From a virus, in the IMG/VR virus record IMGVR_UViG_3300037141_000319, positions 1 through 42,186 of that record: a stretch of 42,186 nt of DNA. One strand, given 5' to 3'. The notes under the pieces are model-generated. The model was not told where the DNA came from and did no database searches. It worked only from the letters and a program-made list of their open reading frames with translations. Each line of letters starts with the position of its first letter. Within the stretch, counting starts at the first letter, position 1. This document shows, piece after piece, positions 1-42,186 of this stretch. A program made the position numbers and the translations under genes.

Positions 1-127
1 GCGTGTAGTGGCCGTCGGCCGAACCCGCGGGGTAGGAATTATACTTGTAATGGTTTCCCTGCTCGATGGCGTTGAAGCGCCGGTCGACTTCCGGGATGAA
101 CGGCGCGCCTTCGATGTCGGCGCGGGC
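1..127. repeat. Terminal direct repeat, left copy
   Basis: These 127 bases are identical to 42060-42186. The repeat lies inside an open reading frame that continues correctly across the join, so the two ends are the same piece of DNA. A 127-base overlap is also the largest k-mer used by common short-read assemblers, so this most likely marks a closed circular assembly graph rather than a packaged terminal repeat. Confidence 0.95.
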
Positions 128-181
128 GTGCAGGGAGAAGAGGCTGGCGGCTAAGGCGGCGGCTAGAATGAAATGTTTCAT
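1..181 (-). CDS. Sec-signal late protein, N-terminal part (continues at 42059-41692)
   Basis: The first 60 codons of a 182-residue protein read leftward from ATG at 179-181. Past base 1 the frame continues at 42059 and stops at 41692. The N-terminus MKHFILAAALAASLFSLHARA is a typical Sec signal peptide with a likely cut after ARA. The mature start carries charged residues (DIEGAPFIPEVDRRF), which may form a short helix. An AGGAG lies 13 bases upstream of the start. It follows another signal-peptide gene (215-562) and precedes the small terminase gene in the late unit. I recognise no family. It may be a secreted or virion-surface accessory protein. Confidence 0.85.
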   Translation of the reverse strand, partial: MKHFILAAALAASLFSLHARADIEGAPFIPEVDRRFNAIEQGNHYKYNSYPAGSADGHYT

Positions 182-214
182 GGCGGTGGGCTTGCTCCTA
201 TTATTAAACACAGG

Positions 215-562
215 TTATTTAACGCCTTCGATCATGATGACTTTGGCCGTGGCGCTGGCGCTTTCGCCGTAAATCGCGTCCACCCAGGTCGGGGCGGGCG
301 AGAAAGTCGAACCGGCCGTGATCACGATGCCGTCGGTGGCGTTCGCGGGTGCCGACCCCGGCTTGATCACGACGCTGACGGAGCCGTTGTTCTGGATCGT
401 CAGGCTCGCTCTGTTGGCGTTGCGGGGAAGCATCAGGAAGCCCCCGGTGCCCGCCGTGAACACGCTATAGTTCCAAAGCCCGACGCTCGCGGGCGCGGGG
501 TTCTGGTCGGCGTACGCGGCTTGGGTGAATAACGCCAGGACTAACGCGACGAAAAGTTTCAT
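215..562 (-). CDS. Small exported late protein, first gene of the leftward unit
   Basis: A 115-residue protein. I chose ATG at 560-562 because it gives a clear signal peptide, MKLFVALVLALFTQAAYA, then DQNPAPASVG. The mature part is rich in Ser, Thr, Asn, Ala and Gly, with alternating hydrophobic residues and no Cys, which suggests a beta-rich fold such as a capsid-decoration or fibre-like domain. It is the promoter-proximal gene of the late unit and is followed 33 bases later by a second signal-peptide gene. TATAAG on the minus strand lies only a few bases upstream of the ATG, so the transcript might have a very short leader. I do not recognise the family. Confidence 0.8.
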   Translation of the reverse strand: MKLFVALVLALFTQAAYADQNPAPASVGLWNYSVFTAGTGGFLMLPRNANRASLTIQNNGSVSVVIKPGSAPANATDGIVITAGSTFSPAPTWVDAIYGESASATAKVIMIEGVK

Positions 563-909
563 GAGTCTTATAATGCCTGGGTTCGGGGAGAGTGCAAGGG
601 GGAATGCAGTGCGGCATAAAGTGCGGGGATTTGCGGCCGACTGGGGCGGGCATGGGCCGACTTCAAACCCCGTCAGAGTTTGGGGGGTGGGGAGTCTCAC
701 TTCTTAATAGGACTGGGGAGGGAGGGGCCATCTTTCAATGCATCCGGCTGGCGAACAATTTTTACACAGTTTTGAAATAATTTCATATGGTTCACGGTGA
801 CAGCAACAGACTGTTGCATTACATCCATTAAAAATTTTGCGCTGGCATGCATGCTGCACATGTTATTTCTCATGCAGCAATCAAGCGGCATACAACGGAC
901 GGAGTGTAC
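563..909. promoter_or_regulatory. Divergent intergenic region between the late and early units
   Basis: 347 bases with no convincing gene separate the first leftward gene from the first rightward gene, so promoters for both are expected here. Visible elements are an AT-rich stretch at 755-785, a GAAAT-A-ATTTC palindrome at 774-784, a 15-bp palindrome at 803-817, and an imperfect inverted repeat GCTGCA/TGCAGC around 853-880. On the plus strand TTTACA (761-766) could be a -35 box, but the -10 match is poor. On the minus strand TATAAG lies next to the ATG at 562. Short open frames here lack ribosome sites. Confidence 0.5.
803..817. promoter_or_regulatory. Candidate operator, 15-bp perfect palindrome
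   Basis: GCAACAG-A-CTGTTGC is a perfect inverted repeat with a single central base, lying between the two divergent units. The half-site CAACAG resembles, but does not equal, the GTAACAG box of the region further right. A dimeric regulator site is an inference. Confidence 0.4.
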
Positions 910-1092
910 ATGCAGTTTAACTATTACGTCGCCAATGTCTCAACAGGTATCGAGATCAGCTATTGGGATACTCTTGAACAAGCGATAGGCAACGCTGAAG
1001 GTAACAGACAGCTGTCACTACTTGCCGGCGACGCTAACACCTACGGCGTCTACCGTGCCGGTAGCAATACCCTGCACTACTTGGTGGACTGA
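910..1092 (+). CDS. Hypothetical small protein, first early gene
   Basis: A 60-residue protein beginning MQFNYYVANVSTGIEI. ATG at 910 is chosen over the in-frame ATG at 847 because GGAG (901-904) lies five bases upstream. The protein is soluble and aromatic-rich, with a pattern that may form a small alpha/beta fold (sensing a sequence and a helix DTLEQAIGNAE). One exact GGTAACAG box (1000-1007) lies within the coding sequence. First genes of rightward phage units often act on the host, but I recognise no family. Confidence 0.65.
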   Translation: MQFNYYVANVSTGIEISYWDTLEQAIGNAEGNRQLSLLAGDANTYGVYRAGSNTLHYLVD

Positions 1093-1093
1093 C

Positions 1094-1189
1094 ATGTCTA
1101 ATCACCTAACCCACACTATCGCCGCCATGCTGGCGACTGTTGCCGCCTTGGCCACGCTCTTCGCATTCGCCCAATGGGTTAACGGCTAG
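1094..1189 (+). CDS. Small membrane protein
   Basis: A 31-residue reading frame starting one base after the previous stop. It has a single hydrophobic segment (IAAMLATVAALATLFAFA) followed by QWVNG. Its tight spacing with the preceding gene and the transmembrane pattern support it. The function is unknown. Confidence 0.45.
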   Translation: MSNHLTHTIAAMLATVAALATLFAFAQWVNG

Positions 1190-1260
1190 GACACTATGCG
1201 CCATGGACGGCGAATAATAGTTGCATTAACGCTGGTATCCAAGAGCATTAACGCATTGCG

Positions 1261-1284
1261 GGTAACAAGGTAACAGAGTAACAG
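1261..1284. repeat. Three tandem 8-bp boxes
   Basis: GGTAACAA, GGTAACAG and AGTAACAG follow each other with no spacer. This is the densest point of the box array and reads like adjacent sites for a cooperative DNA-binding protein. Confidence 0.7.
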
Positions 1285-1409
1285 AACAAAACTCACTTAA
1301 TTATAAAACATGCTTTTTCGTCGTTTTTGTCTGAAGACCTACTATATGCCTCTGCATTAAATAGATATATATATATATAAATTCTATTATTTCTAAGAGA
1401 GTTATATAC

Positions 1410-1618
1410 CTCTGTTACCTTTCGTATCTAACCCGTCGCGATTACAAAGATAAAACAGGTAACAGTAGGGCTCTGTTACCGTCATGCTCCCCGCACCGCG
1501 TCGTGCTCAAGTCGTGTTACCTTTTGAAAGCTCTGTTACCTTTTTAAACAACGCTTTGTAACGCGGTGCGGGTAACAGTGTGTATAATGCACCTGGACAT
1601 GTGTTACCCTCTGTTACC
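1410..1618. repeat. Dispersed CTCTGTTACC / GGTAACAG boxes
   Basis: The 10-mer CTCTGTTACC occurs exactly at 1410-1419, 1471-1480, 1531-1540 and 1609-1618, and its reverse complement at 1269-1278. The first three are 61 and 60 bases apart, close to six helical turns. Forward 8-mers GGTAACAG lie at 1458-1465 and 1571-1578. GTGTTACC variants lie at 1514-1521 and 1601-1608. The copies at 1458 and 1473 form a perfect 8-bp inverted repeat with a 7-base spacer. Confidence 0.75.
1583..1588 (+). promoter_or_regulatory. Candidate -10 box TATAAT flanked by GGTAACAG boxes
   Basis: A perfect TATAAT on the plus strand. No good -35 is visible 16-18 bases upstream. One box (1571-1578) sits five bases upstream and two (1601-1608, 1611-1618) sit just downstream, so a protein binding them would control a promoter here. 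This is an inference from position. Confidence 0.35.
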
Positions 1619-1723
1619 CCTCAAGTATTCATGGTGATCACACCGATTAGAGACACCAAAAACAAACTGCGATGTATCAGACGCCGCTATATCACGCCGC
1701 ATCAGAGTTGTTTTAGGCGTTAT

Positions 1724-1738
1724 TAGGTTTCTCTTGCG
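1724..1738 (+). repeat. TAGNTTTCTCTTGCG element, copy 1
   Basis: Fourteen of fifteen bases match 4092-4106. Both copies precede a gene start in a gap between genes. Here TCTTGC (1732-1737) can pair with GCAAGA (1743-1748) in a short hairpin. It may be a promoter or transcript element. Confidence 0.35.
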
Positions 1739-1806
1739 ACATGCAAGATAGCATTATACAAGCTTCTCAACGGTCAACACGCAACACAAAAGGAGCCTCC
1801 GCAGTC

Positions 1807-3033
1807 ATGGCTAAAAGCAGTATTCAAGAATTAAACGTAAAAGAGTTAATCCAGGTTCTAAAACATATCCGGGGCGGCGAAATCGGCTTCGATCCGTATC
1901 GAAATCCGTTGACCAATACGAAAGACAAGCTTTTGAGATTTATTCTCAGTGAAGCGCCGAACGAACATATTATCAGCGCGATCAAAGCGGTGACGGCCGA
2001 GAACGCCGATAGCGCCGTGCCCGCTCTGCCCGATGCGTTTGAAGACGCTAGGTCTAAGCCTATCCAAGCGCCCGCTTGGCCCGCCACGGGCACGCCAGAC
2101 GCGTCTGATACCAACGACGCCGCCCAATTGGCCGCTCTACTCGCCAAACTGGCCGGCAAAGGTACTTTGGACGAAAAGCGGGTACTCGATATCTGTATCG
2201 GGCACGGTGAGATGCTCCAAAGCATCTTTAAGAAAGATATTCACGCCGCGCTTGAGAGTTTCAGGGCGCCGACGGTTGTCCACTATATACCCGCCGAAAA
2301 CGCCGCGCCGAAAGACATGGGAATTCAGCATAAGCATTTCCCGACGCTGCTTAAAAAAGCGCAAGCGCGCCACGACGGCCACAAGCTGAATATCTGGATG
2401 AAAGGCCCGGCGGGAAGCGGCAAGACTACGGCCGCTAAGCATGTCGCCAAGGCACTTGATCAAGACTTTCAGTTTAACGGCGCGATTTCGACGGAATATG
2501 AACTCATGGGTTTTAGAGACGCCGGCGGGACGTATCATACTACCGCATTCCGCGAGATTTTTGAGCATGGCGGCGTTTACTTATTCGACGAAGTTGACAG
2601 TAGCTTGCCCAAGGCAGTCTTGGCTTTTAACGCCGCACTGGCCAATGGCGAATGCCGGTTCCCGGATCGCATGGTGACGCGACACAAAGACTGTTTGATT
2701 CTGGCCGGCGCGAATACGGCGGGTAACGGCGCGACGAGCGACTTTGTCGGACGCATGAAGCAAGACTTGGCGTTTTTAAATCGGTTCATATTGCAAGATT
2801 GGCCGCTGGATGAAACTTTAGAGAAAGCGCTTTCGAGTAACGCCCAATGGGTAGCGCGCGTGCAAGCGATGCGCAAAAAAATCGCCGACCGGGGGATTAA
2901 AGGACATATTATTTCCCCGCGCGCTACTTTCTACGGCCAAGCTTTACTCGCGGCAGGTATTGACGTGGAAGAAGTCGAACAAAGCGTGCTTCGCGGCGCG
3001 CTTACGGATGACGTATGGGCGTCGATATGCTAA
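1807..3033 (+). CDS. MoxR/CbbQ-type AAA+ ATPase
   Basis: A 408-residue ATPase of the MoxR-like (AAA_5) type, which in bacteria acts with a VWA-domain partner to remodel or activate other proteins. Walker A GPAGSGKT lies at about 200-207, Walker B LFDEVD with D261/E262, and sensor 1 at LILAGANTAGN. The N-terminal 60 residues (ELNVKELIQVLKHI) look like a small helical SAP-like or adaptor domain, followed by a Pro/Ala-rich linker. I chose ATG at 1807, which follows AAAGGAG, over ATG 1741, which has no ribosome site. It lies two genes from the VWA-like protein at 3190-4005, so the pair probably works together. The client is unknown. Confidence 0.85.
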   Translation: MAKSSIQELNVKELIQVLKHIRGGEIGFDPYRNPLTNTKDKLLRFILSEAPNEHIISAIKAVTAENADSAVPALPDAFEDARSKPIQAPAWPATGTPDASDTNDAAQLAALLAKLAGKGTLDEKRVLDICIGHGEMLQSIFKKDIHAALESFRAPTVVHYIPAENAAPKDMGIQHKHFPTLLKKAQARHDGHKLNIWMKGPAGSGKTTAAKHVAKALDQDFQFNGAISTEYELMGFRDAGGTYHTTAFREIFEHGGVYLFDEVDSSLPKAVLAFNAALANGECRFPDRMVTRHKDCLILAGANTAGNGATSDFVGRMKQDLAFLNRFILQDWPLDETLEKALSSNAQWVARVQAMRKKIADRGIKGHIISPRATFYGQALLAAGIDVEEVEQSVLRGALTDDVWASIC

Positions 3034-3200
3034 AGTCCGCCGCTATTTTATTCATATTACTTTGCGGCATCTCCCGGCCGCTCGCGCGGGATAGCCTAAC
3101 CGCCGCATGCGGATTATTCGAACACGGAGCCGATAGCCCGAACGACTGCGCGCGCGGTATCGACGAAAGTAACCAAGAGGCATGCGATTATGACGATTAG
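3027..3200 (+). CDS. Small exported Cys-containing protein
   Basis: 57 residues starting at ATG 3027, overlapping the ATPase stop, and ending inside the start of the next gene. Residues 1-25 (MLKSAAILFILLCGISRPLA) form a signal peptide or membrane anchor. The short mature part has three Cys (AACG, DCAR, EACD) and is acidic, so a disulfide-bonded periplasmic peptide is possible. It sits between an ATPase and its VWA-like partner. No family recognised. Confidence 0.6.
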   Translation: MLKSAAILFILLCGISRPLARDSLTAACGLFEHGADSPNDCARGIDESNQEACDYDD

Positions 3201-4005
3201 ATTTTACGATTCAATGGGAGAATTCACGGCAAGCTTGCCGGCGCATCCGACGGAAAAACCAAGCATACCCGACTGGGAAAAACGCGATTCATGGTCGGGC
3301 GATCAAACCTATTCCGAAGCGAGAGTTAATCTTTTCAAAGGCGACGCGAAGGCGATTCGCGTGAGCGAAAAATTGCTTGAAAAGCTGGAAGCGGATGGCA
3401 TCGAATTAGCCGGCGCGCGATGGTCGAATGCCCGCGTCGGCGCTTTCCCTTGCGTGCCTGCTTTTATCGCCGGTTCGCCGGATAGCATGTATGCCATGGA
3501 AGATTCGCCGAGCGACGTCGCGCCCGTGAAAATATTCATGGACTTAGCGGTAAGCGGCGGTTTCGGCGCCGATGTCATGGCCGCGCGCGGAACTGCCGTA
3601 CTTGCTCTCGCGCGCAAACTCCAAGCGGTCCGGCCGGTGGAAATCTGGGTTTTTGCCAGCATGTACGGCGAAGATAAAAACGACGGCACCGGCGAATGTT
3701 CCATTCCCGTCGTGAAGCTCGATACTTCACCGATGGATTTAGCGACAGTCGGGTACGCGCTGGCGAACCCGGCGTTTTTCCGGAAGTTATTTTTCGCTTG
3801 GGCGGCCGACGATAACCGTGGCTACCAAGGCTCATGGGCGTGGGAGCGGCGCGATTTGCGGGCGAATCTGACCAAACATTTGCGCGTCGGCGCGGATGAC
3901 ATGCTGATCGACGGGGGTTACTTGGACGACGATTTAGTCAAGCGCCCGGTCGAATGGGTAAACGCGCAAGTACGCAAGTACGCGTCGGTAGTAGGTGAAG
4001 AGTAA
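3190..4005 (+). CDS. VWA-like protein, partner of the MoxR ATPase
   Basis: A 271-residue protein. It resembles phage proteins I know as DUF7192, with the signatures GAFPCVPAFIAGSPDSM (about 84-100) and KIFMDLAVSGGFGADVMAARG (about 114-133), followed by an alternating strand EIWVFASM. The latter resembles the first strand and helix of a von Willebrand A domain. The metal-site motif is degenerate, DLAVS with D118 instead of DxSxS. MoxR ATPases are commonly encoded beside VWA proteins and act with them as chaperones, so the neighbouring ATPase is the likely partner. The start is supported by AAGAGG nine bases upstream. The family assignment is from memory. Confidence 0.65.
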   Translation: MTIRFYDSMGEFTASLPAHPTEKPSIPDWEKRDSWSGDQTYSEARVNLFKGDAKAIRVSEKLLEKLEADGIELAGARWSNARVGAFPCVPAFIAGSPDSMYAMEDSPSDVAPVKIFMDLAVSGGFGADVMAARGTAVLALARKLQAVRPVEIWVFASMYGEDKNDGTGECSIPVVKLDTSPMDLATVGYALANPAFFRKLFFAWAADDNRGYQGSWAWERRDLRANLTKHLRVGADDMLIDGGYLDDDLVKRPVEWVNAQVRKYASVVGEE

Positions 4006-4091
4006 TGGACGCGGGAGATTGGGCGATAGCTATTTTTCTCACGCTCATGGGCTTGATCAGCCTATGGCGCGGCAAAGAATTCTGGGAATAA
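4005..4091 (+). CDS. Small membrane protein
   Basis: 28 residues, with ATG overlapping the stop of the VWA-like gene (TAATG). It has one transmembrane segment (WAIAIFLTLMGLISLW) followed by a charged tail RGKEFWE. The coupling supports translation. Function unknown. Confidence 0.45.
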   Translation: MDAGDWAIAIFLTLMGLISLWRGKEFWE

Positions 4092-4106
4092 TAGATTTCT
4101 CTTGCG
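4092..4106 (+). repeat. TAGNTTTCTCTTGCG element, copy 2
   Basis: It matches 1724-1738 at 14 of 15 bases and lies in the 61-base gap before the gene at 4153. TCTCTT (4098-4103) can pair with the AAGAGA nine bases later. A TTGACTTGAAAT stretch follows. It may be a promoter or processing element shared by two gene groups. Confidence 0.35.
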
Positions 4107-4152
4107 TGTGGTAAGAGACTTAGATAGGTTGACTTGAAATGGAGAGCGTATT

Positions 4153-4338
4153 ATGCATATTTGGTTATTGTCTCTTGTGTTCCTGCCGGGCTTGCCGTCC
4201 GATAAAGAAATCGGCGAAGCGTTCAAAACGCGGATTTACCGAACGGAAACCGCTTGCCTTGAAACGGCGCGCGCGTCGGCCGAGAAAAACAAAGCGTTCG
4301 TGACGGGCTATAGCTGCTCAGGGTATCGTGACTTATGA
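4153..4338 (+). CDS. Small exported protein with two cysteines
   Basis: 61 residues. The N-terminus MHIWLLSLVFLPGLPS is a short hydrophobic signal-like segment. The rest (KEIGEAFKTRIY, then a helix with Cys, ending GYSCSGYRDL) has two Cys that could form a disulfide. It resembles in outline the many small periplasmic proteins of phages. GGAGAG (4141-4146) is placed as a ribosome site. It overlaps the next gene as ATGA. Function unknown. Confidence 0.6.
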   Translation: MHIWLLSLVFLPGLPSDKEIGEAFKTRIYRTETACLETARASAEKNKAFVTGYSCSGYRDL

Positions 4339-4661
4339 AACGCACTTTCAAACCCGAAGACGGTTTCGACTTCATCAAAGGCGCGGTCGAAAAACAGCCT
4401 GAAACCGTTCGCGCGATGTTCGATACAATTTACAAGGAATCTGCCGAATCCGGCATGACCGCCAGGGATTTCGCGTTGTTTTTCAAGGCGATGGTGAATA
4501 ACCCGGATGTCTCGACGTACGATTTCTTTCTCGGGATGACCGCCGGCGTGATGCTAGCCGCCGCGTGCGACCCGAATGTTGAGCCGAATATCGCGGATTT
4601 TTTGCGTGATAGAAATAAAAGCAAGTCCGTTTCCTACCACGGGCCGGGAGGCGAAGCGTGA
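4335..4661 (+). CDS. Hypothetical protein
   Basis: 108 residues, mostly helical, coupled to the previous gene by ATGA and to the next by GTGA. It has a helical core, a moderately hydrophobic stretch (FFLGMTAGVMLAAACD) and a basic tail. No known motif is seen. Confidence 0.6.
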   Translation: MKRTFKPEDGFDFIKGAVEKQPETVRAMFDTIYKESAESGMTARDFALFFKAMVNNPDVSTYDFFLGMTAGVMLAAACDPNVEPNIADFLRDRNKSKSVSYHGPGGEA

Positions 4662-4822
4662 TCACCCTGCTCGTATTGGTCGGCGCGCTCGTAGCGATGT
4701 TCCTCTTGGGCGTGACCTTCGCCGCCATTTGCAACGAGCGCGCTTTCCAGCGCCTTGAAACGGAAAACGAGAATCTGCGCAGGGTGTGCAGAGATGAATT
4801 GAAGTTGGAGGAGTACCAGTGA
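4658..4822 (+). CDS. Small membrane protein with coiled-coil tail
   Basis: 54 residues from a GTG that overlaps the previous stop. One N-terminal transmembrane helix (VITLLVLVGALVAMFLLGVTFAA) is followed by a charged helix (ERAFQRLETENENLRRVCRDELKLEE) of coiled-coil character. The outline is that of an inner-membrane anchored periplasmic or cytoplasmic helix, as in Rz-type i-spanins, but it is far from the lysis genes. Function unknown. Confidence 0.5.
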   Translation: MITLLVLVGALVAMFLLGVTFAAICNERAFQRLETENENLRRVCRDELKLEEYQ

Positions 4823-4920
4823 AATCTTTGAATGTCGGAGATAGGGTCGCGGTTTTGAATGCGGAGGGTAACCGCACCGAATGCGTCGAGTTCCGCGAAG
4901 TACGGGGGAAAAAGAAATGA
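4819..4920 (+). CDS. Small SH3-like protein
   Basis: 33 residues from GTG overlapping the previous stop. KSLNVGDRVAVLNAEGN resembles the start of a small SH3-like barrel or KOW-type strand pair, with a basic tail VRGKKK. Too short to assign. Confidence 0.4.
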   Translation: MKSLNVGDRVAVLNAEGNRTECVEFREVRGKKK

Positions 4921-5138
4921 CCCCATCACAGGTACCAGTTCATTTCACGCTCTCTGCGACTCCGGAAAACGCGATCCTTTTTGAGGACAAATGGCGAATC
5001 GAGCCGAGAAAAGACCACTCGATCGAGTTCAAAAATGACGGCAGCATCTACCACGACGGGAAAAGAATCACGACCGACAAAGAACTTGTCGAGGCTTTGA
5101 AAAGGTTTTTAAACCAAGAATGCGGGGAAAAGAAATGA
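4917..5138 (+). CDS. Hypothetical protein
   Basis: 73 residues. ATG 4917 overlaps the previous stop (ATGA) and follows a GGGGGAAAAAG ribosome site, so it is preferred to the in-frame upstream start at 4881. The charged sequence predicts beta strands, then a C-terminal helix TDKELVEALKRFLNQ. No family recognised. Confidence 0.6.
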   Translation: MTPSQVPVHFTLSATPENAILFEDKWRIEPRKDHSIEFKNDGSIYHDGKRITTDKELVEALKRFLNQECGEKK

Positions 5139-5254
5139 GCAAGTGCAAGAACGGCCACGATTGGACGCCTGACACTACCTACATCAACGCGACTTCGGGC
5201 GCTCGGATCTGCAAGCTCTGCCGGCAAGCGAGTCAGAAGAGGTGTCGCAAATGA
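5135..5254 (+). CDS. Stand-alone zinc-ribbon micro-protein
   Basis: 39 residues starting with ATGA overlap. The pattern CxxGHxW, then about 20 residues, then CxxCR, is the same as the C-terminal zinc ribbon of the two HNH endonucleases in this genome (11668-12162 and 39887-40330; CKWGHKF...CLTCR and CKFGHPF...CRICE). It is thus probably a DNA-binding ribbon without a nuclease domain, either a relic of a homing endonuclease or an independent factor. Confidence 0.6.
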   Translation: MSKCKNGHDWTPDTTYINATSGARICKLCRQASQKRCRK

Positions 5255-5358
5255 CCTTCCACATCCCGCTCATCATCCTCATCCCCCTAGTCCTGATCGA
5301 CGCCTATTTCGTCATCGTGGGCATCGTCGTGACGGTCGCGGGGGTGTTCGGGTTATGA
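5251..5358 (+). CDS. Small membrane protein
   Basis: 35 residues with ATGA overlap on both sides. Nearly all residues are hydrophobic (two segments either side of DAYF), so it is a membrane peptide, possibly one hairpin. Its function is unknown. Confidence 0.5.
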   Translation: MTFHIPLIILIPLVLIDAYFVIVGIVVTVAGVFGL

Positions 5359-5540
5359 AGAAGCCCCGCGCTAAAAAGCCCGCGCTGCGGAAGCCGGTCA
5401 CGCGATATATCGGCGGTTTCGCGGTCTGTGTCTCCGAGGAGAATGTCTTCATCGATGGAAATCTATTTTCCCCGGAACAAGCCCGCGCCGTCGCCAAGGC
5501 CCTGATCCGGATGGCTGATTATCTTGAAAGGAAGAAATAG
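5355..5540 (+). CDS. Hypothetical basic protein
   Basis: 61 residues with a strongly basic N-terminus (MKKPRAKKPALRKPVTRYIG) and a C-terminal alpha/beta part (SPEQARAVAKALIRMADYLERKK). It overlaps the previous gene by ATGA. Nucleic-acid binding is plausible from the charge but not shown. Confidence 0.6.
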   Translation: MKKPRAKKPALRKPVTRYIGGFAVCVSEENVFIDGNLFSPEQARAVAKALIRMADYLERKK

Positions 5541-5542
5541 AA

Positions 5543-5734
5543 ATGTCGACTCAATTGGATCGTAATTTTGTTAACGCTACGTTGGATAACGTCCGCGCTC
5601 TTGCGAATGAAGTTGAACGCTTGGAATGCTATAACCGGCAGCTTGAAGCCGCATTGACGCCAGAGCAATTGCAGGCAGCATCGGAGGCGGGATCGAAAGA
5701 GTGGTGCCAGATGAAGCGGATTACGCTCGAATGA
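5543..5734 (+). CDS. Hypothetical coiled-coil protein
   Basis: 63 residues preceded by GAAAGGAAG as ribosome site. Helical and acidic, with heptad-like DNVRALANEVERLECYNRQLEAAL. It overlaps the next start by ATGA. No family recognised. Confidence 0.6.
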   Translation: MSTQLDRNFVNATLDNVRALANEVERLECYNRQLEAALTPEQLQAASEAGSKEWCQMKRITLE

Positions 5735-5799
5735 CCCCGCCCCAAGACGCCGATCATTGGGGCGACTGGCTGGCGCGCAAGCTGAAGGAGGGGAAGTGA
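5731..5799 (+). CDS. Micro-ORF
   Basis: 22 residues (MTPPQDADHWGDWLARKLKEGK) joined to both neighbours by four-base overlaps. It may mainly serve to carry ribosomes to the next gene. Its coding status rests only on the coupling. Confidence 0.35.
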   Translation: MTPPQDADHWGDWLARKLKEGK

Positions 5800-6173
5800 G
5801 TTTCGATATCGAGCCCGATGGGGACCCGCACGGGGAGTGTGCTTTGGAAATAAATAACCTCCGCAAAGAGCGCGACGAAGCCCGCGCCGAGGCGCTGGTT
5901 TTGAGGGAGGGTTTTAAAAAGTTACGGGATGCGATCGAGTTCGGCCCATTCTTTGGCGCAGAGGCGACCGATACCGTTATTGAGGCCGACAAGGTTCTCG
6001 CCCAATCCCCCTTAGCCGAGAAGCTGGCTAAGCGAATCGAGGCGCTTGAGGCGGTGGCTGATTTCGCTAAAGTTCAATGGCCCGGAGAAGTATGCGCGGA
6101 CGGTCCAGACTGTCCGATGTGGTCATGCAAGGCTAATCATGCTGTCGCCGCGCTGCGGGAGACGGGGAAATGA
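5796..6173 (+). CDS. Hypothetical coiled-coil protein
   Basis: 125 residues from GTG 5796, with AAGGAGGGG just upstream and a GTGA overlap with the preceding micro-ORF. I prefer this to the in-frame ATG at 5757. A long helix (about 18-45 and 70-95) of coiled-coil type precedes a C-terminal Cys cluster CADGPDCPMWSC, which may bind a metal. Function unknown. Confidence 0.65.
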   Translation: MSFDIEPDGDPHGECALEINNLRKERDEARAEALVLREGFKKLRDAIEFGPFFGAEATDTVIEADKVLAQSPLAEKLAKRIEALEAVADFAKVQWPGEVCADGPDCPMWSCKANHAVAALRETGK

Positions 6174-6301
6174 AACCGGAAATACCCGAAGAAGACGAAA
6201 CCGTCTGTTGCGAATGGTGCGCGTGCTACGAATGCTACCAAGAACGCGAGGCGGCCAAAGACCGTGAATTCGAAGAGCGGTGCGCGTTGGGATATTTGTA
6301 A
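6170..6301 (+). CDS. Cys-rich micro-protein
   Basis: 43 residues with ATGA overlap. CCEWCACYEC (residues 13-22) carries five Cys in ten residues, and one more Cys lies near the C-terminus. Metal binding is probable. It is highly acidic otherwise. No family recognised. Confidence 0.55.
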   Translation: MKPEIPEEDETVCCEWCACYECYQEREAAKDREFEERCALGYL

Positions 6302-6349
6302 ATCCCGCTTGCTTTTACCAAGAAAGAGTCGCACGGTAACTCTCACCCC

Positions 6350-8776
6350 ATGATTCAGATTTTACTTCTACGGCCCGACGGCAAAGGCAGTACCCCCCAC
6401 CGGCATCCCTACGGATTTCCCAACGGGTTGGTGGTCTCGAACTCTAACGCCGTCTTCGCGAACCTGCCAGCGATTCTCGAAAAGCTGCGGAGCGCTAACC
6501 CCGAAAATCTTAAAAACTGCTTTTATACCGTCGCGCACCACAGCGGCCTGGACGCCGACAGGCCTTCCCGGACGAAGCTGACTTTCGAGAAACAGACCGT
6601 TTTACAGTTCGATATCGACCACGCCGACACGGGCCGAGCCTGGGAGTACCTGCCGCTCGCCGCCGGGATACTCGGCGTGACGCCGGCTAATTTAGTATTT
6701 ATCTGCAGCGGCAACGGGTTGCATATTCTGGCGCATCTCGCGACGCCGATCCGGTCCAATAAATTCCTGGAAGAGACCAAGCCGCATTACAACGAACTGG
6801 TTTACCGCCTGAACCAGACTTTTAAAAAGGCTGGCCTGCCGGGAACAGCCGACCCGGCGGTCTGGGATGCGCCGCGAATCTTGCGCCTGCCTGGGACCGT
6901 CAACGAAAAGAACGGCGTTTCGAAAGACTGCGTTTTGCTCCAAGACCCCGGGCAAGTGCCGCTGGAACTCGATATTATCAAGCTCTCGGGCTTGGACAAG
7001 CTCGACGCTCTAAATATCAAGCCCGAAGTCGCCAAGCGCACCTACCCGCGGCCCGACTTCCAAGAAGTGATTCGCGAATGCCGCTTTTTGAAGTCGGTGA
7101 TCGAGCACCCCGAGACCGTTCACGAACCGCATTTCATGACGGCTACCGGCATACTCAGCGCCATGGCGCCGGAAGACCGGGCGCTCTATCACAACCAACT
7201 CGTCACCCCGAAAGAACTCGCCCAAGGCATTTTCAACGCAGCCGGAAGTTCCAAGTCGCTCCAAGGCGTCGAATTCGAAGCCAAGTGGGAGCACGGCATA
7301 CGCTACGGCGCGCCGAAGTGCTCGACTGTCGGCAACGCCATCCCCGGTATCTGCGAAACCTGCCCGCACCAAGGCAAGATCGCGACGCCCTTGGCCCTGA
7401 AATCGCAAGAGCATATCTCAAGTTCCGAAGACGGCTTCTGGGTGATGGGCAAAAACGGCCCCGTGCACCCGCACTACGGGGACCTGGCCAAAGTCTACCA
7501 AGGCGCGTTTCCCTACGTGACGTGCATACCTGATCGCGTATTTATTTATAAAGACGGCTTTTACCTGCCGACTTCACAGCTTGAAATGAAAGGCTGGCTG
7601 GATAAAAAAGTCGGCCACCCCGACAAGCTCCGCGACGCGCACTGCACGGAGTTCGTGAAGAAAGTCATGCGGGATAATATCCTGTCCGAAGACCGCGAGA
7701 AGGCCCTTTTCGAAACCAGCATCAAAGGCAAGCTGAACTGCAAAAACGGCGTGGTAGATATTATTCAAGGCAAGTTAATTCCCCATTCCGATGCCTGGGG
7801 TTTTAAATACTGCCTGCCCTATGACTTCGACCCCGACGCGACGTCGGAACTGTTCATCGACTGGCTGGCCCAAGTGATGGATAACCGCACCGAACTCATG
7901 GATTCCGTGCTGGATATGATGGCTTATTGCCTCTGGCCGACTTACGACGACCACGTTTTCGCCTATTTAGTCGGCGAAGGCCGGAACGGCAAGTCCACCC
8001 TGCTTCGCATCATGCAAGCCGTTTTAGGCCGCGATAACTACGAAGCGATTTCGCTCGCGCAGCTGGGCGGTAACCGCTTCGCGCCGGCGCATCTTGAAGG
8101 CAAGCTTGCCAACATTTCCGAAGAGTCCTCGGGCACGGATTTAAGCCTGGAAGAGACCAACACCATTAAAAATCTCAGCGCCGGCGGCGAATTGCAGGTG
8201 GAGCATAAAGGCGAGCGGGCGTTTATGATGCGAAACAGCGCCAAGCTCATATTCAGCGCTAATAAAACGCCGCGCTTCCACGAACAGGGCCTGGCGCTCA
8301 AGTCGCGGCTGCTCGTGATCCCGTTCGACCACACGTTCGCGTCCCCCGACGAAAATATAGCTTTACAGCTCATCGCCGACGCCCCGAATATCACCCCGAT
8401 GCTGGTACGCCGGCTGCAAGATAATTTACGCGTGAACGGCGGAAAAATAAAAGTATCGCGCGGCGGGGCGGCGGCGGCCACGGCGCAGGAAAAAGTCCTG
8501 CTCGCCGGCAACAGCGCGGTCGAGTGGGGAAAAGAATGCCTGTTAAGCTCTCTTGACATCCCCGAGAGTAATTATATTACGTGCAAAGAAGCGTACGACA
8601 GGTATAAGATCTGGTGCTTGGAAAACAACTATAAACAGATGAACTCCGTGAATTTCGGCAACACGATGGTGCACGGGGTTTTAACCAGCGCGATTAAACA
8701 GTCGAGGCAGATCAAAGTGGGGGGTAAGAATCTGCGCATCTATCCCCATACCCAATGGAAAGAAGAGTCTTTGTGA
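6350..8776 (+). CDS. Primase-helicase (AEP primase plus D5/SF3 helicase)
   Basis: 808 residues. The N-terminal part has the archaeo-eukaryotic primase signatures FDID (D88/D90), SGNGLH (about 120-125) and RILRLPGTVN. A Cys group CSTVG...CETC near residue 335 may bind zinc. A D5_N-like middle section and a superfamily 3 helicase follow: Walker A GEGRNGKST (542-550), the motif around LANISEESSG and motif C LIFSANKTP. The C-terminus ends in a D5-type winged helix (about 720-800). It should prime and unwind DNA at the fork with the family A polymerase at 13566-15317. The start has only a weak ribosome site. Confidence 0.93.
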   Translation: MIQILLLRPDGKGSTPHRHPYGFPNGLVVSNSNAVFANLPAILEKLRSANPENLKNCFYTVAHHSGLDADRPSRTKLTFEKQTVLQFDIDHADTGRAWEYLPLAAGILGVTPANLVFICSGNGLHILAHLATPIRSNKFLEETKPHYNELVYRLNQTFKKAGLPGTADPAVWDAPRILRLPGTVNEKNGVSKDCVLLQDPGQVPLELDIIKLSGLDKLDALNIKPEVAKRTYPRPDFQEVIRECRFLKSVIEHPETVHEPHFMTATGILSAMAPEDRALYHNQLVTPKELAQGIFNAAGSSKSLQGVEFEAKWEHGIRYGAPKCSTVGNAIPGICETCPHQGKIATPLALKSQEHISSSEDGFWVMGKNGPVHPHYGDLAKVYQGAFPYVTCIPDRVFIYKDGFYLPTSQLEMKGWLDKKVGHPDKLRDAHCTEFVKKVMRDNILSEDREKALFETSIKGKLNCKNGVVDIIQGKLIPHSDAWGFKYCLPYDFDPDATSELFIDWLAQVMDNRTELMDSVLDMMAYCLWPTYDDHVFAYLVGEGRNGKSTLLRIMQAVLGRDNYEAISLAQLGGNRFAPAHLEGKLANISEESSGTDLSLEETNTIKNLSAGGELQVEHKGERAFMMRNSAKLIFSANKTPRFHEQGLALKSRLLVIPFDHTFASPDENIALQLIADAPNITPMLVRRLQDNLRVNGGKIKVSRGGAAAATAQEKVLLAGNSAVEWGKECLLSSLDIPESNYITCKEAYDRYKIWCLENNYKQMNSVNFGNTMVHGVLTSAIKQSRQIKVGGKNLRIYPHTQWKEESL

Positions 8777-9435
8777 AATACGCCGTATTTTTAACCGTGA
8801 TCGCGCTCGCCGCGTGCGGAAAGAAGGAAACTTATGCGCCTGAATACACGCCAACGCCGCTGTCGGTTGTATCGCCGAGTCCTTCGGGAGGAGCGAGCGG
8901 CGGCCCGAGCCCTGTACCCTCTCCAGATGGAAATCAACCGCTTCCACGCCCAAGTCCTGCGCGACTCTATACGGGCGACGCCGCTTTCGAGCCCTACGTC
9001 GTCGGATTCATCGCCTGGGGAGCCAGCGCCGAAACCCCGGTGAGGTGGCCGAAGAATTTAAGCATCGCATTCGGACCGCTTTCCCAGTGGTCGCCGACCG
9101 TGATCGGGTTATGCGAATTCATCGGCAACGAAGACAACCCGCGAATTTCGCATAACGTGACGATCAAGAAATTCTGGTGGGACCGCGCCTCGGAGATCTC
9201 CCGGCAAAATCTAATCTCCCACGAACTCGGGCACTGCGTGTTGGGACGCTACCACGACTTGGAACTCGAACCGGACTTGACCCCGGTTTCGATCATGTTC
9301 CCGTCACTGGTGTCCGACGGGGTATTCCAAGAGCATGACCGTAACGATGGATCTTATGAAAGTGAACTGTTCCAAACCGCGCCGGCGTTCCGGGTACCGG
9401 AACTCCCCGTGCGCTTTATTTGCGGAGGAGGCTGA
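8773..9435 (+). CDS. Lipoprotein zinc metalloprotease-like protein
   Basis: 220 residues from GTG 8773, which overlaps the helicase stop (GTGA); ATG 8755 is an alternative start. A signal peptide ends in a perfect LAAC lipobox, followed by GKKE and a Pro/Ser/Gly-rich linker to about residue 60. The folded domain carries HELGHCVLGRYH (about 150-161), an HExxH zinc site with a further His. That His is seven residues after the second His, one more than in the metzincin pattern. SIMFPS (about 173-178) is placed like a Met-turn. Sequence and lipobox predict an outer-membrane or periplasmic protease, unusual inside a phage replication cluster. Substrate unknown. Confidence 0.75.
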   Translation: MKYAVFLTVIALAACGKKETYAPEYTPTPLSVVSPSPSGGASGGPSPVPSPDGNQPLPRPSPARLYTGDAAFEPYVVGFIAWGASAETPVRWPKNLSIAFGPLSQWSPTVIGLCEFIGNEDNPRISHNVTIKKFWWDRASEISRQNLISHELGHCVLGRYHDLELEPDLTPVSIMFPSLVSDGVFQEHDRNDGSYESELFQTAPAFRVPELPVRFICGGG

Positions 9436-9436
9436 T

Positions 9437-9715
9437 ATGCGTAGAACTTGCTTGAAATGCGGCATCGAATTGGGCGGCCGGGAAATTTGCGGCGGCTGCG
9501 GCGCCGGCCAGAAAGCGCCGGCCGAAACGGCGTTCGAGCACGCCGCCCATGAACGGGACGCCGCTAACGAAGCGGAAAAGCAGGCTGACCAGTCCTGGCG
9601 CGAAGAGCACCGGCATGTCGTCGCGCTCGAGGCCGACCTGGCGAAAGTCCAAGAAGCGGCCCAAGGCGTGATCGCCGCGGTTAACGAAGAGGTCCCCCAT
9701 GCCGAAAGCCCGTAA
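9437..9715 (+). CDS. Zinc-ribbon plus coiled-coil protein
   Basis: 92 residues. ATG 9437 follows GGAGGAGG and is preferred to upstream in-frame starts. Cys pairs CLKCG and CGGCG (residues 5-21) form a zinc ribbon. The remainder is a charged helical region (about 30-80). The 17-base overlap with the next gene suggests coupling. Function unknown. Confidence 0.65.
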   Translation: MRRTCLKCGIELGGREICGGCGAGQKAPAETAFEHAAHERDAANEAEKQADQSWREEHRHVVALEADLAKVQEAAQGVIAAVNEEVPHAESP

Positions 9716-9992
9716 GACCATCCCGCCCAAGACGCTCGCCGCGGAGAACGCCGCGATCACGCAGTTTCTTTTCGACGTGGCGCTGCCGGCGCCCGGCGTG
9801 AAGCTGCCGCTTCAGGAAGTCTTCGAAGCCTACGAGAACTGGCGGCAGGACCACGAACTGCCGCCGAGCAAGTTGAATATCGACGGATTCGGCCGTCTGT
9901 TCCCGAAAGCGTATCCCCGGAGAAGCGCCTACTGGGCCGGGGCCGGGCACGCGTTGAAGTGCGTTTTTAACTTAGGTCTTAAGAATGCTTGA
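9699..9992 (+). CDS. Winged-helix-like replication accessory protein
   Basis: 97 residues. The pattern LPLQEVFEAYENWRQDHELPPSKLNIDGFGRLFPKAYPRRSAYWAGAGH (positions about 35-80) has the layout of the C-terminal winged helix found in D5-type primase-helicases. It may be a separate DNA-binding module that works with the primase-helicase at 6350-8776. This match is by eye. Confidence 0.6.
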   Translation: MPKARKTIPPKTLAAENAAITQFLFDVALPAPGVKLPLQEVFEAYENWRQDHELPPSKLNIDGFGRLFPKAYPRRSAYWAGAGHALKCVFNLGLKNA

Positions 9993-10089
9993 ACGCCAGC
10001 GGAAAGATCGCCCCGACGCGTGGCCGGCGTTCGTTTGCTTTATTATTAGCGCGCTCGCGCTTTTAGCCGTGGCGGAGCACTGGATATGA
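9985..10089 (+). CDS. Small membrane protein
   Basis: 34 residues overlapping both neighbours. A basic N-terminus is followed by one transmembrane helix (FVCFIISALALLAVA). Function unknown. Confidence 0.45.
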   Translation: MLERQRKDRPDAWPAFVCFIISALALLAVAEHWI

Positions 10090-10274
10090 TGGACCCGAAA
10101 GATCGAGAGATGGCCGATTACTACGTCAAAGAAATCGAAGGCTGCATCGACGAGCAGGACTTCCAGGCGGAATTCTTCTCGAGCCTGGCCGACCAATGGG
10201 TGAAGAAAAGCCACTTGAGCCCGAAACAGATGGCCTGCCTGCAGCGTATTTACGGGCGGGTCACCGGCAGCTGA
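10086..10274 (+). CDS. Hypothetical protein
   Basis: 62 residues, helical and acidic, linked by ATGA to its upstream and one-base overlap to the helicase downstream. The C-terminal part LSPKQMACLQRIYGRV looks like a small helical DNA- or protein-binding unit. Possibly an accessory to the helicase. Confidence 0.55.
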   Translation: MMDPKDREMADYYVKEIEGCIDEQDFQAEFFSSLADQWVKKSHLSPKQMACLQRIYGRVTGS

Positions 10275-11710
10275 TGCTCACCCTCCGCGCACACCAAAAA
10301 ATCCCGGTCGAACGCGCACGCACGGAACATTCGTTGGCGCTTTTCATGGAGGCCGGGACGGGCAAAACCGCCTGCATCGCGAAGATCCTGGCCGAAGATT
10401 TCAACGCGCATAAGCGCATCCGCAAGACTTTGATTTTCGCGCCCCTGACCGTCTGTAAACAGTGGGCGCCCGAGATCGCTAAGTTCACGAAAATCCCCGA
10501 GCACGCCGTGCGCGCGTTGACAGCGGCGGGCAGGCACCGAGTGGAAGCTCTCGCTAAAATACTGGAGAAAGAAGAAAATGTCATCGTCGTCACGAACTAT
10601 GAAAGCGTCCAAATCAAAGACTTCTACGCGCTCCTGCTCAAGTTCAGCCCGGAAATCGTGGTCCTCGATGAGTCCCACCGAATTAAAGACAGCAGAGCTA
10701 AGCGTAGTAAAGCAATCTATCCTTTATGCCAAGGAGCAGATCGACGATTCCTCCTTACCGGAACGCCAGCGCCAAACAGTCTCTTGGATATCTTCGGACA
10801 ATACAAAGCGCTTGATCCCTGTATCTTTGGTCCTGGCTATTGGAGCTTTAGATCTCGCTATTTCTACGATCGAAACGCTGGAAGACAGTTCTCCTACCCA
10901 GACTGGGTCCCGCACCCGTGGGCGGCCCAAGAAATCGGCGAAAAGCTGAAAAAGACGTTCTACCGGGTCACCCGCAAAGAGTGCCTCGACCTCCCGGAAC
11001 TCCAAATAGTCCCGATCGAAGTGGGCCTTTCTAAGGCCCAGAAGAAACTTTACGAAGAATTCAAGAAGGACTTCGTGGTTGAGCTGAACGCCAAAGTCAT
11101 GAGCACGGAATTCCAAATGGTCGCCGGCATGCGCCTGCAACAGATGCTTTGCGGGTTTGTCCAGCCCGACAGCGCCGACGGCACGCCGACAGCGCCCGTT
11201 TGGTTTGACGACAATCCCCGCCTTGACGCGCTCATGGATATCGTCGACTCTCTGGGAAAAGAACGCGCGCTGATTTGGACCGTATACCGACCGTCCTACG
11301 CGAAAATAGCCGAGGCGCTCGAAGCGCGCGGGATCTCGTACACGTTCTTGACCGGGGAGCAGACCACCGACGCCCAAAAGCAAGAGAACAAGCGTAAATT
11401 TACCGCCGGAGAAGCGCAGATTCTGATTGCAAACCCCGCAGCAGCCGGCGAGGGTATTACGGGGCTCGAAATAGCCCTCAACACGATTTACTATATGCGC
11501 GGGTATTCAGCACTCCACTATGAACAGTCGATGGCCCGTACATATCGCGGAGGCAGTGAAATCCACGACAAGGTCGTACACTACCACCTGATTGCAAAGG
11601 GTACGATCGACGAGGTAATCGCCGATGCCCTGATTCGCAAGATAAACGTCCAAAAGAGGGTTTTGGAGTGGGCAAAAGCCGGGGAAACCAACGTCAACGT
11701 TTCTGGTTAA
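10274..11710 (+). CDS. SNF2-type DEAD-box helicase
   Basis: 478 residues starting at ATG 10274, which overlaps the previous stop by one base. Helicase motifs in order: GTGKT (28-32), motif II LDESH (131-135), motif III LLTGTP (about 160), and the C-terminal half with RALIWTVYRP, FLTGEQT and motif VI-like MARTYRGGSE. This is the SNF2/DISARM-like two-lobe ATPase often found in phage replication clusters and likely acts in DNA remodelling or recombination. The section 10681-10905 is less GC-rich than its surroundings. A homing endonuclease gene overlaps its 3' end. Confidence 0.92.
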   Translation: MLTLRAHQKIPVERARTEHSLALFMEAGTGKTACIAKILAEDFNAHKRIRKTLIFAPLTVCKQWAPEIAKFTKIPEHAVRALTAAGRHRVEALAKILEKEENVIVVTNYESVQIKDFYALLLKFSPEIVVLDESHRIKDSRAKRSKAIYPLCQGADRRFLLTGTPAPNSLLDIFGQYKALDPCIFGPGYWSFRSRYFYDRNAGRQFSYPDWVPHPWAAQEIGEKLKKTFYRVTRKECLDLPELQIVPIEVGLSKAQKKLYEEFKKDFVVELNAKVMSTEFQMVAGMRLQQMLCGFVQPDSADGTPTAPVWFDDNPRLDALMDIVDSLGKERALIWTVYRPSYAKIAEALEARGISYTFLTGEQTTDAQKQENKRKFTAGEAQILIANPAAAGEGITGLEIALNTIYYMRGYSALHYEQSMARTYRGGSEIHDKVVHYHLIAKGTIDEVIADALIRKINVQKRVLEWAKAGETNVNVSG

Positions 11711-12162
11711 AAGTACGCAAATCCAGACACTGCTGGATCTGGTCCGGAAGGCCCACTTCAAAGGGGTACGGCCAGTTCACCCTTTGGCGCGGGGGCAGGT
11801 GGGTGAACCTGCGCGCACACCGCCTGGCCTATGAGTTTTGGCACTCTTGCGTTCTGGGACGACGGATGCTCAGGCATACCTGCGATACGCCCCTTTGCGT
11901 GAACCCGGGGCATCTCTTAATCGGTACCCAAAAAGAGAACATCGCCGACATGATTTCGCGGGGCAGACAGCATCACCAACGTAAGACCCACTGTAAATGG
12001 GGGCACAAGTTCACGAAGCGGAATACCCGCTTGCGGTCAACGTCTACTGGGCCGTCCCGGCGCTGCCTTACTTGTCGCGACATTAGAAATAAAGCGCGCT
12101 CGGGGAATATTTCTCTTGCTTTGGATAAGCGGATGGGTGATAGTCCGGTGCAGGAGAACTAA
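11668..12162 (+). CDS. HNH homing endonuclease
   Basis: 164 residues from GTG 11668, with GAGGG upstream, overlapping the helicase end by 43 bases. The HNH_3-like core is RAHRLAYEFWH...LRHTCDTPLCVNPGHLLIGT, followed by NIADMISRGR and a C-terminal zinc ribbon CKWGHKFT...CLTCR. It is a paralogue of 39887-40330, sharing HxCDTPxC, GTxxxN, RGR and the ribbon. Such free-standing enzymes nick or cut DNA to spread their own gene. The helicase is the natural neighbour target. Confidence 0.9.
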   Translation: MGKSRGNQRQRFWLKVRKSRHCWIWSGRPTSKGYGQFTLWRGGRWVNLRAHRLAYEFWHSCVLGRRMLRHTCDTPLCVNPGHLLIGTQKENIADMISRGRQHHQRKTHCKWGHKFTKRNTRLRSTSTGPSRRCLTCRDIRNKARSGNISLALDKRMGDSPVQEN

Positions 12163-12163
12163 A

Positions 12164-12655
12164 ATGACCGCACAAGAACTGGACGCCCTAAGAAGCAAGA
12201 TGGCCGAAGAACCCGCCGAAACCTCGTCGGAGATTCAGAAGGCCCTGCTCGAAGTCAACGCCCTGGCTGACACGCTGGCCGCCGCCCGCGACGTGAAGAA
12301 AGAGATCGAGGGCAAGCTCTCCAACGCTTGCGCCGAAGTCGAGCGGTTGAATCAGTTGATTATCGACCTGCTCATGGCGAGCAATCTAAAGAGCTACGAC
12401 GCCCCCGCCGGCAAGCTCTCCGTGGTCGGCCGCTTCACCGCGAAGCTGCCCGTCGGACCCGAGAAAGTCGCGCTCTTCGACTATCTCAAGTCGATCGGCC
12501 GCTTCGACGACATGGCGTCGATCCATTCGGCGACGTTCACGTCCTGGGTGCAGGAACAGTACGCTCTCGCCGAAGAGCGCGGGGAAGGCGAACCGACGCT
12601 CCCCGGGGTTTCGGACGTCAAGACCCGCATGGGCATCAGCTTTCGCCGATCATAA
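12164..12655 (+). CDS. Phage replication-associated helical protein
   Basis: 163 residues. ATG 12164 follows GGAG in GTGCAGGAGAACTAAA. The first 80 residues are a long coiled-coil (EIQKALLEVNALADTLAAARD) and the second half has an ordered region LKSYDAPAGKLSVVGRFTAKLPVGPE and a terminal MGISFRRS. It resembles phage proteins usually placed beside single-strand-binding-like genes, as it is here. The precise role is unknown. Confidence 0.65.
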   Translation: MTAQELDALRSKMAEEPAETSSEIQKALLEVNALADTLAAARDVKKEIEGKLSNACAEVERLNQLIIDLLMASNLKSYDAPAGKLSVVGRFTAKLPVGPEKVALFDYLKSIGRFDDMASIHSATFTSWVQEQYALAEERGEGEPTLPGVSDVKTRMGISFRRS

Positions 12656-12687
12656 CGACACGGCGATTTAACCAAGAGGAAAATAAA

Positions 12688-13488
12688 ATGAGCAAACAAG
12701 TAGCAGTGAAACAAGGTAATTTAGAGCAAACGGCGCTGGCTTTAAAATCGGAAGCCGAAGAACGCGGAGCCGCTTTGCGCGAACTCGGCGTCGAAACCGC
12801 CGATCTGGTGATCCCGTCGATCCAAGTCATGCAGGGGACGTCGGCGCTCGTGGGCGACGGCAAAGCCGTGCTCGCCGATATCGTCAACATGCAGACCGAA
12901 GAAGTCCTGGCGAAGTTCGGGACAGGCATTAAAATACTACCCCTGAAGCTTTTCAAAACGCTCCGCACTTACAACGTCCAGGACAGCGGCTTCAAGTTCA
13001 TGGGCGAAGAGCCCCTGACCGCCGCGAACGACAAACTCCAAGGCGAGGGACTGGTCGACGGCGTGCCGGTCAAGCGCTACCATACGTTCAACTTTTTCGT
13101 GCTGCTCAAGACGGACTTGGACAAGGGCGAAGGCTTCCCGTGCCTGTTGCGCTTTCGCTCGACCGGCATGAACGCCGGCCGCGCGCTGGCGACGTATCTC
13201 TATAAGCAGGTTTTTTTCCGGAAGAAGCCCTACGCGAATTTTGTCGAACTGTCGGTTAAGAAAGAAAAGAAAGACACGGCGACCTACGGCGTGCCGGTGA
13301 TCACGGCCGTCAATCCGCTGGCTGCGACGCCGGGGGAACTGGCCGCCGCCGAGAGCTGGCTCGCGATGCTGGCCGCCGGGAATTACAAGCTCGCGGACGC
13401 GGAAGAACCTTCCGAAGAAGTGGGCACGGCCGCTAAGCCCGTGGTCATGGGCGCCGAGATCTTCGGCGTGACGGACGGGGAGTACTGA
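12688..13488 (+). CDS. Phage replication-associated protein (single-strand-binding-like, uncertain)
   Basis: 266 residues starting at ATG 12688 after AGAGGAAAATAAA. IPSIQVMQGTSALVGDGKAVLADIVNMQTEEVL (about 40-75) matches the start of a common phage family that lies beside DNA polymerase genes. Its role is not established to my knowledge. The C-terminus is acidic (EEPSEEVG, DGEY), as in many single-strand-binding proteins, which is the basis for the tentative call. It precedes the polymerase. Confidence 0.6.
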   Translation: MSKQVAVKQGNLEQTALALKSEAEERGAALRELGVETADLVIPSIQVMQGTSALVGDGKAVLADIVNMQTEEVLAKFGTGIKILPLKLFKTLRTYNVQDSGFKFMGEEPLTAANDKLQGEGLVDGVPVKRYHTFNFFVLLKTDLDKGEGFPCLLRFRSTGMNAGRALATYLYKQVFFRKKPYANFVELSVKKEKKDTATYGVPVITAVNPLAATPGELAAAESWLAMLAAGNYKLADAEEPSEEVGTAAKPVVMGAEIFGVTDGEY

Positions 13489-13565
13489 GTGATCCCGGGT
13501 TCCTGACCGCAGTAACATGCAGGCGGGACGCAAGCTGGTAGCACAGGCCCGGACTTTTTATTTTT

Positions 13566-15317
13566 ATGGAACTCGTACTTTCACAGTTCGAAGACGTCGC
13601 CGCAGGCATCGGGAACCACCCCGAAACGGGCGAGATCGGATTCGATTTCGAAACGACCGGCCTGCGCCCCTACCAAGGCGACAGAGCCTTCCTGCTCGGG
13701 TTTACCCATGTGGACGGCTTAAAGTACAGTTTCGATTTCCGCGGTTACCCGAACCCCGAAAGCGAGCTGATTATTTTGCGCGCGATGCAGGCGCTGTTCT
13801 CGAACCCGCGGATCAAATACTGCGCGCATAACGCCAAGTTCGAGCTGGCGTTTTTGCACGAGCAATTCAGCGTGAGCGTCGCGGGCGAAGTCTGGGATTC
13901 TGAAACCATGGCCCGCGTAGAGCGCAACAGTCACCTGAGCTATTCGCTGCAAAACTGCGCGCTTCGGATCGGCGAAACCAAGTACCCGCCCATGCTCGAG
14001 TGGCTGAAGATCCGCGGCAATAAAAACAATTACGCCGGCGCGCCTCGGGATATCATCGTGCCTTACGTAGAACAGGACGCCTGGCTTTCGTGGCGCCTGC
14101 GCCGGCACCAAGTCGAAGTCTTCAAGTCCTGGGATATTTCTTCGCCGATTAAAATTAAACCTGTCGTCAGATTAGAGGCCAACGTTCTCCCGCATCTGTT
14201 CGAGATGGAACGGAACGGGCTTTTAGTCGACGTCAACTATTGCATGAGGGCCGTGGAATATGAAAAGCAGCAAATCGCCGATTCAAAGGCCGCGTTCGAA
14301 AGCCTCGCGGCTGTTCCCTTCGTGGACTCGCGAAAAACGCTCCGGCCCGTCTTTGACGCCCATGGAATTCGTTATGGGGCAACTGCCCTCGGCAACGCTT
14401 CTTTCACGGAAGATGCTCTTGTCGGCGACCAAGGACATCCCGTTGTTACAGCGCTCTTGGGCCACCGGCGCGCCGTCAAACGACTGAGCGCTTACTGGGA
14501 AAACTTTCTCGAGCTGGAACAGAACGGCATTATCCACCCGAGCATTCACTCGAATAAAGCCGTTACCGGGCGCATGAGCATTTCCGATCCGAGCGCGCAG
14601 AACTGGTCGACGGACGAAGACGAGACGACCGCGTTCCCGATCCGGCGGGCATTCATCGCGCGCGAAGGCTGCCTGATCGCGTCGTTGGACTACTCCCAAA
14701 TGGAACTGCGTAAGTCGGCCGACGAGGCCGACGACATGCCCATGATCGAAAGGATCAAATCAGGCGCCGACCTGCACCAGGAAGTCGCCGACATGGCAGG
14801 CGTGCCCCGCAGCCTCGCCAAGAACGGCCGCTTCGCCAAGCAATACGGCGCGGGCGTCCCGGAGATAGCAGCGACTTTGGGCGTTTCCGAAGCCGTCGCC
14901 CGGACGATCTCCGACGCGATCGACCGGCAGGCGGCGGCTACCGCCCGGTACTCCCGCGCGCTGTCGCGCGTCTGCAAGCCCTTCGGCACGGACTGGCTCG
15001 GGCGGCGCTTCTACTTCGATCCGGGCTTCGAGTACAAAGCGTTCAACTACCGGATTCAGGGCGGGAGTGCCGAGATTCTTAAGATCGCCATTATTGACGT
15101 CGCCAATTTTCTCAAAAAGAGCGCGCGACCCGAGACGTTTATGCTCGTCGTTATCCATGACGAGATTGTTCTTAACCTGGATAAGCGGGATCTTCCCTTG
15201 CTTCCTGAGATCAGGCGTATTATGGTCGGCGCTCATAGAGACAAGAGGCACTTGGAGATGGACGTTAGCGTAGCGGTGGGGCCAAACTTTTACGATTTAC
15301 AGGAGCACAGGTTATGA
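13566..15317 (+). CDS. DNA polymerase, family A, with 3'-5' exonuclease
   Basis: 583 residues. Exonuclease motifs: ExoI DFETTGL (D27, E29), ExoII HNAKFE (N89, E93, where Asp is usual), ExoIII YVEQD (Y167, D171). Polymerase motif A is DYSQMELR (D375, E380). Motif B is R415-x3-K419-x7-YG, with Phe423 at the site of Escherichia coli Pol I Phe762. Motif C is VIHDE (H531, D532, E533). It has no 5'-nuclease domain, as in T7. It replicates the genome with the primase-helicase. The start has little ribosome-site signal. The next gene overlaps by ATGA. Confidence 0.95.
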   Translation: MELVLSQFEDVAAGIGNHPETGEIGFDFETTGLRPYQGDRAFLLGFTHVDGLKYSFDFRGYPNPESELIILRAMQALFSNPRIKYCAHNAKFELAFLHEQFSVSVAGEVWDSETMARVERNSHLSYSLQNCALRIGETKYPPMLEWLKIRGNKNNYAGAPRDIIVPYVEQDAWLSWRLRRHQVEVFKSWDISSPIKIKPVVRLEANVLPHLFEMERNGLLVDVNYCMRAVEYEKQQIADSKAAFESLAAVPFVDSRKTLRPVFDAHGIRYGATALGNASFTEDALVGDQGHPVVTALLGHRRAVKRLSAYWENFLELEQNGIIHPSIHSNKAVTGRMSISDPSAQNWSTDEDETTAFPIRRAFIAREGCLIASLDYSQMELRKSADEADDMPMIERIKSGADLHQEVADMAGVPRSLAKNGRFAKQYGAGVPEIAATLGVSEAVARTISDAIDRQAAATARYSRALSRVCKPFGTDWLGRRFYFDPGFEYKAFNYRIQGGSAEILKIAIIDVANFLKKSARPETFMLVVIHDEIVLNLDKRDLPLLPEIRRIMVGAHRDKRHLEMDVSVAVGPNFYDLQEHRL

Positions 15318-15541
15318 GACAGATCATCCGCCTGCCTTTCAACGCCCAAGTGCCCGAAGACGCGCGACCGATCGGCTGCGGAGTCGAGACGGTCCCCGAC
15401 CAGAACGGCCTCCCGTGGGAGCGCACGTTTTTCTATTACGACATACCGACCACCAAAGGAGTACCCGATGAGCCGACCCCAGGGAGAGAACGTATTCAAG
15501 AAGCGCGTGGTGAAAGAATTAAAGGAAACATTCGGCGATAG
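15314..15541 (+). CDS. Hypothetical small protein
   Basis: 75 residues starting at an ATGA overlap with the polymerase stop. The first 50 residues (with LPFNAQVPEDARPIGCGVE and ERTFFYYDIP) are likely real. The remaining tail overlaps the VRR-NUC gene by 74 bases in another frame. Function unknown. Confidence 0.5.
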   Translation: MRQIIRLPFNAQVPEDARPIGCGVETVPDQNGLPWERTFFYYDIPTTKGVPDEPTPGRERIQEARGERIKGNIRR

Positions 15542-15779
15542 CATCGATATTCTGGGCACGCAGGAGCGCGCGCGCAAAGGCGTCGCCGATCTCGTGATCT
15601 GCCTGAAAGGCATCAGCATTAGAAACGAGCTTAAAATCGACGGGGAAGCGCCGACCAAACTGCAACAGCTCAAACTCGACCGGCATTCCCGCGCGGGAGG
15701 ATTGAGCTTAAGTTCAACCCCCAACGACTGGCCCGATCACCTGGCGCTGCTACGCGAGCGCTTCGGGGCGAAGCTTTGA
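15468..15779 (+). CDS. VRR-NUC domain nuclease
   Basis: 103 residues, start at ATG 15468 after AAAGGAGT. The motif KGVADLVICLKG...NELKID...KLQQLKL matches the VRR-NUC fold of PD-(D/E)xK nucleases, with the catalytic Asp in VADL and ELK. These phage stand-alone nucleases are about 90-110 residues and can act on branched DNA. It may resolve replication or packaging intermediates. It overlaps the next gene's TTG start. Confidence 0.85.
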   Translation: MSRPQGENVFKKRVVKELKETFGDSIDILGTQERARKGVADLVICLKGISIRNELKIDGEAPTKLQQLKLDRHSRAGGLSLSSTPNDWPDHLALLRERFGAKL

Positions 15780-16942
15780 AATACTGGGAGTCGCGGTTAA
15801 TCCTAGCCGGCAGCCTGGTATTATTATTATTCGGCACGGGCGAGTACTGGAGCCGGACGTGGCTGAGCAAGTGGGCCGTCTTGGTCTTTTTTTTCGGTGC
15901 CGCGCTGTCCTGGGTCTGCTCGCGGCGTACGAGCTTCTGGCACCTGCCGCTGTTGCTTTACGCTTTCTGGAATATCGGCGCGCTCGCCGTCTGGCCCCAG
16001 CAAAGTTACCGGAGCGCGGTCGACGACGTGACGTTACTCGCCATGCAAAAGAATGCTTTATACGCGCTCATGCAGTTCACTCTGCTCGCCTGTCTGTTCG
16101 CCGGGGTTACCCGCCGCGCGAGCCGGGGCATTCTTATTTCTTTCTCAGCTATATGCTTGATCGGCACGGTCGGTATTCTATGCCTGCCGTTCGAAGGCAA
16201 TCGCAGCCCGCCTAATAACGGCATCTGGTTCGGGAACCCGAGCATGGGCGCGTCGCTGCTCGCCTGCTTGCTGCCTTTTATCTGGGTCTTAACCGAAGCC
16301 TGGGCGCTCCGGGCGCTGGCCTGGGGGCTGGTCTTTATCGCCGCCTACCGGACGCGCGCAAGCATCCCCTGGGGCGTCCTGGGCGTCGTGACGGCGGCTT
16401 ATTTCTTCTCCCGCGCGCGGCCCCGCCAGCGGATCTACGCCTGCTACGGAATCAGTTTACTCGCCGTCGTCATGATCGTGGCGGGGATGCACTTCATCGG
16501 CGACGACTTCTGGGACTCGAACAACCGGGCCGGCATCTGGCGGATGTCGTGGGACTGGTGGCGGGCGCACGGGAGCCTGCTGACCGGCATGGGCTACGCG
16601 ACGTCCCAGATACTGACGCCCCTCGAGCAGATCTCGACGGGCAATTACCACGGCGGCTATTTCATGTGGCTGCATTCGGACTGGCTGCAGCTCTTGATCG
16701 AAGGCGGCGTCATCGGGATGGCGTGCGTGCTCTTAAGCCTCTCGCGCTTGCTGTTAGTTTCGTGGCACTACCCGCCGCTGTTCGCCGCGCTCGCGGGCTT
16801 CGTCGCCATGGGTCTATTTGACTATCCGCTCCGCATGCCGATCCATTGCTGGTGCCTGGCTTTAATCTGCGGGATCGCGGAAGCTCACGTCATTCGCCGA
16901 GGGACCTACCTCGGAGCCGATCTCTCACGGACCGCATTTTAG
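15776..16942 (+). CDS. O-antigen ligase/polymerase-like membrane protein
   Basis: 388 residues from TTG 15776, which overlaps the preceding stop. About ten transmembrane segments are visible. The region NRAGIWRMSWDWWRAHGSLLTGMGYATSQI...YFMWLHSDWLQLLIEGGVIG (about 248-320) resembles the Wzy/WaaL ligase superfamily, with the large periplasmic loop and a following His-Ser-Asp. In temperate phages a polymerase of this class changes the O-antigen. Here it would end the early unit and could alter the host surface. It overlaps the convergent lipoprotein gene by 53 bases. Substrate and exact activity unknown. Confidence 0.75.
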   Translation: MKYWESRLILAGSLVLLLFGTGEYWSRTWLSKWAVLVFFFGAALSWVCSRRTSFWHLPLLLYAFWNIGALAVWPQQSYRSAVDDVTLLAMQKNALYALMQFTLLACLFAGVTRRASRGILISFSAICLIGTVGILCLPFEGNRSPPNNGIWFGNPSMGASLLACLLPFIWVLTEAWALRALAWGLVFIAAYRTRASIPWGVLGVVTAAYFFSRARPRQRIYACYGISLLAVVMIVAGMHFIGDDFWDSNNRAGIWRMSWDWWRAHGSLLTGMGYATSQILTPLEQISTGNYHGGYFMWLHSDWLQLLIEGGVIGMACVLLSLSRLLLVSWHYPPLFAALAGFVAMGLFDYPLRMPIHCWCLALICGIAEAHVIRRGTYLGADLSRTAF

Positions 16943-17282
16943 CGATGTTGCTCTTGATCTGGGTTGTACAATACTTGCCCAAGTCCAGGCACGCGGTCTC
17001 GAACGCCGTGATTAAACTTTCGTAGTCGGTCGTGGTGAGGATGACGCTGGCCGCGTGCTTGGGGTTCGCCGGGTCGCTGCCGTCGGAGGCTTCGAGCAAC
17101 TCGACGAGCGCCACGTCCGTGATCGCGCCGGTCAGCGCGTCTTCGGTGTCGGCCCAAATCGCTCCATCCGTGACGTGCCCCGCGACGGAGTAGAGCCGCA
17201 CGTTCGGGACCGTGACGTTGATTTTGGGGCTCCCGCAGCTAAGCGTACCAACGAGCAAAATCAGACAGAGCAGCTTCCGCAT
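16890..17282 (-). CDS. Lysis-region lipoprotein (candidate o-spanin)
   Basis: 130 residues. Signal peptide MRKLLCLILLVGTLSC followed by GSPK fits a lipoprotein, although Thr at -3 of the lipobox is not typical. Mature part is soluble with a Cys pair ETACLDLGKYC. It is the last leftward gene, next to a holin-like gene and a DUF5675 gene, and its start overlaps the preceding gene by 44 bases in another frame, an arrangement seen for Rz/Rz1 spanin pairs. The o-spanin role is an inference. Confidence 0.65.
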   Translation of the reverse strand: MRKLLCLILLVGTLSCGSPKINVTVPNVRLYSVAGHVTDGAIWADTEDALTGAITDVALVELLEASDGSDPANPKHAASVILTTTDYESLITAFETACLDLGKYCTTQIKSNIAKMRSVRDRLRGRSLGE

Positions 17283-17598
17283 CGGCCAAGGCTTTCTGGT
17301 AGGCCGGCGTCCCGGCGGCTATCGTTTTGAGTTCGATACTCGCCGCTTCGTAGGCGGCTTGGTGGGCGGCGTTGACCAGCCGCAGGGCTTCGATGTCGAT
17401 GAACAGGCAGATATAATTATAAATCCAGTCGCGGGTCGTAGTCTCCGCTTCGCCCTCGAGAAAGCTCACGACGGGCAGCTTGAGCACCGGGAAGGCGGCG
17501 AGCAGCGCGATGTTACCCGTGGCCCAGACGCTGTTCCAAACCAAAGTCTGGAACAGCGTCTGGGCCTGGGTGAGTGCCGGAAACGGCGAAGCGATCAA
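17239..17598 (-). CDS. Hypothetical lysis-region protein
   Basis: 119 residues. A moderately hydrophobic segment (NIALLAAFPVLKLPVVSFL, about 29-47) precedes an Ala-rich helical C-terminus (about 75-119). It could be an i-spanin partner of the lipoprotein at 16890-17282, whose start lies inside it, or an unrelated membrane protein. It overlaps the neighbour at 17595 by ATGA. Confidence 0.6.
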   Translation of the reverse strand: MIASPFPALTQAQTLFQTLVWNSVWATGNIALLAAFPVLKLPVVSFLEGEAETTTRDWIYNYICLFIDIEALRLVNAAHQAAYEAASIELKTIAAGTPAYQKALADAEAALSDFARWYA

Positions 17599-17930
17599 GC
17601 GATCGACATGACCGCTGACTTGATCACGGCGAAGATCGCGGGATCGATCGCGGCGGTCGCGGGCAGGGCTTTCGCTACGATGGCCTCGAGCTGATCGACG
17701 AACAGACCGGCGTCGGCGACGACCGAAGCGTTGATCACCACGGCCCCACCGTCTTCCGACGCGGCAGCCGATACGACGGCTTTGCCGCCCGAGAACGAAA
17801 GCGACACTTTGCCGGCACTGCCCAAAGCGATGTCTTTTTCCATCTTGGATTTCCCCTTGATTAATTTATGAAGAACGTAAGACCCGATTAAATACCAATG
17901 TCCGTGGGTGAGCAAGTGCTCTTTGATCAT
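17595..17930 (-). CDS. Hypothetical protein
   Basis: 111 residues from the ATG overlapping the DUF5675 stop. A second start (ATG at 17841-17843 with AAGGGG upstream, 82 residues) gives MEKDIALGSAGKVSLSFSGG, so both products are possible. The C-terminal part is Ala-rich with DAGLFVDQLEAIV and ATAAIDPAIFAVIK. No family recognised. Confidence 0.6.
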   Translation of the reverse strand: MIKEHLLTHGHWYLIGSYVLHKLIKGKSKMEKDIALGSAGKVSLSFSGGKAVVSAAASEDGGAVVINASVVADAGLFVDQLEAIVAKALPATAAIDPAIFAVIKSAVMSIA

Positions 17931-18349
17931 CCCCCGACCGTCAGCTGGAAGGAGTCGACGCTGTCTTGGAGCGCCATGAACTTGGCGAAGGTCGCGCGGC
18001 TGTTGGTGATCATGAAGCTCATCATGCCGTATGAAACATTCTCGCCCACGAGCACGCAGCCGGAAGAGTCCGCGTCGTAGTTGCCGACGTGGAAGAGAAT
18101 ATCCGAATGCCCCGGCACGCCGGTGATCTCGAAAGTCTCGAACGGCACCAGCATTTTCTCGAGCTGGTGCATGCCTCGAACGCAGGTATAGGTTCCGTTA
18201 GGGACTTTGGGCATCCAGGGGTGGGAGCTGGGCGGGGTGGCTTTGTAGGCGTGCTCGAGCGTGACCGCGACCAAGTTGAGGTTATCGTCATGCAGCTCGC
18301 CGATGACTCCGGTCGGGGTCCATTGCTTCCGGATCAACATCAGGTTCAT
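17927..18349 (-). CDS. DUF5675 protein (candidate peptidoglycan-active enzyme)
   Basis: 140 residues from ATG 18349, which overlaps the holin stop. TPTGVIGELHDDNLNLVAVTLEH, PNGTYTCVRG and ILFHVGNYDADSSGCVLVG match the DUF5675 family. Its His-x-GN...GC pattern resembles that of L,D-transpeptidases, which act on peptidoglycan. As no lysozyme, amidase or transglycosylase is recognisable here, it is the best candidate for the lytic enzyme. The activity is not proven. Confidence 0.75.
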   Translation of the reverse strand: MNLMLIRKQWTPTGVIGELHDDNLNLVAVTLEHAYKATPPSSHPWMPKVPNGTYTCVRGMHQLEKMLVPFETFEITGVPGHSDILFHVGNYDADSSGCVLVGENVSYGMMSFMITNSRATFAKFMALQDSVDSFQLTVGG

Positions 18350-18576
18350 TTTCTGAAAAGCTCCATGGCGACGCTGGCGAACATGGACAGGATCGCCGCG
18401 ATGGCCGTCGACATGCCGATCTGCTTCCACCGATACGCGTTCAGGTCCTCGATCTTGTCTTCGAAGTGTTGGCGCATTTCCGAGATATCGCGCGCCATCT
18501 TCGCGATGTTCTCGGCGTTGTGTTTGCCGTACGCCTCAAGCTTACCTATGATCCGTTCCACGCCCTGTTCCGTCAT
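18346..18576 (-). CDS. XhlA-like holin/haemolysin family protein
   Basis: 76 residues. ATG 18576 follows GGGAGG and is preferred to an upstream TTG. A charged coiled-coil N-terminus (ENIAKMARDISEMRQHFEDK) is followed by one C-terminal transmembrane helix (about 52-70) and a basic end MELFRK. That order is the XhlA pattern. It probably acts in membrane disruption during lysis with the DUF5675 protein directly downstream. Confidence 0.7.
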   Translation of the reverse strand: MTEQGVERIIGKLEAYGKHNAENIAKMARDISEMRQHFEDKIEDLNAYRWKQIGMSTAIAAILSMFASVAMELFRK

Positions 18577-18614
18577 CCTTGACCTCCCAGTCTTAATATT
18601 ACCCGTTTCCGAGT

Positions 18615-21413
18615 TCAACGCCCACAGGCATGTTCCACGGTTTCGAGGCGGTCTTCGAGTTGCTGGACGGACTTCACGAGTTCCGCGATCAACGCTTCTT
18701 GCCGGTAAGACTTCAAAGTCTTGTCGTCTTTCTCGTAGACCCCGAGGTTCTTATTCACGGCGGCGACTTCTTCGGCGATCAGGCCGGGCTGCGTGTGGTA
18801 GAAATTCACCGGGTCGCCGTTCTCGGCCCCCAGGTGCTTCATGTTGAACTGCACCGGGCGCAGCGCTAGGATATCGCTTAGACCGCCCGATTCCGGCAGG
18901 TCCACGATGTTCTCTTTGAACCGCCGGGAAGAGATCGTGCAAGCGGTGGACTGGAGTTGGAGGATACCACCCGATGCAAAGCAGGCGAAATCGGCGTTAG
19001 TGCCCGTGGTCACCCCGGGGATAGCGACGGTGCCCGTGCCGTTCACCCTCAGAGCGGGAGTCGAGTAGGTCGTGCCGTGTGCCGCCGTGGAGGGGATGAA
19101 TTCCAGCGCGCCCCCGGTGATTTGGTTATCCGCGATCAGCCAATTAACTTGGGTGTTCCCGGTGTTCGTATTCTGAAGAAAAACACCCAGGTTGGCCGAA
19201 CTGGCGGCGTTCGTCTCTACCTTTAGGCTAGTGGAACCTAACGCGGTATTTCCGAGCACGAGATTCCCCGACGTGTCGAGAGTAGTGCCCGCTGGGAAAG
19301 TCGTCGTTCCTGAAAGCGTAAGCGCGCCCCCTAGCGTGCTCGGATCGGCGCCCGCTTGATTGATGAACCAATTGCTGGTAAAGGCCACTCCGTCCGCAAG
19401 AGCGGCGTTACTCGTGGCTACATGGTTGGCCGCTCCCGTAGCGTAGAAATCGACATAACGGGTGGGGGCGGCGGCGCCGGAAGCTAACGACATTCCCCCC
19501 GAAGTGTAGGAAAGGACGTTTCCTGGACCCGGGCTAGCCGATGTTTGAATATTAGTTTCGATTGCAAAAATGTTGGCGTTCGCGGAAGTATTAAACCCCG
19601 GTTCTATATAGAGCGCGCGCTGGGACGTCGTGCTGATCGGGTCGGCGGCCGCGTTGCTGTTGATCGCGAAAAACGCGGTGGAATCGGTCGCGCCCATCCC
19701 CACCACTCCTGAAAGCGTGAGACTGGCCGCGAGCGCGGTACCGCTCAAGGTGGGAGACGCGGACAAAACTACATTTCCGGTGCCAGTTTGCGCCGGTAAG
19801 TCGGCTAGCACTAGCGCGCGCGGTGAAGGCGCTGCCGATGGCGCTACCGCCGGGCCAGCCAGTACGAAATTCTGTTTGAATAGATTGGTGCCGGTCCCGC
19901 CGTTCGCTCCGGCTACGATGCCGGTCACGTTCGATGCTGTTCCAGAGGTATTCTGATTAAGCGTCGGAATGTCGCCGGAAACTATAGGGAGCCAGCTCGG
20001 AGTGGTGGACGGCCCGGCTTCCACCAAGAATTGACGGCCAGCTGCCGCGGACCCAGGAAGATTCGACGGCGTACCGCTCGGACTCGCGACGATGATCGAT
20101 CCGACCGTTCCGAGCACGTTGGTCATATCCCGCGACGCGTGGCCAGCCGCAGTTAAATTGGAACCCGACACCGCGCCCGTCACCACCAAGGTGCCGCCCA
20201 CCGTGGCGTTATTGGTGACGGCGAGGCCGGTGGTGGCACCGTTCAAAGTCACGTCGCCGTTGAATTGACTTTTATCCGTCGCGACCTGATCGATGAACCA
20301 CGCGCCGGTATACGCCTGGGAGTCCGTGATAGCCGCGACGTTGGTGGCGTCGGTGCCAACGGCGTTGACGCCCTGGAGGTAGACCCCTGTTTCCCTCGCG
20401 GCCGTGCCCCCGCTGACGGGCCCTGAAGCCGCCCAGTAGTGCGTCCAGTTCGCCGTAGTCCCGCTGATGACGTCCACGAACCCGTTGGAGTAAAAATCCG
20501 TGGCATTCTGGCTGCCCGTCAGCGTGTAGTTCGGAGACGAGTTGACCCCGATGGCCGTCCCCGAAGCGAGCGTCGTATTGACTTGCAGACCGTACGCCTT
20601 GGTGGAAGTCCCGCTGTTCAACGTCAGCGACCCGCTGCCAAGCGTGATCCCCGCCGTGCCGTTGAGTACGGCATTGCCGCTCGCGTCGATATTGGAAGAA
20701 TTCGGCAGCGTGGTGATCCCGGTCAGGGTCAACGCGGAGACCGTCGGTGCCGTGTTGACGACGAACGTCGTCCCGGTGCCGGTCTTGGAGGCGATGCTGG
20801 TCGCGTTTCCGACGCTCGTGATCGGTCCGGTGAGATTGGCGTTATTCAAGGCGGTCGTGGCGCTGGTCGCGTTCCCCACCAGATTCGCCGTGATCACGCT
20901 CGCCGCGAAATTGCCGTAGGCGTCGCGTTCGACCAGAGTGTTCGGGATATCGAGCGACGTGCCGCCGTTGGAGCCGACGTCTTGGATGGCGAGCGTCAGC
21001 GCGTCGAGTTCCGAGCTGAGGCCGTTATAAGGGAAGATGCTCGCCGGGTTGAACACCACCGGCTGGGTGAGCGGCACGCTGCGCGAAATGACCAAATACT
21101 GGGTCGTCGTCGGCGCCGTGCCCATGACGATCGTCGTACCCGGGTTACCGCCGCTGACTTGAAAGCCCGTGCTCAAGTTGTTTTGCAGGACTTGAGAAGA
21201 CGTCACCGGCGTGGTCGAAGTGTCGAACAGCGTGACGGTTAGCCAGGTATTGCTTCGGAAGTCGAAAGTAATCGCGAAGCTGGTCGTCGACCCGTTCCCG
21301 AACGCCGTGACCGTCTGGGTCGCCTGGTTGGAAACCGTGGTCCAGCCCCGGTTGGGCGCGACGCAAACTCCGGCGACTAACCCCAGAACGAGAAAGAGTG
21401 TTTTTAAACGCAT
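18615..21413 (-). CDS. Tail fibre with signal peptide, T7-type N-terminus and S74 chaperone
   Basis: 932 residues. Residues 1-24 (MRLKTLFLVLGLVAGVCVAP and on) form a signal peptide, and no alternative start follows it. Residues about 28-150 resemble the N-terminal domain of T7-like tail fibres (VTAFGNGSTTSFAITFDF, ISRSVPLTQPVVF, IFPYNGLSSELDALTLAIQ). A long Ser/Thr/Gly/Asn-rich repeat-like shaft follows. The C-terminal 105 residues are a Peptidase_S74 self-cleaving chaperone, with catalytic Ser828 and Lys833 in SSRRFK and a final coiled-coil. It should bind the host receptor as a trimer. An export signal on a fibre is unusual. The start follows GGGGAG. Confidence 0.85.
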   Translation of the reverse strand: MRLKTLFLVLGLVAGVCVAPNRGWTTVSNQATQTVTAFGNGSTTSFAITFDFRSNTWLTVTLFDTSTTPVTSSQVLQNNLSTGFQVSGGNPGTTIVMGTAPTTTQYLVISRSVPLTQPVVFNPASIFPYNGLSSELDALTLAIQDVGSNGGTSLDIPNTLVERDAYGNFAASVITANLVGNATSATTALNNANLTGPITSVGNATSIASKTGTGTTFVVNTAPTVSALTLTGITTLPNSSNIDASGNAVLNGTAGITLGSGSLTLNSGTSTKAYGLQVNTTLASGTAIGVNSSPNYTLTGSQNATDFYSNGFVDVISGTTANWTHYWAASGPVSGGTAARETGVYLQGVNAVGTDATNVAAITDSQAYTGAWFIDQVATDKSQFNGDVTLNGATTGLAVTNNATVGGTLVVTGAVSGSNLTAAGHASRDMTNVLGTVGSIIVASPSGTPSNLPGSAAAGRQFLVEAGPSTTPSWLPIVSGDIPTLNQNTSGTASNVTGIVAGANGGTGTNLFKQNFVLAGPAVAPSAAPSPRALVLADLPAQTGTGNVVLSASPTLSGTALAASLTLSGVVGMGATDSTAFFAINSNAAADPISTTSQRALYIEPGFNTSANANIFAIETNIQTSASPGPGNVLSYTSGGMSLASGAAAPTRYVDFYATGAANHVATSNAALADGVAFTSNWFINQAGADPSTLGGALTLSGTTTFPAGTTLDTSGNLVLGNTALGSTSLKVETNAASSANLGVFLQNTNTGNTQVNWLIADNQITGGALEFIPSTAAHGTTYSTPALRVNGTGTVAIPGVTTGTNADFACFASGGILQLQSTACTISSRRFKENIVDLPESGGLSDILALRPVQFNMKHLGAENGDPVNFYHTQPGLIAEEVAAVNKNLGVYEKDDKTLKSYRQEALIAELVKSVQQLEDRLETVEHACGR

Positions 21414-21416
21414 AAT

Positions 21417-23945
21417 TTATTCTCCCCAAATGTTCTGTTGAGCGCCACCGAAAAGGTCACGGTGGCTTTGCATCTGTCTCTTTAAATCCGCCAAGTGCCC
21501 GTCGTGGCCGATAAACCTGTGCCCCGCATCGAATAGCGTGTAATCAAGAGCGCCTTTGCTGTAAAAGGCCTGCCCCGGAGTCAGCGATTCGAGCAGATCC
21601 GCCCACTGCTTTTGGCCGTATTGGTTGTCGTTGACTTCCCCGCTGTACGCCTGCTTGGCGCCGCGGAACGTCCGGCCGGCCGCCTCCGCGGCGGAAGAAA
21701 CGGTTCCCACGGCGGGTCCGACCATATCGCCCTCGATGACCCGCCTGAACGCGTCGGGCTTGTTGGAAGTCATATAATCCGCCGCCATCGACCCGAAGAA
21801 TCCGGCGATGCCCGTGGACTCGATCATGTGGGCGATGATCTTCGGATCGGTAGGGTCGAGCAGCGACCGCCGGTTGCCCAACTCGATCAACTGCTGGCCA
21901 ACCATGCCGGCGAACGCGCTTTGGAGCATGTAACTCATGGAGCCTGTCCAATTCGAAGTGTTGTCGCCGCCGCTCCGGAACGTCCGCGCGAGCAGTTGCT
22001 GCCGGACGATCGACGCGCCTTTGAACTGCCCCATGATATTCCTGACGATGCCCTCGGCTTCGTTGATGTTGGTGTTGCCGTACAGCAGCGCGCGGCTCGC
22101 CGAGTTGCTTTCGGCGACGGTCATGGAAGCGCGTTCGTTCAAAAGAGTCCCGATACCCTGGGCGATTTGCATCCGGATGCGGGGGATGTCGGAGGTTCTG
22201 TTCCCGACGATCTGTCGGAAAGCGTCGTCGGGGATGTTCTTCACGCCGCTCGGGGTGAGCCGCCCGTTTTCGTCGAGCGCCATTCTTCCCACGTCCCAGC
22301 GGTCGCCGCCCAAATTATACCTGTTAAGCAGTTCCTGGGTTTCCGGGCGCAGGTCGTCGAATGCGTTGCCCGCTACGCGGCCCAGAAGCCGCGTGTCGCC
22401 TTCGGTCTGGACGAACTTCCAGGCGTCGGTGGCGTAGTCGGCGAGCGTGAGCTTGCCCGCTACGCGTGCGGCCTTGGATAAAAAGCTGATCTTCTCGCCG
22501 TTGCCGGCGGCCAATTGGTTGGACATGTCGCGCATGACCGACGTCGACGCGACTCCCATGTCAGCCATCGCGCTTCGGCCGGCGTCGCCTAAGTTGCCCA
22601 TGAGGCGACCCACGCCCTGGGCGAAGCTCGCCGTCTGTTCGAAAATATTCATGCCGTAGGCGTCGCGTATTTGCGCCAAATAAGCGGGTCCGGCCGTGAA
22701 AGTCCGCGGCACGTGATTGAGCAGCTTCGAGATATTCCCCGACGTGATCAGCGCTTGCGCGATCCGGCCCTGGATGTTCCAGGCGGTGTTGTCGCGCGAG
22801 GCGGTCGTCGCGTCGAATTTTTTCTTCAAGTAGTCTTTTTGCTTCAGAAGATAGGCTTTCTGCTCGGGAGTGTCGCAGTTGTTCAGCGTATCTTGGAATA
22901 GCCGGGCGGCGTTATCGGCGGGGGCGGTGCCGTGCTTGGTCGTCGTGGCCACGTAGTCCGCCCAGCGCTGGGTCTGCTTCACGTAAGCGTTGTAGGGGGA
23001 GTCGCCGAATTCCGCGTTATGCTCGAATTCGCTTTGCCAGTCGTTGAAGACGAATACTTTGTGGCGCGCGCTGCTGAGCGCCTGGTTGCCGCCGGTACCT
23101 TGGGGGTCCCAGAAGCGCTCGTTGCTCATGTCCTGCGCCTGGGCGGGCAGCCCGGATATAATGCTCTGGTAGGTCTCCCCGAGCATGGCTTTGATTCTTT
23201 CCGGCTCGCCGATCAGATTATTTCCGGCGCGCGCGAGCATTTTATCGACGAATTCTTCCTGGGTGACTTTGGAAACCAGCTCCCGGTTGTAGGATACGCC
23301 CAATAAGTGCAGGTCGCTTTCTTTCAAGTAGGGGTTCACCGACTTCGCATCCTGGAACATGGCGTCCTGCGCTTCGCGGATTCCCTTGGCTTGACGGACC
23401 GCCATATCGCTTCCGCTCAGGCCGATCTCCGTTTTATTGCGCATAGCCGCGATTTCCTGCGTGACGTACCGGGAAGAGTCGTCGCTCCGCAGGGCGGCCT
23501 GCAGCACTTTCAAGTCTTCTTTAGTCTGGCCGTTATTTAAGTATTGTTTAAATTGGACGTTGTTCGCGCGCGACATGGCTAAGGGGTCGCTGTTGACGTC
23601 GAAACCGGGTTTCGAAGACTGCCCGGTTATTTGCGCTTTCAGCGCCTGAAAAGGCGCCTTCTCGCCGTTGCCCCACAGGTCGGTATTCTTCTGGATATTA
23701 TTCGAGTTGGTCAGATGGTTGATTTCGTTCAAGTACTTGTTGCCGCGGTTCGCGACCTGGGCCATTTCGATACGCTTCATGACCGCGCGGTTCATGAGTT
23801 CCATCTGCTCGGCTTTGGTCGCGCCGTGGTCCTGGGCGTCCTGCAACAGCCGCCCCATCTGTTCGATCTCGGCTTTATCCAGCCCGAGTTCGGAGTGTTC
23901 TTGAGACCACTTCTTGGCTTGATTGATACAAGTGATCAGGCTCAT
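21417..23945 (-). CDS. Internal virion protein (gp16-like ejection protein)
   Basis: 842 residues from ATG 23945 (ATGA with the preceding gene). Largely helical, with a long polar N-terminus and Ala/Gly-rich membrane-like helices at the C-terminus (GIAGFFGSMAADY, MVGPAVGTVSSAAEAAG). By position and length it corresponds to the largest internal core protein of T7-like phages, which is ejected into the host and lines the DNA channel. I see no lytic transglycosylase motif in it, unlike T7 gp16. Confidence 0.75.
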   Translation of the reverse strand: MSLITCINQAKKWSQEHSELGLDKAEIEQMGRLLQDAQDHGATKAEQMELMNRAVMKRIEMAQVANRGNKYLNEINHLTNSNNIQKNTDLWGNGEKAPFQALKAQITGQSSKPGFDVNSDPLAMSRANNVQFKQYLNNGQTKEDLKVLQAALRSDDSSRYVTQEIAAMRNKTEIGLSGSDMAVRQAKGIREAQDAMFQDAKSVNPYLKESDLHLLGVSYNRELVSKVTQEEFVDKMLARAGNNLIGEPERIKAMLGETYQSIISGLPAQAQDMSNERFWDPQGTGGNQALSSARHKVFVFNDWQSEFEHNAEFGDSPYNAYVKQTQRWADYVATTTKHGTAPADNAARLFQDTLNNCDTPEQKAYLLKQKDYLKKKFDATTASRDNTAWNIQGRIAQALITSGNISKLLNHVPRTFTAGPAYLAQIRDAYGMNIFEQTASFAQGVGRLMGNLGDAGRSAMADMGVASTSVMRDMSNQLAAGNGEKISFLSKAARVAGKLTLADYATDAWKFVQTEGDTRLLGRVAGNAFDDLRPETQELLNRYNLGGDRWDVGRMALDENGRLTPSGVKNIPDDAFRQIVGNRTSDIPRIRMQIAQGIGTLLNERASMTVAESNSASRALLYGNTNINEAEGIVRNIMGQFKGASIVRQQLLARTFRSGGDNTSNWTGSMSYMLQSAFAGMVGQQLIELGNRRSLLDPTDPKIIAHMIESTGIAGFFGSMAADYMTSNKPDAFRRVIEGDMVGPAVGTVSSAAEAAGRTFRGAKQAYSGEVNDNQYGQKQWADLLESLTPGQAFYSKGALDYTLFDAGHRFIGHDGHLADLKRQMQSHRDLFGGAQQNIWGE

Positions 23946-25837
23946 GCGCACCCGTCTATGATTCTTTGGGCTTGATCGAGGTTACGTTTGTCGATCGCTT
24001 CTTGTTTGTTCAAACGGTCCAGGGCTTCTTTGGCCGGATTGGTCTTGGGCTCTTTGCCCTCTTCGACCGGATTCGCTTCGTCGAAATCTTTGGCCAGCTT
24101 CTGCAGGGTCGCTTTCTGGTCGTCGATGCTCTTGGCGGTTTCGTCGATCTGCCCCTGCAGGTCGTCCGGATGGAGCGTCACGCCTTTTTTGCGGAGACTG
24201 TCGAGCTTCTGCGCGACGTCGGGGTCGTAGTTGGCTTGCTTGATCTTCTCCTGGTAGGCCGCCGCTTCGGGGCTGAGGGGCACCGGGTTATCGGCGGGGT
24301 TGGGCAGCTCGGGCGTCTTGCCGGGATCGGCCGTTTCCGTGTTACTGACTTCCATGCCCGACGCTTGGGGGTCGAATACGTGCGCGATCCGCGAATCGCC
24401 CTGCTGGAATTTGTAGCCGTCGTAGCCCTGCTCTTTGGCGACGTCTTGGATCTGTCGCGCGATATCGTCAGGTACCTTCGTTTCGCCTTCGCCCGTGCCT
24501 GCGTAGTCGTCCAGGCTCTTCAAGACGTCTTTGACGCTTTCGCCGCTTTGGATGGCGTCGCCCAGATTGACGCCTGTTTTTTCTTCGACCTGTTTCAAGA
24601 AACTGTTCTTCGAAGCGTAGTCGCTTTCGGCTTTCCGGTCGATATCGAGAAGTTTTTTCCCCTCGGGCACGGCTGTTTCGTGGACTTGTCCGGGGTCGCC
24701 CTGCGAGCGCGCTACGCCGTTTTCCGCGGAGGCTTTCGTGTCGGTGACTTGGACGCCCGCGCCCAGGCCCGGCTCGTGCACCAGGGGCGTGCCGTCCGCG
24801 TGGGTCGCTCCGTAGAGGCGCGTCGATTCGAGCGCCGACGTTTTGACCGTGGGGGCTATTTTTTCGCCGTTAGGGTCGATTTGGACGCCCGCCTTGCGTT
24901 CCGCCAACGCCTGGCTCTGGCCGGAAAGGTCGGGGGCCTTTTCGTCGGAGGCGAGGGAGCCGACGCTCTTTTTGATGCCGTTGTTCAGGGCTTCGGGTGT
25001 CGCTTCGCCGCTCCCGAAGAGCTTCTTACCGAGCGTCCCCAGTCCGATCGCGATGCCCGCGCCGAGGGCGTTTTCTTTGACGATCTCGCCCGGGGTTTTC
25101 TTGGCGTCGCCCATCGTCATGCCGAGTTTGTTCTGCACGTCGCCTACGAGGGAAAACTCCCCGAGCGTCACGCCGTAACGGGCCGCGAATCCCGCGATCG
25201 CGCTCGCTCCCTCGATGCCACCGGCCACGAGATCTCCGATACCCGCCGTGGCGAGGCCGATCGCCGCGTACATGGGCGCGTCGACGAACCCTCCGGCGAG
25301 ATTCCCCGCGAATTTAAAGCCGCCGCCCAAATCGTTGCGTCCGAGCCACTCGCTCAGTTGCGCTTGCCGGCGGCGGTCTTCCATGCGCATCGCGAGTACG
25401 CCGGCGTCGATCGGCGTCGTATAGGGGGTCGTCGCGCCCGGGTCCATCTTGTTCGCTTGATCGGGTTGGATCATTTGACCCGTCTCGGCGCCCTTCTCCT
25501 GGTACTTTCTTCCGAGCGTGCCCAGAAAAGAACCATCCTCGCTCTGTTCGAGCGCTCCCGTGAACTTGTCGAACTTTCCGGGCTTGGGGGACAAGCCGTA
25601 ACCGTAGGCGCCGGAATCCCAGTTCTTCTGGTAATTGGGCAGATCCGCAGGTGAAGATCCGCCGCCTTGCGGCGCATCCCCCAAAGGAAAAGACCGCTCC
25701 GGTCTGTCGGGGGCGTTCGCGGGAACCACGGGGCCTAGGATCGAAATATCGGGGGCCGCCTGCGGCGCGGGTGTCGGAGCCGCGGGAGCGGTGACTACCG
25801 TCGGTTGATCGGGGGCTTCCCGGTCGTCCAGGATCAT
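23942..25837 (-). CDS. Internal virion protein with ADP-ribosyltransferase-like domain
   Basis: 631 residues between two other ejection proteins. A Pro/Ala-rich N-terminus, a Gly-rich helical stretch (about 175-270), then residues about 338-492 resemble ADP-ribosyltransferase-like domains in phage polyvalent proteins: TRLYGAT, GAGVQVTDTKASAENGV, HETAVPEGKKLLDID, GYDGYKF and HVFDP. A coiled C-terminus follows. I do not see a clear catalytic Glu, so activity is uncertain. T4 Alt is a known example of an injected ADP-ribosyltransferase. The domain call is by pattern only. Confidence 0.6.
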   Translation of the reverse strand: MILDDREAPDQPTVVTAPAAPTPAPQAAPDISILGPVVPANAPDRPERSFPLGDAPQGGGSSPADLPNYQKNWDSGAYGYGLSPKPGKFDKFTGALEQSEDGSFLGTLGRKYQEKGAETGQMIQPDQANKMDPGATTPYTTPIDAGVLAMRMEDRRRQAQLSEWLGRNDLGGGFKFAGNLAGGFVDAPMYAAIGLATAGIGDLVAGGIEGASAIAGFAARYGVTLGEFSLVGDVQNKLGMTMGDAKKTPGEIVKENALGAGIAIGLGTLGKKLFGSGEATPEALNNGIKKSVGSLASDEKAPDLSGQSQALAERKAGVQIDPNGEKIAPTVKTSALESTRLYGATHADGTPLVHEPGLGAGVQVTDTKASAENGVARSQGDPGQVHETAVPEGKKLLDIDRKAESDYASKNSFLKQVEEKTGVNLGDAIQSGESVKDVLKSLDDYAGTGEGETKVPDDIARQIQDVAKEQGYDGYKFQQGDSRIAHVFDPQASGMEVSNTETADPGKTPELPNPADNPVPLSPEAAAYQEKIKQANYDPDVAQKLDSLRKKGVTLHPDDLQGQIDETAKSIDDQKATLQKLAKDFDEANPVEEGKEPKTNPAKEALDRLNKQEAIDKRNLDQAQRIIDGCA

Positions 25838-28401
25838 TACTTGGGCAGCCCTGCTTTAGCCGTCGCTTCGTCGACGAACAGCGTGTGGACCGTTTTGCCG
25901 TCGGGGCCGAGCAAGTAGACGTCCGTATTGCTGCCCGTGGGGATGTTGTCTTTGTCGACGAGCGCCCTTTGAAGGGTGAAACCCCCGTTGCCTTTGCGCC
26001 AGAAATTCGCCGTCTTCGCGACGCTGGACGCTTCGGACGGCGCGTACATATTCACGGGAAGGCCGCCGGGGGGTTGCGCGAAGCTCTCTTTCGCGAGCCG
26101 GGCGGGGCTCATGGCGTGGGTGAGTACGTCCGTGATGTTCTGTCTTTCTTGGGCGCTGTAGTTGGTCAACCCGAACTCGAGCGGAACCCGGGGCCCCTGC
26201 TGGCCCCACTTGAGCGGGTTAAAGAACGAATGCTGCTCGGACGCGACCCCGACGGCGCCCGTGGACGCGTCGCGCTCGTTGTTCGCCGCTTGGATCGCCT
26301 GGGATTGGTTGTATCCGTTGGAATTGTAATGCTGCAAAAAGCTGTCGTGCCAGGATTCCCCGTAAGTCTTGATGTTGGTGTTCGCGCCTTTCGAGTTAAA
26401 CCCGAACTTCGTGTTGAAAAAGTTGTAGATAGAGGCGTTAGCCGGGTCCGATAATTTCTTGATTTTTTCTTCCGTCATGCCGTTGCGTAATTCTGGAGGC
26501 GGCCCGATCAAACGCGCGTAGCGGGTTTCCTGCTCCCGGGTCGTCGCGAGATTCCGCGCGTCCAGAAAAGTCTGCGGCAAACCGCCTTGGGAAACCAGAT
26601 CGCCCATGAAGTTTTCTTTGTCCTGGGGGGAGGCGTGTTGGGCCTGGAGTTTGTCGAAATAAGCGGTGATGTCCTGGACGTTCGACGCGCCTTTGAGTTT
26701 GGCCGCCTCGTTCTGGAAATCGGCGTTATTCAGGACCCTGGAGGGAACGCCTGGACCGTAGACTTTGGCGAAAATATTCTTTCCGTCGGATAGTCCGGTC
26801 TCGAAGTAGGATTTCCCCGTCGATTTGTTCACGTCGAAAAGGGACGTAATACCGGGTTTCGTTTTCAAGTAGTTGGACACGGCGGCGGAGCCCGCGTAAC
26901 TCACGCTGGGGCTGTCCGATCCCTGGGCGCCGCCCCGGATTTCCTGGGCCGCCTTGATCAGATCGGCGTTGATTTTGTCGGCTCTTTCTTGGAGTCTCGT
27001 GGCCAGGGCTTTCGCGGCCTGGGCTTGAACGGCGCCCGAGAAACCCTCGGTGTTGGGGTACCCCATCATTCGGGTGAGCTGGTCGAAACTTTTCCCGCAA
27101 CGCTGCAGAGCCGCCGCGCCTTCTTGGCGCATGGCCTGGGGGGAAGCGATCCCGCTCGTCATGTAAAGCGCATTGGCCTCGCACGCGGCGGCGTAGGCCG
27201 GCACGATGTCCTTGATCCGCTCGGCCACGGACAGACCCAACCCCGCGCCTTTGTTCATCGTACTGTGCAACAGGGGATTGTTGATGAACTGGTCGATATT
27301 CTGGGTACCGCCGGCGGCGTGCAGCAGTAAGTCTTTGTCCAAGTTGTAGTCGCTCTTGTCGATGTCTTTCGCTTCCGGGAGTTTATTCCAAAGAGTATTC
27401 TTCCACTGGCTGATCTGGTCGGACGTCATCGCGCTATGGGGCGTGGGCAGCCCGGCTTTCTGCCGCGCGGCCGACTGAGGGTCTTTGCCGTCCAGGATAT
27501 CCAACCCCGCGTAAATCTGCGCCATCGCGGAAGAGGGCGCGTCCTTGAGCTGGCTCTGGAGCGCAGCCCTGCTCCCGGCCGCCGCGGTGATTCCGTCGAC
27601 GAACTGTTTCATCCAATCGCCGCCGATACGGGGACCGTCTTGGGTGGACATTTTCTGTCCCGCCTCGAACGGCCCGTACACGCCGGGTTGATCGACGTTT
27701 CCGCCTTGGACTTGCCGGAATTTCATCTGTTCTTCGAGGGCTTTGTTCACTTTGTCGAGGTTGGGGTATTGGACTTCCCCCATTTTATCGTTGGGGGCTT
27801 TATAGTATCCGTCCGACGCGTTCACCCCGGCCGGAACGGGGGACAACTGGAAATCCTTGGCGTAGGCTTCCAGTTTATTTTGAGCGACGGATTCGGTGAA
27901 GCCTTGCTGCTTTTTAAGGCCTTCGTTCTGAAGCGCCTTGGTAGTATCCAAAATCTCTTTGCCCATTTGCTCGCCGTACATGACCTTTTGGCGGGGATTC
28001 ATATTCGCGGTCCGGAAAGCCGTGTCCCCTTTGGCGTAGTCTTGGTACTGCGACGCGATCGTTTCGTATCCCGACGCGTCCCCGGGGGCCTCGATGCGTT
28101 CCCCCGTTTGGGGGTCACGCACGAAACCGTCCGACGATTGGTTGACCAGATTATTCGTGAACTGGTTATGGGCTAACTTGGCGTCGCTCGCGGCTTGCGT
28201 GGCGGCGGCGTAGTCGTACTGGCGTTGGGTTTCGTCGTAAATTTGCGCGCCGGTCTGGGCGGCTTCTTCGACGCTTCTGCCGAGCGCTTCCGTCGCCTGG
28301 CCCACGCGTCCCACTTCGTAGCGGTTGGGCAGCGCGACGCCGGGAAGGTTGTTCGAATACTTCGGGGTTTGGTCTAAACCGGGTACGTTATCGCCAGCCA
28401 T
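25837..28401 (-). CDS. Internal virion protein (gp15-like)
   Basis: 854 residues. Long helical polar protein with repeated Gln/Asn/Ala-rich segments, no signal peptide and no catalytic motif I can see. Placed between the gp14-like and ART-like proteins it matches the second internal core protein of T7-like phages, which contributes to the ejection channel. The start overlaps by one base with nothing upstream but lies 9 bases after the previous stop. Confidence 0.75.
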   Translation of the reverse strand: MAGDNVPGLDQTPKYSNNLPGVALPNRYEVGRVGQATEALGRSVEEAAQTGAQIYDETQRQYDYAAATQAASDAKLAHNQFTNNLVNQSSDGFVRDPQTGERIEAPGDASGYETIASQYQDYAKGDTAFRTANMNPRQKVMYGEQMGKEILDTTKALQNEGLKKQQGFTESVAQNKLEAYAKDFQLSPVPAGVNASDGYYKAPNDKMGEVQYPNLDKVNKALEEQMKFRQVQGGNVDQPGVYGPFEAGQKMSTQDGPRIGGDWMKQFVDGITAAAGSRAALQSQLKDAPSSAMAQIYAGLDILDGKDPQSAARQKAGLPTPHSAMTSDQISQWKNTLWNKLPEAKDIDKSDYNLDKDLLLHAAGGTQNIDQFINNPLLHSTMNKGAGLGLSVAERIKDIVPAYAAACEANALYMTSGIASPQAMRQEGAAALQRCGKSFDQLTRMMGYPNTEGFSGAVQAQAAKALATRLQERADKINADLIKAAQEIRGGAQGSDSPSVSYAGSAAVSNYLKTKPGITSLFDVNKSTGKSYFETGLSDGKNIFAKVYGPGVPSRVLNNADFQNEAAKLKGASNVQDITAYFDKLQAQHASPQDKENFMGDLVSQGGLPQTFLDARNLATTREQETRYARLIGPPPELRNGMTEEKIKKLSDPANASIYNFFNTKFGFNSKGANTNIKTYGESWHDSFLQHYNSNGYNQSQAIQAANNERDASTGAVGVASEQHSFFNPLKWGQQGPRVPLEFGLTNYSAQERQNITDVLTHAMSPARLAKESFAQPPGGLPVNMYAPSEASSVAKTANFWRKGNGGFTLQRALVDKDNIPTGSNTDVYLLGPDGKTVHTLFVDEATAKAGLPK

Positions 28402-28410
28402 GCGTGCGCC

Positions 28411-28899
28411 TCATCCGTTCCATCCGGCCGGGGGAGGGGATGCCGGCGGGTTGGCGGTATTATACACGCGCGCTGCCCCGGAAATTCCCTGGATACCCGA
28501 ACCCAACGCGTTAATATTTCCGGCCTCGATCGATTGTTGGCCCATGGTCGTATCGATCCCCGCCTGTTGCGCGAGCATGAATTGCTGGAACTGCGTCTCG
28601 CGATTCGAAACGGCGTTTTGCTGGTCGGCTTGGTTCTGGATCTGCAACTGCGACCCGATGCCGACGCCGGACTTTCCCGACGCCGCGTAGCTCGCGCCGA
28701 ACTGCATCTTCTGCCGCATGGCCGTTTGGTTGACGAGCGCTTCGTTGGCGGCTTCGCGCGCGCCGAGTTCCGCCGATTGCTCCTGCGCGATCTGGACTTT
28801 TTCCTGGTCGAGCGTGTTCTGGTTGTTGGCGTTCTCGATATCGCCGTAGATCGCGACGCCGGCGCCTACGACCGCGGCGGCGGCTGCTACCCAAGGCAT
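28411..28899 (-). CDS. Internal virion protein (gp14-like)
   Basis: 162 residues from ATG 28899 after GGGAGGGTGA. N-terminal MPWVAAAAAVVGAGVAIYGD is a membrane-active helix, followed by a Gln/Asn/Ala-rich coiled region, an outline typical of T7 gp14, which is ejected into the outer membrane. It overlaps the gp13-like gene by 13 bases. Confidence 0.75.
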   Translation of the reverse strand: MPWVAAAAAVVGAGVAIYGDIENANNQNTLDQEKVQIAQEQSAELGAREAANEALVNQTAMRQKMQFGASYAASGKSGVGIGSQLQIQNQADQQNAVSNRETQFQQFMLAQQAGIDTTMGQQSIEAGNINALGSGIQGISGAARVYNTANPPASPPPAGWNG

Positions 28900-29321
28900 C
28901 TGTTCACCCTCCCGTAAAGGTAGGCGTCGGTTCCGTCGCTCTCCCAGGCGCGCAAAGTCCCCTCGCGTTGAAGACCCAGGGACTCGGCCCAGCGCTGGCC
29001 TACCGGATAATCGGCGCGCACTTCCCACTGGATGCGGCGGGGCTTTTCGTTGATCTCGTACCAGCGGATCACGTCCAGGCACTTCTTTTGGAATTCCACC
29101 GGGTATTTGCGAACCTGCTTGGACAGGAAAGACCAGAAATGCACGACGCCGGGGACGAATGGAAATCCCCCGATGATCGCTACGACCGTTTCGCCGATCA
29201 TGAAAGTGAACGCCATCGTCATGACGGTCTTCGGGCACTCGCCGCGTGGGAAGTTTTCTTTCAGGTCGATCAGATCTAAGTGTTCGGGCTTGAACGGCAC
29301 GACTTGAATTTTATTGCTCAT
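28887..29321 (-). CDS. GNAT-like internal virion protein (gp13-like)
   Basis: 144 residues. Acetyltransferase-like fold pattern: MAFTFMIGETVVAIIGGFPF, then VHFWSFLSKQVRKYPVEFQKK and RIQWEVRADYPVGQRWAESLGLQREGTL. T7 gp13 is a small virion protein of this fold. Whether it still binds acetyl-CoA is not visible. It overlaps the HNH gene at 29318. Confidence 0.75.
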   Translation of the reverse strand: MSNKIQVVPFKPEHLDLIDLKENFPRGECPKTVMTMAFTFMIGETVVAIIGGFPFVPGVVHFWSFLSKQVRKYPVEFQKKCLDVIRWYEINEKPRRIQWEVRADYPVGQRWAESLGLQREGTLRAWESDGTDAYLYGRVNRCLG

Positions 29322-29821
29322 ACTTTGTTCAGCCTCGCGAACTCCCCGAAGTACTTGGACGCAGCCAAATTATAGGCAAGCGCGGCTTCTCGAATAGTCG
29401 CGAATGCCCCTAAATAAACGAGCTTGGTCCCGATCTTAATACGAGCCTGCCACTCTTTCCGCTTCTTCCACGACGTGCGCCTTTTCCAGCTGCTTAAACT
29501 TTGCCGGATAGGGGCTACCCCCTTGGGAAGACGCCGACCGCGCTGGAGTCCCTTGTTCCTTGCATTACCAGAATGATCACAAGCGCGCAGATTCGCGCGC
29601 CTATTATCCAGGCTGTCCCCATTCACATGGTCGACTATTTTTGACGTCGTGAGAAGGATCTCCCTGGACATCGAGATCGTTTTCCTAGGCTCTCCCCGAG
29701 CATAGGTGGAGTTTCTCAAAGCGTAGCCACGTTTAAAATACCAACTAAACTTAGAGAGATTCTCGAAGTCTCGGTCGTCAACAAGAGTGAATTTTCCCTG
29801 GGTCAATTTTATTCTTTTCAT
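29318..29821 (-). CDS. HNH endonuclease with AP2-like domain
   Basis: 167 residues starting MKRIKLTQGKF (ATG 29821; ATG 29839 also possible, neither has a strong ribosome site). IVDHVNGDSLDNRRANLRACDHSGNARN is the HNH core, and EWQARIKIGTKLVYLGAFATIREAALAYNLAASKYFGEFA is an AP2-type DNA-binding domain. It sits between tail tube B and the gp13-like gene, typical of a homing endonuclease inserted in a structural operon. It belongs to a different HNH subfamily from the two others here. Confidence 0.9.
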   Translation of the reverse strand: MKRIKLTQGKFTLVDDRDFENLSKFSWYFKRGYALRNSTYARGEPRKTISMSREILLTTSKIVDHVNGDSLDNRRANLRACDHSGNARNKGLQRGRRLPKGVAPIRQSLSSWKRRTSWKKRKEWQARIKIGTKLVYLGAFATIREAALAYNLAASKYFGEFARLNKV

Positions 29822-29864
29822 TACCACAGCAGGTAACATGAGAATAGATTGGAGGGAAGTGTGA

Positions 29865-32630
29865 TTATTGCTCGTATTCAGAACCCTCGAGAGTTAGAGA
29901 CACCATGGTAAACGGCAGCGGCTGATCTTGCACGATATAAACGTAACCTTCGCGGTCGAAATTGGTGGGCAGGAAAACTTCTTTGTCGCCGGTGTAGATC
30001 TCCGCGGATTGCGCGAGCAGCGCGCCGGGGGCGAACCGGACGGTTTCAAGCACCGCCGGGAGGCCGTTCTTGGGGGGCGAGCCCATTTTAAGCATCAAAG
30101 TTTTGAACAGACGGATGTAAGCTTTGGAGTTTCTCTTAATCGCGCCTTGGGAAGTCCCGATCTGGCTCGGGGGATCGACGCGCACGGGCTGGACGATCGA
30201 GCTGTACCCCAACCCCATGACCATGGTGTGCGGCAGGCTCTGGCCGTAGTCGGGCGGCAAGTCGGGGGGGAGCGTGATCGTGCCGTCGCTCGCCACCGGC
30301 GCCTGCGGCGCGAACGCGAACATGCCCCATTCTTCGGAGTAGTAGGTGCCTATCAGCGTCTGGCCGGACAGCTGCGCGCCGACGGTGTAGGTGAAATTGG
30401 AGGGGTCCACATGGTCGGTCAGGAAATACGCGCAGTCGACGTAAAGCGGTTCTTGGGCGTTGCCCGGAGCGACGAGCGAGTAGGCGCTCTGCCTGACCGT
30501 GTTGCCTCCGATCATGCGTTCGAGGGAGTAAACCGCGGCCGTCCCGCCCTGGTAAGAACGCTTGATCACGAGCCAAAGATCCCGCACGCCCGAAAAAGGA
30601 TTCGGGATCGAACAGACGGATACCACCGAACCGTCGCATAAAAAATTAGCCGAGTCGGTGTAGAACTGCCCGGTGCCGGTGACATTATCGAAAATATTAT
30701 TGCCCACGCCGTTGGCCGGGTTGAAACCGCCCATCTGGTGGGTGTGCCAGGTCGTGATCGAAAGCTTTCTGTCCCGGGTCAGGCCGAATAAATTACCGTC
30801 AGTGTCCACCGCCCAGAGCGTGCTCCGGCTCGCGTCCCAGTCGATCTGCCGGTACTTGCGGCGCCCGGCGTAGGGGTTCTGCCAGAACGTCGTCTGGCCT
30901 TCTTCGTCCCGCGGGTAATCATCGAAAAAAAGCTGCACCGGCTCGCCGAAGAAGCTTTGGTCGAAATAGTTGTACTGGTAAGCGCGGATTTCGTCTTTCT
31001 TTTGCAGCACGAACATGAGTTCGTAGCCGATCCGGATCGCCTGGACGTTGTCGCTGCCGTAGTGCGACTGGATCGTACAGGGGGAGTTGGCCACGTCGAA
31101 AGACTCCTGCACCGGCGCGCAGATCCACTCTTGGACGGCCGTGCCGATGAACAGTTGCTGATCGGGTGATAAATATTGGATCGCGTCGAGAGACGTCGTC
31201 GCGAGCGAGATTCTAAACGGCTGGCTGCCCAAAGGCGCCGTGCTCTGCCCGTCGCCTTGCGAGTCGTCGACCGGGAAATAAACCCAGTTGGAGACAGCCA
31301 CCACGGGATAACCATTCCCGTTATTTACCGGGGGGGATACGACCACGCCCGCCACAATACTTTGATTGGGACCGTCTCCAAGCGCTGAAAATTTACACGC
31401 CGTAGTTAACTGGGAAGAAGGCGCGCCGAAAGCGTCCGTCGCCGTGAACCAAAGGGCGTTCGGTTGGTGGATCGTGCCGGCCAAACAAAGGCGCTGTTGG
31501 TAGATCGCGCACGCTTTCGGCCAGCCGCGGTAATTCGACCAAGCGGATTCCCACCAAGCGGGGGTCGTAGTCGCGCTGGAATAATTGCTCGGCACGCCGT
31601 TAAACGCCTTGCAAACGGCCACAGTGGAACTGGTGACGGACAGCACCTGCAGGAATAAGATGCCGTTATTGGTGTTGTTCCCGGTCATCGTGCCGCCCTC
31701 GCCGACCGCGATCGCGAAGAAAGCGCCGTCCGTCGGCGTCGAATTCGCTTCAGGATTGCAGGCCGTTCGAGGGGCGTGCAGGGCATTGAAAAACGGCACG
31801 GAACTCGTCAGATTTCCCGTGACCTGGCCGCTTCCCGAGAAAGTGAATTTCATCGTGGCGGCGGTCGTATTCTGGTTCAAGTAGGGCCGGCTCTGCCCGA
31901 GCGCGAGCCCGGAAAGACCGGCGTCGTAGGGGGTCACGCCGAAACTGTCGGGGGCGGTGAGCGCCACGACTTGCGGCTGGTAATCGGGGTGGGTGAGGAA
32001 CATGACGTCGTTCGCCTGGCAGAACTGCACCGACCAGATATCGTCATCGTAAGTTTGCAGCGAGTCCGGAACGTCCAGGATCGTCGCGGGCGACCCCGCG
32101 GAATTCACGCCCGTATTCGCGACCGCCCCCGGACCGCCCTGGCGGGTGTACACCGCTTGGTCGGTGGCCGTGACGGCGACTTTTGTGGACTTGCACCTGT
32201 AGGGCAGCACTCCCGTTCCGATGCTTCCGGCGAACGTTCCGCTATTTCCGACCGCGCGGTAATACTGCATATACGCTCCGCCGTCGGAGCCGTTCGGGTT
32301 CACGCCCGCGCCCTGGAGAACGGACCACCGGTCGGTTCCGATCACGAGCGCGTAAGCGAGCGATTGGCTGACGATGAACGGAAAAACGCGGGGGGGGGAA
32401 CTTTGGTGGGAACCTACGGTGCCCTGCGCGTTCGGAGTCGCTTCATTGGCGCAAAGATAATCCGTGAAAAGCGTCCCGGGTCGCCGGTAGGCGCCGCCGG
32501 AGAGCAGCGGGATCATATTCTGGAGCAGCTCGCAGGAGTGCAAGTACTGCGGTAGGTCGGTGCGGCCGAGCGCGTCTCCGCTGATCTGGCCGCCGAGCAG
32601 ACTGTTTTTTAAGACCCTATACTTGCCCAT
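29865..32630 (-). CDS. Tail tubular protein B (gp12-like)
   Basis: 921 residues from ATG 32630, overlapping the tail tube A stop. N-terminal GKYRVLKNSLLGGQISGDALGRTDLPQYLHSCELLQNMIPLLSGGAYRRPGT is the typical opening of phage gp12-like proteins. A long beta-rich body follows. It forms the nozzle of the short tail to which fibres attach. The upstream ORF extension is rejected for lack of ribosome site. Confidence 0.88.
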   Translation of the reverse strand: MGKYRVLKNSLLGGQISGDALGRTDLPQYLHSCELLQNMIPLLSGGAYRRPGTLFTDYLCANEATPNAQGTVGSHQSSPPRVFPFIVSQSLAYALVIGTDRWSVLQGAGVNPNGSDGGAYMQYYRAVGNSGTFAGSIGTGVLPYRCKSTKVAVTATDQAVYTRQGGPGAVANTGVNSAGSPATILDVPDSLQTYDDDIWSVQFCQANDVMFLTHPDYQPQVVALTAPDSFGVTPYDAGLSGLALGQSRPYLNQNTTAATMKFTFSGSGQVTGNLTSSVPFFNALHAPRTACNPEANSTPTDGAFFAIAVGEGGTMTGNNTNNGILFLQVLSVTSSTVAVCKAFNGVPSNYSSATTTPAWWESAWSNYRGWPKACAIYQQRLCLAGTIHQPNALWFTATDAFGAPSSQLTTACKFSALGDGPNQSIVAGVVVSPPVNNGNGYPVVAVSNWVYFPVDDSQGDGQSTAPLGSQPFRISLATTSLDAIQYLSPDQQLFIGTAVQEWICAPVQESFDVANSPCTIQSHYGSDNVQAIRIGYELMFVLQKKDEIRAYQYNYFDQSFFGEPVQLFFDDYPRDEEGQTTFWQNPYAGRRKYRQIDWDASRSTLWAVDTDGNLFGLTRDRKLSITTWHTHQMGGFNPANGVGNNIFDNVTGTGQFYTDSANFLCDGSVVSVCSIPNPFSGVRDLWLVIKRSYQGGTAAVYSLERMIGGNTVRQSAYSLVAPGNAQEPLYVDCAYFLTDHVDPSNFTYTVGAQLSGQTLIGTYYSEEWGMFAFAPQAPVASDGTITLPPDLPPDYGQSLPHTMVMGLGYSSIVQPVRVDPPSQIGTSQGAIKRNSKAYIRLFKTLMLKMGSPPKNGLPAVLETVRFAPGALLAQSAEIYTGDKEVFLPTNFDREGYVYIVQDQPLPFTMVSLTLEGSEYEQ

Positions 32631-33253
32631 CAGGGTCCGTAAGGCTCGGGCGCCCCGGCGTCGACGGGCCAAAACTGGTTGTAGCCGTATTTACGGGAAC
32701 TCGACCAGAAGTCGGCGATCAGCCGCTCCGGCGTCCCGATCACGGCGTTCGTGCTGCGGGCTTCGGCCAGGCACTTCTCGTAGCCCTTGGTCATTTCTTG
32801 CTGCAGCGGCACGGACTGCACGAGCGAGAGAGCGATCTGCGCGGCCATCTTCCAGGCGAGGGCCTCCGCGAACTGCGCGTCCCAGGAAGTCGGGTCGGTG
32901 TTCTGGTAGATCGCCAGGATGTCGATCCCGTCGGCTTTGTTGCAGAAAATCTGCCCGCCGATTTCCGTCCACGGGTTCGTGCGTACTTGCCAGACGCGAA
33001 GAATATCCGACGGGATATCGTAGGCCGCTTGGTAATCGAAAGTAGGGGGCGTTGCCGACGGCACGCCTAAGTTGCCCTGGCGAAGCGCGAAGCGCCACGG
33101 GGCCGCGCGCATGACTTCATCGCGCAGTATGGGGTAAAGCAACGCGCAGGTATTGGAAGTGCGTGTGTTGTCTTGCAGCGACGACATCTGCTCAGCGCCG
33201 ACTTTTAGGGCCGCGCTATTACAGATATTGACGTCCGAGAAGCCTACTTCCAT
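32630..33253 (-). CDS. Tail tubular protein A (gp11-like)
   Basis: 207 residues. SDVNICNSAALKVGAEQMSSLQDNTRTSNTCALLYPILRDEVMRAAPWRFAL and YDIPSDILRVWQV match the gp11-like gatekeeper family. It docks below the portal and joins tail tube B. It follows the strong terminator at 33270, so it may be transcribed by read-through. Confidence 0.88.
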   Translation of the reverse strand: MEVGFSDVNICNSAALKVGAEQMSSLQDNTRTSNTCALLYPILRDEVMRAAPWRFALRQGNLGVPSATPPTFDYQAAYDIPSDILRVWQVRTNPWTEIGGQIFCNKADGIDILAIYQNTDPTSWDAQFAEALAWKMAAQIALSLVQSVPLQQEMTKGYEKCLAEARSTNAVIGTPERLIADFWSSSRKYGYNQFWPVDAGAPEPYGP

Positions 33254-33269
33254 TCAAAAACCGCCTTTT

Positions 33270-33302
33270 AAAAAAGGCCCCGGGGGAGATAAGCCCGGGG
33301 CC
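33270..33302 (-). terminator. Rho-independent terminator after the capsid genes
   Basis: A 9-bp perfect stem GGCCCCGGG/CCCGGGGCC (33276-33284 and 33294-33302) with a 9-base loop. On the leftward strand it is followed by a run of T (bases 33270-33275 read as A on the plus strand). It lies between the decoration and tail tube A genes. Confidence 0.85.
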
Positions 33303-33317
33303 CCTCTGCGAAGAGTC

Positions 33318-33818
33318 TCAGCCGCCGGTCTTGGTGTATTCGACTTCGAAATACAGGGACTTCCCGGTCGCGCCCGAGCTGCCCACGGTGCAGACGGCCT
33401 GCGCCTGAACCTGGGAAGAGAGCGGTATCTGGGTGTAGTACGTGCCCTGCTGGGCGTTGCCGTACGCCGAGGTGTAGGTGACGGCCGACCCGACGACCAC
33501 CGCCGAGAAGAACGCCGAGGCGCTCGCGGCCTGCGGGGTGAGGGACCCCGTAGGACCCGCCGCTCCGGCCAGGTAGCCGAAGTTCAGCGCGCAAGCGCCG
33601 CCCAGGCTGACCGGGGCGGCGATTTTCGCGTTGAGAAGAACCGCGCCTTCCGGGATCGGGCCGCCGACATTGATCGTGTCGTTGGCGACCAGGTCGGCCG
33701 TGAGGACGAACAGGTCCAAGATCCGGAGAGTCAGCGAGTTATACTGTCCTTCTTCGATCTGCTCGATCGGGGAGGCCTGGGTATTGGCGTAGTTAACGCC
33801 ATTGTAAGCAGTGCTCAT
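33318..33818 (-). CDS. Capsid-associated protein (decoration candidate)
   Basis: 166 residues, rich in Ala, Gly, Ser, Thr and Val, with beta-strand pattern throughout, no Lys-rich region and no signal peptide. It is placed 22 bases after the capsid gene and before a strong terminator, the place used by head decoration proteins. Its sequence echoes the exported 182-residue protein (41692-181) only in general style. I do not recognise the family. Confidence 0.7.
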   Translation of the reverse strand: MSTAYNGVNYANTQASPIEQIEEGQYNSLTLRILDLFVLTADLVANDTINVGGPIPEGAVLLNAKIAAPVSLGGACALNFGYLAGAAGPTGSLTPQAASASAFFSAVVVGSAVTYTSAYGNAQQGTYYTQIPLSSQVQAQAVCTVGSSGATGKSLYFEVEYTKTGG

Positions 33819-33840
33819 ATGTTTCCTTTTCTATCCCGGC

Positions 33841-34782
33841 TTAGGTAGCCGAGACGATCTCCACGACTTTAACTTCTTCCATACGAACCGCCCCGAAGTC
33901 CATGCTGTTGTAGACCTGGATGGAGTAAGAGTAGTCCGCGCGCTCGTCAATCCGACCGACCGCTTCTTCGTTCTTGCCCAAGATCAAGCCGTCGCCGACG
34001 AAGGCGAAAGCCGATTTCTCGGTACCGGCCAGGGCCAAGTTGCCCGCGGCCGTCGAGTAGAGGCCGGTCACCGGGTCATAGGTCGTGCCGCTCGAGTAAA
34101 CCGAGCTGGCCACGATCAACTCCGAATGGATGAACTTGAAACCCAAGTAGGTGTCGAGTTCGCCGTTCACCAGGGCTTTGACGGTGTTGTAGTCCGCCGA
34201 AGTGACCTGCGTCTGGCCGAGGAGGTTGACCAGCTGGGCGGCGTTGTGGACGATGTAGCGGGTGCCCACGGCTTCCGCGGAGTCGAACAACTGCTTGGCC
34301 TGGAGCAAAGCGTTGACGTTCAAAGAACTCAAAGCGCCCTGGGACACGCACGCGAGCTTCTGGCCGTTGCCGAGCGCCTGGGTGTTGGAGCCGCTTTCGC
34401 CGGTCGTCGCGGTCGAAAGCGCGGCATTGATGATCACGGTGTCCATCGCGCGGCCGAGCGACATGGAGGCCGCCTGCGCGAACTGGTTTTCCGGGTCGTG
34501 GACCTGGAGCAGCTTGTCTTTACGATCGACCATGGTCGACCATTCGTACATGCTGGTCGTCAAGGCCCGGCGGGACAGGGTGATGTCCAGATTCGGGGTC
34601 GGGCTGTTGCGCGAAACTTTCTTCTGCGCTGTCGCCAGGGCCATACGATCGAAATATTCGGTCTTGCCTTTGAAGACTTCGGTGCGGACGCACGGCGCGA
34701 GGCGCGACATGCGCTGCTGGCTGAGCTGATAGACGTTGGCGGTGTACGCTTGTACCCGCCACTGCTCGATATTAAAGTTCAA
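33841..34782 (-). CDS. Major capsid protein
   Basis: About 313 residues. NFNIEQWRVQAYTANVYQLSQQRMSRLAPCVRTEVFKGKTEYFDRMAL is the N-terminal arm of a podovirus HK97-fold capsid protein. SRRALTTSMYEWSTMVDRKDKL and the C-terminal KVVEIV strand also fit. I chose TTG 34782, five bases after GGGGG; TTG 34794 is in frame and possible. No ATG or GTG exists before the upstream TAG. It is isolated by terminators on both sides (34983-35017 and 33270-33302), as expected for a strongly expressed protein. Confidence 0.9.
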   Translation of the reverse strand: MNFNIEQWRVQAYTANVYQLSQQRMSRLAPCVRTEVFKGKTEYFDRMALATAQKKVSRNSPTPNLDITLSRRALTTSMYEWSTMVDRKDKLLQVHDPENQFAQAASMSLGRAMDTVIINAALSTATTGESGSNTQALGNGQKLACVSQGALSSLNVNALLQAKQLFDSAEAVGTRYIVHNAAQLVNLLGQTQVTSADYNTVKALVNGELDTYLGFKFIHSELIVASSVYSSGTTYDPVTGLYSTAAGNLALAGTEKSAFAFVGDGLILGKNEEAVGRIDERADYSYSIQVYNSMDFGAVRMEEVKVVEIVSAT

Positions 34783-35095
34783 GGGAACCCCCAATGCCTG
34801 ACCGGGAAAGCCTTTGGCCGTGCCCCGGAGAAGCGGGAAACGAAACTAGTGTTTGGCTAGTCGGGTGTCCTGGAGGCGGGTGTCCCTCACGGGGCCGCTC
34901 TTTCGATGAAAGCCTGTTCTCACCGAAATATATGGGCCGAATTCCTAATAGTGTGGATCAGGTCCTTCGGGGCGTCAAGACGAAATAAAAAGGCCACCGC
35001 ATCCTTGCAATGGCCTTGCGCAACTTGCCCCCGGCGCGCACCGGGTAGGATGTCCGGCATTGCCGGTGTCGTCGGATTACCAGACGCGGCTCTGG
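34783..35095. promoter_or_regulatory. Intergenic region upstream of the capsid gene
   Basis: 313 bases with no convincing gene. It holds the scaffold terminator (34983-35017) and must hold the capsid leader. On the minus strand TATATT at 34927-34932 could be a -10 box, with no good -35. A second minus-strand candidate is TTGACG near 34975 with CACACT 17 bases later. I see a second small inverted repeat CCGGCATTGCCGG at about 35053-35065. Confidence 0.4.
34983..35017 (-). terminator. Rho-independent terminator after the scaffold gene
   Basis: A 7-bp stem AAGGCCA/TGGCCTT (34990-34996 and 35011-35017), 14-base loop, then on the leftward strand TTTTTATTT. It follows the scaffold stop by about 80 bases. 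Confidence 0.75.
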
Positions 35096-36019
35096 TTACT
35101 TTCCGCCCGTTTTCTGCTTGAACAGGGAGGCGTAGCGTTCTTTGGTCGAGGCGTAGGCGCCGTCGGTGGGCTTCATGGCGAAAAGCCGGCCTTGGACCGC
35201 GGCGATCTCGGCGTCGAGTTCGGCGGGCGTCACCCGACCGTCGCTCACGCCGCCTTCGCGGAGCTTGTCCTCGCCGTAGAGCTTGGCGGCTTCGGTGAAG
35301 GCTTTTAAAATCACGGGGTCGTTATGGGCGCCGTATTTCGTCAGGGCTTCGGCCAGCGCCGGACCGCCGAGTTTGGTCGCCGCGAAATTGGCGCGTTGGA
35401 TATTGCGCTCGTAGCCGTCGCCCCATTCTTTTTTCAGGCTGTCCAGCCCGGCCTGCATGGCTTGCTTGGCGGTCGTGGACTTGGAAGTCTCCAAGACGCC
35501 CTCGAGCTTCATATACTCCGTCACGAGCTTGTTCAGCGCGGCGGGCTCGACGCCCAGATCAGCGCCCATTTTTTTCGCCCATTCCACCGTCTCCGGCGGG
35601 ACTTTGACGCCTTCGAAAGCGCCCAGGTCGTATTTGGACGCGTCCGTCGGAATGCCCATTTGTTCCCTAAAAGCTTTGATCTCTTCGGACGACGCATCTT
35701 TACCCGGCTTAAATACGCCTTTCTGGCCGAATTTTTTCTGCAGTTCGATATGCGCTTTGGCCAGATTCGGGATGTCCGAATACTTGCTCAGCGTCGCGTC
35801 CGCTTTGAGATCGTCCGGCAAAGAATCGCGCCAAGACGCCGCGCCTGAAGCGCCAGTACCCAAAGAACTTTTATCGGGGGCTCCAGCAGCCGGAGCAGCC
35901 CCACCAGGAGCAGGGCTACCACTACCAGCAGCGCCGGCGCTGCCAGCGTCACCGCCAGACCCTGCGCCAGCCCCAGTAGCATTTCCACTCGGTTCCCCCG
36001 TTCCGACACCTAAGCTCAT
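35096..36019 (-). CDS. Scaffolding protein
   Basis: 307 residues. A long Gly/Ala/Ser-rich N-terminus (to about 55) precedes WRDSLPDDLKADATLSKYSDIPNLAKAHIELQKKFG (about 63-97), a pattern common in scaffolds of T7-like and related phages, then helices and a basic C-terminus FKQKTGGK. The position just upstream of the capsid gene agrees. It overlaps the preceding gene by ATGA. Its N-terminal low-complexity segment is encoded by a CAG/CCA/GCA-rich repeat tract at 35880-35990. Confidence 0.85.
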   Translation of the reverse strand: MSLGVGTGEPSGNATGAGAGSGGDAGSAGAAGSGSPAPGGAAPAAGAPDKSSLGTGASGAASWRDSLPDDLKADATLSKYSDIPNLAKAHIELQKKFGQKGVFKPGKDASSEEIKAFREQMGIPTDASKYDLGAFEGVKVPPETVEWAKKMGADLGVEPAALNKLVTEYMKLEGVLETSKSTTAKQAMQAGLDSLKKEWGDGYERNIQRANFAATKLGGPALAEALTKYGAHNDPVILKAFTEAAKLYGEDKLREGGVSDGRVTPAELDAEIAAVQGRLFAMKPTDGAYASTKERYASLFKQKTGGK

Positions 36020-36303
36020 ACGAATTCTCCTTTTAGAATTCTATCAAGATCCGCCAGATCCACCCTGGCTCGCCCCAATAGGTATAAAACAACATCCCGC
36101 TTGCCTTCGGCTCGAGCTAGCGCGAGCGCGTCTTCGGTCTCGGGCAAAGGATTCAGTATATAATACTTGTTCATTAAATCGGTCATGACTTCGCGTCCCT
36201 GCTCGGTCCCGAAAAACTGCTTGAAACAAATCGCTTTCTGGCGCTGGTCTTCGAGTCGCTTCTTCTCGTCCGCTTCGAATATGCGCTTCTTTCCTAAAAT
36301 CAC
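36016..36303 (-). CDS. Bbp19-like head protein
   Basis: 95 residues. CFKQFFGTEQGREVMTDLMNKYYI...ARAEGKRDVVLYLLGR fits the Bbp19-like family of small phage proteins encoded beside the portal. Charged and helical throughout. Overlaps both neighbours by ATGA. The role is unproven, perhaps in head assembly. Confidence 0.65.
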   Translation of the reverse strand: MILGKKRIFEADEKKRLEDQRQKAICFKQFFGTEQGREVMTDLMNKYYILNPLPETEDALALARAEGKRDVVLYLLGRARVDLADLDRILKGEFV

Positions 36304-38057
36304 TGAGGCATTCCTCCCTGCGGGGGCTGCTGTTGCTGGGCTTGTTTACCGGCGACCATCTGTTGCACCATCGGCGCCGCGTTCTTGGCGACTTCGCTCT
36401 GGTGCAGCTGGTCTTGCTGCTGCTGCGCTTTCTGCGCTTGGGCTTTCTGGGCCGCCCTGGTTTTGCGCATTTCCTGGTCCGTCGGCATGAGTCTCTCCGG
36501 CACGCCGTAGCCCGTGAGGACTTCGCGGGTCAGGTCGTCCAGCTTCACGTTGTCCATGATGTCCGGCCGCATCTGGGCGATGGGTTGGAGGGTAGTGATC
36601 GCGCGTTGAATATTCTGCATTTCCTGCATGCGCTGGGCGCGGGCGAGTAGGGAGGAATAGCGCACTTTGAACGGCAGCTTAGCGACCTGCGCGGGCGGCG
36701 GAGGGAACATTCTACTGCGGTTCATAATGCCAAACAGCCGGGTGATCAAAGGACGAAGTAACTCGAAGTGCTGCCGGCCCAACACAGGCCCCATCGCGCG
36801 CATCTGTTCGTCGGCGATCTGGCGGACTTCTTCGGCCGTGCGCTGCGGGCTTTCTTGAGGGAGCTTCAAATCATCCAAGTGAAAGCCGGAGCGAATGCGC
36901 TTTCTGACGTCTTCGAGCGTATTCTGTCCAAGGTCAATACGCGCGCCCGTGATCAGCGGCTTAGGCGGCTCCGCGCCCGCGCGTACGATCGTCAGGCCGG
37001 CCGGCGTGAGCCTGACCTGCCCGATGACCGAATCGTCTTCTACTAAGAACGGCGGCGATACAGTAATCTGGGCCGCCTGAATCACCGTCAGCATCATGGC
37101 GTTCAGCATCATGATGTCGGGGAGCATCTGGAACCCCGGGCCGCGCCCGTAGAGTTCGCCGGTGGTTTTAGACCAGCGGGGCGTGCAGTACGGGAATTCT
37201 TCGTAGCTGCTTTGGGAAAGAATAAACTTCTTGTCGTAAAGCAAGTAGGTCGACGAAAATTTATGCCTCTTGGCCATCACTTTGTCGGTCTGTTCGTTAT
37301 CGCGGACCATCGCGACAGGTTCGACCATGTGTAGAATTTCAATCTGGTCGGTGGCGTTCTTGTCGGCGTTGGTTTGCAGGGCCGAGTACAAATCTTCGGA
37401 CTTCAAGTCCGGGAACATCTGCAAAATCTGATGCGGGCGCAGCTTGAACTTACGCGCCACCGTGTCGACTTGGCCGAGGTAGTTCTCGTCGATGCGTATT
37501 TCTTTGAGCGCACGGGCCGAGAAGTGAACCACGAAGTCGTCGTTCTCTTCCATGTAAAGGCAGGCCGTGCCGGCGGCGCCCAGGTCGATATACGTCTCGT
37601 GAATTTCCGTCTGGAAGTTGGAAGAGTTCAAGACTTGGTACATGCGGTCGCCGACCGTCTCGCACCATTTCTTCACTTCCGGCATGTCGTCGTACTCGGG
37701 GATGCCGAATAGAATCTCGAAGAACCGTAGCTCGGGATTGGTCAGGGTCGAGTGCAACATCGCCGCCAACTGTTCGTTGGCGAGCACCGGAGTCGTGTCG
37801 TAGATGTCGCTCTCGCGATCGTCTCCCGGCATCCGAGACGCGATCACGTCTTCTTTGCGGGGGACCACATACTCGTAAACCCGCTGCCAGTGCAGCTTCC
37901 AGTTGATCGCCGCCGTGTCCATCTGGTCCCAGCGTGCAACTAATCTGGCGGCTTCGTCGCGCTTCTCTTGCGACTGTCCTTGGCCGGTGATGCCTTGGGT
38001 AAACGCGTCGGTCGTGACGCCCGGATTCAAGCCGTAGGTCGTCGCGTCGATGCTCAT
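36300..38057 (-). CDS. Portal protein (head-to-tail connector)
   Basis: 585 residues. WKLHWQRVYEYVVPRKEDVI (about 53-72), YDTTPVLANEQLAAMLHSTLTNPELRFFEI, TCLYMEENDDFVVHFSAR and the helix GRGPGFQMLPDIMMLNAMM match the T7 gp8-like portal. The Gln-rich C-terminus (QAQKAQQQQDQL) is the barrel end. It forms the dodecameric DNA entry ring to which terminase docks. Normal length for the family. Confidence 0.92.
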   Translation of the reverse strand: MSIDATTYGLNPGVTTDAFTQGITGQGQSQEKRDEAARLVARWDQMDTAAINWKLHWQRVYEYVVPRKEDVIASRMPGDDRESDIYDTTPVLANEQLAAMLHSTLTNPELRFFEILFGIPEYDDMPEVKKWCETVGDRMYQVLNSSNFQTEIHETYIDLGAAGTACLYMEENDDFVVHFSARALKEIRIDENYLGQVDTVARKFKLRPHQILQMFPDLKSEDLYSALQTNADKNATDQIEILHMVEPVAMVRDNEQTDKVMAKRHKFSSTYLLYDKKFILSQSSYEEFPYCTPRWSKTTGELYGRGPGFQMLPDIMMLNAMMLTVIQAAQITVSPPFLVEDDSVIGQVRLTPAGLTIVRAGAEPPKPLITGARIDLGQNTLEDVRKRIRSGFHLDDLKLPQESPQRTAEEVRQIADEQMRAMGPVLGRQHFELLRPLITRLFGIMNRSRMFPPPPAQVAKLPFKVRYSSLLARAQRMQEMQNIQRAITTLQPIAQMRPDIMDNVKLDDLTREVLTGYGVPERLMPTDQEMRKTRAAQKAQAQKAQQQQDQLHQSEVAKNAAPMVQQMVAGKQAQQQQPPQGGMPQ

Positions 38058-38578
38058 TTGCCGCCCCCTAGTTTCTGGGGCGGGTTAGCGCCCATGATGC
38101 CAAGACCGGCTGTCGGGCCGCTGTTTCCGGCATTCGCGAGCGATCCGAGCAAGGCGTTGCGCTGGCTCATGGCCGCGCCGTTCGTGATCGTATTGTCCCC
38201 TTCGCCGCCTTCGTTGGCGTTCGCGAGGTTGGAGTAATTCTGCCAGTTGGCCTGCGTTCCGGCGATCTCCGTCTGCCAGGCGGTGAATGCGTTGTAAGCG
38301 TCGGTCACGTCGGTCTGTCCCGTGGTGTAGTTTCCGCTTCCGCCGAACGGGCCTTTGGGCACCGGCGCCGACTGTCCCCCGGCGTACCAACGCCCGGGGG
38401 TGGAATTACCCGCCGACGGCACGACCTGGGTCCACGCCGGGTTCCAGGAACTCGCGTACTGCGCCCCGGCGGCGGAATTCAGAAATTGTTTCATCTGGGC
38501 CGGGTCGTACGTGGAAGAAGCCGTTCCGGTGACGGAAGTATTGTTCTGGGGTGTGCCCGAGCTGCTTCCTCCCATCAT
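38054..38578 (-). CDS. Hypothetical head/packaging region protein
   Basis: 174 residues from ATG 38578 (ATGA overlap with the terminase stop), preferred to the upstream ORF start at 38719 that lies in terminase. The sequence is Gly, Ser, Asn, Thr, Gln-rich and low in charge, with aromatic residues YDPAQMKQFLNSAAG and SWNPAWTQ. It ends LGGGK and overlaps the portal start. Such genes lie between terminase and portal in several podovirus groups. The role is unknown. Confidence 0.7.
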   Translation of the reverse strand: MMGGSSSGTPQNNTSVTGTASSTYDPAQMKQFLNSAAGAQYASSWNPAWTQVVPSAGNSTPGRWYAGGQSAPVPKGPFGGSGNYTTGQTDVTDAYNAFTAWQTEIAGTQANWQNYSNLANANEGGEGDNTITNGAAMSQRNALLGSLANAGNSGPTAGLGIMGANPPQKLGGGK

Positions 38579-39912
38579 CTGCCTCCGAAAATGTTGTAAG
38601 CCGTTTCGGCCTTGACCGCGTAACCGCCGGGGTTGGAGCGGTTGAAGTCGCTGTCGCGCGAATCCCCCCGCTGGCCTTGCCCGAAAGTCTGGAACGCGTC
38701 GGCGCCGTTGGAAGCCCAATTATGCAGGGGGCTCTCCTGAAAAACATTGTTTTTCGAGTCCCAGCGCCTTTGATAGTTCCCCAGGCACTCGAGCCCGCGT
38801 TTGCACTTCTCGCGGTCGAAGCTCGTCACGGGCAGCACCATCCGGGCGGCGTTGATGCCTTCGCGTTTGGTTCCGACGCGGGGGACGACGCGCGAAGGGC
38901 GGGCGCCGTGCTGGTTGAAAATAGCCTGCTGGGATTTTCCCGTGGACATGTCCCGCGCCACGACGTCGTGGGGGAAGTGAAAAGTTCCATACGAATACGG
39001 TTTGCGTTTAAGATCAGCCATAAGATCCGGGATCGCGAGGCCGGACTGTTCGTAGTAATCGATCGCGACATGCTGCCCCCGCCGGGATTGGATGAACCAC
39101 ACGGCCGTCATGTCGTTGATCCCGAGATCCCAGTAGGTGTCGACCGCCGTCATCGGGTCGTACGGGAATTTCCCGATCCGGCCTTCGCTCTCCGCCTTGG
39201 CCAACTCTTTCGCCCAGTACGCGCCGACCAGGCCGGCGTTGAAGCTGCACTCGTATTCCTGCTCGTACTCTTCTTCGGACATCGTGCGCCGGGCGGAATC
39301 GAGTTCCGACTTTTCGATCAGGCCGGTTTCGGAGGCTTTGTAAGTGATGCCGAACCACTCGGGGTCGCCGGACTGGGTCGCGTACTCGTAAAGTTTATGG
39401 AAATTATTTCGCCCCTTCGGAGTGCCGATAAAAATAGCCGAACCACGGCGATCGTTGAGCGTGGGCCGCACGGCTTCCGACCAGATCGCCGGGTCCATTT
39501 CGGCGTACTCATCCAAGAGAACGTCATCTAAGTAAATCCCTTTCACGCTGGTGTAGTTCTCGGCCGAGAGCAACATTTGCCGGCCTTTGTTATGGGCGTA
39601 GTCGATGCGCAAGTCCTGCTCGTGGGTTTCCACGCCGGGGATATTTTTCGTGTAGAGCTTATAATAATCCCATGAAATACGTTTGGCTTGGCCGAACGTC
39701 GGCGCGATGTACGCCGCGCGCGGAGCGGGAAGCGTGTTGCGTATCAGCTTATCGGTCTGATGATTTATCGCGAAAACCGTTTTTCCGAATCACCTTCGCC
39801 GGTGGCATACGATCACGTTGAAGCGTCTGAGCTTCGAACGCAGTTCGTGTTGCAACCGGCGAGGGATGAAACCTGTAGTCACGCCGTCAGGCGCTGATCC
39901 GATGATTTCCAT
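38575..39912 (-). CDS. Large terminase subunit TerL, interrupted by in-frame TGA
   Basis: The full frame runs from ATG 39912 (good ribosome site AGGGGG) to 38575, 446 codons, with TGA as codon 41. Before it: FIPRRLQHELRSKLRRFNVIVCHRR. After it: FGKTVFAINHQTDKLI and PAPRAAYIAPTFGQAKRISWDYY. The expected Walker A is CHRRFGKT, so AGG TGA are two extra codons inside the P-loop. Downstream are Walker B YLDDVLLDEYAEM, FIGTPKGRNNF and the nuclease start DTYWDLGINDMTAVWFIQ. A gene finder would start at GTG 39633 (352 residues). It should package DNA with the small subunit at 40945-41637. As read, the ATPase is broken. Confidence 0.85.
39787..39801 (-). other. Lesion in TerL Walker A (AGG TGA inserted)
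   Basis: Reading leftward, CGG CGA AGG TGA TTC gives R-R-R-stop-F where R-R-F is expected. The six bases AGGTGA resemble the CGGCGA before them (four of six), so an imperfect duplication is possible. The frame before and after is unchanged. Other TGA codons here end genes in close overlap with the next start, so TGA is not a sense codon in general. Confidence 0.8.
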
Positions 39913-40330
39913 CCGTTCCCCCTTTCTTTTTAGCCAAGTAGCGAGCGCTTCGCTTGGCGGGGTCGTAGTTCCTTCTCAGACACTCGCGCTCGCAGATGCG
40001 GCACTGACGGGCGCCGTCCGATCTGATGCGGGTGTTTTCTTCCGAGAAGGGGTGGCCGAACTTACAGTCGGGGCGATTCTTTTTTACGTGGCGGCCTTTA
40101 CGCATTTTATCGTCGGCATTATCCTGGTGCGTACCCAGGAACAAGTGCGAGATCTCCCAGCAGGACGGAGTGTCGCATCGATGCAGGACACACATACCGG
40201 CGGGTATATCGCCGTGCTCCAGCGTCCAGGTGAGCCGTGACACGATCCAAAGTTTACCGGCGATTCGTTTCTGCCCGTAGCCTTTTCTGTTCTTGGCGCC
40301 TTGCCAAATTTTGCACGAATTCACTTCCAT
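39887..40330 (-). CDS. HNH homing endonuclease before TerL
   Basis: 147 residues. SRLTWTLEHG...VLHRCDTPSCWEISHLFLGTHQDNADDKMRKGRH is the HNH_3 core and CKFGHPF...CRICE the C-terminal ribbon, as in 11668-12162. It overlaps the unknown gene before it (40321) by 10 bases and the TerL start by 26 bases. Such genes lie beside the gene they cut, here most likely terminase. Confidence 0.9.
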   Translation of the reverse strand: MEVNSCKIWQGAKNRKGYGQKRIAGKLWIVSRLTWTLEHGDIPAGMCVLHRCDTPSCWEISHLFLGTHQDNADDKMRKGRHVKKNRPDCKFGHPFSEENTRIRSDGARQCRICERECLRRNYDPAKRSARYLAKKKGGTDGNHRISA

Positions 40331-40713
40331 GTCACCACGCCGTTCAATACCGCGCCTTCCCAGCGGCAGGGCAGGTCCTGCGGCGCCAAGTGCAGGCTGT
40401 GTTTCCCGTCGGCTTGAACCTGCTGCAGCGACAGATCCGTGAACGGGCTGGGCACCGACGCTCCCGTTTTATCGCGGGACAGAGTCGGCTTGAAGCGCCC
40501 GTGCGGGCGGGCGTCGTGCGGGACGTCGGGCAGGTCAAATAAGAAAATGCAAAAATGCTCGGCGTCTTTCGCGCCGTGGCAGGTCGGGCAAATGAAGATC
40601 ACCCCCGCCGCTTTCGCCGAACTCTCGTTCGCGCGGAGAACCCGCATCACGCCCTTCGTGCCCGAGAACTCCACCCAGCCCGGGCGCAGGTTACGCAGCG
40701 GCAGCTCGTTCAC
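40321..40713 (-). CDS. Hypothetical Cys-containing protein (DUF6527-like, tentative)
   Basis: 130 residues from GTG 40713 overlapping the previous stop. GVIFICPTCHGAKDAEHFCIFLFD and FTDLSLQ...LPCRWEGAVLNGVVTWK recall DUF6527, a phage family with a zinc-ribbon opening and a C-terminal Cys/Trp/Gly-rich end. The match is weak. It lies between small and large terminase genes. Confidence 0.6.
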   Translation of the reverse strand: MNELPLRNLRPGWVEFSGTKGVMRVLRANESSAKAAGVIFICPTCHGAKDAEHFCIFLFDLPDVPHDARPHGRFKPTLSRDKTGASVPSPFTDLSLQQVQADGKHSLHLAPQDLPCRWEGAVLNGVVTWK

Positions 40714-41093
40714 GCCGGCGGCCCTCCGGGGAACTCGGGGGCCTTGCCTTTGGCCCGGGCGTTCTGGCGCCTGAAGTCGGCCGCCTGGCGTGTGATGGCT
40801 TTCAACAGCGACTCGACATACTTCGGTTCGATCCCCGACGCGGCGATAATCCGGCGGGCGACCACTTCCAAATTCGTGGCGACGAATCGATGCGCCTTGC
40901 GTTCTTCCATCGGCAGGTCCGTCTGTTGGCTGAACCCGAAGTGCTCAAAGCCCATCGAGATCGCCACCCCCGCGCACGCCTGGAGCGTCGGCATGTCCAG
41001 CCGGGCCAGGGCTTGCTGCGGAGTCTCTTGGGGCCTCTGGGGGGCCGTCTGGCTCGTCTCCGGGGCCGAGGAGGGGCTCTGGGGGATGCTCAT
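40710..41093 (-). CDS. Hypothetical protein overlapping the small terminase
   Basis: 127 residues from ATG 41093 with GAGGGGAG upstream. Pro/Gln-rich N-terminus (to about 30), helical middle (ALARLDMPTLQACAGVAISMGFEHFGF, AHRFVATNLEVVARRIIAASG) and a basic end. Its first 149 bases are also read in another frame as the C-terminus of the small terminase. The helical part supports it as a real gene. No family recognised. Confidence 0.6.
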   Translation of the reverse strand: MSIPQSPSSAPETSQTAPQRPQETPQQALARLDMPTLQACAGVAISMGFEHFGFSQQTDLPMEERKAHRFVATNLEVVARRIIAASGIEPKYVESLLKAITRQAADFRRQNARAKGKAPEFPGGPPA

Positions 41094-41637
41094 GGATTAC
41101 GCTCCCCTCGACGTCGATCGTTCCGTCCGCTTTGAGCTTAGGCGGGGTCTGCCACGGGTTGGGCGGGCCGAAACCTGTGACGACTTGCAGTATAATAGGA
41201 GCGCCGGCGTCGCCCGAATGGGTGACTTTTTTGCCGTACGTACCCGGGTCGTTGACTTCGGCGCCCCACTTGTACGCCTCGAACTTGAGCCGGTCGGCGT
41301 CTTTGCCCGTGGCCGCCTCGGCCGCTTCGATGGCCGCGTCTTCAAAATGCAGAGCGCGGGCCTCACGAACTGACCGAAGCATCTTGGAGAAGTCGGGGTG
41401 GTTCTTGGACCACTTGAGTATCGTTTGATACGCTGGCATTTCGCCGAGGTGGGCCGCGATCCAGTGGAGGCTCTTGCCCTGGATGTAGTGGCTGCAGATA
41501 CGCTCCGCGAGCCCGATCGAGTACGGGATACGGGCGACGGACCGACCGGGCGAAGCTTCCTCGACTTCGACCGGCCAGTTCGCGCGGAGAGCGTCAAGCT
41601 CTTGGGCTTGCTTGTCTTCTGAGTCTTCATGCGACAC
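40945..41637 (-). CDS. Small terminase subunit TerS
   Basis: 230 residues from GTG 41637 after AAGGA. YSIGLAERICSHYIQGKSLHWIAAHLGEMPAYQTILKWSKNHPDFSKML (about 37-85) is the DNA-binding helix-turn-helix of Sf6-type small subunits. AAEAATGKDADRLKFEAYKWGAEVNDPGTYGKK is the following conserved part. The last 50 residues are Pro/Gly/Asp-rich and overlap the next gene. It should recognise the packaging site and load TerL. Confidence 0.85.
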   Translation of the reverse strand: MSHEDSEDKQAQELDALRANWPVEVEEASPGRSVARIPYSIGLAERICSHYIQGKSLHWIAAHLGEMPAYQTILKWSKNHPDFSKMLRSVREARALHFEDAAIEAAEAATGKDADRLKFEAYKWGAEVNDPGTYGKKVTHSGDAGAPIILQVVTGFGPPNPWQTPPKLKADGTIDVEGSVIHEHPPEPLLGPGDEPDGPPEAPRDSAASPGPAGHADAPGVRGGGDLDGL

Positions 41638-41691
41638 GGACTCTTTCCTTCAAGGGGCGGCGACTTCGGCTGCCTGTGGTTGCGGCCGAGG

Positions 41692-42186
41692 TTACTGATG
41701 GACGACGTAGTTGATATAAAGCGTCACTTTGCCGGCGGTCAGCGCGCCCACGCCGATCGTCGCCGTGATGTCGCACTTGGCGGTCACGACGGACCAGTTG
41801 GCTACCGCCCCCGTCTGGGTTCCGGCGACGGATACCCCCGCGGCTCCGAAGCTCGCGGCGGCCAACTGGGGCAGGATGTTGCCGGGGTTCTGGCAACCGA
41901 AGCCCAGCGTACCGGAAGCGGCGGTCGTCGGCTTCGTGATCGAGTAGATCCCCGCATACGTGATAATCGCGTTCGCCGGCAGGCTCACGCCCAGGTCGTA
42001 GGAGAGCGTGCTCAGGCCGCCTACTTTCGCGAAGTCGTAAGTCGCCTGCGCCATCTGCCGCGTGTAGTGGCCGTCGGCCGAACCCGCGGGGTAGGAATTA
42101 TACTTGTAATGGTTTCCCTGCTCGATGGCGTTGAAGCGCCGGTCGACTTCCGGGATGAACGGCGCGCCTTCGATGTCGGCGCGGGC
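41692..42186 (-). CDS. Sec-signal late protein, C-terminal part (continues at 181-1)
   Basis: The C-terminal part of the 182-residue signal-peptide protein that starts at 181. In the window the frame runs in from the right edge and stops at 41692. The start at 42054 (ATG) seen within the window is not needed once the circle is closed. The sequence is beta-rich, e.g. LSTLSYDLGVSLPANAIITYAG and TLYINYVVH, and resembles in style phage capsid-decoration or surface-adhesion proteins. No family recognised. Confidence 0.85.
   Translation of the reverse strand, partial: ARADIEGAPFIPEVDRRFNAIEQGNHYKYNSYPAGSADGHYTRQMAQATYDFAKVGGLSTLSYDLGVSLPANAIITYAGIYSITKPTTAASGTLGFGCQNPGNILPQLAAASFGAAGVSVAGTQTGAVANWSVVTAKCDITATIGVGALTAGKVTLYINYVVHQ
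42060..42186. repeat. Terminal direct repeat, right copy
   Basis: Identical to bases 1-127. See the left copy. Confidence 0.95.

Follow-up and report, generated by a model that had tools for sequence, protein, structure and literature searches.

A six-base insertion with an in-frame stop in the Walker A motif of a phage terminase gene, probably a null allele or a consensus error

The window, that is, the whole 42,186-nucleotide stretch of IMG/VR virus record IMGVR_UViG_3300037141_000319 analysed here, carries a large terminase subunit gene (terL) that is interrupted in its Walker A motif by a six-base insertion containing an in-frame UGA. This lesion is present in the record and is unique among the sequences seen, and the rest of the gene and of the genome is intact. 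The most satisfactory account, which we regard as very probable, is a single, recent, null insertion with a stop in the only terL, whether real or introduced in the consensus, and the evidence favours an ordinary inactivating insertion or an error in the consensus over a decoding trick. The insertion would thus have abolished terL function, and probably did so recently.

The interrupted terL frame

The terL frame extends over positions 38578–39912 of the minus strand with one interruption, and was identified by PHROG profiles, which assign its product to the terminase large subunit, by alignment, and by a match to a solved TerL ATPase. The TerL family profile matches the structure 4zni (E 1e-22), and the interrupted stretch aligns with the Walker A motif of solved TerLs. 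A TerL search of the window genome returned this single copy, with one internal TGA. From its ATG (39912–39910, minus strand) the frame translates as MEIIGSAPDGVTTGFIPRRLQHELRSKLRRFNVIVCHRRR, meets the stop TGA at 39792–39790 and then continues as FGKTVFAINHQTDK, reading RFNVIVCHRRR-UGA-FGKTVFAINHQ around the lesion. The UGA (39790–39792, minus strand) is codon 41, preceded by 40 codons and followed by 404 open codons to the end of the gene; the initial annotation had described a TGA at this position inside the P-loop with the frame open on either side, and both coordinates and description hold.

Within CHRR-FGKT, the Walker A motif is longer by exactly two codons, AGG UGA, which separate the second Arg from the Phe. 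Relative to all homologues the insertion can be written as AGGTGA at 39790–39795 of the minus strand, with a placement that is ambiguous by up to two bases; because GA flanks the hexamer, insertion of GAAGGT, AAGGTG or AGGTGA gives an identical sequence. The six extra bases that had been noted as AGGTGA are therefore present, but not necessarily in that exact placement, since the other two hexamers fit equally.

As in HTVC010P-like and podovirus-type large terminases (PHROG 2 and 2472; solved representatives 4zni and T4 gp17), homology is found on both sides of the lesion and across the ATPase and nuclease domains, with the Walker A, Walker B and nuclease regions all alignable. The window protein differs from these terminases in that an uninterrupted Walker A of family length is absent, two codons being extra and one of them UGA. 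Judged from its sequence, the gene is best filed as a broken copy and not as a working family member. As written, terL would yield a 40-residue peptide, and the insertion itself would have no function; the next usable in-frame start, a GTG at 39633, lies past the P-loop, and therefore no packaging ATPase would be made.

Relatives of the gene and integrity of the genome

The window TerL was aligned with 31 viral relatives (32 rows; 41–81% identical), all 31 of which have HRR[FW]GK[TS] at the lesion site, with neither insertion nor stop; H37, R38, R39, G43 and K44 are invariant among them. The homologues in bacterial genomes (21 of 21) read HRR[FA]GKT, again without insertion or stop. Across 2.9 million viral contigs the uninterrupted P-loop pattern was matched at least 120 times, and the P-loop with any two inserted codons (CHRR-xx-FGKT) not once. 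The expectation of the initial annotation, that family members would lack the stop and be two residues shorter at this place, is thus borne out by the 31 viral and 21 bacterial-genome homologues, and the contig scan agrees; the alignment of homologues that it had proposed as a check showed extra P-loop residues in none of them. IMG/VR yielded no near-identical contig, whether carrying the insert or lacking it. The terL flanks are 81% identical to those of the relative L002 and are conserved right up to the lesion, which therefore appears to be young.

In the scan of genome contigs, the window protein alone as query gave no match and the TerL family profile gave matches. The genome contigs that contain TerL relatives (L178–L199) carry assignments to Rhodospirillaceae, Desulfovibrionaceae and other groups, and the wider family may therefore include prophages, though no tyrosine integrase or resolvase was found in the window genome. 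Among 40 further TerLs, four related sequences were flagged with internal stops that proved to be normal C-terminal stops; one sequence, L062 (IMGVR_UViG_3300028595_000107), apparently comes from an amber-using genome. Its minus-strand TerL contains three in-frame TAG codons, and TAG readthrough lengthens other frames of the contig too, suggesting amber reassignment; no tRNA genes were found on this fragment.

Where genes of the window have counterparts in relatives G001 and G002, they are single open frames over their matched length; the portal, tail, primase, helicase and polymerase genes are among them. An ATPase-like gene (1741–3033, plus strand) matches a PHROG annotated 'porphyrin biosynthesis' (E 1e-46) and is an apparent auxiliary or takeover gene, and a second free-standing HNH endonuclease gene, beside the one discussed below, lies in the structural region (29318–29839, minus strand).

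The first 127 bases of the contig (1–127, plus strand) are an exact copy of its last 127 (42060–42186), an overlap of one k-mer, as left when a de Bruijn graph closes into a circle. The assembler metaSPAdes leaves an end overlap equal to its largest k-mer, maxK (PMC10914622). The overlap bears this signature, and the window is therefore read as a closed 42,059-bp circle assembled from short reads. The gene cut by the contig end runs on across the circle junction. Assemblers of this kind carry contigs from smaller k forward; for this reason the closing overlap argues for a decent assembly without proving local read support at the lesion.

A true null allele or a consensus error

If the insertion is null, the sequenced DNA would come either from packaging-defective genome copies, which were complemented or captured by chance, or from intact copies whose consensus is wrong here, and these two possibilities are about equally likely. 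The initial annotation had listed a true mutation and an assembly variant among the possible causes, and both are still live. Several features run counter to a null insertion of either kind: the contig closes with an exact 127-bp overlap, a sign of a good short-read assembly at k=127; no integrase or resolvase was found; a productive virulent phage should not carry a null terL as its consensus; and the insert comprises exactly two codons, so that the frame is kept.

Both possibilities draw on an imperfect inverted repeat, or RNA hairpin, at 39789–39869 of the minus strand whose 3' arm ends at the insertion. Over 39792–39868 (77 nt) it folds at -37.3 kcal/mol (z -5.6). In this G+C-rich window, however, 7–10% of positions are no more than 4 nt away from the base of an equally strong hairpin, and the coincidence of hairpin and lesion is therefore weak support; stronger hairpins elsewhere (e.g., near 33521 and 35881) sit in intact genes. 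The hairpin is not conserved in relatives, and a conserved RNA signal at the lesion was rejected on this ground. Tentatively, polymerase template switching or slippage at the hairpin base, in the cell or during library amplification, may have left a small filler insertion; alternatively, and just as tentatively, the assembler may have added such a filler when closing a gap at a coverage dip.

A consensus error, to which we assign somewhat less than half of the total probability, would mean that reads were sparse at the hairpin, that six wrong bases entered with a chimeric read, a foldback read or the closing of a gap, and that the real terL is intact. This would be consistent with the intactness of all other core genes compared, with the implausibility of a lethal allele as the consensus of a virulent phage, and with the position of the hairpin at the lesion. 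Six-base insertions are, however, rare in Illumina data, the exact overlap at closure indicates a clean graph at k=127, and the frequency of comparable hairpin bases, together with the stronger hairpins in intact genes, weakens the argument from structure.

A true null mutation, which likewise falls a little short of even probability, would place the insertion in a packaging-defective variant, sustained in trans by siblings with an intact gene, or in the DNA of unproductive infections. TerL is able to act in trans, and the clean circular assembly would be consistent with a real allele. Imperfect inverted repeats, or quasipalindromes, are a known class of mutation hotspot that acts via template switching (PMC7202029), and the window resembles such cases in that a few extra bases adjoin the base of an imperfect inverted repeat. 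It differs from them in that the insert, AGGTGA, though similar to the GGGATGA expected from copying of the opposite arm, does not match it exactly; the edit distance is 2, and 76 of the 4096 possible hexamers (1.9%) would fit as well. Strong selection against a null terL would also be expected, and no prophage lifestyle genes were found in the window genome. A tandem duplication of CGGCGA was considered as another origin and set aside: the insert matches it at four of six positions, and the tolerated two-codon intermediate occurs in none of the 2.9 million viral contigs scanned.

Recoding and the neighbouring HNH gene

Recoding of the terL stop, the route by which a functional terminase might still be made, has a probability of only a few in a hundred. 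The initial annotation had raised an unknown recoding device, and this part of its list is without positive support: UGA usage is standard, the genome has no tRNA gene, the site is absent in relatives, and there are no matched take-off and landing codons.

The first such reading is a natural in-frame stop hop, which we consider highly improbable. The peptidyl-tRNA-Arg would leave CGA, skip AGG, re-pair at UGA and resume at UUC, producing CHRR-FGKT and a terminase of wild-type length. Hopping six nucleotides in this way, from CGA to UGA, would yield precisely the family consensus, matching all homologues exactly, and this speaks against the null-insertion reading; it is nevertheless weak evidence, because any in-frame six-base insertion would fit alike. 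A stop hop is defined by its product, a single residue from nine nucleotides (PMC5009743), and strong RNA structure adjoins the lesion. In the bypassing of T4 gene 60, take-off is from a GGA codon that precedes a stop, the gap measures 50 nt, and a nascent-peptide signal takes part (PMC11194080, PMC5009743). The window terL is like this system and like synthetic stop hops (PMC11194080, PMC5009743) in that skipping six nucleotides would give back the sequence of the family, and differs in lacking matched codons, a known downstream structure and conservation. In known hops matched codons flank the stop, whereas here the ribosome would land on the stop itself, and take-off and landing codons are unmatched, the first base of CGA differing from that of UGA. 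Furthermore, the hairpin lies upstream, with its 3' arm inside the ribosome during decoding, and the site occurs in no relative, whether among the 31 viral homologues, the 21 in bacterial genomes or the contig scan. According to a review by Atkins and colleagues, in-frame stop hops are not known to occur naturally (PMC5009743).

Readthrough or local reassignment of the UGA would give CHRRR-X-FGKT, with two extra P-loop residues. The open frame on either side of the UGA would be consistent with this, but we find it hardly credible: UGA is the commonest stop in the window genome, ending 18 of the 30 main genes, no other compared gene needs readthrough, no homologue compared has two extra P-loop residues, and in E. 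coli a UGA followed by U is not a leaky stop. Genome-wide reassignment of UGA was rejected on the same usage and on the open frames of the other compared genes. A suppressor tRNA was rejected as well, since no tRNA gene was found in the window genome itself. Stop-codon reassignment in crAss-like phages (PMC7886860) likewise involves in-frame stops in late genes, whereas the window terL has one stop only, in a genome with UGA as a normal terminator and no suppressor tRNA; the three TAGs of the L062 TerL show the reassignment pattern, unlike the single UGA here.

Two further devices were dismissed. An intron, intein or structured RNA in terL is at odds with an insert of only 6 nt, and no Rfam family matched the window. 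Reinitiation directly after the stop was considered for AAGGTGATT, which is Shine-Dalgarno-like, but neither the GTG nor the ATT close by is in the terL frame. The stretch GCGAAGGTGATTC at the lesion (39787–39799, minus strand) resembles an extended Shine-Dalgarno sequence (AGGTGAT), with no suitably spaced start in the terL frame.

An intact, free-standing HNH endonuclease gene (HNH_3; 147 aa) lies next to terL at 39887–40330 of the minus strand, about 95 bp from the lesion. The overlap with the terL start seen in the initial annotation is confirmed: the HNH frame ends at 39887 and the terL ATG is at 39912, a 26-nt overlap. Its product is a member of a large phage HNH endonuclease family. The nearest relatives lack it at the corresponding place, where L002 has a different small ORF and L003 has no gene, and it therefore looks like a free-standing insertion specific to this lineage. 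Homing enzymes of the free-standing type do not insert into the gene that they cleave but elsewhere, often nearby (PMC12724721), and a lineage-specific insertion adjoining terL would be consistent with a lesion that is, as the initial annotation had suggested, a repair scar of, or a protective change against, this endonuclease. Such a link is nonetheless most improbable, as no HNH relative was found beside terL in the other loci compared and inactivation of terL would be a poor and costly protection.

Should reads show the insertion to be fixed in a phage that is productive, this terL would be a candidate first case of a natural in-frame stop hop, none being known according to the review cited above (PMC5009743). 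In the likely case that it is a consensus error or a stray null allele, its lesson is one of caution: a single stop in an essential gene of a metagenomic phage should be backed by reads before it is called as recoding.
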